DNA of 47,910 bases from Candidatus Melainabacteria bacterium. Its GTDB lineage: Bacteria; Cyanobacteriota; Vampirovibrionia; 2-02-FULL-35-15. A program made the translations under genes and the position numbers. Numbering within the stretch: position 1 is the first letter of the stretch; every line of letters begins with the position of its first letter. Of this stretch, positions 1-47,910 are shown in pieces. Location of the stretch: positions 1 through 47,910 of the forward strand of contig JAHFBE010000006.1 of the NCBI GenBank assembly GCA_023250205.1, written 5' to 3'. The notes beneath the pieces were generated by a model that searched no databases, had not been told where the DNA came from, and worked only from the letters and a program-made list of their open reading frames with translations.

Positions 1-1302
1 AAAAACAAAAGTTCAAAGAAGTCATTCAAATATGAAAAATTTAATCTCGTTGATAATTCACAATTATTACTTTACAAAGACATTGACCTTCCTATTACCT
101 ATCTATCTGGAGTAATTAAAGGTGGAAGCACCCTACTATCAAAAGAGGATGAATGGTACTGCCAATTAATAACAAGAACTCTTGAAAAAGGCAGTAAAAA
201 TTACACCAAAGAGCAAGTAGAAGAACTCCTGGATAGTACTGGTTCCCAAATTAATTTTTCATGCGACGAAGAATCTGTCAAATTTATTCTGGCATCTACA
301 AATAATAATTTATCAAAATCACTTGATTTATTATTGGATTTACTTATAAATCCATCCTTCTCTAAGACAGAGATAGAGCAAGAAAAAGCAAAATTAATAG
401 CAGAAATAAACGAATTGCGAGATAGCACCTCAGAAAACGCTTCAAGAAGATACAACCAAATAATTTACCCTAAAGAGCATCCTTACTATTCAAATTCTTT
501 TGATGAAGATATAAAATTAATCAAACGAATTAACACTAATAAAATAAAAAATATTCATGAGTTAATAATTAAAGATAAAAAAGCAATTATTGCTATTGTT
601 AGCAATCTAGATAAAAAAGATTTAATAAATCAATTAAACACAAATCTAAACACAGGGGAAGAGAAAGAAGATGGAAAAATTAACGTTCCTGATACTTTAT
701 TAAGAGAAAATCTTAAAAAAGAAAGCGTTTATTTGAAAGATAAATTACAATCTGATATTTTCATTGGACATGCTGGTAATTTAAGAAGGACTGATCCTGA
801 TTTTTATAAAATGAATATAGCAAACTATATCCTTGGGGGAAGCTCTTTATCCAGCAGATTAAGTAAAAGAGTTAGAGATAATTCAGGGCTCACATACACC
901 ATATATTCAATCATTAACGCATCATACGGAAAGGGAGATTTTACAATTTATTTTGGATCAAATAATAATAATGTTGACAAAGCAATAGAACTAACAAAAG
1001 ACGAGCTAAATAAATTTGTAAGAGATGGAATTACTGAAGAAGAGCTAAAAAAAGCAAAAGCTTCACTTATAGATTCATTCGTATCAAGAAATCTATCTAC
1101 CTATAGAAGTATTACAAGTACATTAGCCGGGATTGAGTTCTACAATCTGGGAGAAGACTACATAAACAACTATCCAAATATCGTTAACTCATTAACACTA
1201 AGTCAAATTAATGCTGCAATTAAAAAATACATTCATCCAGATAAATTAAATATTGTAATTTCAGGAGAGTACAATAATTCAAGCAAAAGTAAGAACAAAT
1301 AA
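1..1302 (+). CDS. M16 family peptidase-like protein, non-catalytic type (5' end outside window)
   Basis: The reading frame is open from the first base, so the gene starts upstream; about 433 residues are visible. The fold signals are those of M16 (insulinase/processing peptidase) proteins: a strand with KGGSTLLS, a helix ending TLEKG, the NPSF step, and in the second half LGGSSLSSRLSKRVRD followed by GLTYTIYS, which matches the R/Y pair that closes over substrate in M16B proteins. The zinc motif HxxEH expected in the first helix is missing; that helix reads EWYCQLITRTLEKG. The visible part is therefore either the inactive half of a tandem M16 protein or the non-catalytic subunit of a pair, with the active partner upstream. 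It converges on ileS with a 12-base gap. Confidence 0.8.
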   Translation, partial: KNKSSKKSFKYEKFNLVDNSQLLLYKDIDLPITYLSGVIKGGSTLLSKEDEWYCQLITRTLEKGSKNYTKEQVEELLDSTGSQINFSCDEESVKFILASTNNNLSKSLDLLLDLLINPSFSKTEIEQEKAKLIAEINELRDSTSENASRRYNQIIYPKEHPYYSNSFDEDIKLIKRINTNKIKNIHELIIKDKKAIIAIVSNLDKKDLINQLNTNLNTGEEKEDGKINVPDTLLRENLKKESVYLKDKLQSDIFIGHAGNLRRTDPDFYKMNIANYILGGSSLSSRLSKRVRDNSGLTYTIYSIINASYGKGDFTIYFGSNNNNVDKAIELTKDELNKFVRDGITEEELKKAKASLIDSFVSRNLSTYRSITSTLAGIEFYNLGEDYINNYPNIVNSLTLSQINAAIKKYIHPDKLNIVISGEYNNSSKSKNK

Positions 1303-1314
1303 GTTCAATGTATA

Positions 1315-4170
1315 CTAAGCAATAGCTCTACTCTCTTCAACAGCCTCTGCACATGGAAGGCATATGATTGGATGTTGTTTATGAATTCCTATTTCAGTAG
1401 AATGCTTCCAACAGCGGGGACATTTGGAACCATCTGCATTAAAAACATAAACATCACAAATTTCATTTAGTAAACTTGAAAGAAAATCTTTGATTAAAAT
1501 TTGCTTATCTAATATTTGAACCTGCGAAACAATGCAAATAGTAGATAATTCATTTTTATACTTTGCCAAAACATCAAACATGAGTTTACTTTTAATAACA
1601 ATTAAAACCCTGGCTTCAAGTGATTTACCAATTTTCTTTTCCGCCCTGGCAATTTCTAAAGCCTTAAAAACATTTTCTTTTATTTGCAAAATAGATTTAA
1701 AATCTATTGAAATCTCATTATTCAAATAAGTAGTATTAAGTTTATAAGACTCAAAGAAAAGTGCCGATTCAAACTCTTTATGTATCCCTTTAGGATAATG
1801 CCTACAAACATCCTCCGCTAAATGAGGTAAAACCGGTAACATTATTGGCAACAAGGACTTAAGATGTTCACTCAGGACTATTTGAACAGGAACTCTAGAA
1901 CGAATACCACCAGTATATAACCTATCTTTTACAATATCAAAATAAAACCCTGACAAATCAGTAGTACAGTAATTTTGAAGAATTTGGTAAAATTTATAAA
2001 ACTCGTAATTAGAAAAAGTTTTATCAATTTCTTCTTGCACACATAACAATCTATATAAAGCAAATTTGTCTACAGCCCATAAATCATCATAACTAACTGA
2101 TGCTTTAGACTCATCATAATCATCTAAATTAGCAAGAATAAATCTTAGAGTATTTCTAAGATTTCTATAAACCTCAGCTAGCTGTTTAATCATATTCTGA
2201 CCAATCCTCATATCAGAGGAATAATCAGTACTTGCAACCCAAAGCCTTAAAATATCCGCACCATATTCACTAATTACTTTTTCCGGATCAACAACATTTC
2301 CTAAAGACTTTGACATCTTGCGACCATTTTCATCAAGAACAAAACCGTGAGTTAAAACTGATTTGTATGGAGCTTTCCCGTTAATAGCAACTGAAGTTAA
2401 AAGTGATGATTGAAACCAGCCTCTATGTTGATCACTCCCCTCTAAATAGAGCTCACTTGGGGAACCTGCATTGTTTTTATTAAAGAGTGATTTATTCTGA
2501 TCCACAACAGAATAATGTGTTGAACCTGAGTCAAACCAGACATCCATAATGTCTGTTTCTTTTCTAAACGTAGTATTTCCACAACTGCATTTATATCCAT
2601 TGGGCATTAATTTTTCAGCCTCTAACTCCCACCAGACATTTGTTCCTTGATTTTCCACAAGCTTCGAGACATATTCTATAACGGACTTATTTAAATGTTC
2701 TTTACCACAGGCAGTACAATAAAAAGCTGGAATTGGAACACCCCACACTCTTTGCCTGCTTATACACCAATCAGTTCTTGATTCAACCATTGAATAGATT
2801 CTGTTTTCCCCAATCTTTGGAATCCACTTTACTTTCTTTATTTCATCCAATACCTTGTCCCTAAAGTCCTTTACACTACAAAACCACTGCTCAGTAGCAC
2901 GAAACATAATAGGTGTTTTAGATCTCCAGCAATGAGGATAACTATGAGAATAATCTTCTTGACAAAGTAAAGCTCCATTATTATTTAAAAGCTCAATGAC
3001 TTTTTGATTTCCAGCCTTTTGAGCATACAGACCTTTCAAATCATCTCCAGCAGCATCAGTTAAAAGTCCTTTAGCATCAACGGGGGATATAACTTTAATT
3101 CCATATTTATGACCTACAGCAAAATCTTCCAGTCCATGTCCCGGTGCAGTATGAACACAGCCAGTACCAGTTTCTAAGGTAACATGATCACCCAAAATAA
3201 CTGGACTTTCTCTTTGATACAAGGGATGAACACACACTGTACCTTCTAAATTAGCACCATCTATACTTTCCAGGATTTCACAATCATCTGCTATTTTTTT
3301 ATTAAACTCATTTAAAAGTGCTTTAGCAAGTAACAAATTTCCATATTTCAAGGACTTAACAACTACATACTCAAAATCCTTATTCAAACAAATAGCCATA
3401 TTCCCAGGAATCGTCCATGGAGTAGTAGTCCAAATTACCACTCTTAAATCATTATACTTAGTAAGATTTTTTGCCTTTTCCGAAAGACTTACAACCTTAA
3501 AGGCAACATAAATACTTGGAGATTTATAATTTTCAACATACTCAACTTCCGCTTCTGCTAAAGCAGTCTGACATGAGGCACACCAAAAAACTGGCTTCAA
3601 TCCCCTATATATATAACCCTTATCTACCATTTCACCAAACAATCTAAGTTGAGCTGCTTCAAATTTTGGATCAATGGTCATATAAGCATGCTCCCAGTCA
3701 CCAAGCACACCTAGTCTTCTAAATTTTTGCTCCTGCAATTTTTTATTTTTCAATACAAACTCTGTACACTGATTCCTAATTTCCAACGGTGATAAGGTTT
3801 TGTTTCCATCTTTTTTTTGTTCTTTTGATATAGCACTTTCTATAGGCAGACCATGACAGTCAAAACCTGGCATGTATGGGGAATAAAAACCCTGCAATGT
3901 TTTATATTTAACAACAATATCTTTTAAGATTTTATTTAAAGCAGTACCAATGTGAATATTTCCTGAACTTAAATATGGAGGTCCATCATGCAATAAAAAC
4001 CTCTCTGCCCCTAAACGTTTTTCAAGTACTTTTTCATAAATTTTATTTTCAGCCCAAAATTGTTGAATTTCAGGCTCACGACGCGGACCATCACCTTTCA
4101 TAGGAAAATCTGTTTGAGGTAAATTTAAAGTACTTTTATAATCAATTAGGTTTTCTTTATTATCCACCAT
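1315..4170 (-). CDS. ileS: Isoleucyl-tRNA synthetase
   Basis: Charges tRNA-Ile with isoleucine in the cytoplasm. At 951 residues it has the usual bacterial length. The HIGH-type signature is GNIHIGTALN near residue 70, next to MPGFDCHGLPIE. The editing (CP1) insertion contains WTTTPWTIPGN and the GTGCVHTAPGHG loop. The second signature, GRKMSKSLGN, lies near residue 620. The C-terminus carries the zinc knuckle CPRCWKH...CLPC of the bacterial class with a C-terminal zinc domain. It is the last gene of the rnc-argB-ileS minus-strand set, 39 bases after argB. That gap is too short for a T-box leader. The cognate tRNA-Ile(GAT) gene is in the same window. Confidence 0.97.
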   Translation of the reverse strand: MVDNKENLIDYKSTLNLPQTDFPMKGDGPRREPEIQQFWAENKIYEKVLEKRLGAERFLLHDGPPYLSSGNIHIGTALNKILKDIVVKYKTLQGFYSPYMPGFDCHGLPIESAISKEQKKDGNKTLSPLEIRNQCTEFVLKNKKLQEQKFRRLGVLGDWEHAYMTIDPKFEAAQLRLFGEMVDKGYIYRGLKPVFWCASCQTALAEAEVEYVENYKSPSIYVAFKVVSLSEKAKNLTKYNDLRVVIWTTTPWTIPGNMAICLNKDFEYVVVKSLKYGNLLLAKALLNEFNKKIADDCEILESIDGANLEGTVCVHPLYQRESPVILGDHVTLETGTGCVHTAPGHGLEDFAVGHKYGIKVISPVDAKGLLTDAAGDDLKGLYAQKAGNQKVIELLNNNGALLCQEDYSHSYPHCWRSKTPIMFRATEQWFCSVKDFRDKVLDEIKKVKWIPKIGENRIYSMVESRTDWCISRQRVWGVPIPAFYCTACGKEHLNKSVIEYVSKLVENQGTNVWWELEAEKLMPNGYKCSCGNTTFRKETDIMDVWFDSGSTHYSVVDQNKSLFNKNNAGSPSELYLEGSDQHRGWFQSSLLTSVAINGKAPYKSVLTHGFVLDENGRKMSKSLGNVVDPEKVISEYGADILRLWVASTDYSSDMRIGQNMIKQLAEVYRNLRNTLRFILANLDDYDESKASVSYDDLWAVDKFALYRLLCVQEEIDKTFSNYEFYKFYQILQNYCTTDLSGFYFDIVKDRLYTGGIRSRVPVQIVLSEHLKSLLPIMLPVLPHLAEDVCRHYPKGIHKEFESALFFESYKLNTTYLNNEISIDFKSILQIKENVFKALEIARAEKKIGKSLEARVLIVIKSKLMFDVLAKYKNELSTICIVSQVQILDKQILIKDFLSSLLNEICDVYVFNADGSKCPRCWKHSTEIGIHKQHPIICLPCAEAVEESRAIA

Positions 4171-4209
4171 AGGTAATATTTAATCACAATTTGAAGGCTA
4201 AGAGGGTTT

Positions 4210-5079
4210 TCAACGAAGAATCATTGTTCCTATACCTGTATCTGTAAAAACTTCTAGTAATATCGAGTGCATTAAACCACCATTAATAATGTGCACTGCT
4301 TTGACTCCATTTTTTAAAGTTGATATTGCTGCAGAAGTTTTAGGGATCATTCCACCTGAAATTATTTTGTTTTTAATCAGCTTTTCAGCTTCTTTAATAG
4401 ACATCTTAGAAATAAGAGTATCCGGTCTTTTTGAGTCTTTCAGAATTCCCGGAGTATCAGTCATTAATATAAGCTTTGATGCATTCATTGCAACTGCTAT
4501 AGAACCAGCAACATCATCTGCATTAATATTATAGTTTTGCCCAAAGTGATCAGCACCAACTGAACTTACTACTGGAATAAAAGACTTCTCTAAAAGAGTA
4601 TGCAGTATATCAACATCTATTGTTTGTACCTGTCCTATAAAACCATATTTCTTCATATTTGCAATAGGTTTAGCTGAAAATAATTTTCCATCTTTTCCAC
4701 ATAAGCCAATAGCTTTTGCTCCTGAAACATTAAACAAATTAACAAGATCCTTTTGGACTTTACCAACAAGAACCATTTCAACTATTTCCATAGTTTCTTT
4801 ATTGGTTACACGGTATCCATCAACAAATTTAACTGGGAGATTTAACCTCTTTGACATAGTACTAATTTCTGGTCCACCACCATGCACTAAAACAACCTTT
4901 ATCCCCACACAACTTAGCAAAACAAGATCTTTAATAGTCTCTAGTTTTAAGACGGGATCAGTCATTGCAGAGCCACCATATTTAACAACAAAGGTTTTTC
5001 CGTGAAACTTTTGAATATATGGCAAAGCTTGCGATAAAATTTCCACTCTTAAATTTGAATCTTTTTTGTTTAATTTCAT
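4210..5079 (-). CDS. argB: Acetylglutamate kinase
   Basis: Phosphorylates N-acetyl-L-glutamate with ATP, the second step of arginine synthesis. The glycine-rich start KYGGSAM and the substrate loop LVHGGGPEIS are present, with NINADDVAGSIA in the middle and MTDTPGIL in the ATP-binding half. The N-terminal helix (LSQALPYIQKFHGK) and the C-terminal HIINGGLMHSILLEVFTD...GIGTMI resemble the arginine-inhibited branch of the family. The position that is usually arginine in the GR of that C-terminal signature is glycine here, so feedback inhibition is likely but not certain. The gene follows rnc by 5 bases and precedes ileS. No other arginine gene is in the window. Confidence 0.95.
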   Translation of the reverse strand: MKLNKKDSNLRVEILSQALPYIQKFHGKTFVVKYGGSAMTDPVLKLETIKDLVLLSCVGIKVVLVHGGGPEISTMSKRLNLPVKFVDGYRVTNKETMEIVEMVLVGKVQKDLVNLFNVSGAKAIGLCGKDGKLFSAKPIANMKKYGFIGQVQTIDVDILHTLLEKSFIPVVSSVGADHFGQNYNINADDVAGSIAVAMNASKLILMTDTPGILKDSKRPDTLISKMSIKEAEKLIKNKIISGGMIPKTSAAISTLKNGVKAVHIINGGLMHSILLEVFTDTGIGTMILR

Positions 5080-5084
5080 AATTT

Positions 5085-5798
5085 TTATTTTTTCATTTTA
5101 TTAATAACTTCAAGCGCATTTTTTGCAGCACATTGACTGGCTTCTTTTTTTGATTTGCCAACACCGTGCGCCAATTCATTGTTATTCAAAAGCACAACAA
5201 CTTCAAATTCTTTGTTATGCTCTGGACCTATTTCTGAGATAGATTTGTAAACTGGTAATCCTAGCTTATACTTTTGAGTATATTCCTGCAATACAGCTTT
5301 AAAGTTATTTATTTCCGTGTTTTCTCCGGCAAGTTCAATATATTCCTTAAAATACTTACAAATAAACTCCCTTACTATATTAATACCGCAATCATAATAA
5401 ATTACAGCAATTACCGCTTCTAAAGAATCAGCCAAAATGGATATTGGAATCAATTTCCTTTCATTTTTACCAACCAATATATACTTTTTCAAATCAAGCT
5501 CATTTGCAATATCAGCCAAAACTTTTTCACTAACCACAAAAGCTCTTAATTTACTTAATTTACCCTCAGGATATGCCGGGAAATTTTCCATCAAATATTC
5601 ACTTACAATAAACTTTAAAACAGCATCACCAAAGAATTCAAGACGCTCATTATCCTCAATATTTAAGTTATATTGTTTTATATAAGAAGCATGTGTTAAA
5701 GCTCTATCAAACAATAAAAAGTCTTTTATTGGCAGCTTTAAGCTTCGAAGAAAGCTAGTTAAATCTTTTTTTCTTTGAATCAAGGATTCCTTATTCAT
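5085..5798 (-). CDS. rnc: Ribonuclease III
   Basis: Double-strand-specific endoribonuclease for rRNA and mRNA processing. The family signature NERLEFFGDAVLKF is present with its acidic metal ligands, the second acidic site is ADSLEAVIAVIYYDCG, and a C-terminal dsRNA-binding domain (about residues 155-235) ends SKKEASQCAAKNALE. I place the start at the ATG giving MNKESLIQRKK (237 residues). An upstream in-frame ATG would add 14 residues that are not typical of the family and would crowd the divergent ybeY start. No strong Shine-Dalgarno is seen before either start. Confidence 0.95.
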   Translation of the reverse strand: MNKESLIQRKKDLTSFLRSLKLPIKDFLLFDRALTHASYIKQYNLNIEDNERLEFFGDAVLKFIVSEYLMENFPAYPEGKLSKLRAFVVSEKVLADIANELDLKKYILVGKNERKLIPISILADSLEAVIAVIYYDCGINIVREFICKYFKEYIELAGENTEINNFKAVLQEYTQKYKLGLPVYKSISEIGPEHNKEFEVVVLLNNNELAHGVGKSKKEASQCAAKNALEVINKMKK

Positions 5799-5848
5799 AG
5801 TAATAAATATACTATTTGACGAATAAAAACTATGATACATTAGGCATT

Positions 5849-6325
5849 ATGAATATAATAAAAAATGAATTTGAAGTAATTGTAAGAAAAAACAGTCTAA
5901 TTAAGTCAAGACAATGGTGGCTTAATTCTATAAAAAAATTAAAATTACTCTTACTTAAACATTTACCAAAAGAAAAAATATTACTTACAAAACAAGCTGT
6001 TTTTACCCTACTTATAACAAATAATAAAGAGATAAAAAGACTAAACTCCAAATATAGGAAATTAGACAAAGCAACCGATGTTCTCTCCTTTGCTTTAGAC
6101 AAAAAAGAACAAGCAAAAAGCAAGTATTTAGGAGATATTGTAATTTCAAGCCAGAAAGCAAAACAGCAAGCAGAAGAAAAATATTTTTCGACAGATAATG
6201 AATTGATAATGCTACTAGTACATGGCTACTTACACCTTCTTGGTTATGACCATGAGAATAAAAAAGAAGCAAAAAGCATGTTTTCATTACAAAACAAACT
6301 TCTGGTAGAAATGCTTTTTTACTAG
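5849..6325 (+). CDS. ybeY: Endoribonuclease YbeY
   Basis: Zinc-dependent RNase used in 16S rRNA 3' maturation and ribosome quality control. The metal motif HGYLHLLGYDH is intact near the C-terminus, and the conserved strand TDVLSFAL lies about 40 residues before it. The ATG start gives 158 residues, close to the family norm; an in-frame TTG 33 bases upstream is less likely. The gene is divergent from rnc, with about 50 bases between the two starts, and is followed 22 bases later by cysS. The N-terminal 50 residues are rich in lysine and poorly conserved. Confidence 0.93.
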   Translation: MNIIKNEFEVIVRKNSLIKSRQWWLNSIKKLKLLLLKHLPKEKILLTKQAVFTLLITNNKEIKRLNSKYRKLDKATDVLSFALDKKEQAKSKYLGDIVISSQKAKQQAEEKYFSTDNELIMLLVHGYLHLLGYDHENKKEAKSMFSLQNKLLVEMLFY

Positions 6326-6347
6326 GAGATATTATTAATATTGAAAT

Positions 6348-7757
6348 ATGTCAATGAATAAACAAATAAATAAAGTTCTATTGTTTAATACTCTTACAAG
6401 AAAAAAAGAGCTATTAGAACCAAATAATCTCCCCTACTTAAATATCTACACTTGCGGACCTACGGTATATGATCATTCACATATTGGTCACGCAAGAGCA
6501 TCAATTACATGGGATTTTATAGTTAGATTTTTAAGATACCTTGGATACAAAGTGGTTTGGACAAGAAATATAACTGATATAGATGACAAAATCATAAACA
6601 AAGCAAAAGAGTTAAATATTCACCCGGATAAAGTAGCAAGAATATATGCTTATTCATTCCATGAAGATATGAATTCCCTGAATATAGATTGGCCTGACTT
6701 TGAGCCTACAGCAACACAGCATATTCCAAACATGATTTCATTTATTAAAGAACTATTAAAAAACGACTCTGCTTATCAAATTGAAAATGATATTTATTTT
6801 TCAGTGACATCGTTCAAAAACTATGGACAACTAAAAGGACAATCTATAAACGAGCTTGAAAAAGGATTTGGCAGGATTGAACCAAATCCAAAGAAAAAAC
6901 ATCCATTAGACTTTGCCCTGTGGAAGGGAATTAAAAGCCCTGAAGAATATGGATTTGAAAGCCCATGGGGAAAAGGAAGACCAGGCTGGCATCTTGAATG
7001 CTCTGCTATGAATTATGCGATTTATAATACAAACCTTGATATTCATGGAGGTGGAGACGACTTAATATTTCCACACCATGAGAATGAAATTGCCCAAAGT
7101 GAGTCATTTGGAAAATCACAATTTGCTAAATATTGGCTTCATAATGGAATGATTATGGTTAATGGTAAAAAAATGTCTAAGTCAGAGGGGAACTTTATAA
7201 CGATAAAAAATGCTCTGGAAGAATCAACCGGAAGTGCCATTAGATTTTTTATGTTAAACAGCCATTACAGAATGCCTGTTAATTTTACAGAGGAAGGAAT
7301 TACTGCTGCAAAGAATGGAGTAGATAGAATCTCTGAAGCACTCTCCGACTATTCAATAACAACAGAAGGTCCCTATAATGAAGAAAATGAATATACTGTA
7401 GAATTTAGAAATGCCATGTCTGATGACTTTAACAGTCCACAAGCTTTAGCAGTATTATTTAAATTAACAGATCAGGTAAATAAGTCAAAAGACTCTAAAG
7501 AAAAGAACCAACTACAATATACTTTATACAATTTATCAAACATCTTAGGTTTTAATCTAGCATCCAGCTCTAAATCAAACTTTGGGATAAATGATAAAGT
7601 AATATCTACATTAGTTGATAAGCTTATGTTTTGGAGAAAAGAGTGTAAATTAAAAAAAGATTTTGCCATTGGAGACAAAATTAGAGACATCCTTAATGAC
7701 TCAAATGTCGAGATCAAAGATCTTCCAGACAGCAACTATAAATGGCGAATAAAATAG
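6348..7757 (+). CDS. cysS: Cysteinyl-tRNA synthetase
   Basis: Charges tRNA-Cys. The zinc cysteine and HIGH box appear as YTCGPTVYDHSHIGHAR. The remaining zinc ligands are in GWHLECSAM and HHENEIAQSE. The KMSKS loop is GKKMSKSEGNF. The length of 469 residues is normal and both catalytic and anticodon-binding domains are complete. Two start codons lie 6 bases apart (MSMNKQ); either is possible. It probably shares a transcript with ybeY and with the secreted protein that follows 6 bases later. Confidence 0.97.
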   Translation: MSMNKQINKVLLFNTLTRKKELLEPNNLPYLNIYTCGPTVYDHSHIGHARASITWDFIVRFLRYLGYKVVWTRNITDIDDKIINKAKELNIHPDKVARIYAYSFHEDMNSLNIDWPDFEPTATQHIPNMISFIKELLKNDSAYQIENDIYFSVTSFKNYGQLKGQSINELEKGFGRIEPNPKKKHPLDFALWKGIKSPEEYGFESPWGKGRPGWHLECSAMNYAIYNTNLDIHGGGDDLIFPHHENEIAQSESFGKSQFAKYWLHNGMIMVNGKKMSKSEGNFITIKNALEESTGSAIRFFMLNSHYRMPVNFTEEGITAAKNGVDRISEALSDYSITTEGPYNEENEYTVEFRNAMSDDFNSPQALAVLFKLTDQVNKSKDSKEKNQLQYTLYNLSNILGFNLASSSKSNFGINDKVISTLVDKLMFWRKECKLKKDFAIGDKIRDILNDSNVEIKDLPDSNYKWRIK

Positions 7758-7763
7758 ATCATC

Positions 7764-8711
7764 ATGCTTAATAAAAATAAAATACTAAAAGTTTCCATTA
7801 CTATTTTGATGACGATTATATTTGCAATTCCAGGAGAATGCAAGTTCAAACAAAATGTTCAGGATTTAAGTACAGAATTAATAACTGATATAACTCATAT
7901 AAATATTTCATTGAGTGATTCTAAAAATATAAAAAAAATTGAGAACTTAATTAAGAATCAAAACCCAAAAGCTCTTTATGTAGAACAATGGATCACTGTT
8001 GAGAAGGGCAATGAGAAATTTATGCAAAATTTGTATAAAATTGCTCATAAGCATAATGTAAAAGTTTATATATTTATTGGTAAGGACAGCTGGTTTGGGA
8101 GAAAGGGGCTAGTAAATTCTCTGACTGCTTATGATCAGTATGGAAAATATATTGACGGTGTGATTCTTAAAGCTCAGCCAAATAGAACAAATATCTGGAA
8201 GAAAAATTTAGATTTTCAAGCACAAATATTAAACCAAATGTTAGATGCCTATTTAGCAATTCACCTGGAAGCAAAAAAAAGGAATAAACAATTTATTGCA
8301 GATTTTCCTTTTTGGTTTAGTGATTATCAAGGACCAAAGAAGAACTTCTCTGAAAATGTTTGTGATTATGCAGACAAAGTCATTTTTCTTATTGATGATT
8401 TGGATAAGTTACAAAACTTAGACATAAAATGGAACAACATTACATGTCCATATAATATTGATTTAACAAAACATGCCACATTAATCACTGATGACGATAT
8501 CTCTGACATGTATAAGACTATAAAATCAAAACTCTCTTTCTATTCTAATTTCAATGGTTTCATAGTTGACTCAGATACGCAGGTTGATTTTAAGAAATTA
8601 AATGAGGAAATTGCTGAAACAAGAAAAAACTCTACGAAAGATATAAGTATAGAAACATCAGAAGAAAAAGACAAAAATACCAAGGAAATTAATACTAAAA
8701 GTCCTAACTAA
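7764..8711 (+). CDS. Secreted protein, predicted TIM-barrel fold, function unknown
   Basis: I do not recognise a family. The first 26 residues are a signal peptide: a lysine-rich start, a hydrophobic run (ILMTIIFAIPG), then ECK. The body alternates hydrophobic strands and helices in the manner of a glycosidase-like barrel: KALYVEQW, VKVYIFIGKD, YIDGVILKAQ, FIADFPFWF, KVIFLIDD and FNGFIVDSD. Several strands end in acidic or aromatic residues, as in glycoside hydrolases, but I cannot assign a catalytic pair. The last 35 residues are a low-complexity charged tail (SEEKDKNTKEINTK). It follows cysS by 6 bases, probably co-transcribed, and precedes another exported protein. No Rossmann, peptidase or transporter motif was found. 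Confidence 0.6.
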   Translation: MLNKNKILKVSITILMTIIFAIPGECKFKQNVQDLSTELITDITHINISLSDSKNIKKIENLIKNQNPKALYVEQWITVEKGNEKFMQNLYKIAHKHNVKVYIFIGKDSWFGRKGLVNSLTAYDQYGKYIDGVILKAQPNRTNIWKKNLDFQAQILNQMLDAYLAIHLEAKKRNKQFIADFPFWFSDYQGPKKNFSENVCDYADKVIFLIDDLDKLQNLDIKWNNITCPYNIDLTKHATLITDDDISDMYKTIKSKLSFYSNFNGFIVDSDTQVDFKKLNEEIAETRKNSTKDISIETSEEKDKNTKEINTKSPN

Positions 8712-8786
8712 ACTAACAAAGTATAGGGATAGTACCAAAATTCCTATAAATTACTAGGATTGTTCCGAATTACTCATATACCAACA

Positions 8787-9299
8787 ATGAGTAATTTAAG
8801 TAAAACATTTATATCTTTATTAATAGCTCTAAGCTATATAACAACTTACACATGCCAAAGCTCAAAAGCAATTTATTTATATAAAGAAAAACAATTAGAA
8901 ACAAAAGAAGGGTTTTTAGGCAAATGGAATATGCAAACAATTGTCACCAGCTCAAATTGTCCATATATACTCACAGGCACAACAACAGAATCAAATCTGG
9001 AAATCAAACAAATACAACTCCACGATGAAAAGATCAGATTTTTAAAAGCATTATGGAAAGGTGGAAAATGGGCTGACAGCAAAACCACAATAAAATTATT
9101 AAACGAAAAAGAAGCAATAAGCGAAAGAGTTACAACATTTAAAACAGATGATAAAAACAACTGGAAATCAATATTAATAGATCACTTAAAACTAACTGAA
9201 GAAAATACAATTCACTCGGAAAGCATTGTTTTACAATATAAAAATGGTGTATTTATTGGGGAATACAAAACTTTTTCTATACTAACAAAATCAGAATAA
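8787..9299 (+). CDS. Exported protein of unknown function
   Basis: It has 170 residues from the ATG giving MSNLSKTFIS. An upstream TTG would add nine residues, but the AGGA near it is too close to serve as a ribosome site. A hydrophobic segment (TFISLLIALSYITTY) precedes a cysteine (YTCQSS). This could be a weak lipobox or an ordinary signal-peptide end. The mature part looks beta-rich with many charged residues and conserved tryptophans (GKWNMQ, LWKGGKW, NNWKS), perhaps a small lipocalin-like or beta-sandwich fold. No family is recognised. The 75 bases before it hold only a weak hairpin (ATAGGGA / TTCCTAT). Confidence 0.55.
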   Translation: MSNLSKTFISLLIALSYITTYTCQSSKAIYLYKEKQLETKEGFLGKWNMQTIVTSSNCPYILTGTTTESNLEIKQIQLHDEKIRFLKALWKGGKWADSKTTIKLLNEKEAISERVTTFKTDDKNNWKSILIDHLKLTEENTIHSESIVLQYKNGVFIGEYKTFSILTKSE

Positions 9300-9411
9300 A
9301 TCAATATATTTAAATAACTGTGGGATTAAAGCAATAGTTTAAGAATTTAATAAAGACTTATAACTAAAACTATCCACAAGTAGTCATATTTGCTATAAAT
9401 TACAAGGTATT

Positions 9412-9543
9412 ATGGAATTTAGAACAATCATATCTTTTGGTCAGATTCATATATCTTTATCAATCCTAATATTATTGATATTTGCTTTATTGTTATTGTT
9501 CTACTTAATTATTGCTCTATTATTTCCAGAGAGGTTCACATAA
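9412..9543 (+). CDS. kdpF: KdpF-like small membrane subunit of the Kdp potassium pump
   Basis: A 43-residue ORF ends directly against the kdpA start (TAA then ATG, no gap). It is one transmembrane helix (SLSILILLIFALLLLFYLII) followed by ALLFPERFT. The ending YLxxALLxPERF is what I know of KdpF, the lipid-like stabilising subunit of KdpFABC. An AAGG ribosome site sits 5 bases before the ATG. Position, size and C-terminal motif agree. A gene this short is easily missed by automatic annotation. Confidence 0.88.
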   Translation: MEFRTIISFGQIHISLSILILLIFALLLLFYLIIALLFPERFT

Positions 9544-11229
9544 ATGCTTGAAGCATTTCTTTTTATTATCTTATTATTAACAATTACTCTCCCTGTTAGT
9601 TATTTAATCGGGAAATATATATCTATTCACTTTGATAATGAAAAGAATAAAAGATTATCAAAAATCGAATTATTCTTCGAAAAAATTGAGCAGCCAATAT
9701 TTAAAGTTTGTAATATTGATCCTGACAAACAAATGTCAGGAAAAGAATATTTTTTATCCCTGTTTTTGTCAAACATGGTTATTTCAGGAATAGCATTTCT
9801 TTGCTTATATTTCCAAAATGTACTCCCCTTTAAGGGCAATGTTAATTATCAGTTAGAGTTACCATTAATTCTACATATCCTCTCTTCCCTTATAACAAAT
9901 ACATGCCAGACTCATCATATTCCCGAATTGCATTTAACTCACTTATCTAACTATTTTATAATGCCACTTTTAATGTTTTATTCAAGCGCATCAGGAATTG
10001 CAACAGGTCTAGCTGCAATGCGTGGTGCCGTTCTCAGTAAACTGGGAAATGCCTATGCTGACGTAATAAAGTCTATGACAAGAATACTAATGCCATTTTC
10101 ATTAATTACAAGCATAATATTTGCTGGATTAGGAATGCCAAATACATTCAAACCATCAATAGAATATACTTCTTTAGAAAATGTTAAGCAAAAAATCATT
10201 ACTGGTCCTATAGCAGCATTCGAAGCAATAAAATTATTCGGGGAGAATGGACTATCATGCTTTAATTCAAATTCAGCACATCCATTTGAGAATCCAACCT
10301 ATCTAACTAATTTCCTTGAACTGGTTTGTATATTAATCGTACCAATTGCATTAATTTTTACTTTAGGATTTTGGTTAAAGAACTTAAAGCAATCAATTAT
10401 AATTTTATGTGTATTAATTTCAGTGTTAGTATTTGAATTCACAACAGTATCTTATTTTGAATTAAAAGGAAACCCCTTTATAAATAAGATAACTGAACAA
10501 AGTTCTCCAAATTGGATTGGGAAAGAAACTAGGTTAGGAATAGTAGGTTCATCTATATTTGGCGCTGCTGTTTCAAATGTTAGTGGATCTAGCAACTCTT
10601 CACTTGATAGTTTTTATCCACTTGTAAATTTGTTTGGACTTTTTAATCTTTCTAATCAATCCATCTTTGGAGTACAGGGATTTGGACTAGTCTTCACAAT
10701 TAATTTTATACTCTATACAGCTTTTTTCATTGGACTTATGCTTGGCAAAACACCAGAATTATTTGGAAAAAAGATTGAAAAGAATGAAATAATACTAAGT
10801 TCAATTTTGCTGTTACTGAACCCAGCTCTAGTCTTTATTGGAATAATTACAACATTAATTCTATATCCTGACAATTCAAACAATTTTTACAATCATGTTC
10901 ACTACTTCACAAGAATATTCTATGAATTTGCATCGGGTGCAGCCAGTAATGGCTCAGGACTTGAAGGATTAAGCGATAACAACACCTATTGGAATTTAAG
11001 CTTAGCAATAGTCATGTTTATTGCAAGATATGGGGCTATGGCAGCAATGATATTCCTTGGCTACTCATTTGCAAATAAATCATCTCTACCATTAACAGTA
11101 ATAACTTTTAGAACCGACACAATATTATTTGGATTTATATTTTTATTTATGTCATTTATATCAACAATTCTCATTTATATACCGTTTTTAGCGTTGGGAC
11201 CGTTAATAGAGATTTTAATGTACAGGTAA
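9544..11229 (+). CDS. kdpA: Potassium-transporting ATPase subunit A, divergent pore loops
   Basis: Membrane channel-like subunit of the KdpFABC pump; 561 residues and about ten membrane segments, normal for the family. The framework is clear: NSNSAHPFENPTYLTNF, GKTPELFGKKIE, LDSFYPL and a C-terminal PFLALGPLIE. The pore loops differ from the pattern I know. Loop 1 reads ITNTCQTHH where TNTNWQ is usual. Loop 2 reads GENGLSCF where GTNGGGFF is usual. Loop 3 has SGSS where SCGA is usual. Loop 4 has NGSGLEGL in place of NGSAFAGL. The reading frame is intact and the operon is complete, so this looks like a functional but altered filter, not decay. Whether potassium affinity or selectivity changes is inference. 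Confidence 0.93.
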   Translation: MLEAFLFIILLLTITLPVSYLIGKYISIHFDNEKNKRLSKIELFFEKIEQPIFKVCNIDPDKQMSGKEYFLSLFLSNMVISGIAFLCLYFQNVLPFKGNVNYQLELPLILHILSSLITNTCQTHHIPELHLTHLSNYFIMPLLMFYSSASGIATGLAAMRGAVLSKLGNAYADVIKSMTRILMPFSLITSIIFAGLGMPNTFKPSIEYTSLENVKQKIITGPIAAFEAIKLFGENGLSCFNSNSAHPFENPTYLTNFLELVCILIVPIALIFTLGFWLKNLKQSIIILCVLISVLVFEFTTVSYFELKGNPFINKITEQSSPNWIGKETRLGIVGSSIFGAAVSNVSGSSNSSLDSFYPLVNLFGLFNLSNQSIFGVQGFGLVFTINFILYTAFFIGLMLGKTPELFGKKIEKNEIILSSILLLLNPALVFIGIITTLILYPDNSNNFYNHVHYFTRIFYEFASGAASNGSGLEGLSDNNTYWNLSLAIVMFIARYGAMAAMIFLGYSFANKSSLPLTVITFRTDTILFGFIFLFMSFISTILIYIPFLALGPLIEILMYR

Positions 11230-11234
11230 AACCT

Positions 11235-13283
11235 ATGGCACTAATAACAGAACAAAAAAAAGGCATATTTAAAATTGACTTCTCAAGTATTGTACAAAAG
11301 TCACTAATTGACTCAATTAAATTATTAAATCCATTTGCCGTATGCAAGAATCCGATTCTGTTTGTTATTGAATGCTGCTTAATTTTAATGATAATTCTAA
11401 GCATTAAACCAAATATATTTGGTGAAACTGCGCTAACAAAAGAAATTAACATTGCAATATCACTGATATTATTATTGACAATTTTATTTTCAAATTTGGC
11501 AGAAAGTCTGGCAAGAAATTATACGAAAGCCCAAGCAGATAGCCTAAGAATTGTTCATGGAGACATAGAAGTAAAAAGAGTTCTAGAAAACGGTCTAATT
11601 GAATATGTTTTTACTTCACAGCTAAATAAAAATGACATTATAAAAGTACAAGAAGGAGATTTCATCCCAATAGATGGAGAAGTAATAGAAGGAGTAGCAT
11701 CCGTTGATGAATCAGCCATCACTGGAGAATCATCAACAGTCTTAAAAGAACCTGGAACTGACATATCAAGTTCAGTAACCGGAGGGACAAGAATATTAAC
11801 TGATTGGTTACTTATAAAAATTACTTCTGAACAGGGTAAAACATATTTAGATCAAATGATTAGCATTGCCGAAGATGTAGAAAGACACAAAACACCAAAT
11901 GAGATAAGCTTAAATACCTTATTAATAGCATCAACCATATCATTTTTATTAGTTGTAATTACTATACCTGTGGTAATGAATTATTTAAGCATCAAAGTAG
12001 AAACTACTTTCCTTATTGCCCTTTTAATATGCCTAATTCCAACAACTATAGGAGGACTAATTACTCCTATTAGAATCTCTGGGTTTGACAGAATTAACAA
12101 ACTTAACATACTTGCAATGTCAGAAAAATCACTGGAAATAGCCGGTGATTTAAACATGCTCTACTTAGATAAAACAGGCACAATAACTTTTGGAAATAGG
12201 ATGGCAACTGAATTTATACCACTAGGTACTCACTCTTTAAATGACGTAGCAAAAGCTGCCTACATATGTAGTTACTACGACCAAACTCCAGAAGGAAAAT
12301 CAATAATAGCTCTTGCAAGAAGATATGGTATTGAACTTGATATAAAAGAAATCAAAGGAATTCCTCATGAATTTACAGCACACACAAGAATGAGCGGGAT
12401 TGACCTTGAGAATGGAGATATTTTACGTAAAGGTGCTAGTGATGCAATAAAAAAATACGTTTTAAATAAAGGTGGTAAAGTCTGGCAAAACACAGATCAA
12501 CTAGTTGAAAACATTGCAATACAAGGAGGAACCCCTTTATTGATTTCTAAGAACAATGAAGTAATCGGACTAATTCACTTAAAAGATATAGTTAAAGCAT
12601 CAATTAAAGATAGATTTAAAGAGTTAAGAAATCTTGGAATAAAAACAATAATGTGTACAGGTGACAATAATTTAACAGCAAAAGTAATCACAAGAGAGGC
12701 AGGAATTGACGAATATATTGCACAGGCAAAACCTCAAGATAAAATTGCACTCATTCGAGATAACCAATCTAAAGGTATGATGGTTGCAATGATTGGCGAT
12801 GGGACAAATGACGCACCAGCACTAGCTCAGGCAGACATTGGATTAGCTATGAATACAGGCACTGTGGCTGCAAAGGAAGCATCAAATTTAATTGATTTAG
12901 ATTCAAATCCAACAAAAATCATTGACATTATTAAAATTGGAAGACAATTACTGGCTACAAGAGGAGCACTAACAACATTTTCAATTACAAATGATATTTC
13001 AAAATACATCGCTATACTTCCAAGTATATTTACCTTAAAAGAGTTAAATATTCTGAATATAATGCATCTACAATCAAGCACTTCAGCAGTTTTATCAGCC
13101 CTAACATTTAATGCGATTATTATTCCATTAATGACACCAATTGCACTGAATGGTATTTCAGTTAAAGATCAAGAACCCGGAGTAATTTTATTAAGGAACA
13201 TTGTTATATTTGGTCTAGGTGGATTAATCCTTCCATTTATAGGAATAAAAGCAATAGATTTTGTATTAGGGAGGCTTTTATAA
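11235..13283 (+). CDS. kdpB: Potassium-transporting ATPase subunit B (P-type ATPase)
   Basis: Catalytic P-type ATPase subunit that hydrolyses ATP to drive potassium import. The phosphorylation motif is LDKTGTITFGNR, the actuator loop is AITGESSTV, and the hinge is MIGDGTNDAPALAQADIGLA. The family-specific membrane sequence LIPTTIGGLI and the late-helix TNDISKY (the Asp and Lys that couple to KdpA) are conserved. The length of 682 residues is typical. The serine in TGES, whose phosphorylation inhibits the E. coli pump, is kept. Unlike KdpA, this subunit looks conventional. Confidence 0.97.
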   Translation: MALITEQKKGIFKIDFSSIVQKSLIDSIKLLNPFAVCKNPILFVIECCLILMIILSIKPNIFGETALTKEINIAISLILLLTILFSNLAESLARNYTKAQADSLRIVHGDIEVKRVLENGLIEYVFTSQLNKNDIIKVQEGDFIPIDGEVIEGVASVDESAITGESSTVLKEPGTDISSSVTGGTRILTDWLLIKITSEQGKTYLDQMISIAEDVERHKTPNEISLNTLLIASTISFLLVVITIPVVMNYLSIKVETTFLIALLICLIPTTIGGLITPIRISGFDRINKLNILAMSEKSLEIAGDLNMLYLDKTGTITFGNRMATEFIPLGTHSLNDVAKAAYICSYYDQTPEGKSIIALARRYGIELDIKEIKGIPHEFTAHTRMSGIDLENGDILRKGASDAIKKYVLNKGGKVWQNTDQLVENIAIQGGTPLLISKNNEVIGLIHLKDIVKASIKDRFKELRNLGIKTIMCTGDNNLTAKVITREAGIDEYIAQAKPQDKIALIRDNQSKGMMVAMIGDGTNDAPALAQADIGLAMNTGTVAAKEASNLIDLDSNPTKIIDIIKIGRQLLATRGALTTFSITNDISKYIAILPSIFTLKELNILNIMHLQSSTSAVLSALTFNAIIIPLMTPIALNGISVKDQEPGVILLRNIVIFGLGGLILPFIGIKAIDFVLGRLL

Positions 13284-13843
13284 TGACTTCAATAAAAGTT
13301 TCTATAATTACAATACTTCTAACTATTATTTATCTTTTATTATCTGTTTCTGTTAGCAACCTTGCATTTAACTATCAGTCAAATGGAAGCCTAATTAAAG
13401 AAAATGGAACAATATTAGGATCTAAATTAATAGGTCAAGAATTTTCAAACAATTCTTACTTTCATAACAGACCTTCTTCTAATAATTATCAAAACAATAT
13501 TTCAGGCTCATCTAACCTTCCATACTATTCTGAAGAACTTCAAAGTCTTACAAAAGAAAGATATGAAGATTTTACATCAGAGAATAGAACTAAATTATTG
13601 GACTTGAATTTAATATCTGAATCAGCATCTGGGTTAGATCCACATATCACATACAAATCCGCATTAAGTCAGATTGAACGAATTTCAAGTACTGGCTTAA
13701 CTACTAAGGATGAAATAATAAACCTTATAGAAAAAACATCTAGACCACAAATCTGTGGCTTATTTGGTAATAAAATTGTAAATGTACTAGAACTTAACTT
13801 AAAACTAAGAGATTTATATGCCACGAAGAGCAGAACCAGATGA
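13283..13843 (+). CDS. kdpC: Potassium-transporting ATPase subunit C
   Basis: Small subunit with one N-terminal membrane helix (ISIITILLTIIYLLLS region) and a soluble domain outside; needed for assembly and ATP affinity. Family marks are GSKLIGQEF, YFHNRPS, SGSSNLPYYS, ASGLDPHITYKSAL and NVLELNLKLRDL. The start overlaps the kdpB stop by one base (TAATG) and is preceded by a GGGAGG ribosome site. The 3' end overlaps kdpD by 26 bases, so the two are translationally close. Confidence 0.95.
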   Translation: MTSIKVSIITILLTIIYLLLSVSVSNLAFNYQSNGSLIKENGTILGSKLIGQEFSNNSYFHNRPSSNNYQNNISGSSNLPYYSEELQSLTKERYEDFTSENRTKLLDLNLISESASGLDPHITYKSALSQIERISSTGLTTKDEIINLIEKTSRPQICGLFGNKIVNVLELNLKLRDLYATKSRTR

Positions 13844-16043
13844 AATCCTAAAACAAATCGTTAAGCTGTCTTCAGGAAGACATAAGATCTTTCTTGGAAT
13901 GGCTCCTGGAGTAGGGAAAACTTATAGAATGCTTGAGGAAGCCCGAGAGCTCAAGAGAAAGAGAGTTGATATTGTTATAGGTTATATAGAGACTCAAGAC
14001 AGATCGGAGAATTATCCTCTAATAAACATTCATGAAATAATTCCAAAAAAAGTATTTAAAGTTAATAATAATGAATTCTACGACTTAGATCTTGAAGCAA
14101 TAATAGAGAGAAGACCAGCCACAGTAGTAATTGATGAGCTTGCTCATAACAATCTTCCTGGTTCACTCAATCAAAAGAGATATCAGGATGTTCAGGAATT
14201 ACTTAAACATGGGATAAGTGTTTTATCAACATTAAACATTCATCAATTAGATAGCATCGCTCCAATTATAGAAAAAAACATCGGAATAAAGATCAACGAA
14301 ACAGTTCCTGATTGGGTTATGAACCAGGCAGACGAAGTCGTTCTGGTAGACATATCAATTGACGAGCTATACAACAGACTTCAAAGTAAGCAAATATATT
14401 CTGAGGAACAATTTAAACATGCAATAAAATACTTCTTTAAAAGAGGTAATTTAATGTTACTTAGAGATCTTGCTTTAAACCTTGTTGCTGAAAGGGTTGA
14501 TGTAGAAGTTGTAAGCGAAAAACTTGCAGCAAAAATAAAAGCCCGGATTTTAGTGGCTGCAAGCCCAAAGAAAACATCATTTAGTTTAATAAAACATGCA
14601 GGGGAATTATCAAAAACATCTCACGCTGATTTAGATATACTATGTATACTACCAAAGAATTATGATCAAGAAACTGTTAACAGTCTAAGGGAATTAAGCA
14701 AAGAAAATAATGGTAATTTTTTTCTTGTAAAAGATTTGAGAAGAAGCGTTTCAGAAGAATTAGTTCATTTTATTAAGTCAAACAGAATAACTCAAGTAGT
14801 GGCTGGATATTCAAAAATACCAAGATTAAAACAATTATTTTCTACTCCAAAGATCTTTAAAATAATTGAAGAAAGTCATAATCTAGATGTATTAATTATA
14901 GACAGTAACAAATCTGAAGAAAAACAAAGTCCTTTAGAAAGTAAAAAAGACAGTATTGATGACTTTGACATAAAACAAAGTGCATTAAATTTTGGGAAAT
15001 TAAAGATCTACATAGGTATGGCACCTGGAGTAGGAAAAACCTATAAAATGCTTCAAGATGCACAAGAGCTACACAAGCAAAAAGCTAATGTACTTCTAGG
15101 AGTGATTGACACACATGGCAGACCTGAAACAGCGGAACTATTAGAAGGGTTAAATATGCTTCCACCTAAATTAATAGAACATAAGGGGAAATACTTACAA
15201 GAGTTTGACTTAGAAACCGCTATATTAGCTAAACCTGAATGCATCCTTATAGATGAACTTGCTCACACAAATGTACCTGGAGCAATTAACAATAAACGAT
15301 ACCAAGACGTTCAATATTTGCTTAGAGCTGGAATCAATGTATTGTCCACTGTTAATATTCAACATATAGAAAGCTTAAATGACATTGTTGAACAAGTTAC
15401 AGGAATAAAAGTCAGAGAGACAGTACCGGACTGGGTAATTTCTCATGCAACAGAAATCGTTCTTATAGATCTTAGTCCAGAAGCATTACAAGAGCGATTA
15501 AAATCCGGTAAGGTGTATTCATTAGATAAGATTGAACAAGCTCTAACCCACTTTTTTCAAAAGAAGAATTTAATTGCACTTAGAGAGTTGTCTTTAAGAG
15601 AAGTAGCCGAAAGCTTGGAACACGAACTTCATCCAAAAGAAAAGAAATCACAAGTATTATGTTTCGTAGATATTAATACAAACACTCTTCGACTAATAAG
15701 AAAATCAGCAAGAATAGCTAATCGTTTAAATGCTGAACTCATCGTAATGCACGTTGCAAAATCTACAAGCAAACTTTCTGAAGAGAAGAAAATCGCTATT
15801 ATCGAACTTGAGCAGTTAATTGTAGAACTTGGAGGAGACTTTAGATTAGCTGAAGGTAAAAACATTGTAAATGAAATAATAAATTCGACAAAGAAAATTA
15901 AACCAGATTACACAGTAATCGGTGAACCAAGACAAAAAGGACTTATAAGTTTGCTTACTGGTGGAATAATTAGAAATATTTTAAATAAAATATCAGATTG
16001 TCATGTTTGGGTAATTGGGGATTTCACTAGAGAAACGAACTAA
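13818..16043 (+). CDS. kdpD: KdpD-type sensor with two tandem KdpD-USP halves and no histidine kinase
   Basis: It has 741 residues in two repeated halves. Each half has the KdpD N-terminal domain, with Walker A GMAPGVGKT at residues 27-35 and again at 400-408, followed by a universal-stress-protein-like domain (about 245-362 and 628-741). The second half keeps the canonical IDTHGRPET, DELAHTNVPG, KRYQDVQYLL and RETVPDWV. The first half is diverged, with ETQDRSEN for the THGR segment and DELAHNNLPG. There are no membrane helices, no HAMP domain, no H-box and no ATPase domain, and no kdpE follows. Short KdpD proteins without a kinase are known in cyanobacteria such as Anabaena; the tandem arrangement is what is unusual. 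A role in sensing potassium or a nucleotide for the pump is inferred from its place in the operon. Confidence 0.9.
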   Translation: MPRRAEPDEILKQIVKLSSGRHKIFLGMAPGVGKTYRMLEEARELKRKRVDIVIGYIETQDRSENYPLINIHEIIPKKVFKVNNNEFYDLDLEAIIERRPATVVIDELAHNNLPGSLNQKRYQDVQELLKHGISVLSTLNIHQLDSIAPIIEKNIGIKINETVPDWVMNQADEVVLVDISIDELYNRLQSKQIYSEEQFKHAIKYFFKRGNLMLLRDLALNLVAERVDVEVVSEKLAAKIKARILVAASPKKTSFSLIKHAGELSKTSHADLDILCILPKNYDQETVNSLRELSKENNGNFFLVKDLRRSVSEELVHFIKSNRITQVVAGYSKIPRLKQLFSTPKIFKIIEESHNLDVLIIDSNKSEEKQSPLESKKDSIDDFDIKQSALNFGKLKIYIGMAPGVGKTYKMLQDAQELHKQKANVLLGVIDTHGRPETAELLEGLNMLPPKLIEHKGKYLQEFDLETAILAKPECILIDELAHTNVPGAINNKRYQDVQYLLRAGINVLSTVNIQHIESLNDIVEQVTGIKVRETVPDWVISHATEIVLIDLSPEALQERLKSGKVYSLDKIEQALTHFFQKKNLIALRELSLREVAESLEHELHPKEKKSQVLCFVDINTNTLRLIRKSARIANRLNAELIVMHVAKSTSKLSEEKKIAIIELEQLIVELGGDFRLAEGKNIVNEIINSTKKIKPDYTVIGEPRQKGLISLLTGGIIRNILNKISDCHVWVIGDFTRETN

Positions 16044-17350
16044 GACAACGCTTTGTTATTAAAAGATCTAATGCAATAAAACACAGGTACTCCTCCAAAC
16101 AATAAAAGGGAGGCAAAAAAGATGTTTAGAACAGTAAACTGAAAACTTATGACATTAATAGCAATAACAAGCAATATAACAAGAATAGTGATAGAAACTA
16201 TAAAATACATCCCAAAGTTACCAAATGGTATTTTGAAGTAAGTAGGAGCTTCACCATTTTTATTCCTTAATACAACAAGTGCAATTGCTTCAAGCATCAT
16301 TGCAATTAAATATAAAAGAACATCACAAACAATAAGATTCTTAAAATCAAGTAAAACCAAAGCACTATATATAATGGCACAAAAAATAATCGATCTATGA
16401 GGAGTAAGAAACTGTTTATGCGATTTTGCAAAAAAAGCAGGTATTAATTTATCTTCAGCCATAGTTAATAAAACCCTTGTGGAGGAAAGTAATAAGGAAT
16501 TAAAAATGCCAACACACATGACCATACCACCAATGGCTAAAACAACCCCTAAATATGGTCTATTCATCAAATTAGCCATATGAGTAAACTGTCCAAATTT
16601 CCAATTATGCCACTCAGTATCTATCGATGCACCTATAAGTATTGAGAAAAAATAAAAGAATACAACAATCGGAATAGTTATAAATAAAGCTTTATAAAAA
16701 ATTTTACCCGCATTATCCACTTCATGCAAAACAGCAGAACTGTTATCCCAACCAATGAAATTCCAAAACGCCAACGATACTCCATATAAAATATTTTTAC
16801 TGTCGAAATGATTTGCTGATTTTAAAATTACAGAAAAATCACCTGAAACGTGAGAGAATCCCAAAAACATAAAAATCAAAAAAGAAATAAGTATAAAAAG
16901 TTTAAATATTAAAAGAGAATATCCAACCTTCTTAATGCCTAGTATATTTAATAACGCACATCCCCATATAACTAACAATTGGATCAAGTAAATATGCAAA
17001 TTACTCGTTTCTGGAAATAGTATTTTTAAATACATTGTAAATAGTATTGGATATAAAGAAAGATCAATTAAAGAATAAAGAATACTCCACCATCCCTCCA
17101 TAAAACCCCAAAATTTACCAAGCCCCATTTCAACCCACCTATAATATCCACCTTTAACAGGGTAGGTACTGGAAAGCTCTGCAACAATCATGGCTTCTGG
17201 AATTGTCCAAAACAATGGGAGCAAAATAATTAGTAGTAAAGTAGTAAATGGACCTACAGATGCAACAATATCTTCTAGTCCATAAGGTCCACCACTAACT
17301 GAAAAAAAAATGATCGCAATTAAGGGAAATAATTTAGCTTTATTATTCAT
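16040..17350 (-). CDS. APC superfamily amino acid or polyamine permease
   Basis: Inner-membrane secondary transporter with about 12 helices and 436 residues. The first helix contains FFSVSGGPYGLEDIV. The SGGP(Y/F)GxED pattern is typical of the polyamine/LAT-like branch (plant PUT and protozoan polyamine carriers, and their bacterial relatives). Other family marks are ELSSTYPVKGGYYRWVE and FWNFIGWDNSS. The 3' end meets the kdpD stop head to head, sharing three bases. It is divergent from lysA, with a 94-base gap, so a link to lysine or a lysine-derived polyamine is plausible but unproven. Confidence 0.85.
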   Translation of the reverse strand: MNNKAKLFPLIAIIFFSVSGGPYGLEDIVASVGPFTTLLLIILLPLFWTIPEAMIVAELSSTYPVKGGYYRWVEMGLGKFWGFMEGWWSILYSLIDLSLYPILFTMYLKILFPETSNLHIYLIQLLVIWGCALLNILGIKKVGYSLLIFKLFILISFLIFMFLGFSHVSGDFSVILKSANHFDSKNILYGVSLAFWNFIGWDNSSAVLHEVDNAGKIFYKALFITIPIVVFFYFFSILIGASIDTEWHNWKFGQFTHMANLMNRPYLGVVLAIGGMVMCVGIFNSLLLSSTRVLLTMAEDKLIPAFFAKSHKQFLTPHRSIIFCAIIYSALVLLDFKNLIVCDVLLYLIAMMLEAIALVVLRNKNGEAPTYFKIPFGNFGMYFIVSITILVILLVIAINVISFQFTVLNIFFASLLLFGGVPVFYCIRSFNNKALS

Positions 17351-17444
17351 AACTGGTATAGCTGAAAATGTACTTATGAAGAATAAAGTATAATATGCAG
17401 AGTTAAATCCATCGTAAATGACCTTTATTTAACTACATATAAAA

Positions 17445-18770
17445 ATGCCAAATCTTGAACTTAAAAAAAATGAACTTCAAAAGCTGTACCCAATAAACAC
17501 AGCAATTAATAATAAGGGACATTTAGTTATATCTGGGCATGATGTTACAGAGTTGGTAAAAAGCTATGGTACCCCACTATATATAATTGATGAAACTACT
17601 TTCAAATATAATGCAAATGAATATATTAATGCCTTAAAAAAACACTATGACAACTACCTGATTCTATATGCAGGAAAATCATTTGCTTGTAAAAGGATAT
17701 TTAAAATTGCTAATGCTATGGGGCTTGGACTGGACGTTGTATCCGGAGGAGAACTATACACTGCAATTAAAGCAGGATTTAATTTAAAAAACATTTATTT
17801 CCATGGAAACAACAAATCAGAAGATGAGATTCAAATGGCAATTAAAAATGACATTGGAAGAATTGTTTGTGATAATTTCTACGAGTTAGAACTTCTACAA
17901 AAAAACGCAAAAGAAGCAAACAAAGTAATCGACATATTAATCAGATTAACTCCTGGCATTGAATGTCATACTCATGAATACATTAAAACAGGGCATTTGG
18001 ACAGCAAATTTGGATTTGATTTGGAATATTTAGATGTTGTAATGAAAATCATAGTAAATTCAAAAAATCTTAATTTAAAAGGTTTACACTCGCATATAGG
18101 ATCACAAATCTTTGAAATTGAACCCTTTGTAGATTCTGTAGAAATATTGCTTGATCAATGCAAACACATAAAAGATAATTATAATATTGAGCTTTCAGAA
18201 ATAGATATTGGTGGTGGTATTGGGATTTCATATACTACTGAAGATGATCCCATCTCTATTGATAAATGGGCACAAGCGACAACAACTAGATTAAAAGAAA
18301 GATGCAAAACACTTGGATTAAATCCACCAAAGTTAATCTGTGAACCAGGAAGAAGCCTTATAGCTCCTGCAGGAGTTACGGTTTACGAAGTTGGAAGTAT
18401 TAAACAAGTACCCAATGAAAGAAAGTTTATTTCCGTAGATGGGGGTATGGCAGATAATCCAAGACCTATAACCTATCAAGCAAAATATACTGCTGTAGTT
18501 GCAAATAAAATGAATTCAAAAGAATTAGAAAAAGTTACTATAGCCGGGCGATATTGTGAAACTGGCGATATTTTAATAAAAGATATAGAACTACCTAAAG
18601 TAACGCACGGAGATTTAATTACTGTTTTCAGCACCGGTGCATATAACTATAGTATGTCTTCAAACTACAATTTAGCCCCTAGAGCCGCATGTGTTCTTGT
18701 AAACAATGAAAAGTCAGAAGTAATTATTGAACGAGAGACTTACGACGATATTATTTCAAAACATAAATAA
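17445..18770 (+). CDS. lysA: Diaminopimelate decarboxylase
   Basis: PLP enzyme that makes L-lysine from meso-diaminopimelate. The PLP lysine lies in ILYAGKSFACK, with LDVVSGGEL after it. The barrel motifs GLHSHIGSQI and IDIGGGIGI and the phosphate loop ICEPGRSLI follow, and the active-site cysteine of the partner subunit is in GRYCETGDI. The length of 441 residues is normal. The ATG has no clear Shine-Dalgarno. It converges on glpD with one base between the stops. The divergent permease upstream may transport a related compound. Confidence 0.95.
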   Translation: MPNLELKKNELQKLYPINTAINNKGHLVISGHDVTELVKSYGTPLYIIDETTFKYNANEYINALKKHYDNYLILYAGKSFACKRIFKIANAMGLGLDVVSGGELYTAIKAGFNLKNIYFHGNNKSEDEIQMAIKNDIGRIVCDNFYELELLQKNAKEANKVIDILIRLTPGIECHTHEYIKTGHLDSKFGFDLEYLDVVMKIIVNSKNLNLKGLHSHIGSQIFEIEPFVDSVEILLDQCKHIKDNYNIELSEIDIGGGIGISYTTEDDPISIDKWAQATTTRLKERCKTLGLNPPKLICEPGRSLIAPAGVTVYEVGSIKQVPNERKFISVDGGMADNPRPITYQAKYTAVVANKMNSKELEKVTIAGRYCETGDILIKDIELPKVTHGDLITVFSTGAYNYSMSSNYNLAPRAACVLVNNEKSEVIIERETYDDIISKHK

Positions 18771-18771
18771 T

Positions 18772-20475
18772 TTATACTTTTCTTAAATTCACAACCTTAG
18801 AATAATATTCATCAATTTGAGACGACACCTCAGCAGCACTCATTTGTAAAAGATCTTTCAATCTCAAAGCAACTGATTCAACTGAATCAGTACCCATGCC
18901 TTCATGAAGTCCAACAGAAAGTCTTCTTAAAAGAACATCATTCACGGTAAATGCCATCTCATTATTTACAGCATGATCAACCTGACCAACTACATCAAGA
19001 GAGTTTTGTGATAACAGTTTTTCTCTCTCTTTGTTACTGTTTATCAACTTTAAGACATCAATAGAATTAGTACCATATAAATTTACAAAATGTTGAATCG
19101 ACTCTTGAGAAAACTGATTAGCACTCCTAGAAAGAGTATCAATAAACCTTTTTTCTGAGACTGGTAGATTTCCACTAATAGGAATTTTCTTTGTTTTAGT
19201 AGACTCAAATTGATAATTTAATTTTTTAAAAGCCAGATCGACAGCCTGCTCTGATAAATTACGATAAGTCGTCAATTTACCGCCAATTATAGAAATGAAA
19301 TTAGAGAATCCCTCTTTCTTATGATCAAAAATTAAATGTCTTCTTGTAATACCAGCCGGATCTTTATCACCCACAAAAGGAAGGGGGCGAACTCCAGCGT
19401 AAGAAAAGAGGATATCGCTTCTTGAAATTTGTTTATGCTTAAATACTCTGTTAGTTTCATTAATTAAATAATTAATTTCATCTTCAGATATTTTTAATTT
19501 ATCTAAATCACCATCAAAATGAATATCAGTAGTTCCAATTAAATAATATTCCTGCCATGGAACAATGAAAAAAGGCCTTCCATCAGATTTAGCACTTACA
19601 TAAATTGCATTTTTAGGTCCTTCATTAAATCGCTTAATTACAATGTGACTACCTTTTGTTCCACCAATTTTTTTCTCAAGATTAGGGCTAGCTAAGTCAC
19701 AAATTGAATCAACCCACGGACCTGAAGAATTTATAATAAGTTTACCCCTTGCAAAATATTTTTTACCTGTTAACCGATCCACAAATTCTAGACCTGTAAT
19801 TGAAGCCCCTTTTCTATCAAAGGAAATAACTTCTGCATGATTTATAACCAGAGCTTGATTGTTTTTTGCCATTAGTGCATTTGCTAAACACAATCTCTCT
19901 GGATATGTAATTTGAGCATCATAATAAAGCGCTGCGCCAACTAATTCATCATTATTTATACTTGGTTCAAAGCTTTCAAACTCAGCTTTCGACATCATTT
20001 TATGAGAAGGCAGACTCTTTCCTATAGATAAGAAATCATACAAAGCCATTCCAGCTTTAATCGTCCAATAGCCTCTTTTATCACTATCAAAAATTGGTAT
20101 GCAAATTGGCAATGGTTTAACCAAGTAATTTGCATTCCTTAGCAATAATTCTCTTTCTGTAAGGGATTCTTTAACAAGACCAAATTCAAGAAATTCTAAA
20201 TATCTCAACCCACCATGCTTTAAACGTGTATTTGTACTTGAAGTAGCAGAAGCAAAATCTTCTTTTTCCAGGAGTAAAACTCTTAAACCTCTTTCACTTG
20301 CATCTCGAGCAATACCACAACCATTAATTCCTCCGCCAATAATAATAAGATCAAATTCCTTATTTAAGTCATCCTTACTAATCCTCTCTTTCACTTTATG
20401 AACTCCTATAGAATAGCCATCTCTCTTACTTAGAAGTGAAGAGTTTACCTCTGTTCCATGAAACCTTACATGCAT
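18772..20475 (-). CDS. glpD: Glycerol-3-phosphate dehydrogenase (FAD, GlpD/GlpA type)
   Basis: Membrane-associated flavoenzyme that oxidises glycerol-3-phosphate to dihydroxyacetone phosphate and passes electrons to quinone. The FAD site is IIGGGINGCG...ERGLRVLLLEKEDF, followed by the family signature SSTNTRLKHGGLRYLE. The middle has GTKGSHIVIKRF and IGTTDIHF, and the C-terminal cap domain is present. I use the ATG giving MHVRFHG, which has a TAGG ribosome site 8 bases upstream; an ATT further up is unlikely. The N-terminal 35 residues before the flavin domain are longer than usual. No glpK or glpF is nearby. Confidence 0.92.
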   Translation of the reverse strand: MHVRFHGTEVNSSLLSKRDGYSIGVHKVKERISKDDLNKEFDLIIIGGGINGCGIARDASERGLRVLLLEKEDFASATSSTNTRLKHGGLRYLEFLEFGLVKESLTERELLLRNANYLVKPLPICIPIFDSDKRGYWTIKAGMALYDFLSIGKSLPSHKMMSKAEFESFEPSINNDELVGAALYYDAQITYPERLCLANALMAKNNQALVINHAEVISFDRKGASITGLEFVDRLTGKKYFARGKLIINSSGPWVDSICDLASPNLEKKIGGTKGSHIVIKRFNEGPKNAIYVSAKSDGRPFFIVPWQEYYLIGTTDIHFDGDLDKLKISEDEINYLINETNRVFKHKQISRSDILFSYAGVRPLPFVGDKDPAGITRRHLIFDHKKEGFSNFISIIGGKLTTYRNLSEQAVDLAFKKLNYQFESTKTKKIPISGNLPVSEKRFIDTLSRSANQFSQESIQHFVNLYGTNSIDVLKLINSNKEREKLLSQNSLDVVGQVDHAVNNEMAFTVNDVLLRRLSVGLHEGMGTDSVESVALRLKDLLQMSAAEVSSQIDEYYSKVVNLRKV

Positions 20476-20548
20476 ATATAACCTATAAGTTAAACACAAT
20501 TTTATCCGAAATACAGAAATTAACGTGTAAAATAAATATAATTAACTG

Positions 20549-21790
20549 ATGGATATTATTAAAGAAAAAGCGATTGGCCTCGTAGGAATATTAGCAATAA
20601 TATTAATCTCTATCCTTTTTTCCAATAACAAGAAATTAATCAATTACAAGTTAATAGTACTGGGTCTTACCCTGCAAATTATTACTGGTTTCTTTATTTT
20701 AAGAGTTCCTCTAGGCAAATATATCTTTGGGATATTAGCTAAAGGAGTTACAACAATCCTTGAATTATCAAGAGTTGGTGGAAAATTTGTTTTTGGACCG
20801 CTGGCTGATCAAACTCTTCTCTCAAATACTTTTGGTGCTTCTAATGGATTTATTTTTATTATTCAAATTGTTCCAACAATTGTTTTTATTTGTGCAACGG
20901 TTTCAGCTCTTTATTATTTCAATATTCTTCAATATATTGTAAAGACTTTTGCCTGGATTTTTAACAAACTACTTGGTGTCAGTGGTGCTGAAGCACTTGC
21001 AAATAGTGTAGTTGCAATAGTTGGACAAGTAGAATCTGCAATAATTATCCAGCCATATTTATCCAAAATGACAAAATCAGAAATACTAACAATTATGACA
21101 GGTGGAATGGCTTGCATCTCTGGTTCTTTAATGGCTATCTATGCTAGTTTTGGGGTAAAAACAGAATATCTACTAGCTGCTAGCTTTATGGCAATCCCAG
21201 GAAGTTTTGTTTTATCTAAAATATTTTATCCAGAAGACAGTATTCCTCTTACAAAAAATTTAGTAAACATTGATTTTAAAGCATCTGAAAAAAATCTAGT
21301 TGAATCAATTTTAGATGGAGCCTATAGTGGAATAAAGATAAGTATTGGTGTAATCGCAATGTTAATTGCTTTTATTAGCCTTATTGCAATGGTTGATAAA
21401 ATACTTTTCATATTAAATCCGGCTTTGAGCTTAAAACTTATATTTGGTTATCTATTCACTCCTATCGTTTATCTCCTTGGAATCCCTTCAAGTGATGTGC
21501 ATATAGCAGCTCAGCTACTTGGCACAAAAATTTCTTTAAACGAATTTGTTGCTTATTTAGACTTCTCAAAAATAATCAGTGAAAACACTTTGAGTCCAAA
21601 GACTATAGCAATAATAACTTTTACTCTTTGTGGATTTGCTAATTTTGGAAGTATTGCTATTCAAGTAGGTGGACTTTCTCAAATGTCGCCGGAACGAAAG
21701 AGCGATTTTGCTGAACTGGGTTTTAAAGCAATGCTTTGTGGAGCCCTTACTTCATGCATCTCTGGTTGTATTGTGGGAATGATATTGTGA
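20549..21790 (+). CDS. Concentrative nucleoside transporter (CNT/NupC family)
   Basis: Inner-membrane nucleoside importer driven by protons or sodium; 413 residues. Family features in order are LGLTLQIITGFFILRVPLG, FVFGPLADQ, a gate helix with IFIIQIVPTIVFI and LYYFNILQYIVK, AEALANSVVAIVGQVESAIIIQPYL, MTGGMACISGS and, near the end, CGFANFGSIAIQVGGL. The shortened loops are typical of the bacterial NupC form. It is divergent from glpD. No nucleoside phosphorylase or deaminase is adjacent, so the substrate range cannot be narrowed. Confidence 0.93.
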   Translation: MDIIKEKAIGLVGILAIILISILFSNNKKLINYKLIVLGLTLQIITGFFILRVPLGKYIFGILAKGVTTILELSRVGGKFVFGPLADQTLLSNTFGASNGFIFIIQIVPTIVFICATVSALYYFNILQYIVKTFAWIFNKLLGVSGAEALANSVVAIVGQVESAIIIQPYLSKMTKSEILTIMTGGMACISGSLMAIYASFGVKTEYLLAASFMAIPGSFVLSKIFYPEDSIPLTKNLVNIDFKASEKNLVESILDGAYSGIKISIGVIAMLIAFISLIAMVDKILFILNPALSLKLIFGYLFTPIVYLLGIPSSDVHIAAQLLGTKISLNEFVAYLDFSKIISENTLSPKTIAIITFTLCGFANFGSIAIQVGGLSQMSPERKSDFAELGFKAMLCGALTSCISGCIVGMIL

Positions 21791-21949
21791 GTCATTTACA
21801 TTTTTAAAAGCTTTAATTATTTTAACTACAATTTTTAGATATTAGCAATCTAATATTAAATTTCAATTAAATTTCGCATCGGTATAAGAAACTTTTTATT
21901 TTCAGTCATTTTGATCAAATTTGTCACACACTGTACTTTATATTATTGA

Positions 21950-21966
21950 AGAAAAGTATCTTTTCT
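21950..21966 (+). promoter_or_regulatory. Leader hairpin before the proline-rich protein gene
   Basis: A perfect 7-base stem (AGAAAAG / CTTTTCT) with a TAT loop ends just before the strong ribosome site AGGGGG. It could affect translation or mark a processing point. No poly-T run follows, so it is not an ordinary terminator. The 188-base gap before this gene otherwise shows no clear promoter pair. Confidence 0.4.
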
Positions 21967-21978
21967 CAGGGGGTAAAC

Positions 21979-23307
21979 ATGACTGGCAGATGTAGAGGCT
22001 ATTATCAACAATCATATCAACCGTACCAACCATATCAACCACAGCAACCTTATTCTCCTCCAACTTTTCATAATCCCATAATTACATCTAATAGAGAATT
22101 AAGTGGAGGTAGACATGAAATAAGATTTTCAGGAGCACCCTCAGGACAATTAATTAGCATTCTTACTGATGGGAGAACATTTACAGATGGTTCAGCAGAG
22201 TCTGGCTCGCACAGCTTTAACATTGCAGATAATCTTGTAAGCTATGGAAGCTTCTCATCAAGTGGGTTTGTTATTAGAAGAGAAGGAAATGAATTTATAA
22301 TGACCATCGGAAGCAATTTAACCGGAGGTAATATTCAAATTGGAAACCATACTATAAATGTTGCAAATCTTAGAAACAGAACTCAGCAACCAGTAGTTCC
22401 TGAATTACAAGCTCCAATACAAGGAGGAGGCTCATCACCAGTAACTGGAACTCCAACTACTCCTACTACTCCAGCAACACCGCCAGCATCAACAGATCCA
22501 ATTCAAAGAATTTTAGATGGGCTTAGTGTTTCAACACCTCAGGAAGATCAAAGGCAAACTTATGGTGGAGTTATAGCGTTTAATGCACCAGTTGGTACAG
22601 TTAGCATCAGATATGAAAGCAGTTCAGGTAATGGTACATTTAACTTTTCAAGAAGCCATTCTAGTGGACCTTTAGAAGCAAATGCAAATGGAGTAGCTTA
22701 TATACAAGCATCGCCAAACGCCTATAGGCAGGTAGGATCAGGGTGCGGAAGCCATCTTATTCCTACTCAAAATCATTTTGGAATTGGAATAGATCCAAAT
22801 TTCAGAGGAACAATTATTGTTTCTATTAATGGTAGGGAAAGGAGATTGGAATATCCAATTCCAGCTACAACTCCATCCTTCCAAAATCCACTTCAAAGAC
22901 CAGATACACCACCAATACCAGAACTTGCTAATCCTATAAGACCTGGGGAATTTGTACCGGTAAATCCAACTGATATACCAATATTAGCAACATCAAACAC
23001 ACTAACTCTACCAGCAGTAACCAGCTTAAATATTCCAACTGCAATTACCAATTTCACTGCTCTTCAAAATAGTTTTCCTTCAACCTTAGAACGAGGTACT
23101 CATTGGGCGAATACTGATGATAGAGAACAAAGGCGTAGGATAGCAACCTTTATGAGACAATATGCTACAAACATTGCAACTTCTATAAGACCTGATGGAC
23201 CAAATATTAGAGTTGGAGATAGAACCTTAACACCTACACAGGCAAGAGAACACTTTGAGGGTTTATCCGAACAATATCGAGCTATTTATAATAGTTATGG
23301 ATTATAG
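21979..23307 (+). CDS. Proline/tyrosine-rich protein with two similar beta-type domains, unknown function
   Basis: It has 442 residues from an ATG with a strong ribosome site (AGGGGG). There is no signal peptide. The first 35 residues are a Q/P/Y repeat (YQPYQPYQP...). Then come two beta-rich domains that look alike: about residues 40-120 with IRFSGAPSGQLISIL and MTIGSNLTGG, and about 180-290 with IAFNAPVGTVSIRY and IGIDPNFRG. They are separated by a Pro/Thr linker. A helical C-terminal domain of about 90 residues (EQRRRIATFMRQYA, LSEQYRAIYNSYGL) closes the protein. No family is recognised. Its lack of an export signal and its repeat-rich make-up resemble the orphan genes at 37-40 kb. Confidence 0.65.
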   Translation: MTGRCRGYYQQSYQPYQPYQPQQPYSPPTFHNPIITSNRELSGGRHEIRFSGAPSGQLISILTDGRTFTDGSAESGSHSFNIADNLVSYGSFSSSGFVIRREGNEFIMTIGSNLTGGNIQIGNHTINVANLRNRTQQPVVPELQAPIQGGGSSPVTGTPTTPTTPATPPASTDPIQRILDGLSVSTPQEDQRQTYGGVIAFNAPVGTVSIRYESSSGNGTFNFSRSHSSGPLEANANGVAYIQASPNAYRQVGSGCGSHLIPTQNHFGIGIDPNFRGTIIVSINGRERRLEYPIPATTPSFQNPLQRPDTPPIPELANPIRPGEFVPVNPTDIPILATSNTLTLPAVTSLNIPTAITNFTALQNSFPSTLERGTHWANTDDREQRRRIATFMRQYATNIATSIRPDGPNIRVGDRTLTPTQAREHFEGLSEQYRAIYNSYGL

Positions 23308-23308
23308 C

Positions 23309-23317
23309 TTAATTAGA
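23309..23317. repeat. Left direct repeat TTAATTAGA (candidate target-site duplication)
   Basis: This nine-base word is repeated exactly at 23507-23515, on the other side of the 190-base element. The last two bases (GA) may belong to the element instead, giving a minimum 7-base duplication. Confidence 0.5.
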
Positions 23318-23506
23318 GGTGTGTAAAGAATTCGAGGATAAGATCGATATGTCATTGCGAGGAGTGAAACGATGAAGCAATCTCACCTGACCGCTATCAA
23401 TTTATTGTCCTGCTCAAAATTGTTATATATAAATGAGATTGCCATGTCGCCCCTTGGGCTCCTCGCAATGACAAAGCTACTCATCCTAGAAAAATTTACA
23501 GACCCC
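23316..23506. mobile_element. Small non-autonomous element with IS256-like ends (MITE or IS remnant)
   Basis: The left end GAGGTGTGTAAA and the right end read inward, GGGGTCTGTAAA, match at 10 of 12 positions. The match continues to 20 of 27 positions, including AGGAT. The element is bordered by the same word TTAATTAGA on both sides (starting 23309 and 23507), as expected for an 8-9 base target duplication. Ends with TGTGTAAA and 8-9 base duplications are typical of IS256/Mutator-type insertions; that assignment is from memory. No transposase is encoded. A GTCATTGCGAGG palindrome is nested at the centre. Confidence 0.55.
23351..23472. repeat. Palindromic repeat, GTCATTGCGAG family, copy A
   Basis: A perfect 14-base inverted repeat forms the ends (GTCATTGCGAGGAG / CTCCTCGCAATGAC). 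A second perfect inner pair lies inside (GCAATCTCA at 23377, TGAGATTGC at 23434). It sits between converging genes and inside the element with IS-like ends. See copies B and C. Confidence 0.8.
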
Positions 23507-23515
23507 TTAATTAGA
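23507..23515. repeat. Right direct repeat TTAATTAGA (candidate target-site duplication)
   Basis: Exact partner of the left copy. It lies 11 bases before the korB stop, so the element inserted in the gap between two converging genes. Confidence 0.5.
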
Positions 23516-23525
23516 TATTAAAGTC

Positions 23526-24434
23526 TTATTTAAATCTTGCTTTTAACTCTTTAGCTCTTTGTTGAGAAATTCCAAGCTCATGATCAACAACTGGAATTGA
23601 AAGTGTTTCCTTTTCAGACTCTTCATAACATGATCTTTCGTTTTGATAGAAGATACCAGTAGCTATAGGCTCTGTACCATCAGGGATTTTCATAGCAATG
23701 GTAAAAGCAGATTCAAGATTACTAGTATCATGTCCTTTTGCATTTAAATCATAAGTATTGTCCTTATAAAATTGTGCCGTGTTAACTTTATTAAAGGTCA
23801 CACAAGGTGAAAATGTATCAATCATTGCAAAGCCTTTATGCATAATTGCAGCTTTATAGATCTCTACTACTTGTTTTGGATTCCCGGTAAATACACGAGC
23901 AACAAAGCTTGCTCCAGAACCTAAAGCTAAAGTCAGTGGATTAAGCGGAGCTTCAGGGTTACCAAACGGAGTAGATTTTGTTTTCATGCCTAAAGCACTG
24001 GTAGGCGAGGTTTGACCTGTAGTAAGTCCATATATGGAATTGTTCATTACAATATAAGTTAAATCAATATTTCTTCTCAATGCGTGAATAAGGTGTCCGA
24101 CCCCTATACCATAACCATCTCCATCTCCACCTACAGCAACTACTGTCATATCATGGTGAGAGAGCTTAAACCCTTGAGCATTTGGCAGAGATCTACCGTG
24201 TAATGTATGCATACCGTAAGTGTTTATAAAACCAGGTAAATTTGAAGAACATCCTATCCCTGAAATAACTGCGACTTCATGCTGTGGAATTCCTAACTCA
24301 GCAAGTGCTCTTTGCAAACAATTAAGCACACCAAAATCACCACAACCTGGACACCAGTCTGGATGAATCTCTCCCTTAAAAGCCTTAGGATCTATAGCTG
24401 GTCTCTCTTTTCTATCAATAATATTTGCTGTCAT
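23526..24434 (-). CDS. korB: 2-oxoacid:ferredoxin oxidoreductase, beta subunit
   Basis: Thiamine-diphosphate subunit of a ferredoxin-reducing 2-oxoacid oxidoreductase, most like 2-oxoglutarate types. The cluster and cofactor start HPDWCPGCGDFGVLNC is followed by GIGCSSN, HTLHGRSLPNAQGFK and the TPP-binding stretch VGGDGDGYGIG...MNNSIYGLTTGQ. The length of 302 residues is typical of two-subunit Kor enzymes. It lies 17 bases after the alpha/gamma gene. The reaction yields succinyl-CoA (or another acyl-CoA) and reduced ferredoxin, and needs Fe-S clusters that the neighbouring SUF system would supply. The exact substrate cannot be read from sequence alone. Confidence 0.92.
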   Translation of the reverse strand: MTANIIDRKERPAIDPKAFKGEIHPDWCPGCGDFGVLNCLQRALAELGIPQHEVAVISGIGCSSNLPGFINTYGMHTLHGRSLPNAQGFKLSHHDMTVVAVGGDGDGYGIGVGHLIHALRRNIDLTYIVMNNSIYGLTTGQTSPTSALGMKTKSTPFGNPEAPLNPLTLALGSGASFVARVFTGNPKQVVEIYKAAIMHKGFAMIDTFSPCVTFNKVNTAQFYKDNTYDLNAKGHDTSNLESAFTIAMKIPDGTEPIATGIFYQNERSCYEESEKETLSIPVVDHELGISQQRAKELKARFK

Positions 24435-24451
24435 AATTTCTCCTATTTATT

Positions 24452-26245
24452 TTAGGCATTCACTAACTGTTTTTCAGCGATCGACTTTTTTTTTAGCTCT
24501 TTTACAATATATTCACCTGTAAATGGCTCACCATCCCAGCGATTAATATGTTCTGTAATTTCAAATCCGGTTTCAGTAAGGATTTGGCGACATAATGCAT
24601 TACACATGTTTGCTTCTACAGATATTAAACGGTTACATTTTTTAAGCAAAGCAAGTGTCTCATTACGAGGTATAGGATAGATATCCGTAAAATGTAAATG
24701 ATTTGCTTTAGTCCCTTCCTTTTCTAATAAACTTATAGCTGATTTAACATAAGCATATGTAGATCCCCATGTAACAAAAGTAGTTTTAGCATTTGCATCT
24801 CCTTCAAGAACTGGGGGCTTAGCATCTCCATTTTCAATCATCAGTTGTACTTTACGCATACGTTTAGCATGCATTTTTACACGTGCTTCACGAGCATGTG
24901 GCAAGCCAGCTTCAACATCAGACATAAGATGACCATATTCATTGTGTTCATCACTTACTACAGTATGCATAGCTCCTGGTGTCCCTGGACGTACTCTTGG
25001 TGATACACCATCTTCAGTATAAGCATATCTCTTATATTTTTCACTGCTATTCCAGCTAGTCATCAGTTTTCCACGTTCAATCTTAATTTTAGAGAAGTCT
25101 AAATCATCTACAGTTCCAAAATGCTCCGATAAGAAAAAGTCACTCATCAATATAACCGGTACTTGATATTTCTCAGCAATGTTTAGTGCTCTGGCTGACT
25201 GATAAAAGCAATCTTCTAAATCTTTTGGAGCAAGAACAAACTTAGGAAATTCTCCATTCCCACTCATTGCTAAATTAATATCTGCTTGTTCTACTTTTGT
25301 AGGGACTCCAGTAGATGGTCCACCTCTTTGAACTAATACAGTAACAACAGGCACTTCTGCCATTGCAGCAAGTCCTTGCCCTTCTACCATAAGGCAAAAA
25401 CCACCACCTGCGGTTCCAGTGGCTGCACGAACACCAGCATTTCCTGCACCAACCACATAGTTTATAGCTGCAAGTTCATCTTCTACTTGCTTAACAATCA
25501 ATTTTTCTGACTGTGCAAGAGTCGATACATAGTGAAGGATTCCTGTTGCTGGACTCATAGGATAAGCAGCGTAAAATTTTAGTCCACCTGCCACTAGTCC
25601 CATACCTATAGCATCATTTCCGGACATAAAAAGCTTAGGATTATTATCCCCTTTAAGCTTCAAGTCAAGGGGCTTAGTATTTGCTTTAGTCCATTCAAAC
25701 CCAAGATTAAAAATAGCATTATTCAGTTCAACAACTTCATTACCTTTTTTAAGAAACTTATGTTTAATAAATTCTAATGTAACTTTAGGATCTAAATTTA
25801 AAGTTTGTACCATAGCGCCAGCAAGCATGACATTTATCATCACAGAATTTACATTAGTAAGCCCAGCAGTATCCACCATAGCCTTGAAATCCAGACCATA
25901 GCAATTAACATCTGAACGCAGAGACTCTATTTCTTCTTTTTTTATACTACCCGCATTGTAAAATATAGTTCCACCTTGCTTAACATCAGGCACGTGAACT
26001 GCTGGTGAAGTCTTATTAAAGAGCAAAACTACTTCAGGTTGTTCACCATGGTCATATTGTTTATCTGGACCAATTGCCATTTGCAACCAAACATGACCAC
26101 CACGAATTGCCGATTGGAATGAATTATAGGCTAAAACATGAAGTCCCATACGTGAACAGGTCTTACCAAGTAACTCGCCTGTGGATTGTATACCATCGCC
26201 TGCTGCACCTGCAATTCGAACTATTACATTATTTTTGTTTGTCAT
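24452..26245 (-). CDS. korA: 2-oxoacid:ferredoxin oxidoreductase, fused gamma-alpha subunit
   Basis: A 597-residue fusion. The gamma domain (about 1-190) starts with RIAGAAGDGIQSTGELLG and has the RGGHVWLQM loop. The alpha domain follows with AYPMSPATGILHY, the glycine-rich VRAATGTAGGGFCLM and VQRGGPSTGVPTK, and a C-terminal transketolase-like domain with VTWGSTYAYVKSAI. Its partner is the beta subunit just downstream. It is the first gene of the pair; a 108-base gap separates it from sufT upstream, and I see no clear promoter in that gap, so co-transcription with the suf genes is possible. Confidence 0.92.
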   Translation of the reverse strand: MTNKNNVIVRIAGAAGDGIQSTGELLGKTCSRMGLHVLAYNSFQSAIRGGHVWLQMAIGPDKQYDHGEQPEVVLLFNKTSPAVHVPDVKQGGTIFYNAGSIKKEEIESLRSDVNCYGLDFKAMVDTAGLTNVNSVMINVMLAGAMVQTLNLDPKVTLEFIKHKFLKKGNEVVELNNAIFNLGFEWTKANTKPLDLKLKGDNNPKLFMSGNDAIGMGLVAGGLKFYAAYPMSPATGILHYVSTLAQSEKLIVKQVEDELAAINYVVGAGNAGVRAATGTAGGGFCLMVEGQGLAAMAEVPVVTVLVQRGGPSTGVPTKVEQADINLAMSGNGEFPKFVLAPKDLEDCFYQSARALNIAEKYQVPVILMSDFFLSEHFGTVDDLDFSKIKIERGKLMTSWNSSEKYKRYAYTEDGVSPRVRPGTPGAMHTVVSDEHNEYGHLMSDVEAGLPHAREARVKMHAKRMRKVQLMIENGDAKPPVLEGDANAKTTFVTWGSTYAYVKSAISLLEKEGTKANHLHFTDIYPIPRNETLALLKKCNRLISVEANMCNALCRQILTETGFEITEHINRWDGEPFTGEYIVKELKKKSIAEKQLVNA

Positions 26246-26353
26246 AAATGCTTCCTGAAAGTATTTGAATACTAAATAACTATACTAACTAAATTATTTT
26301 ATCCGATTTTAGTTATAGATGCCATGAGAATTTATTATGTATCTCATTTTAGA

Positions 26354-26674
26354 TTAGAAAATACCTAATTGATCCTTTGCTTCTTCACTTGCCATTGTTT
26401 TTGGATCCCATTTTGGAGTCCAAATAAGCTTTACTTCTGCATCTTCAACACCAGGTAAAGCTGCCGCTTTTGTATGAACTGCTGCCATAAGCTGTGGTCC
26501 AACAGGACAACCAGGACTTGTTAATGTCATCTCCACAAGAATTTTTTTACCTTCATTTTGGAAATCAACATTATAAATTAATCCAAGATCAACAATACTA
26601 ATACTTAGTTCTGGATCTTGGATTGGTTTAAGCGCTTCCATTACTTGTTCTTTTGTATATTTAATTGTTTCCAT
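26354..26674 (-). CDS. sufT: SufT-like MIP18/DUF59 Fe-S assembly factor
   Basis: At 106 residues it is a whole MIP18 domain, helping Fe-S cluster maturation or delivery. Family marks are ALKPIQDPELSISIVDLGLI near the start and the reactive-cysteine loop TLTSPGCPVGPQL. A strong AAGGAG ribosome site precedes the ATG. It follows sufU after a 56-base gap that contains a GC-rich hairpin, so its level may be set separately from sufU. Position at the end of a suf operon is usual for SufT. Confidence 0.9.
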   Translation of the reverse strand: METIKYTKEQVMEALKPIQDPELSISIVDLGLIYNVDFQNEGKKILVEMTLTSPGCPVGPQLMAAVHTKAAALPGVEDAEVKLIWTPKWDPKTMASEEAKDQLGIF

Positions 26675-26703
26675 AATCCATCTCCTTTTTATTAATCGTT
26701 AGC

Positions 26704-26725
26704 GGGGCAGAATAAATCCTGCCCC
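26704..26725. repeat. GC-rich palindrome between sufU and sufT
   Basis: GGGGCAG and CTGCCCC form a perfect 7-base stem around an 8-base loop, extended past one mismatch by AT/AT pairs. It begins 5 bases after the sufU stop in the transcript. It has no T-run, so it looks more like an mRNA-stabilising or attenuating hairpin, or a small dispersed repeat, than a full terminator. It stands out as GC-rich in AT-rich surroundings. Confidence 0.7.
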
Positions 26726-26730
26726 TACAG

Positions 26731-27210
26731 TTATGAAATTTCCACATGTTCATGACCAATCAAAGCTTCTTCAAAAGTAGTCCACGGCAACAATGCACAT
26801 TTAATTCTTACTGGAAATTTTTTCACACCTTCCAAAGCTTCCAGATCTCCTAAATCAATTTTAGAATCAGTCTCTTTGTCATGCATTATATTTTTCAAAC
26901 AATTAGAAATATTTTTCGCCTCATCAATTGTTTTTCCTTTCAACATGTCTGCAAGGATAGATCCAGAAGCTACACTTATAGAACAGCCATGACCTTCAAT
27001 ATGAACTTTACTAATTTTATTATCTTTCAACTGAAGACTTAATTTAACTTCATCACCACATAATGGATTCATACCTTCAGCACAAAAATCAACTTTATCC
27101 AAAGGCTCCCTACCACAAGGTTTTCTATAATGCTCAAGGATTATCTCCTTATAGAGTTCATCTAATTGGGGGAGTGATCGACTTTGATGTTTTTCTTTCA
27201 TTTGGATCAT
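26731..27210 (-). CDS. sufU: SufU Fe-S scaffold / sulfur-transfer protein
   Basis: Zinc-bound partner that accepts persulfide sulfur from SufS. The ligands Cys-Asp, Cys and Cys are all seen: NPLCGDEV, GHGCSISVASGS and RIKCALLPW. The SufU-type insertion before the last cysteine is present, which separates it from IscU. The ATG overlaps the sufS stop by 4 bases (ATGA), indicating coupled translation; a second ATG 9 bases later (MKEKHQ) is an alternative start. 159 residues. Confidence 0.93.
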   Translation of the reverse strand: MIQMKEKHQSRSLPQLDELYKEIILEHYRKPCGREPLDKVDFCAEGMNPLCGDEVKLSLQLKDNKISKVHIEGHGCSISVASGSILADMLKGKTIDEAKNISNCLKNIMHDKETDSKIDLGDLEALEGVKKFPVRIKCALLPWTTFEEALIGHEHVEIS

Positions 27211-28481
27211 TTAGAAATTCGTTCTCCAACCTTTTCTTTTAATTCTTTACAAGCTCCAAGTTCAAAATAATCAAATGCTTTTTGCAAAGCCCCTATGAAA
27301 ACATCAATTTCATCTTTGGTATTGTAGAAATAAAGACTTGCTCTTGAAGTAGCTGAAACTCCCAATTTTTTCATTAATGGTTGAGCACAATGATGCCCAG
27401 CACGAATTGCAATACCTTCCTGATCAACAATTGTAGCTATATCATGTGGATGAACAACAGGATTAGCAAACGTAATAATACCTGCATGCTTATTAACATC
27501 AGCCGGTGCATAGATCTTAAGAAAGTCAAATTTACGAAGTTTCGTTAAAGCATACTGAGTAAGTTCAATTTCATGTTTGTAGATAGAATCAAGTCCGATT
27601 TTCTGAATATAGTCAAGAGCAACACCAAATGCAATAACATCAGCAATGTTTGGAGTCCCTGCCTCAAACTTCCAGGGAACATCATTTGTCGTAAAGTCTT
27701 CAAATGTAACTTTCCTAATCATTTCACCACCACCTAAAAATGGCGACATTTTTTCAAATAACTCTTTTTTTCCTACAAGCAAACCAACTCCTGTAGGTCC
27801 ACACATTTTATGTGATGAAAAGGCGAGAAAATCACAGCCTAAATCAGAAAAATCTATTTTCATATGAGGAGCACTCTGAGCAGCATCTACAATCAATATA
27901 GAACCATTGGTTTTTGCAAGTTTTGCAATTTTTTTAATGTCATTAACAGTACCTAAAACATTTGATTTATGCGTTATTGAAATGACTTTTGTTTTTTTAG
28001 TGATTAACTTTTCTAACTTTTCATAATCCAGCTCATATTGATCAGTAATCGGGGCAAACTTAATATTCACTTTTTTTCTATTTCTCAACAAATACCATGG
28101 GACAATATTTGAATGATGTTCCATTTCCGTTAAAAGGATTTCATCACCTTCTGAGAAAGACTCACCCAAAGAATAAGCCAATAGATTGATTGATTCTGTT
28201 GTATTTCTAGTAAAAACAATCTCAGAATTAGAATCACAGGAAACATATTTTTTTACTTTTTCGCGAACATTTTCATAAGCTGCAGTAGCTTCCTCTGCAA
28301 GCTTATGAACCCCACGGTGTATATTTGCATTATATGTTTCATAATATTGAACAATTGCATCAATTACTATTTTTGGTTTTTGAGTAGTTGCAGCATTGTC
28401 TAAATAAATAAGTTGCTTATCTCCCCAAATCTTACGTTCTAAAATCGGAAAATCTTTTCTAATTTTATTTACATCAAACAT
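27207..28481 (-). CDS. sufS: Cysteine desulfurase SufS
   Basis: PLP enzyme of the group II type that removes sulfur from cysteine and hands it to SufU. The sequence has the start IYLDNAATTQKP, NIHRGVHKLAEEAT, the PLP lysine in FSSHKMCGPTGVG, and the catalytic cysteine in IRAGHHCAQPLM. The length of 424 residues is normal for SufS. It lies 3 bases after the Rieske gene and overlaps sufU. Confidence 0.96.
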   Translation of the reverse strand: MFDVNKIRKDFPILERKIWGDKQLIYLDNAATTQKPKIVIDAIVQYYETYNANIHRGVHKLAEEATAAYENVREKVKKYVSCDSNSEIVFTRNTTESINLLAYSLGESFSEGDEILLTEMEHHSNIVPWYLLRNRKKVNIKFAPITDQYELDYEKLEKLITKKTKVISITHKSNVLGTVNDIKKIAKLAKTNGSILIVDAAQSAPHMKIDFSDLGCDFLAFSSHKMCGPTGVGLLVGKKELFEKMSPFLGGGEMIRKVTFEDFTTNDVPWKFEAGTPNIADVIAFGVALDYIQKIGLDSIYKHEIELTQYALTKLRKFDFLKIYAPADVNKHAGIITFANPVVHPHDIATIVDQEGIAIRAGHHCAQPLMKKLGVSATSRASLYFYNTKDEIDVFIGALQKAFDYFELGACKELKEKVGERISK

Positions 28482-28484
28482 TAG

Positions 28485-28805
28485 TTATTCATCCAATAAT
28501 ATTTCAAGTTCATTCCCGGAAACGTTAATTTTATAAGATTTAATAGGAGCAATTGCTGGCATTCTTGTAGCCTTTCCAGTTTTTACATCAAATCTGGCTC
28601 CGTGTCTTGGACATTCCAGTTGACAGTTCTCAACCATACTACTTTTACCAGAGACAAGTACACCATCATCATGAGAACAAACATCTTCTACTGCAAAATA
28701 TTCACCATCAACATTACAGACTACTATTTTTAAATCCCCTAACTGAAGTGATTTTGCTTCTCCAGGATCAATATCTGTTTTCATTATTTTTGTTTGCATT
28801 ATCAT
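28485..28805 (-). CDS. Rieske-type [2Fe-2S] ferredoxin in the suf operon
   Basis: A 106-residue single-domain Rieske protein. The cluster ligands are in CSHDDGVL and CPRHGARFDV (CxH...CxxH), so both Cys/His pairs are intact. There is no membrane anchor, so it is a soluble dioxygenase-ferredoxin type. It is packed between sufD and sufS with 3-base gaps on each side, which puts it firmly in the operon. Similar Rieske genes occur in suf operons of other phyla; whether it donates electrons during assembly is not known to me. Two start codons lie 6 bases apart (MIMQTK). Confidence 0.9.
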   Translation of the reverse strand: MIMQTKIMKTDIDPGEAKSLQLGDLKIVVCNVDGEYFAVEDVCSHDDGVLVSGKSSMVENCQLECPRHGARFDVKTGKATRMPAIAPIKSYKINVSGNELEILLDE

Positions 28806-28808
28806 TTT

Positions 28809-29990
28809 TTATACAACACCAAGTTTTTTCTTTATTCTCAAGGATACTTCTTCATTTAAAGCTTTATCAGGAATCTTAGATAATGTAGGCTCCAGAAATC
28901 CTTCTATAATAATCTGTTCAGCTTCACCTTGTTCTAAGCCACGAGTCATTAAATAATAAAGTTGATCTTTATCAATCTGCCCAACTGTTACTCCATGATT
29001 ACATCTGGTTACATCATTTGTAAGAATCTCCAGCTCAGGGATTGATTCTGCTTTAGCATCAGCAGACAAAAGTAAATTTCTATTTTCTTGATGAGCATCA
29101 GATTTTATAGCTTCATGAGATATTTTCAAATTTCCTGTATATGCAGAACGAGCTTTACCTTTAAGAGCAACTCTAAAATTTAAGTCTGACTTTGTATAAG
29201 GAGCATTATGTTCAACTGTTGTATGGTGATCAAATTTTTGATTATTATCTCCAAGAACTATTCCATAAGTAGTAACTTGTGCATGAGATTTTGAGAGATT
29301 AGCGCCCAAATCAACTTTTGAAATCTTCCCTCCTAATGCAATAAAAACATTTGTAAGCTCTGATTTTTCTTCAAGCTTGGCTCTTTGAAAATTATGACTA
29401 GTCACCTCTTTTGAATATAATTGAATATTTGCATAGTTTAATTTAGAATTTTTATCTAGGAATATTTCAGAAACAAGATTGATTAATAGGGGAGTTTTAT
29501 TTTCAGCAACAATTTCATCAATTAAATTAATAGAAGAACCTTCTTCAAGCACAATGAGATTTCTAACAGCACAAAAATCACTTACCCCATCAGAAGATAA
29601 TTTAACAGTAATGGGTTCTTCAACTTTTTGATTTTTCTTCAAACAAAGGAAGTAGCCGCTTGACCATATTGATTCGTTTAAAAGAGCAAGCCTGTTTGGG
29701 TAACTCTCAGTGTGTTTTCCAAAGTATTTTAAAATCAGTTCTTTATATTTTTCATTCTTATATGCTTCTGAAAGCTCCATTATTACAACATTATTGAGGT
29801 TTCCAGAAACAGATAGTTTTAATTTCCCAGATGAACAAACTGGAAGATTTTTTAGATCATATTCAAAACATTCAGGATCAGAATATTTCCATAAGTGTGA
29901 GACTTTATCAGGAATTGGACAGTTTTCATAGGCAGTTTTTGCCTGTCTTTTTTTTTCTTCTAACCAATTGTCAACTAAAACTTCTGTCAT
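28809..29990 (-). CDS. sufD: SufD subunit of the SufBCD scaffold
   Basis: Beta-helix partner of SufB in the SufBC2D complex. The C-terminal half has the family run KISHEAIKSDAHQENRNLLLS, then AESIPELEILTNDVTRCNHG and LMTRGLEQGEAEQIIIEGFLEP. The length of 393 residues is typical. An AAGGT ribosome site precedes the ATG. It lies 23 bases after sufB. Confidence 0.94.
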   Translation of the reverse strand: MTEVLVDNWLEEKKRQAKTAYENCPIPDKVSHLWKYSDPECFEYDLKNLPVCSSGKLKLSVSGNLNNVVIMELSEAYKNEKYKELILKYFGKHTESYPNRLALLNESIWSSGYFLCLKKNQKVEEPITVKLSSDGVSDFCAVRNLIVLEEGSSINLIDEIVAENKTPLLINLVSEIFLDKNSKLNYANIQLYSKEVTSHNFQRAKLEEKSELTNVFIALGGKISKVDLGANLSKSHAQVTTYGIVLGDNNQKFDHHTTVEHNAPYTKSDLNFRVALKGKARSAYTGNLKISHEAIKSDAHQENRNLLLSADAKAESIPELEILTNDVTRCNHGVTVGQIDKDQLYYLMTRGLEQGEAEQIIIEGFLEPTLSKIPDKALNEEVSLRIKKKLGVV

Positions 29991-30013
29991 ATCTACCTTC
30001 TAAACACACTTGT

Positions 30014-31417
30014 TTAACCGACTGCTCCTTCCATTTCAAGCTCAATTAATCGATTAAGCTCTACAGCATATTCCATAGGAAGCTCTTTTACAAATGGTTC
30101 CATGAAACCATTAACAATCATAAGCTTTGCCTGCTCTTCAGAAAGACCACGACTCATTAAATAAAACAACTTTTCATCCTCAATTTTACTAACCGTAGCT
30201 TCATGCTCTATCTGAACACCTTTTTCATCTATTTCCATAGTCGGATAAGTGTCTGATCTGGATTTTTCATCTAACATTAGTGCATCACACTTAACTGTAG
30301 ATTTAACATTAAAAGCCCCTTTATGAACTTTAAGTAAACCTCTATAAGTTGCTCTACCACCATTTCTTGAAATTGATTTTGAAGTAATAACAGAAGTAGT
30401 ATTTGGAGCAGCGTGAACAATTTTTGCACCTGCATCCTGATGTTGATCAGAACCACTTGCAAGTGCTACAGAAACAACTTCTCCATGTGCTCTTTCACCA
30501 ACTAAATAAATAGAAGGGTATTTCATTGTAAGTTTAGAGCCCATATTTCCATCAAGCCACTCAACAACTGCACCTTCATGGGCAACTGCTCGTTTAGTTA
30601 CCAGGTTATAAACATTTTTAGACCAATTTTGAATAGTGGTATATCGAATCTTTGCATTTTTAAGTGCAATAAGCTCAACTACAGCTGAATGCAACGAATC
30701 TGAGCTATAAGTAGGAGCTGTACAACCTTCAATATAGTGAACAGAGCTACCTTCATCAGCAATAATTAAAGTTCTTTCAAACTGTCCCATATTTTCAGTA
30801 TTAATTCTGAAATATGCCTGAAGTGGAATTTCTACATTTGTATTTGGTGGAACATAAATGAAAGATCCACCAGACCATACTGCACTATTTAATGCTGCAA
30901 ATTTATTGTCTTCAGAAGGAATAATTGTAGCAAAGTATTTTTTTACAATCTCTGGATGTTCACGTAATCCTGAGTCCATATCCAGAAACAGTACACCGAG
31001 TTTTTTCAAATCTTCTCTTAGGGAATGGTAAACCACTTCAGATTCATATTGAGCTGAAACACCTGCTAAGAATTTTCTTTCTGCTTCAGGTATACCAAGT
31101 CTGTCAAAAGTATTTTTAATTTCCTTCGGGACATCTTCCCAGTTTTTTTCTTGTTTTTCACTGGATTTCACATAGTAAAAAATATTTTCAAAATCAATTT
31201 CAGCAAGAAGCCCTGTATTCCCCCATTTAGGCATTGGTTTTTTATAAAATATTTCAAGAGCCTTTAGACGAAACTCAGTCATCCACTTAGGTTCATTCTT
31301 CATCTTTGAAATACTAAGAACAATCTCTTTAGTAAGTCCTCTGGTAGATTTAAAAGCATAATTTTCTTCCGAATCATGGAAACCATACTGATATTCATTA
31401 TTTAGTTCAAGAGCCAT
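30014..31417 (-). CDS. sufB: SufB subunit of the SufBCD scaffold
   Basis: Core scaffold on which Fe-S clusters are built. Family sequence includes [48 protein letters not shown] and [15 protein letters not shown], ending [20 protein letters not shown] start it at the ATG giving MALELNNEY, with AAGGTGG five bases upstream. A GTG that would add three residues lies inside that ribosome site and is unlikely. 467 residues; 10 bases after sufC. Confidence 0.96.
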
Positions 31418-31427
31418 ATTAACCACC

Positions 31428-32189
31428 TTAAGCTTTAATAGCTTCTTTCCCTGTCAACCAGTCATACCCCTTCTTCTCTAATTCCAAAGCCAATTCCGGA
31501 CCACCAGATTCAACAATATTTCCATCAATAAAAACATGGACTTTATCTGGCTTTATATAATCAAGGATTCTTTGATAATGGGTTACTAGCAAAATAGCAA
31601 CTAAAGGATTTTTTTGTTTATATTTATTTATACTTTCAGCTACTAGCTTAAGAGAGTCAATATCCAGTCCAGAGTCAGGTTCATCTAAAATAGCTAATCT
31701 GGGTTCAAGCATTGCCATTTGTAGAATTTCCATTCTCTTTTTTTCGCCACCAGAGAATCCATCATTCACATAGCGAGTAGCAAAAGCATGCTCAATTTCA
31801 AGATCATCCATCTTTTCATAAAGAAGTTTTCTGAAATCCCTAGGAGAAACAGAGTCACCTTTTAATGCTTTATTTGCCTGTCTTAAAAAATTTGCAACTG
31901 TAACTCCAGGAATACTTAACGGATATTGAAATCCTAAAAACAAACCTAGTTTTGCACGATCGTTTGGCTTTAAATCATTGATAGCCTTTTTATCAAAAGA
32001 AATTTGTCCGCTTGAGATTTTATAAGCAGGATGTCCCATTAACGTATTTGAAAACGTACTTTTACCAGAACCATTCCTTCCCATTACTGCATGGACTTCA
32101 CCAGAATTAATTTGTAAGTTAAGACCATGTAAAATTTCCTTTTCATCAATTTTTACATATAAATTTTCAATTTTTAATAACTCAGTCAT
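31428..32189 (-). CDS. sufC: SufC ATPase of the SufBCD scaffold
   Basis: ABC-type ATPase, soluble, that drives conformational change in SufB-SufD. Walker A is [10 protein letters not shown], the signature is GFSGGEKKR, Walker B is [12 protein letters not shown], and the H-loop is [11 protein letters not shown] use the ATG giving [10 protein letters not shown] with GGAGAAGGA upstream (253 residues). A longer frame with 12 more residues lacks support. It is the first gene of the suf operon and has a promoter and putative operator about 50 bases upstream. Confidence 0.95.
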
Positions 32190-32243
32190 TTTTATTATTC
32201 CTTCTCCAAGTATTTCTAAAATCACCTTTAAAACTTCTCTATT

Positions 32244-32272
32244 ATTATACTTGACAATTTTATCAAGATTAA
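32244..32272 (-). promoter_or_regulatory. Promoter of the suf operon
   Basis: On the minus strand a perfect TATAAT (32249 to 32244) is preceded by a 17-base spacer and a weak -35 (TTAATC). A transcript from here would have a leader of about 48 bases before sufC. The spacer is almost wholly taken up by the TTGAC-N7-TCAAG motif, so a protein bound there would control access. Confidence 0.6.
32250..32267. promoter_or_regulatory. Putative Rrf2 operator, suf copy
   Basis: The 18-base dyad CTTGA-N8-TCAAG lies directly against the -10 of suf. A second copy with the same spacing (TTGAC-N7-TCAAG) lies beside the Rrf2 gene. Symmetry, position and repetition are seen; binding by the Rrf2 protein is inferred. 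Confidence 0.55.
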
Positions 32273-32309
32273 AGAACTTTTAATTTTTAATTTAAGTTTT
32301 CACCTCCAT

Positions 32310-32774
32310 TTAAATAGTTAATGCTAATTCTTTTTTTAAGTATTTTGTTAAAACATCTTCTTTTGATAAAAGATCAGAGAGTGAAACACGTTTTAACAAA
32401 GTAGAAAGTATCTGAGAAATTGACATCCATACAGATCTGATTGAGCAACAATTAATATGAATACATTTTAAATCATTTCCTGGAAACTGCTGACAGGATT
32501 CACTTTCAAATAACTCTCCACTTAGAGATCTAACAACTTCATCAAGATAAATTTTTTCAGGAGGCCTCGTTAACTTGTAACCACCTCTTTTACCACGAAC
32601 ACTTTCAACTAAATTTGCCTGACGAAGTGTAGTTAAAATTTTTGCAGCATAGTCTGTCGTAATGTGTTCAGATTTTGCTATATCTTCTAACGAAGCTAGC
32701 TCACCCTTTAATGTAAGGCTTGCAACTTGTAACAAGCACCTTACCCCATACTCTTCTTGTGCAGTGATTTTCAT
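32310..32774 (-). CDS. Rrf2 family Fe-S responsive regulator (IscR/SufR-like role)
   Basis: It has 154 residues. The N-terminal winged helix starts MKITAQEEYGVRCLLQVA and has the recognition region ITTDYAAKILTTLRQANLV followed by the wing GKRGGYKL. The cluster-type cysteines are C94, C104, C109 and C110 (ESESC...LKCIHINCC), spaced differently from the three cysteines of E. coli IscR. It lies upstream of sufC in the same direction and is divergent from an A-type carrier, the usual setting for a repressor of Fe-S assembly. It probably senses cluster status and controls suf and itself through the TTGAC-N7-TCAAG sites. Confidence 0.9.
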   Translation of the reverse strand: MKITAQEEYGVRCLLQVASLTLKGELASLEDIAKSEHITTDYAAKILTTLRQANLVESVRGKRGGYKLTRPPEKIYLDEVVRSLSGELFESESCQQFPGNDLKCIHINCCSIRSVWMSISQILSTLLKRVSLSDLLSKEDVLTKYLKKELALTI

Positions 32775-32808
32775 ATATTTTGCTCATCGCTAACCAATAG
32801 CTACCTTA

Positions 32809-32838
32809 ATTATACACAAATGTTGACTTTTTATTCAA
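32809..32838 (-). promoter_or_regulatory. Promoter of the Rrf2 regulator gene
   Basis: On the minus strand a perfect TATAAT (32814 to 32809) has TTGAAT as -35 (32838 to 32833) with an 18-base spacer. The -35 lies inside the putative operator, which suggests self-control. The expected leader is about 28 bases. Confidence 0.5.
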
Positions 32839-32839
32839 G
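32823..32839. promoter_or_regulatory. Putative Rrf2 operator, copy between regulator and A-type carrier
   Basis: TTGAC-N7-TCAAG, identical in half-sites and spacing to the suf copy, while the central bases differ. It overlaps the -35 of the Rrf2 gene and the expected -35 zone of the divergent carrier gene. Confidence 0.55.
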
Positions 32840-32854
32840 ATTTAACATTAAGGG

Positions 32855-32860
32855 TATAAT
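32855..32860 (+). promoter_or_regulatory. -10 element of the A-type carrier gene
   Basis: A perfect TATAAT lies 23 bases before the ATG. No good -35 is found at 16-18 bases; the candidate zone is covered by the putative operator. Transcription may depend on a bound factor. Confidence 0.45.
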
Positions 32861-32883
32861 ATTATTAAAATAAGGACAAAACA

Positions 32884-33294
32884 ATGACAGTAACCATGGA
32901 AATTGTACAGCTTTCAGATTCTGCAAAAGAAGAATTAAAAAAGCTTATTACAAAAGAAACAGACAACCCTGATGGAGTGAGATTGAGTCTTTTAGCTGGT
33001 GGTTGTTCCGGGCTTTCATACCACCTACAGTTTGATAAATTAAGAGACAATGATTATGTCTATGATTACGATGGAATTAAAGTTTTTACAGATACAAAAA
33101 GCGCACTTTATTTAAGCGGTGTTCTTTTGGATTATCAAAGTGGGTTAACTGGAAGAGGATTTATATTTTCAAATCCAAATGCAAAAAAAACATGTGGCTG
33201 TGGAACCTCCTTTTCTGTGGGAGATAAAGAAGTTACCCTTGAATTTATTAGTGATAAAAAGCCAATAAACGTTTGCCCAAGTACTAAAGATTAA
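32884..33294 (+). CDS. A-type Fe-S carrier protein (IscA/ErpA/SufA family)
   Basis: Receives a nascent cluster and passes it to target proteins. The three ligand cysteines are C41 in GGCSGLSY and C104 and C106 in KTCGCGTSF, with the family strand SALYLSGVLLDYQ between them. It has 136 residues, with about 25 after the CGCG motif, longer than IscA. An AAGGA ribosome site sits 7 bases before the ATG; a later ATG (MEIVQLS) is possible. It is divergent from the Rrf2 regulator and shares a putative operator with it. Confidence 0.93.
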   Translation: MTVTMEIVQLSDSAKEELKKLITKETDNPDGVRLSLLAGGCSGLSYHLQFDKLRDNDYVYDYDGIKVFTDTKSALYLSGVLLDYQSGLTGRGFIFSNPNAKKTCGCGTSFSVGDKEVTLEFISDKKPINVCPSTKD

Positions 33295-33353
33295 TTATTT
33301 GCAACAATTTGCATCCATAAAAGTCATATATTAAAGCTGATTTGTAGCATCAT

Positions 33354-33788
33354 ATGATATTTAAAAATTTAAAATTAATTCCTCTTGCATTGATTGTTTT
33401 TTGTTTTTCATCTTCACCTGCACTATCTAAGACTAATAATTCCTTTGAAAAGAAAAAATACCAAGCAATAATACTTGGAAAAATCACAGACTCTAAGATC
33501 AAAAAAGAAGGAAACTTTTACGTTACTGAGTACAATTTGATACCTCACAAATGGTTCTTCAAATCACCAAAAGTAAAGAAATCAAAACTAATCACTATAA
33601 AGATCTTAGGAGCTGAGCTCCCTGAAAAAGGAATAATTATAAAAGCTTCAACTTCTCCGCTCCATGTTCCAATAGATCAAGAAGCAGTATTTCTTCTTGA
33701 AGGTACAAGGGAGAATGAAATCTTAACAATATCAAGGAATGGAATTATTTCAAAGGAAGAATTCATAAAACTGAAGAAGGATATATAA
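33354..33788 (+). CDS. Secreted protein of unknown function, partner of the matrixin-like gene
   Basis: It has 144 residues with a clear signal peptide (LIPLALIVFCFSSSPALSK, cleavage likely after ALS). The mature part is lysine-rich and beta-like: KYQAIILGKITDSK, YVTEYNLIPHKWFF and ITIKILGAELPEKG. This pattern is reminiscent of small bacterial proteins linked to secreted matrixins, but I cannot name the family. Its stop touches the start codon of the next gene without a gap, so the two are one transcript. Confidence 0.7.
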   Translation: MIFKNLKLIPLALIVFCFSSSPALSKTNNSFEKKKYQAIILGKITDSKIKKEGNFYVTEYNLIPHKWFFKSPKVKKSKLITIKILGAELPEKGIIIKASTSPLHVPIDQEAVFLLEGTRENEILTISRNGIISKEEFIKLKKDI

Positions 33789-35432
33789 ATGAGAAAATGT
33801 TTTTTTACGATAGCTATTGCTTTTCAACTTGTTTTTCCTCTAGACTCACTTGCCTTTACAAGAATCGTAGATTTGTTTTTTGACGGCAAACCTGTTGAAC
33901 CAGAAAAGATAGAAGAGACTTTAGGAACCATTAAAATCAACAAAGAAAAGAATAAAAAAATAAGCAATCCAAAGAAACTAAAGCCCGATCGATTTTTTAT
34001 AGTACCAGCCATTCAGGCAAGACCAAATGATATTCAACTGGAAATAGACACTTCAGAAGTTATTGTAAAAAGCAACAAAGATGTTCAGGGTCCTATATCT
34101 AATACTGCTTTTTTAAATTCAGTAACTGAAGCAGTGGATCTTTGGAACAATGTAGGCATTGCAAATGTTATGTTTGCCCCGCTAAAGTTTGCTTCTGTTC
34201 CTGCAGACCCTGAAGATGGAAATAACATAATCACATTTCGAGCAATAGAATCACCAGAAGGAGTTCCTGAAGGATCACCTGTTGTAAGTATTGTTACTTA
34301 TGCAAGATCTAATATAGTCACTTTTATGAATCAAATCATTAGGGTTAAGCCAGGTACAATTTTAGATGCTGACATAATTTATGATCCCACAAATGATCCA
34401 TGTCTTGCACTCTTTACAACAGAGGGTGAATTTGCAGCAGGTGGAAGTAATACTTCAATCTCTGAGGGTGGTACAGATCCAAGCTTAACAACAGAAGACT
34501 TAGCAAACTGTGACGTAATAACTGGTGGCGATATAACAGATCTCGCCGTAAGAACACTTGCTAACGTGCTTGGGCTTGAAAGTTCAGCCATAGCCAGTGC
34601 TGCATCAAGTCCAGTATCACTTGCTATGCTCAGATATTCACTGACAAATGATGATGAAATTGGACTAGCAAACCTATACCCAAACAAAGATGCATTATTA
34701 ACATACGGCTCTGCTTCAGGAAAAGTAGTGTTAGGTAAAAAAGCCGTAAGAGGAGCACATGTTGTATTTGAAGATCAAATGACTGGCGAACCAGTAACCA
34801 GTGCAATTACTGATGTTTATGGGAAATTTAAGATAAATTATATTCCAGCAGGAACCTACAATGTTTATGCTGAACCTTTGGATGGACCTGCAAGAAGAAG
34901 TGCACTTACAAGAAATTTCTTTGGCTTTAATGCAGAAGAAAATTTTACTACTGGAATATTAGAAAACCCCGTAGTAATAGAATCAAAGAAAAAGACAAAT
35001 CTAAAAATATCAGTTAAAGAACTCTCAGGGGCAGCATTTAATATTAATTATTTAACAAGCTACTTAACTGAAGCTGATGTTGTAGAAGGTGGGGGGGGAT
35101 TTATTCTACCTATTAAAATCATGGCTGGAGGAACTCTTTCCAATATTCGTTTTTGGGGGAGTAACATAAGCCCAGGCTTTGGAACATTAACAATTAGTGG
35201 CACTGGAGTTACTGTGTCAAACATAAGAGAGGACAACAATGTAAGTATTTCACCATTTTCAGGAGATCCTCCTCCAGACAAAGTCCCTGGCATTGTTGTT
35301 GATATTACCTGTGAACCTGGAACACCTACAGGTCCAAGAAATATTATTTTTACAGGGGATACTATTGAAGAGTCAAATCCTAGTTTTGGATTGAGAGATC
35401 AAATTACAGGTGGACTGTTTGTCACAGAGTAA
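33789..35432 (+). CDS. Secreted matrixin-like protein with lost zinc motif, plus carboxypeptidase-regulatory-like domain
   Basis: It has 547 residues. Residues 1-22 form a signal peptide (ending DSLAF). Residues 80-300 follow the layout of bacterial matrixin proteases: AVDLWNNVG, GNNIITFRAIE, PGTILDADIIYDP, and at the end DDEIGLANLYP. The zinc motif HExxHxxGxxH should fall at about 255-265, but the sequence there is RTLANVLGLESS, so all three histidines and the glutamate are replaced. The Met-turn region (AMLRYS) is kept. Residues 306-365 are a carboxypeptidase-regulatory-like beta domain (GKVVLGKKAVRGAHVVFED...IPAGTYNVYA). A C-terminal beta domain follows. It is probably a non-catalytic surface or binding protein. 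Confidence 0.75.
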   Translation: MRKCFFTIAIAFQLVFPLDSLAFTRIVDLFFDGKPVEPEKIEETLGTIKINKEKNKKISNPKKLKPDRFFIVPAIQARPNDIQLEIDTSEVIVKSNKDVQGPISNTAFLNSVTEAVDLWNNVGIANVMFAPLKFASVPADPEDGNNIITFRAIESPEGVPEGSPVVSIVTYARSNIVTFMNQIIRVKPGTILDADIIYDPTNDPCLALFTTEGEFAAGGSNTSISEGGTDPSLTTEDLANCDVITGGDITDLAVRTLANVLGLESSAIASAASSPVSLAMLRYSLTNDDEIGLANLYPNKDALLTYGSASGKVVLGKKAVRGAHVVFEDQMTGEPVTSAITDVYGKFKINYIPAGTYNVYAEPLDGPARRSALTRNFFGFNAEENFTTGILENPVVIESKKKTNLKISVKELSGAAFNINYLTSYLTEADVVEGGGGFILPIKIMAGGTLSNIRFWGSNISPGFGTLTISGTGVTVSNIREDNNVSISPFSGDPPPDKVPGIVVDITCEPGTPTGPRNIIFTGDTIEESNPSFGLRDQITGGLFVTE

Positions 35433-35441
35433 TTACAATAA

Positions 35442-35762
35442 TTACTTCGCTGCGATTTCTTTTACTAATTCTTGAAGTTCACCTGTCTTAAAAAGCTCTC
35501 TTGTAATATCACAACCACCTATAAATTTTCCATTCACATAAACTTGTGGGATAGTAGGCCAATTAGAGATTTTTTTTATTCCTTCTCTTAATTTATTATC
35601 AGCCAAAACATCTCTTGTTTCAAACGGTACATTTAAAAGCTGAAAGACCTCAACAACTGCCGCTGAAAAGCCACACTGAGGAGCATCCTTAGAGCCTTTC
35701 ATGTAAATTATTACTTTATTTGCCTTTATTTCATCTTCGATTTTTTTTATTATATCAGTCAT
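35442..35762 (-). CDS. Monothiol glutaredoxin, CGFS type
   Basis: It has 106 residues. The active site is PQCGFSAAVV with the glutathione/cluster lysine in IYMKGSKDAP, followed by WPTIPQVYVNGKFIGGCDI. This CGFS class (Grx4/GrxD) binds a shared [2Fe-2S] cluster with glutathione and works with BolA proteins; the bolA-type gene is 64 bases upstream. A GGAGG ribosome site is 8 bases before the ATG. The short 64-base gap suggests an operon with BolA and the MBL hydrolase. Confidence 0.95.
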   Translation of the reverse strand: MTDIIKKIEDEIKANKVIIYMKGSKDAPQCGFSAAVVEVFQLLNVPFETRDVLADNKLREGIKKISNWPTIPQVYVNGKFIGGCDITRELFKTGELQELVKEIAAK

Positions 35763-35826
35763 CTTTTTTCCTCCACCAGATTTGTTTTACTTTAAAAAGG
35801 GCACCCTATATTACCAACTAAAAGTA

Positions 35827-36108
35827 CTAAATAGCATGATCTACACCCCTACTGAAAGACTGCTTGTTTTTCTCCCATTTAGCAGGAGAATATGTCTTTA
35901 GGGTTAAAGCATGAATTTCGTTAGATTTCATCTCCTCAGAAAAAATATCATAAACAACTTTATGTTGTTCAACCAGTGTTTTACCTTCAAATTCCGAGGA
36001 GACTATTATAACTTGTATATGATCTCCACCTCTTAAATCAATAACCTCTACAAAAACAGGTTTCAATTTTTCTTTTATTTTCTCTTCAATTTTATTCAGC
36101 AATTGCAT
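35827..36108 (-). CDS. BolA family protein
   Basis: It has 93 residues. The family core is IHALTLKTYSPAKWEKN near the C-terminus, and an invariant histidine-containing segment (LVEQHKVVYDIF) precedes it. BolA proteins pair with CGFS glutaredoxins to carry or sense [2Fe-2S] clusters; the glutaredoxin gene is immediately downstream. It begins 8 bases after the MBL hydrolase gene. Confidence 0.93.
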   Translation of the reverse strand: MQLLNKIEEKIKEKLKPVFVEVIDLRGGDHIQVIIVSSEFEGKTLVEQHKVVYDIFSEEMKSNEIHALTLKTYSPAKWEKNKQSFSRGVDHAI

Positions 36109-36116
36109 ATCTACTC

Positions 36117-36770
36117 CTAATTTAGCTTTGGCAATCTTTTTCCAACAAATGCTATCAAGTTATCATACTGCATATATGGATTTGTTTTCTTTTGATTTTT
36201 TAATTCATCATGTTTCTTTTCAGCATAATTATGTCCAGGGAAAATCAACGTATCATCTGGCATTTTCATAAGCTTATTTTGAATAGTGTCAAACATTTGC
36301 TCTACATCTCCACCCGGCAAGTCACATCTTCCACAACCATTAATAAACAATGTATCACCTGAGACCAAATGCTTATGAACTAAAAAACACTGTGAACCCG
36401 GAGTATGTCCGGGAGTATGAACAAACTCTATTTCATAATTTCCAATTTTCAGCTTATCACCGGGCTTAGTTTCTTTTACATTTTCTTTGCCCCAGTTAAA
36501 CTTAAAAAACTCTGCTTCTTTTTGGTTTATATATACAGGAATATCAAGTTTGTTTAAAAGCTCTTCTACTCCATTTGTATGATCAAAGTGTCCATGAGTA
36601 ACTAATGCAGCTTTAATTTTTAAATTGTGCTTCTTTGCTTCCTCAATCAAATAGTTTACATCCCATGCTGGATCAATAACAGCAACATCGCCAGTAGCTT
36701 TATCCCCAATGAAATAAATAAAATTTTCCATTGGTCCTATTTCCATTTGATTTAATAAGAGATCCTGCAT
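36117..36770 (-). CDS. MBL-fold metallo-hydrolase, glyoxalase II-like
   Basis: It has 217 residues from the ATG giving MQDLLLNQ; a TTG 24 bases earlier is less likely. The metal motif is THGHFDH (His59, His61, Asp63, His64), and further ligands are in HTPGHTPGS, SGDTLF and FPGHNY. This layout is that of small glyoxalase II-like or persulfide-dioxygenase-like hydrolases. Substrate is not evident. Its place before BolA and CGFS glutaredoxin hints at thiol or glutathione-type chemistry, which is inference. Confidence 0.88.
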   Translation of the reverse strand: MQDLLLNQMEIGPMENFIYFIGDKATGDVAVIDPAWDVNYLIEEAKKHNLKIKAALVTHGHFDHTNGVEELLNKLDIPVYINQKEAEFFKFNWGKENVKETKPGDKLKIGNYEIEFVHTPGHTPGSQCFLVHKHLVSGDTLFINGCGRCDLPGGDVEQMFDTIQNKLMKMPDDTLIFPGHNYAEKKHDELKNQKKTNPYMQYDNLIAFVGKRLPKLN

Positions 36771-36800
36771 AATAATAAATATTCTAACCAACAACTAAGC

Positions 36801-36817
36801 ATTCTTGCCACAAGAAT
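36801..36817. promoter_or_regulatory. Perfect inverted repeat in the gap between MBL hydrolase and VWA genes
   Basis: ATTCTTG-CCA-CAAGAAT is a 7-base stem with a 3-base spacer, 31 bases before the hydrolase start. It may be an operator or a leader hairpin. The rest of the 228-base gap holds a weaker dyad (CTCAT / ATGAG near 36939) and no clear promoter pair. Confidence 0.35.
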
Positions 36818-36998
36818 ACCTCATGCTGAAACCAATTATTCTGAGCATATTTCACTAATTCACAAATTAATGTTAAATACCTTAATGAATTTACTCTTAA
36901 CAAATTAAAGAAAATTTATCTAACTTCAACTCATGGACTATGAGGTTAAGGAATCAATTTGCTACTATCAACATATAAAAACAATATAGGCAAGTTAT

Positions 36999-38354
36999 AT
37001 GGATGTTAGCGGATCAGTCACCAAAGTTCCTGGATTCACAAAGCCAGTAAGAATTGGCTCACAAATACTTCATGGTGATTTCTACGTAGTAGAAGCACAG
37101 CAACCAAAACAAGAAAAAGTAACCTTAATAGACAATGCTGTTTTATTAATAGACACTTCTTCCAGTATGAGAGGAGGTAGGTTAGCATTTGCAAAAATAT
37201 TAGCAAAAATGATAGCTACAGATGTAATTCCAGCAGAAACCACTAAAACAATAAATACGTTTGATTCAGCTGCAAGTGAAGTATCAAGCTCTACATTTTT
37301 ACATCGAACACGAAAAGCTATTGATAGTATGACTACTGGAAGTGGAACAAATATTCTTGCTGGAGCTGAACTTACCCAGAGTCAGCTCAATAAAACAGAT
37401 TCTAAAAAGAATTTATGCATTGTTTTTACCGATGGAGATCCGTACCCATCCAGCCAATTGCCAAAATTATATTCAACATTAAAAGAACTTAGAGAAAAGA
37501 ATGACTGCACAATATTAGTGTTTGGGATGGGAGAACAATACAATGAACAAATAGTAAAAAGGATGGCAGAAGAAGGTATTTTCTGGTTTCACGCATCTCC
37601 CACCTATACCGATATAAACAAATTAAAAGATAAATTAAAAAATGTAATTGATGATATCCAGACAAGTAAGTATTTTATAAGTGGTTCTGCTGCTGAAACA
37701 AATAAAGCCTCAAGAATCTCTCCAGTAGTTACAGAAATAGTAACAAAAGAAAATGGAAGACACATGCTTAGATTTGGTTATACACAGAATGGTGCTCATC
37801 TATGCTTATCCACAAAGCAACCACAATTTACCCTAATACAACAAGAACATGCATTAGAAAACCCAACAGACCTAAGAGAAGTCCTTGAAATTACAGATGT
37901 TAATTCTGAGAAATTAACCCCTCAACAACAAGCTCATATAAAAAGCCTGGTTTTACAATATCTCATAGCAACAATCTCTCAGGAGCATGATTTAATCGCA
38001 TTAAATAAACTTCAAAAAATCAATCAAAAAGATGAAGAAGCAAATCAATCACACACAATTGCTCAAAATAATGATTATTTGAGGCATGCTGCCAGTGAAG
38101 CATCATTTGTTAGCAATGTTCACAAGCCAGAGCCTAATGAACAAACCATTAACATTAACCCTGATGAAGTTAATCTGGGAGAAATAATAAGACAATTGGA
38201 AAACTTAAAAAGAGAAAGTCCTATAAGAAGGGGAGAAGAAAGAAGACCATCATTACCTGATAACACAATAGTCCTTCCTCAAGAAGAAGCAAACGTAGAT
38301 AAAGGATTAATTGAAAAATTAGTAGAAAAACTACGAAGGTTAAAATTCTGGTAA
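36999..38354 (+). CDS. VWA-domain protein, cytoplasmic, unknown role
   Basis: It has 451 residues with no signal peptide. A von Willebrand A domain covers about 45-230 with a complete metal site: DTSSS (52-56), the threonine in SGSGTNI (T117), and the aspartate in FTDGDPYP (D145). The next 120 residues look beta-rich and then helical (LTPQQQAHIKSLVLQYLIATIS). The tail is charged, with two amphipathic helices (LGEIIRQLENLKRES and LIEKLVEKLRRLKFW). A TAGG ribosome site is 8 bases before the ATG. No family beyond VWA is recognised. VWA proteins often work with AAA+ ATPases; one of unknown type lies 4 kb away. Confidence 0.75.
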   Translation: MDVSGSVTKVPGFTKPVRIGSQILHGDFYVVEAQQPKQEKVTLIDNAVLLIDTSSSMRGGRLAFAKILAKMIATDVIPAETTKTINTFDSAASEVSSSTFLHRTRKAIDSMTTGSGTNILAGAELTQSQLNKTDSKKNLCIVFTDGDPYPSSQLPKLYSTLKELREKNDCTILVFGMGEQYNEQIVKRMAEEGIFWFHASPTYTDINKLKDKLKNVIDDIQTSKYFISGSAAETNKASRISPVVTEIVTKENGRHMLRFGYTQNGAHLCLSTKQPQFTLIQQEHALENPTDLREVLEITDVNSEKLTPQQQAHIKSLVLQYLIATISQEHDLIALNKLQKINQKDEEANQSHTIAQNNDYLRHAASEASFVSNVHKPEPNEQTININPDEVNLGEIIRQLENLKRESPIRRGEERRPSLPDNTIVLPQEEANVDKGLIEKLVEKLRRLKFW

Positions 38355-38383
38355 TTGACTAATAGTCTATTTGTTAATAAAAA

Positions 38384-38457
<74 letters not shown>

Positions 38458-38471
38458 TCATTTTTTATAAC

Positions 38472-38558
38472 GCCTCGGAGCTGTTACACAGACTCCTCGG
38501 CTATTAGCATACTCACCTAAAGCGCTCAGACTTTCGTATTCAGAAAGTCTTCGCTTAG
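38472..38558. other. Two adjacent strong hairpins beside tRNA-Ile, possible structured RNA
   Basis: The first hairpin (38472-38501) pairs GCC, GGAG and CTGT with ACAG, CTCC and GGC, leaving a TAC loop, one bulged base and a symmetric two-base internal loop. Read on the minus strand this loop is GA opposite GA, a tandem sheared-type pair. The second (38517-38558) pairs CTA-AGCG and AGACTTTC with GAAAGTCT and CGCTTAG around a seven-base loop. Neither is followed by a T-run in either direction, so they are not standard terminators. They fill much of a 297-base gap that otherwise has no gene, only the promoter of the next gene. Confidence 0.45.
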
Positions 38559-38682
38559 AATTTACATTAACAGTAAAAAGCTGCTTTAACTTCTACTAAT
38601 AACACAAGCAATCTAAGTATCAGTATTCAAAAACACGTTAATTATAACTTGCAATGTTCTTACAAAGATAAATTTAAAATGC

Positions 38683-38711
38683 TTGACATATGTAAGGATA
38701 ATTGTTTTAAT
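38683..38711 (+). promoter_or_regulatory. Sigma-70-type promoter of the first orphan paralogue
   Basis: Consensus TTGACA, a 17-base spacer, then TTTAAT as -10. The expected start of transcription is about 38718, with an AAGGA ribosome site before the ATG at 38755. Confidence 0.65.
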
Positions 38712-38754
38712 ATGTATCAATCAATAATTTCAAAATAATAATTTAAGGAAAAAC

Positions 38755-39735
38755 ATGCAACTTAAAAAAATAAGCCTTTCACTTAACCCCTACGATTATT
38801 CTTCAATACGACAAAGAAATAAAGATGATACACAAACATTTGCTGGCTTAATCTTAAGAGGACACACGCTTGATGGATATGGCTGCCCACGTGTTCCAAG
38901 TACTGTAAATCCCTCCAAACAAAGATTCATGCAATCTGCAGTAAACAGACTTGTGAGATCTATTTATTCCATTAATGGTGCTACAGAACTTTTACTACAA
39001 TCTGACAATATTGCATCCGTAAGAGAAAAAGTGAATATAGAAATAGGAAGATTTAGAAATCTTGGAGAAGGAGAAGAACAAAGACATAGCAATGCAGTAG
39101 AAAAAAGAAAAGTTGAAAAGCATTATGCAGATCAGGCAGCGGCTATAGAAAAAGAAAAGCCAGAAGATGAAAAAGAACCATTAGAAATCGGCAGTGATTT
39201 AAAAGATTTAACTCCTGAAGAGATTGCCTCTTACACTACTGCATTTAAATACATGGCAGAAAAGAGAAGAGCATTTGCACAAGCTGTTAAAATCTCTCCA
39301 CATATTAATACTTTTGGATTTGCAGGATTATTAATGTCAGGTCCACAAATTTATATTCCCTGGGTATTAACTACTGATGGCATAGGTTTAAAAAGTCCAA
39401 GAAGAAATGATAGGCTAGCTGCTCTTACTTTATTAGAGATAGAAGTAGATGCAACTGCCAGAGAATTTAGGATAACGACTGAGGAACCGGATAAAAGTGG
39501 TACATTTTTATTATTTAATTATGATGATGCGATTAATTCAACCTCTTCAGTTATTGATGCATTATCCCAAGAAAATATCGGAGCAAGTGATCCCGATGTT
39601 GGTATAAAAAACCGAGCAGAAAGGTTAAAGGACAATGCTAGAGAATTAGAAAACATTTTAATGGCTAAAAGAGGAAAGAAGATCAACAAAGGAACATCTA
39701 TTATTTGGCCAAACTTTAATAGTGGAAGCAATTAA
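38755..39735 (+). CDS. Orphan protein, paralogue of the next gene, unknown function
   Basis: It has 326 residues, predicted cytoplasmic and mostly helical, with no signal peptide or membrane segment. A charged, probably coiled region spans about 110-145 (VEKRKVEKHYADQAAAIEKE). The best-conserved block is at about 200-225 (TDGIGLKSPRRNDRLAALTL), which aligns with TANGCGLKSSDEDVRKGALN in the following gene. A second weak match near the N-terminus is a G-x-P-x-xP segment (GYGCPRVP versus NRGLPIIP). No known family is recognised. Both genes have their own TTGACA promoters. Confidence 0.6.
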   Translation: MQLKKISLSLNPYDYSSIRQRNKDDTQTFAGLILRGHTLDGYGCPRVPSTVNPSKQRFMQSAVNRLVRSIYSINGATELLLQSDNIASVREKVNIEIGRFRNLGEGEEQRHSNAVEKRKVEKHYADQAAAIEKEKPEDEKEPLEIGSDLKDLTPEEIASYTTAFKYMAEKRRAFAQAVKISPHINTFGFAGLLMSGPQIYIPWVLTTDGIGLKSPRRNDRLAALTLLEIEVDATAREFRITTEEPDKSGTFLLFNYDDAINSTSSVIDALSQENIGASDPDVGIKNRAERLKDNARELENILMAKRGKKINKGTSIIWPNFNSGSN

Positions 39736-39807
39736 CCTTTAATCCATACATAGTTCTTACATGGGAAAAGACTTGCAAATTTGTTTTAGACAAAGAAGAA
39801 ACAATAC

Positions 39808-39836
39808 TTGACAAATTAGTTTTATATTGATTAAAT
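39808..39836 (+). promoter_or_regulatory. Sigma-70-type promoter of the second orphan paralogue
   Basis: TTGACA, a 17-base spacer, then TTAAAT, the same layout as the promoter of the paralogue upstream. The leader would be about 50 bases. The AAGGA at 39875-39879 is farther from the ATG than normal (about 16 bases). Confidence 0.5.
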
Positions 39837-39895
39837 TATAACCAAGCACTACATCTTACATCATTCAAATGCCCTTAAGGACGTCGTTTTAGCAT

Positions 39896-40639
39896 ATGTC
39901 AATAATACCTCCAATAAACTCAGTGATTAATCAAACTCAGGTAGCAAAAGAGTTTTCAGAAGTATTACCACTTACAATTAATACTCTTATGCAATTACCA
40001 TTACACAACCATGGAATTGATAATAGAGGATTACCAATAATTCCGGGGAACACAAAACTTAATGAATTAGAAGCAAGAAGAAAAGATATTAATCGATACT
40101 TTACAAACTTATACTCTACAAACACCTCACTAAGGGACAAATTAAATGTTGATGCTACTGAAAGTTTAAATGAATTAATTAAAAAGATGTCGATTTATTC
40201 TCCTATTACACTTTCACGACAATCACTTACTTACATATATTCATTGTCAGAATTTAAAAATATTTTTGCATTAACCCTTATTTGTGAAGAGCCAATGGCA
40301 GCACTTTCCCTTATAACAGCAAATGGATGTGGATTGAAAAGCAGCGATGAAGATGTAAGAAAAGGAGCACTGAATTTACTAACAGCAATTGTGAAATTTG
40401 CAGGATATTCTATCTCAGGAGTAGATCATAAGAACAAATACCTATCTTCGAATTTTGCAGTCATCTCATTAGGCAGGAAAATCACACACCAACTTATGGA
40501 TCAAAATGCAGCAAATAAAACATATGATACTTATAACCAACTGGATAGAGAATATGAAGAGATTGAAAGCAGGGAGTTAAATCGCATCGCTAATCTAATA
40601 CAAAATGAGCGTCAGGCAAACTTAAAAAAAGCTTCATAA
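39896..40639 (+). CDS. Orphan protein, shorter paralogue of the previous gene, unknown function
   Basis: It has 247 residues, mostly helical, with no export signal. It shares with its neighbour the GLKS block (about residues 140-160) and the preceding helix (FALTLICEEPMAAL versus FAGLLMSGPQIYIP). It lacks the neighbour's charged insertion, which accounts for most of the length difference. Identity outside the block is low, so the duplication is old. It converges on a TusA-like gene with a one-base gap. I cannot assign a function. Confidence 0.6.
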   Translation: MSIIPPINSVINQTQVAKEFSEVLPLTINTLMQLPLHNHGIDNRGLPIIPGNTKLNELEARRKDINRYFTNLYSTNTSLRDKLNVDATESLNELIKKMSIYSPITLSRQSLTYIYSLSEFKNIFALTLICEEPMAALSLITANGCGLKSSDEDVRKGALNLLTAIVKFAGYSISGVDHKNKYLSSNFAVISLGRKITHQLMDQNAANKTYDTYNQLDREYEEIESRELNRIANLIQNERQANLKKAS

Positions 40640-40640
40640 A

Positions 40641-40895
40641 TTAGTTATTTTTAGAGATTAAAATTTTATAGTGATTGTCAACTTTTTCCTTAGAAAGAAT
40701 TTTATGACCTTCTTCAAGAAGACTGGGCGGAACACTTTCTATAGCTTCACCAGAATCTAAAAGTACTTCAAGGGTTTGCCCATTTTTCATTTTATCTAAC
40801 TGTATTTTTGTCCTGACAAAGTTTAGAGGACATTCAACACCTCTCAAATCAATAATAATATCGGGAATTATATTTTCTAATACTTCTTTTTTCAT
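40641..40895 (-). CDS. TusA/SirA-like sulfur-carrier protein
   Basis: It has 84 residues from the ATG giving MKKEVLENII, chosen for the AAGGAT ribosome site six bases upstream. The open frame extends 40 codons further, but that part overlaps the gene before it. The conserved sulfur-accepting cysteine is C22 in DLRGVECPLNFVRTK, and the fold continues with LEVLLDSGEAIESVPPSL. These proteins pass persulfide sulfur to partners. It starts 8 bases after the cysteine-rich gene, so the two are probably one transcript. Confidence 0.88.
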   Translation of the reverse strand: MKKEVLENIIPDIIIDLRGVECPLNFVRTKIQLDKMKNGQTLEVLLDSGEAIESVPPSLLEEGHKILSKEKVDNHYKILISKNN

Positions 40896-40903
40896 ATTAA
40901 TCC

Positions 40904-41209
40904 TTAGGTCTGGCAAACACTTTGGTCTACCCTTACATCTCTTAGCGGAAAACATTTTTGTAAGACACAAGAATTTGGAAGTGGGCACTCTTCCTTTGTT
41001 TTCATTTTTACCCATTCTTTTTTAAAGCAATCTCTGCTTTGGATATAGCCATAGACAAAATCAAACATACTATCAATATCCTGCTCATGCTTTTCAGATA
41101 AACACTTCAAGCAGAATTGTTCTTCTACATATCCCAAAGCAAGATTCATATTATATGCTCTTCGACATATATCTTGATTACATTTGAGGCATGGGAATGG
41201 GAAATCCAT
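40904..41209 (-). CDS. Small cysteine-rich protein, probable metal or Fe-S binder
   Basis: It has 101 residues with ten cysteines. Two CxxC pairs are near the start (PCLKCN and FCLKCL), and a third group lies near the end (ECPLPNSCVLQKC). There is no signal peptide and no membrane segment. The spacing suggests a zinc or Fe-S site, but no family is recognised. It is followed directly by the TusA-like sulfur carrier. Palindromic repeat copy B lies between it and rplY upstream. Confidence 0.65.
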   Translation of the reverse strand: MDFPFPCLKCNQDICRRAYNMNLALGYVEEQFCLKCLSEKHEQDIDSMFDFVYGYIQSRDCFKKEWVKMKTKEECPLPNSCVLQKCFPLRDVRVDQSVCQT

Positions 41210-41221
41210 AACTTATTCTTT

Positions 41222-41308
41222 GTCATTACGAGGACTTTAGCCCAAAGCAATCTCACAAACATTCTAACGAACTTGAGATTGCTTCGTCGCTACGCTTCTC
41301 GCAATGAC
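41222..41308. repeat. Palindromic repeat, GTCATTGCGAG family, copy B
   Basis: The ends are GTCATTACGAG and CTCGCAATGAC (one mismatch). The inner pair GCAATCTCA (41247) and TGAGATTGC (41274) is the same as in copy A. At 87 bases it is shorter than copy A (122). It lies 5 bases from the rplY stop. Confidence 0.8.
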
Positions 41309-41313
41309 ACTGT

Positions 41314-42009
41314 TTATTTCTTAGCAGGCTTTTCAGCAGCTTTAGCAGCTACAGGAGGAGCTTTAGTAGCAGCTGAAGGAGCAGCTTCAGCAGGAGCAGC
41401 AACACCAGCAGCTGGTGCAGCAGCACCCTCAGCGACAACTGGAGCAGCTGTTTCTACTTCGTGGGTCTTAGGTACTTCTACCTTCACCAATACTTCTTCA
41501 GGTTTTGCAAGTATATGAATATTCTCAGAAATCTTTAAATCTTTTGCGTGAATTGCCTGACCAATTTCTGTAATTTCATCCAGATTTACATTAATAGCAT
41601 CAGGAATATCTTTTGGTAAACATTGGATTTCAATTTCATTATGAGAAATAATCAATATACCACCAGCAGCTACCGCTGATGAATGACCAATAAAGTTCAA
41701 AGCAACTTTAACTTTAATCTTCTCATCACTTTTAATCTTATAGAATTCAATATTTAAAAACTTATCTCTAATTGGATCTACCTGGACATTTCTAATAAGA
41801 ACAGGGAATTTATCACCTTCAACATCTAATTCATTTATATGTGAGTATGCTTTATGTGGAATCTTTGAAAATTCTTTTGCATTAACCTGCACTGAATGTG
41901 AATCAAATCCATGACCATAAACTGTAGCTGGAACAGATCCTTCAGCTCTTAATTTATTTGGAGTTTTATCTTCTCGTTTTTTTGCATTAATTGTAAGTTG
42001 TTTTGCCAT
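41314..42009 (-). CDS. rplY: 50S ribosomal protein L25/CTC
   Basis: Binds 5S rRNA in the large subunit. The N-terminal L25 domain (about 1-95) begins LTINAKKRED and has RAEGSVPATVYGHG. The C-terminal TL5-type domain (about 96-185) has GGILIISHNEIEIQCLPKDI. The last 45 residues are a low-complexity Ala/Pro/Lys tail (AAPAAGVAAPAEAAPS), longer than usual. The ATG lies only about three bases after the predicted transcription start and has no Shine-Dalgarno. Confidence 0.95.
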   Translation of the reverse strand: MAKQLTINAKKREDKTPNKLRAEGSVPATVYGHGFDSHSVQVNAKEFSKIPHKAYSHINELDVEGDKFPVLIRNVQVDPIRDKFLNIEFYKIKSDEKIKVKVALNFIGHSSAVAAGGILIISHNEIEIQCLPKDIPDAINVNLDEITEIGQAIHAKDLKISENIHILAKPEEVLVKVEVPKTHEVETAAPVVAEGAAAPAAGVAAPAEAAPSAATKAPPVAAKAAEKPAKK

Positions 42010-42018
42010 AGGGTTAAT

Positions 42019-42046
42019 ATTATAACTTAAACCCTAAATTCTTCAA
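42019..42046 (-). promoter_or_regulatory. Promoter of rplY, with dyad around the -10
   Basis: On the minus strand, -35 TTGAAG, a 16-base spacer and a perfect TATAAT. The start of transcription should fall within about 0-4 bases of the ATG. A 6-base inverted repeat (AGGGTT at 42010, AACCCT at 42030) brackets the -10 and may be an operator. Confidence 0.6.
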
Positions 42047-42082
42047 TAAACTGAAAGATTTTATATATACACAAAACAAGTG

Positions 42083-44530
42083 CTATGCTGCCTTAGCTAC
42101 AGGTGGTTTTTCACTTCTATAATGAGTTTTAAGCGCTCTTAAGATGACACGAGAGTTGCTTTCAGAACTATGTCCAAGAGATAAATTTGTACATGCTTCA
42201 TTTAGGGTTTTATCTTTATCTCTAAGGTCATTTAATATATTTGAAGGTACAACATCAAACCATAATTGTAATTCTTTAACTGGATCAGAACCTCCAATAA
42301 TTCTTTCTTTCTGAATATCTTGTTCAGCAGCAAATTCTTCTAATACTCTATCGGCTTGCTCATCTAAATTCTTAAGTTCACCAGGCTCCATTGCATAAAT
42401 TGAAGAAGCATCAAGTAATGCAATCCATTCAGTCGCAGTATTACCTAAATGTTTTAATAAATCTACCCTTACTAATGAACCTGGTTTAAGAGAGTTTCTT
42501 AATTCAGACAAACGAGTATATGGTTTTATTTTTTTATCAACATCATCTTTGTTAGCTTTAGAATCATATGTACTTTTCGTTATCTGTAATTGTAGATTTT
42601 GATTTAAACTAAATACCTGATAAGGGACCTCATCCATGTCAACCTTCAAAAGATTTTCTGGAGTAAGGAAATTGGTTATATTTTCATATGCCTTTCTCAA
42701 ACCTGGATGTGTTTGAGTATTACATTTTAAAGCAAATAAAATCTTTTTCAAATCAACCGTGGTTAAATCGTTCTTGCAGTCTACATCAGTAATGCTTAAT
42801 GAAGTAACAACTTTTTCAATTAAAGTATGTATTTGAGGATGATTTAATCTTTCTTCAATCCTTTCACTAGCTATTCTATTATTTTCATTTTTCTCTTTGA
42901 GTCCTGTCACTTTAGTACCATATAACTTTTCTTGATCTTGCTTAATTTTAATAAATTCTGAGTCTTCCTCAATATATTTCTTCAGTCCATCTATTGTAAG
43001 TTCATTACTACCGGGGACTTTTCCTGCCTGTACATCTTCAACATATTTTGATATTGCTCTATGTATAATTCTTCCATGAATTTTTGTATAAGCTAATGCT
43101 GTTAATAACCTATTAGGATCAACATTTTCAATTTCAAATACTTTTGGACTAACTTTTGTTAAGTGATCTTCTCTAGCAATGAACTTATCAAAGCCTGGAA
43201 TATCATCAGAAATTAAGCCTAGTTTGTCATGAACTTTATCATCATTATTTATATTAGCTATTCTTTGTTTTAGATCATTTGAAAGGATATTTTCGTGACC
43301 TTCCAACTCCTTACAAATCATGTCACAGGCAGTAGGAAGAGTCGCCTCAGTCATATGAACTTGCATACCAAGTAATCTGGAACGTAACCCTACAAGTTCA
43401 GGTGGAACATCAGTTATACCTCTAGCTTTAAGCTTTTCAATCCCACACATTTCATCAACAGTTCCATTACCTGTCATCAGGATATGAACTTTTTGACATT
43501 CAAGAAGCTTTTGAAGTCTTGTTGCTATGAATGCCATCTTGGAAAGATCAACTTCACCCTTATCTCCTTCTGCAAGTTTCCAAATCTTATCTATTTCATC
43601 AATTGAAATTACTCTAATTTCATCATCAGGACCTTCAGTAGCAAAATCTATAAAGCTGTTAATGACCATTTGAAATCTTGTTTCAGTAGAAACAGACAAT
43701 AGACTGGAAATTTGCTCTACTTGTTGACCGGCTTCTCCAGCTACATCTTTTACAACATCAGCAGTTTGCTGTAAAATATTTTTCTTAGCAACACCTGTTG
43801 CTAATATATCTGCATTGACTTCTTTTATAGAAACTTTCTTCCCTACACTTTGAGCATATTGTCTAAATTGATCAAGGGTATGATACATGGTATGCGTTTT
43901 ACCTGTACCGGGTCCACCTATGTAAAATGCTCTAACAGCATTATTTCCAGCCCATAGTTGGTCAATAGGTCTTAAAACATCTCTAACCTCATCTGGGTTA
44001 TAACTCATCGATTGTGGATGTCTTGAATCTTTATCTCTTAAATAACCTCTCTTCTCAGCCCAGTCAAAATCAGCATCCTTAAGCATTACAGGAATATCAC
44101 CACGAGCTACATATAGAGCTTGCTCCTCTTCACCAAGATTTACTCTAACAAAGGTACCTTGAACATGGGAGTAAATTGAACCCAGTATGCCTAATAACCC
44201 AGCAAGTTTTAGCATTCCACCTAAAAAACCTAGTTTTGCAGCGGGACTTTCAGGATCACTTGTATATCTCCCAAGAGAGATTCCACCAAATAAAGCAAGA
44301 ATGCCACCAACAATACCAAAAGTAGGAATTTTTTCTCTAACCCACGATGGTTGAAGCTCTGGTTTTTTATACACCTCTCTACAGCGTGTTGTTTTAACAT
44401 CTGAACCTATATATGGTATAGGAGTTCCTAAATAACCAGTAGCACTCTGGACAAGACCAGATTGCATTATCTTTGAGAATATACCAATGGCTTGGCTTCC
44501 TCCCTGCATTATCGCTCTTGCATCTGGCAT
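42083..44530 (-). CDS. Membrane-anchored AAA+ ATPase of unknown type
   Basis: It has 815 residues. Two hydrophobic segments lie near the start (about 71-87, FGIVGGILALFGGISLG, and 101-120, GFLGGMLKLAGLLGILGSIY). The AAA+ core follows: Walker A GGPGTGKTHT at 205-214, Walker B VISIDEIDKI at 307-316, sensor 1 in LMTGNGT (N355), and candidate arginine fingers in GLRSRLLG. A long helical region of about 400 residues follows with no domain I recognise. An AAGGAG ribosome site is present. It is not MoxR, FtsH, ClpX or Lon by layout, and has no protease domain. It may remodel a membrane-associated complex; that is inference. Confidence 0.78.
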   Translation of the reverse strand: MPDARAIMQGGSQAIGIFSKIMQSGLVQSATGYLGTPIPYIGSDVKTTRCREVYKKPELQPSWVREKIPTFGIVGGILALFGGISLGRYTSDPESPAAKLGFLGGMLKLAGLLGILGSIYSHVQGTFVRVNLGEEEQALYVARGDIPVMLKDADFDWAEKRGYLRDKDSRHPQSMSYNPDEVRDVLRPIDQLWAGNNAVRAFYIGGPGTGKTHTMYHTLDQFRQYAQSVGKKVSIKEVNADILATGVAKKNILQQTADVVKDVAGEAGQQVEQISSLLSVSTETRFQMVINSFIDFATEGPDDEIRVISIDEIDKIWKLAEGDKGEVDLSKMAFIATRLQKLLECQKVHILMTGNGTVDEMCGIEKLKARGITDVPPELVGLRSRLLGMQVHMTEATLPTACDMICKELEGHENILSNDLKQRIANINNDDKVHDKLGLISDDIPGFDKFIAREDHLTKVSPKVFEIENVDPNRLLTALAYTKIHGRIIHRAISKYVEDVQAGKVPGSNELTIDGLKKYIEEDSEFIKIKQDQEKLYGTKVTGLKEKNENNRIASERIEERLNHPQIHTLIEKVVTSLSITDVDCKNDLTTVDLKKILFALKCNTQTHPGLRKAYENITNFLTPENLLKVDMDEVPYQVFSLNQNLQLQITKSTYDSKANKDDVDKKIKPYTRLSELRNSLKPGSLVRVDLLKHLGNTATEWIALLDASSIYAMEPGELKNLDEQADRVLEEFAAEQDIQKERIIGGSDPVKELQLWFDVVPSNILNDLRDKDKTLNEACTNLSLGHSSESNSRVILRALKTHYRSEKPPVAKAA

Positions 44531-44664
44531 AATAAAAATTCTCCTTAACCCGATATTAACTAATTTTCATGCCAAGAGTAAATACCTAAACATTAGAAGA
44601 AGATTAAATTTTTATTAAGAAGTAAAATAGAAATAAAATTAAGCAAAAAAAGATAGAAATTCTA

Positions 44665-45537
44665 ATGAAAGAAACAAATTTCTTAACTAAAAGCCTTAAC
44701 TACTTTAACTTTATTAAATTTGAACACTCGGTTTTTGCTTTGCCATTTGCACTTTCAGGAGCCTTTTTGGTTAACGACTCTGGAATTCCTTCCACTAGGA
44801 CAATCTTCCTAATAGTACTGGCAATGGTTGGAGCAAGATCATTTGCAATGAGCATAAATAGAATCTTTGATTCTGAAATTGATTCTAAAAACCCAAGAAC
44901 AAAAAACCGTGAAATCCCAGCAGGAAGCATTAAAAGACCCAGTGCAATTGTTTTTTCAATTGTTTCATTTTTAGTTTTTATCTATGCCGCTTTAAACCTA
45001 CCGAAAATATGCCTTGCACTTTTACCCATTGCTGCAATCTGGTTTCTTATTTATCCATTCACAAAACGATTTACACACCTCTCACATATCTGGCTTGGAA
45101 TAGCATTAGGAGCTTCAGTTTTAGCCGGCTGGCTTGCAAATGGAGGCGAGCTAAACTCAGCAGTTCCTTATATCCTTGGAGAAGCAGTTGTATTTTGGGT
45201 GGCAGGGTTTGACATCATTTATGCGTGTCAAGATTTTGAATTTGATAAAGAAAATAATTTACATAGTATTCCAGCAAAATATGGGATAAAAAATGCTCTT
45301 GTTATTTCTAGACTATTTCACGTTACCACCATATTTCTATTGGCTTATTTAAGTAAAGTGATTCAAGCTTCTTTTATTTACTGGATAGGAGTACTATTTG
45401 TTTCTGCCATGCTCTTTTATGAACAAAGCTTGGTAAAAGAAAAAGATTTAAGCAAAGTAAATCTAGCATTCTTCACAATAAACGGCTGGGTTAGTATTGG
45501 GTTCTTTGTTTTTATATTGTTGGAGAAAATAACTTAG
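44665..45537 (+). CDS. UbiA-family prenyltransferase (MqnP-like)
   Basis: Integral membrane enzyme that attaches a polyprenyl chain to an aromatic acid in quinone synthesis. The first Asp-rich motif is NRIFDSEIDSKNPRT followed by REIPAG, and the second is CQDFEFDKENN with LHSIPAKYG. The NPRTxxREIPAG pattern matches the UbiA-like enzymes I associate with the futalosine menaquinone route as well as 4-hydroxybenzoate types, so the substrate is open. It has 290 residues and about eight to nine helices. No other quinone gene is in the window. A respiratory quinone would fit the GlpD dehydrogenase. Confidence 0.88.
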   Translation: MKETNFLTKSLNYFNFIKFEHSVFALPFALSGAFLVNDSGIPSTRTIFLIVLAMVGARSFAMSINRIFDSEIDSKNPRTKNREIPAGSIKRPSAIVFSIVSFLVFIYAALNLPKICLALLPIAAIWFLIYPFTKRFTHLSHIWLGIALGASVLAGWLANGGELNSAVPYILGEAVVFWVAGFDIIYACQDFEFDKENNLHSIPAKYGIKNALVISRLFHVTTIFLLAYLSKVIQASFIYWIGVLFVSAMLFYEQSLVKEKDLSKVNLAFFTINGWVSIGFFVFILLEKIT

Positions 45538-45566
45538 AATAAAATCAGTATCGCATCTTGCGTTCT

Positions 45567-45636
45567 GCATTGCTTTCCTTTAGCCCCTCCTTCCACCTAC
45601 GGTGGACCCTGTCGGGGCATTCAGGAATAGCAATGC
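45567..45636. repeat. Long nested palindrome before the SDR gene
   Basis: GCATTGCT (45567) pairs with AGCAATGC (45629), CCT with AGG, and GCCCC with GGGGC. An inner perfect hairpin TCCACC-TAC-GGTGGA (45592-45606) sits within. The region is GC-rich against its surroundings. It lies in the gap between the prenyltransferase and SDR genes. It is not the same family as the GTCATTGCGAG repeats, though both contain GCAATG-type words. Confidence 0.7.
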
Positions 45637-45698
45637 TACACCGTGCTTCTTCAAAAAGATAACTTTCCACATAATCATGTAAAATTAATACAGTCATT

Positions 45699-46682
45699 AT
45701 GTCAAAAATATTTCTAACCGGAGCAACTGGATTTATAGGTGGAAACCTTGTAAACAAGCTTTTAAGTAGAGGGTTCAAAGTAAAAGTTTTAGTAAGAAAC
45801 AAAAAACTATTAGAAAAGCACTCCTGGAAAGATAAGGTTGAAGTGATTCTTGGAGATATTTTAGAGCCAGAAACATTTGCCGGAAAAATAAATGACTGTG
45901 AAATAATAATTCATTCAGCAGCAATAATTGCTTTCTGGAACAGAATATGGAACAAAGTATACAAAGTAAATGTAATTGGCACAAAGAATGTATTAGATGA
46001 AGCTCTAAAATCAAACTGCAAAAAGTTCATTCATATAAGTTCTGTCGCTGCTATTGGATATGGCGAAAACAATGAACCTGTAAACGAAGAACACCCATAT
46101 AACTGGGGTAAACATAAAATCTGCTATATGGAAACAAAACATGAAGCAGAGCTAGAAATATATAAAGCAATTAAAAAAGGCTTAAACGCCACCATGGTAA
46201 ATCCTGCAAATGTCTGGGGAGTAGGCGATTACAGAGGAAGAAGAGCTCCTGTTATAAAAGCTATTCAATATGGACTTCCATTTTATGTAAACTCCGGGAC
46301 AAACTTTGTAGATGTTGATGCGGTTTGTGAAGCCATAGTAAATGCAATTGATTTTGGTAAGTGTGGAGAACGCTATATCTTAGGTGGAGAAAATCTTACT
46401 ATTAAAGATTTCCTTGGGATTCTTGCAGATGAAGTTAAAGGAAGAAAACCATTTGTACGTCTACCTAAAACATTAATAGTTATATTTTCATATATTCAAG
46501 AAGCTCTTGGTACTATTACAAAGATTTCACCCAGACCAGCAGCTTCTCAGCTTTGTTTTTTTGAAAAGGGGATTTACTACGATAGCTCAAAAGCAATTAA
46601 AGAATTAAAGATGCCTGTTATCCCTTTTAGGGAGTGCATTAAAAAGACTGTTAGGTTTTATAAAGAGAATAATTTGTTGTAA
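45699..46682 (+). CDS. NAD(P)-dependent epimerase/dehydratase-like extended SDR
   Basis: It has 327 residues. The nucleotide loop is GATGFIGGNL, followed by LGDILEPE, the HSAAIIAFW strand (position of NAA/HxAA), HISSVAAIGYG, and the catalytic pair in YMETKHEAE (YxxxK). The overall form resembles dihydroflavonol-reductase/HpnA-like and steroid-dehydrogenase-like SDRs. The substrate is unknown. No sugar-nucleotide cluster is nearby. The end is 5 bases from repeat copy C. Confidence 0.88.
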   Translation: MSKIFLTGATGFIGGNLVNKLLSRGFKVKVLVRNKKLLEKHSWKDKVEVILGDILEPETFAGKINDCEIIIHSAAIIAFWNRIWNKVYKVNVIGTKNVLDEALKSNCKKFIHISSVAAIGYGENNEPVNEEHPYNWGKHKICYMETKHEAELEIYKAIKKGLNATMVNPANVWGVGDYRGRRAPVIKAIQYGLPFYVNSGTNFVDVDAVCEAIVNAIDFGKCGERYILGGENLTIKDFLGILADEVKGRKPFVRLPKTLIVIFSYIQEALGTITKISPRPAASQLCFFEKGIYYDSSKAIKELKMPVIPFRECIKKTVRFYKENNLL

Positions 46683-46687
46683 TCTAT

Positions 46688-46782
46688 GTCATTGCGAGCC
46701 GAATGAAATGAGGCGTGGCAATCCCAAACAATTTACGCAAGTTAGATCGGGATTGCTTCGTCGCTTACCTCCTCGCAATGAC
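46688..46782. repeat. Palindromic repeat, GTCATTGCGAG family, copy C
   Basis: The ends are GTCATTGCGAG and CTCGCAATGAC, a perfect 11-base inverted repeat. The inner pair is GCAATCCC (46718) and GGGATTGC (46749), differing from copies A and B on both sides in a matched way. The repeat fills almost the whole gap between the converging SDR and pyk genes, 5 bases from one stop and 8 from the other. Confidence 0.82.
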
Positions 46783-46790
46783 AGAGAAAA

Positions 46791-47910
46791 CTAGAACTTC
46801 CCTTCACACCTATGAATCTTCATAAAATTACTTTCACCACGAGCAGCAATTGGTAAACCACCAGTAACAATAACTAAATCACCTTTTTTGATAAAGCCTT
46901 TTTCCATAAGAGTTTTCTCTACAAGATACATCATAGTTTCAGTATCCTTAACATCTGTAAGTAATATTGGAGTAATTCCCCAATATAAACTTAACTGTCT
47001 ACTAACCACTTCATTTTGAGTAAGCGCTATAACCTTAACTGGTGGTCTTTGTTTGGCAATTAAATTTGCTGTCCCACCTGACAATGTAAATGTTGCTATT
47101 GCAGCAGCTTTTACACGCTCAGCCAGATCACATGCACTTCTAGCTAGATTTTGTTGAACAGTAGTTACATCATGCCTGTATCGTGGAGCAACACCTTCAG
47201 TAGAAAGAGCAACTTTATGCATCGTTTGAACAGCTAGAACAGGATACTTCCCAACAGCAGTTTCACCAGAAAGCATTATGGCATCAGTACCATCAAATAT
47301 TGCATTTGCAACATCGCTAAGTTCTGCTCTGGTAGGTCTTGGAGAATGAATCATCGACTCAAGCATTTGCGTCGCTGTTATAACAAGTACATTATTTTCA
47401 TTTGCTTTTTGAATAATCTGTTTTTGAATAGCTGGAAGCTGCTCATAAGGCAACTCAACTCCTAAATCACCACGAGCAACCATTATTCCATCAGAGACCT
47501 TCAAAATATTATCCAGATCATCAATAGCCTGTGGCTTTTCAATCTTTGCAATAATTTTAATGATTGATTGTTCTGGTAAATGCTTTCTCAGTGTTTTTAT
47601 ATCTTCTGCGGAACGAACAAATGATAGTGCTATAAGATCAATATCTATAGATAATCCGTGTTTTAAGTCCTGCAAATCCTTTTCCGTAATTGATGGGACA
47701 TCCTTCAAATAAGTGTCAGGGAAATTAACTCCCTTTCCATCACTCAACTCTCCACCAAAAACAATTTCACACTCAACATTATTTGAATCAATAAGTTTAC
47801 TTACCCTTAATTCAATAATCCCATCATTTAAAAGGATTCTATGACCCATTTTTAAACTACCGATAACCTGCTCAAAATGTGCAATACGAAATCTATCTTC
47901 AGTCCCAAGA
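46791..47910 (-). CDS. pyk: Pyruvate kinase (5' end outside window)
   Basis: Converts phosphoenolpyruvate and ADP to pyruvate and ATP, the last step of glycolysis. The frame runs through the ATG at 47849 to the window edge; the residues before it (RIAHFEQVIGSLKMGHRIL) fit the family, so that ATG is internal and about 372 residues are visible. The signature is IIAKIEKPQAIDDLD followed by DGIMVARGDLGVELP. The K-loop region TATQMLESMIHSPRPTRAE and DAIMLSGETAVG are intact. The C-terminal regulatory domain is complete and ends soon after LVIVTGGLP. Roughly 100 N-terminal residues are missing. Confidence 0.96.
   Translation of the reverse strand, partial: LGTEDRFRIAHFEQVIGSLKMGHRILLNDGIIELRVSKLIDSNNVECEIVFGGELSDGKGVNFPDTYLKDVPSITEKDLQDLKHGLSIDIDLIALSFVRSAEDIKTLRKHLPEQSIIKIIAKIEKPQAIDDLDNILKVSDGIMVARGDLGVELPYEQLPAIQKQIIQKANENNVLVITATQMLESMIHSPRPTRAELSDVANAIFDGTDAIMLSGETAVGKYPVLAVQTMHKVALSTEGVAPRYRHDVTTVQQNLARSACDLAERVKAAAIATFTLSGGTANLIAKQRPPVKVIALTQNEVVSRQLSLYWGITPILLTDVKDTETMMYLVEKTLMEKGFIKKGDLVIVTGGLPIAARGESNFMKIHRCEGKF

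Follow-up and report, generated by a model that had tools for sequence, protein, structure and literature searches.

Two inverted repeats of 24 bp lie on either side of a gene for an Rrf2-family regulator in the 47,910-bp stretch of Candidatus Melainabacteria DNA analysed here (contig JAHFBE010000006.1; hereafter the window), and with a probability of roughly 85% we read them as operators of the regulator encoded between them, a RisR/IscR-like Fe-S repressor that would exert negative feedback on the suf operon and on itself. Judging from sequence comparison, the repeats are very probably operators; binding at both sites, repression, the signal and the cluster with its type are what we infer beyond that.

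In the proposed circuit the regulator would be a homodimer whose two winged helix-turn-helix domains each contact one ATASTTGA(C) half-site. The cluster-loaded dimer would obstruct RNA polymerase at the suf promoter, with its operator between the -35 and -10 elements, and at the regulator's own promoter, with its operator over the -35. When clusters are scarce the cluster would be lost and the dimer would leave the DNA, and this release would switch on suf and the regulator; the divergent iscA-like gene would probably be switched on with them. Such a negative feedback loop would resemble that of RisR, and that of E. coli IscR at type 1 sites.

SUF is a central Fe-S assembly system, and to our knowledge its control has barely been studied outside Proteobacteria, Actinobacteria and cyanobacteria. 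The authors who described RisR remarked that their group had until then had no investigated member (PMC9973013). An operator common to several mostly uncultured phyla would make the circuit predictable from sequence and checkable in cultured relatives.

The suf locus and its two dyads

The regulator gene is flanked on one side by a suf operon of the same orientation and on the other by a divergent gene for an A-type carrier. The genes are listed below.

26354–26674, minus strand: SufT-like (SUF-associated) protein (TIGR02945, E = 8.8e-29, below the curated cut-off)
26731–27210, minus strand: sufU, scaffold/sulfur transfer protein (TIGR01994, E = 3.3e-45, over the cut-off)
27207–28481, minus strand: sufS, cysteine desulfurase (from the translation; named by reading)
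28485–28805, minus strand: Rieske-type ferredoxin (matches dioxygenase ferredoxin families)
28809–29990, minus strand: sufD (from the translation and gene order; named by reading)
30014–31426, minus strand: sufB (from the translation; 74% identical to the SufB of G070)
31428–32189, minus strand: sufC, first gene of the suf operon (TIGR01978, E = 1.1e-101)
32310–32774, minus strand: Rrf2-family regulator of 154 aa (PF02082, E = 1.3e-30), with C94-x9-C104-x4-C109C110, Glu8 and Arg113
32884–33294, plus strand: A-type Fe-S carrier, ErpA/IscA-like (PF01521; TIGR00049 over the cut-off), divergent from the regulator

On our reading of the sequence, sufC starts at the ATG before TELLKIENL and not at the GTG at 32225. 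The Rieske-type ferredoxin gene lies within the suf operon, with sufD on one side and sufS on the other. Beyond the divergent genes, a Grx4-type glutaredoxin gene and a BolA-like gene adjoin each other on the minus strand (window positions 35442–36108); glutaredoxin and BolA pairs are often linked to Fe-S trafficking, and no copy of the operator was found adjoining this one.

An earlier note on this DNA, made from the letters alone, had reported the dyad TTGAC-N7-TCAAG in the suf spacer and in the divergent gap. Both copies were recovered when the whole window was scanned, TTGACAATTTTATCAAG at 32251–32267 and TTGACTTTTTATTCAAG at 32823–32839, and they are its only exact matches (0.17 expected; two copies reached in 1 of 100 shuffles); the perfect TATAAT described beside the suf copy was likewise located, on the minus strand at 32249–32244. 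Once symmetry and flanks were allowed for, TTGAC/TCAAG turned out to be an asymmetric slice of a longer element, the 24-bp dyad AWTSTTGA-N8-TCAASAWT, of which both window copies are versions.

32247–32270, no strand: candidate operator 1, suf side, ATACTTGA-CAATTTTA-TCAAGATT, arms with an N8 centre; complete 24-mer ATACTTGACAATTTTATCAAGATT, 18-bp core CTTGACAATTTTATCAAG at 32250–32267
32819–32842, no strand: candidate operator 2, in the gap between rrf2 and iscA, AATGTTGA-CTTTTTAT-TCAAGATT, 0 mismatches to the 24-bp pattern; complete 24-mer AATGTTGACTTTTTATTCAAGATT, 18-bp core at 32822–32839 with arms AATGTTGA-N8-TCAAGATT

With up to one mismatch allowed, the 24-bp pattern occurs in the window at operators 1 and 2 only (0.09 expected; two matches reached in none of 100 shuffles). 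Scans of whole genomes were pattern searches only. In the genome from which the window comes (G000; 2.08 Mb, 86.5% complete, with groundwater Candidatus Melainabacteria as its nearest named relatives), the two operators were the top two matches, and the single extra match, with one mismatch, fell within coding sequence. Shorter forms were less discriminating. Exact TTGAC-N7-TCAAG was found four times genome-wide, twice at the locus and twice within the coding sequences of rsmH and thrS, versus 12 matches for the reversed control pattern, and it was rejected as a genome-wide regulon marker, two of its four matches being in coding sequence. The symmetric 18-bp form STTGA-N8-TCAAS has eight copies in the genome, of which those outside genes are the two at the locus and one other; it is unspecific, since in most genomes scanned it was no more frequent than the control.

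The genome scan that the earlier note had proposed did not refute the operator reading, as the long form is not scattered; the note's word 'regulon' was too strong, this locus being the only one found. We consider it highly improbable that the site governs a broad Fe-S or iron regulon. A one-mismatch 24-mer just before a peroxiredoxin gene in genome G005 (C20; L173 1054-1077) speaks for such a regulon and is possibly an extra target there, or else a chance match, but in the 86.5% complete genome of the window the 24-mer stands in no other promoter, and the extra matches examined were mostly within genes or not common to different genomes.

Probable operators and promoters across the family

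At least one dyad was found in all 11 family genomes, whose regulators are 69–84% identical to that of the window, and both dyads, including one degenerate copy, in 10 of them; many of the relatives compared are metagenome-assembled genomes. Operator 2 aligned at the same place in 11/11 genomes and operator 1 in 10/11 (degenerate in G007), and in nearly every one the perfect 24-mer matches lie at this locus. When the gaps were aligned, the dyads and the promoter -10 elements were seen to be conserved amid drift in the central bases and in most of the other gap sequence. This agrees with the earlier proposal that the half-sites are selected and the centre is free, and the comparison with relatives went the same way, the site being present wherever a family genome has retained the regulator. 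The further proposal, that the dyads occupy the two places expected for an Rrf2 regulator of itself and of suf, draws support from their conserved position on the promoter elements listed here.

32244–32249, minus strand: -10 of the suf promoter, TATAAT, directly abutting operator 1; GTATAAT against the dyad is kept in the family
32273–32268, minus strand: putative weak -35 of the suf promoter, TTTAAT, with an 18-bp spacer
32809–32838, minus strand: regulator promoter, TTGAAT - 18 bp - TATAAT, from a consensus scan; one arm of operator 2 coincides with its -35
32852–32860, plus strand: probable -10 of the iscA-like gene, GGGTATAAT, 12 bp past operator 2 and kept in most family genomes

Operator 1 occupies the space between the suf -10 and the putative weak -35, and on the suf side of the aligned family gaps the arm GTCAAG leads straight into TATAAT. 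The regulator's -10 (ATTATA on the plus strand) is invariant in 11/11 family genomes and lies 3–5 bp from the 24-mer, distances in this and the Omnitrophota alignment having been counted by hand.

Two genomes depart from the usual arrangement. In G008 the suf-side site is gone and sufC starts about 17 bp after rrf2, so that suf could be read from the regulator's promoter. Both G008 and G002 keep operator 2 though no iscA-like gene was found adjoining the regulator, which points to autoregulation as the core role of this operator. The iscA -10 is altered to GAGCCTAAT in G008, which lacks iscA there.

For the iscA-like promoter no good -35 was seen, and the distance from operator 2 to its -10, by hand count, is 12–13 bp in seven genomes, 24 bp in three and 15 bp in one. 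A regulator that represses suf and itself could on this evidence activate the iscA-like gene, just as apo-IscR is an activator at E. coli suf: GGGTATAAT is conserved without a good -35, and in 10/11 genomes the distances (12–13 versus 24 bp) are about one helical turn apart. Such activation seems unlikely to us, as the distances represent few independent changes, one genome is off phase, and at 12–13 bp the operator overlaps the iscA -35 region, a placement that repression fits equally.

The regulator and its known counterparts

Membership of the Rrf2 superfamily is clear from profile scores (PF02082, 106.7 bits, cut-off 30; TIGR00738, 105.8 bits, cut-off 73.3). The protein scored below the equivalog cut-offs for IscR (TIGR02010, 76.4 versus 207.55 bits; PRK10857, 60 versus 275) and for NsrR (60.7 versus 182 bits). 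Its predicted fold matches the structures of CymR, RsrR, IscR and NsrR (structure model with a mean pLDDT of 79.8); the cluster loop, residues 98–112, is below pLDDT 50, hence the model carries no information on cluster geometry. In the tree the related regulators form one supported clade (100/98), apart from the second Rrf2 protein of the genome and from family f2.

In an alignment of 36 regulators C94, C104, C110, E7 and E8 are invariant, giving a cysteine spacing of C-x9-C-x5-C. Named relatives were fetched by peptides that included MKITAQEE, and conservation of that stretch is therefore biased by selection; E7 and E8 are likewise present in families f4 and f6, which belong to the same class and were found without this filter. 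The position of the E. coli ligand His107 is Arg in nearly all aligned regulators (Arg113 in the window protein). The E. coli IscR sequence was used only for aligning recognition-helix columns.

RsrR has a Glu at position 8, and its ligands are reportedly Cys, Glu and His. NsrR and RsrR thus share with the window regulator both the Rrf2 fold and an acidic residue at position 8, whereas their operators differ (23 bp in ScNsrR; 11-3-11 in RsrR), as do their target genes and, in ScNsrR (C93, C99, C105), the cysteine spacing. E8 aligns with NsrR Asp8, a ligand of that protein's [4Fe-4S] cluster (PMC5411485), and ligation by three cysteines and Glu8 is therefore plausible; by this analogy the cluster is plausibly [4Fe-4S], with Glu8 as a possible fourth ligand.

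The earlier note had offered the cysteine spacing as new. It is in fact that of RisR of Myxococcus xanthus, a member of Rrf2 group IS6 with C92, C102 and C108 (PMC9973013), and both regulators are linked to control of suf, in the window by prediction. The palindrome footprinted for RisR, TtGAC...GTCC with AT-rich flanks, lies over the -35/-10 (PMC9973013), and here the half-site is similar and the promoter placement the same; in particular, operator 1 is placed between the weak -35 and the -10 of suf, where the RisR footprint at the M. xanthus suf promoter also falls. The RisR core is GAC-N7-GTC, as far as RisR is known by its description in PMC9973013, whereas that of the window sites, GAC-N6-GTC or TTGA-N8-TCAA, is 1 bp shorter. 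RisR also controls isc (PMC9973013), whereas the targets found here are limited to the suf locus and the regulator gene. Cyanobacteria and Acidobacteria are represented in group IS6, as is Armatimonadota by a member that has a SUF cluster, and Chthonomonas calidirosea has been placed there (PMC9973013); one suf-linked clade of our tree contains a Chthonomonadia sequence.

The motif had also been called unlike IscR sites, and this did not stand. The E. coli type 1 consensus is ATASYYGACTRWWWYAGTCRRSTAT (PMC3899308), and its half-site ATASYYGAC fits ATASTTGAC, present as ATACTTGAC at 32247–32255; only the spacing differs, the type 1 dyad being 25 bp long (YYGA-N9-TCRR) and both window sites 24 bp (TTGA-N8-TCAA), with a centre 1 bp shorter. 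E. coli IscR also shares with the window regulator its fold, autoregulation and an operator over promoter elements, the last two as predicted here; it differs in its ligands, with C-x5-C-x5-C and His107 three residues after the last Cys, versus C-x9-C-x5-C and Arg at the His place. SufR of cyanobacteria and mycobacteria represses suf via an Fe-S cluster and has an ArsR-like HTH (PMC9973013); it belongs to a different protein family, the window protein being Rrf2 by profile and predicted fold.

Going by these comparisons, the circuit would work like control by IscR at type 1 sites and by RisR, through a protein that falls outside the IscR family and carries the RisR cysteines, and at sites that depart from the RisR spacing. 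No description of the 24-bp form was found in the open-access literature, subscription journals and RegPrecise being outside the scope of the search. The novelty lies in the 24-bp spacing variant and in how widely it occurs across phyla. The 1-bp difference from IscR and RisR sites offers a clear entry point for asking how Rrf2 dimers gauge distance along DNA.

The 24-bp site in other lineages and phyla

A weight matrix built from the family sites only was applied to the 250 bp preceding each related regulator and compared with dinucleotide shuffles at the 1% level. Matches were obtained in sister family f4 (8/8), Omnitrophota (16/17), Planctomycetota (10/12), Acidobacteriota (6/6) and Armatimonadota (3/5), in all 43 of 48 regulators versus about 0.5 expected from shuffle nulls that count related sequences as independent. 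A simple TTGA-N9-TCAA signal noted in the sister family was dropped once the matrix had found the 24-bp N8 form there. When the arms alone were searched with the centre varied, N6 was found in 41/48, N5 in 7/48 and N7, the RisR spacing, in 8/48, and the coding control at N6 gave 0.

Within the same 250 bp the matrix detected no site in f6, a sister lineage of the same class that has the regulator (0/4), nor at the one Deltaproteobacteria regulator (0/1). The f6 result, the weak suf -35, and the iscA-like promoter with its variable -10 distance from operator 2 and no good -35 count against feedback by the neighbouring regulator.

The Omnitrophota sites bear on a simpler explanation, that the dyads are mere promoter hexamers, TTGAC serving as a -35 and the matching arm arising from chance or background. 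The arms TTGAAT/TTGACA do act as the -35 of the regulator promoter, and the ATACTTGAC arm of Omnitrophota, which is located at -35 on the coding strand, reads as one too. At the window's suf promoter, however, this arm is on the opposite strand, the wrong one for a -35, and against the -10; its contrary orientation and placement in the two settings indicate that the half-site is more than a promoter hexamer. With both arms and the exact N8 spacing kept, and none in the coding control, the hexamer explanation is hardly credible.

In Bacteroidota and Calditrichota the matrix gave no match in 250 bp upstream of rrf2 (0/32), a result that we attribute to gene order, as the regulator lies behind the suf genes in those examined; it does so in two Armatimonadota as well. 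Ahead of sufB, AATCTTGACGTTTAGGTCAAGATT and ATTCTTGACTTTTTTGTCCAGAAT are found in Armatimonadota and AATCTTGACTTTTTTGTACAAATG in Calditrichota; most of the Bacteroidota examined have dyads like TTTATAC-N6-GTATAAA there, one of them with N7, and this Bacteroidota form was identified by eye. By its form the Bacteroidota dyad is a diverged version of the 24-bp site. Bacteroidota regulators have Pro at the place of a wing Arg found in most others, and half-site and wing may have changed together.

Tentatively, and with slightly more doubt than conviction, we propose that the 24-bp operator ATASTTGAC-N6-GTC-like and its Rrf2 repressor with three cysteines and Glu8 constitute an ancient feedback switch, specific to SUF, that at least seven phyla have inherited (Cyanobacteriota, through Vampirovibrionia, Omnitrophota, Planctomycetota, Acidobacteriota, Armatimonadota, Calditrichota and Bacteroidota), with a pitch distinct from that of the 25-bp IscR/RisR sites.

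The same distribution makes it very unlikely that the dyad is bound by some regulator other than the neighbouring Rrf2 protein, whose binding is itself a prediction. Another Rrf2 protein is indeed encoded in the genome, ahead of an iscS-like gene, but this one falls elsewhere in the tree and lacks the cluster cysteines, whereas the site accompanies the neighbouring regulator's family across phyla, either within the regulator's promoter or upstream of sufB in operons that end with the regulator, and the half-site is similar to that of IscR and of RisR.

The second Rrf2 gene (G000:C74:76829-77206) is found directly before the iscS-like cysteine desulfurase gene and after flagellar-export-like genes, and its product is likely to belong to a separate CymR/IscR-like circuit.
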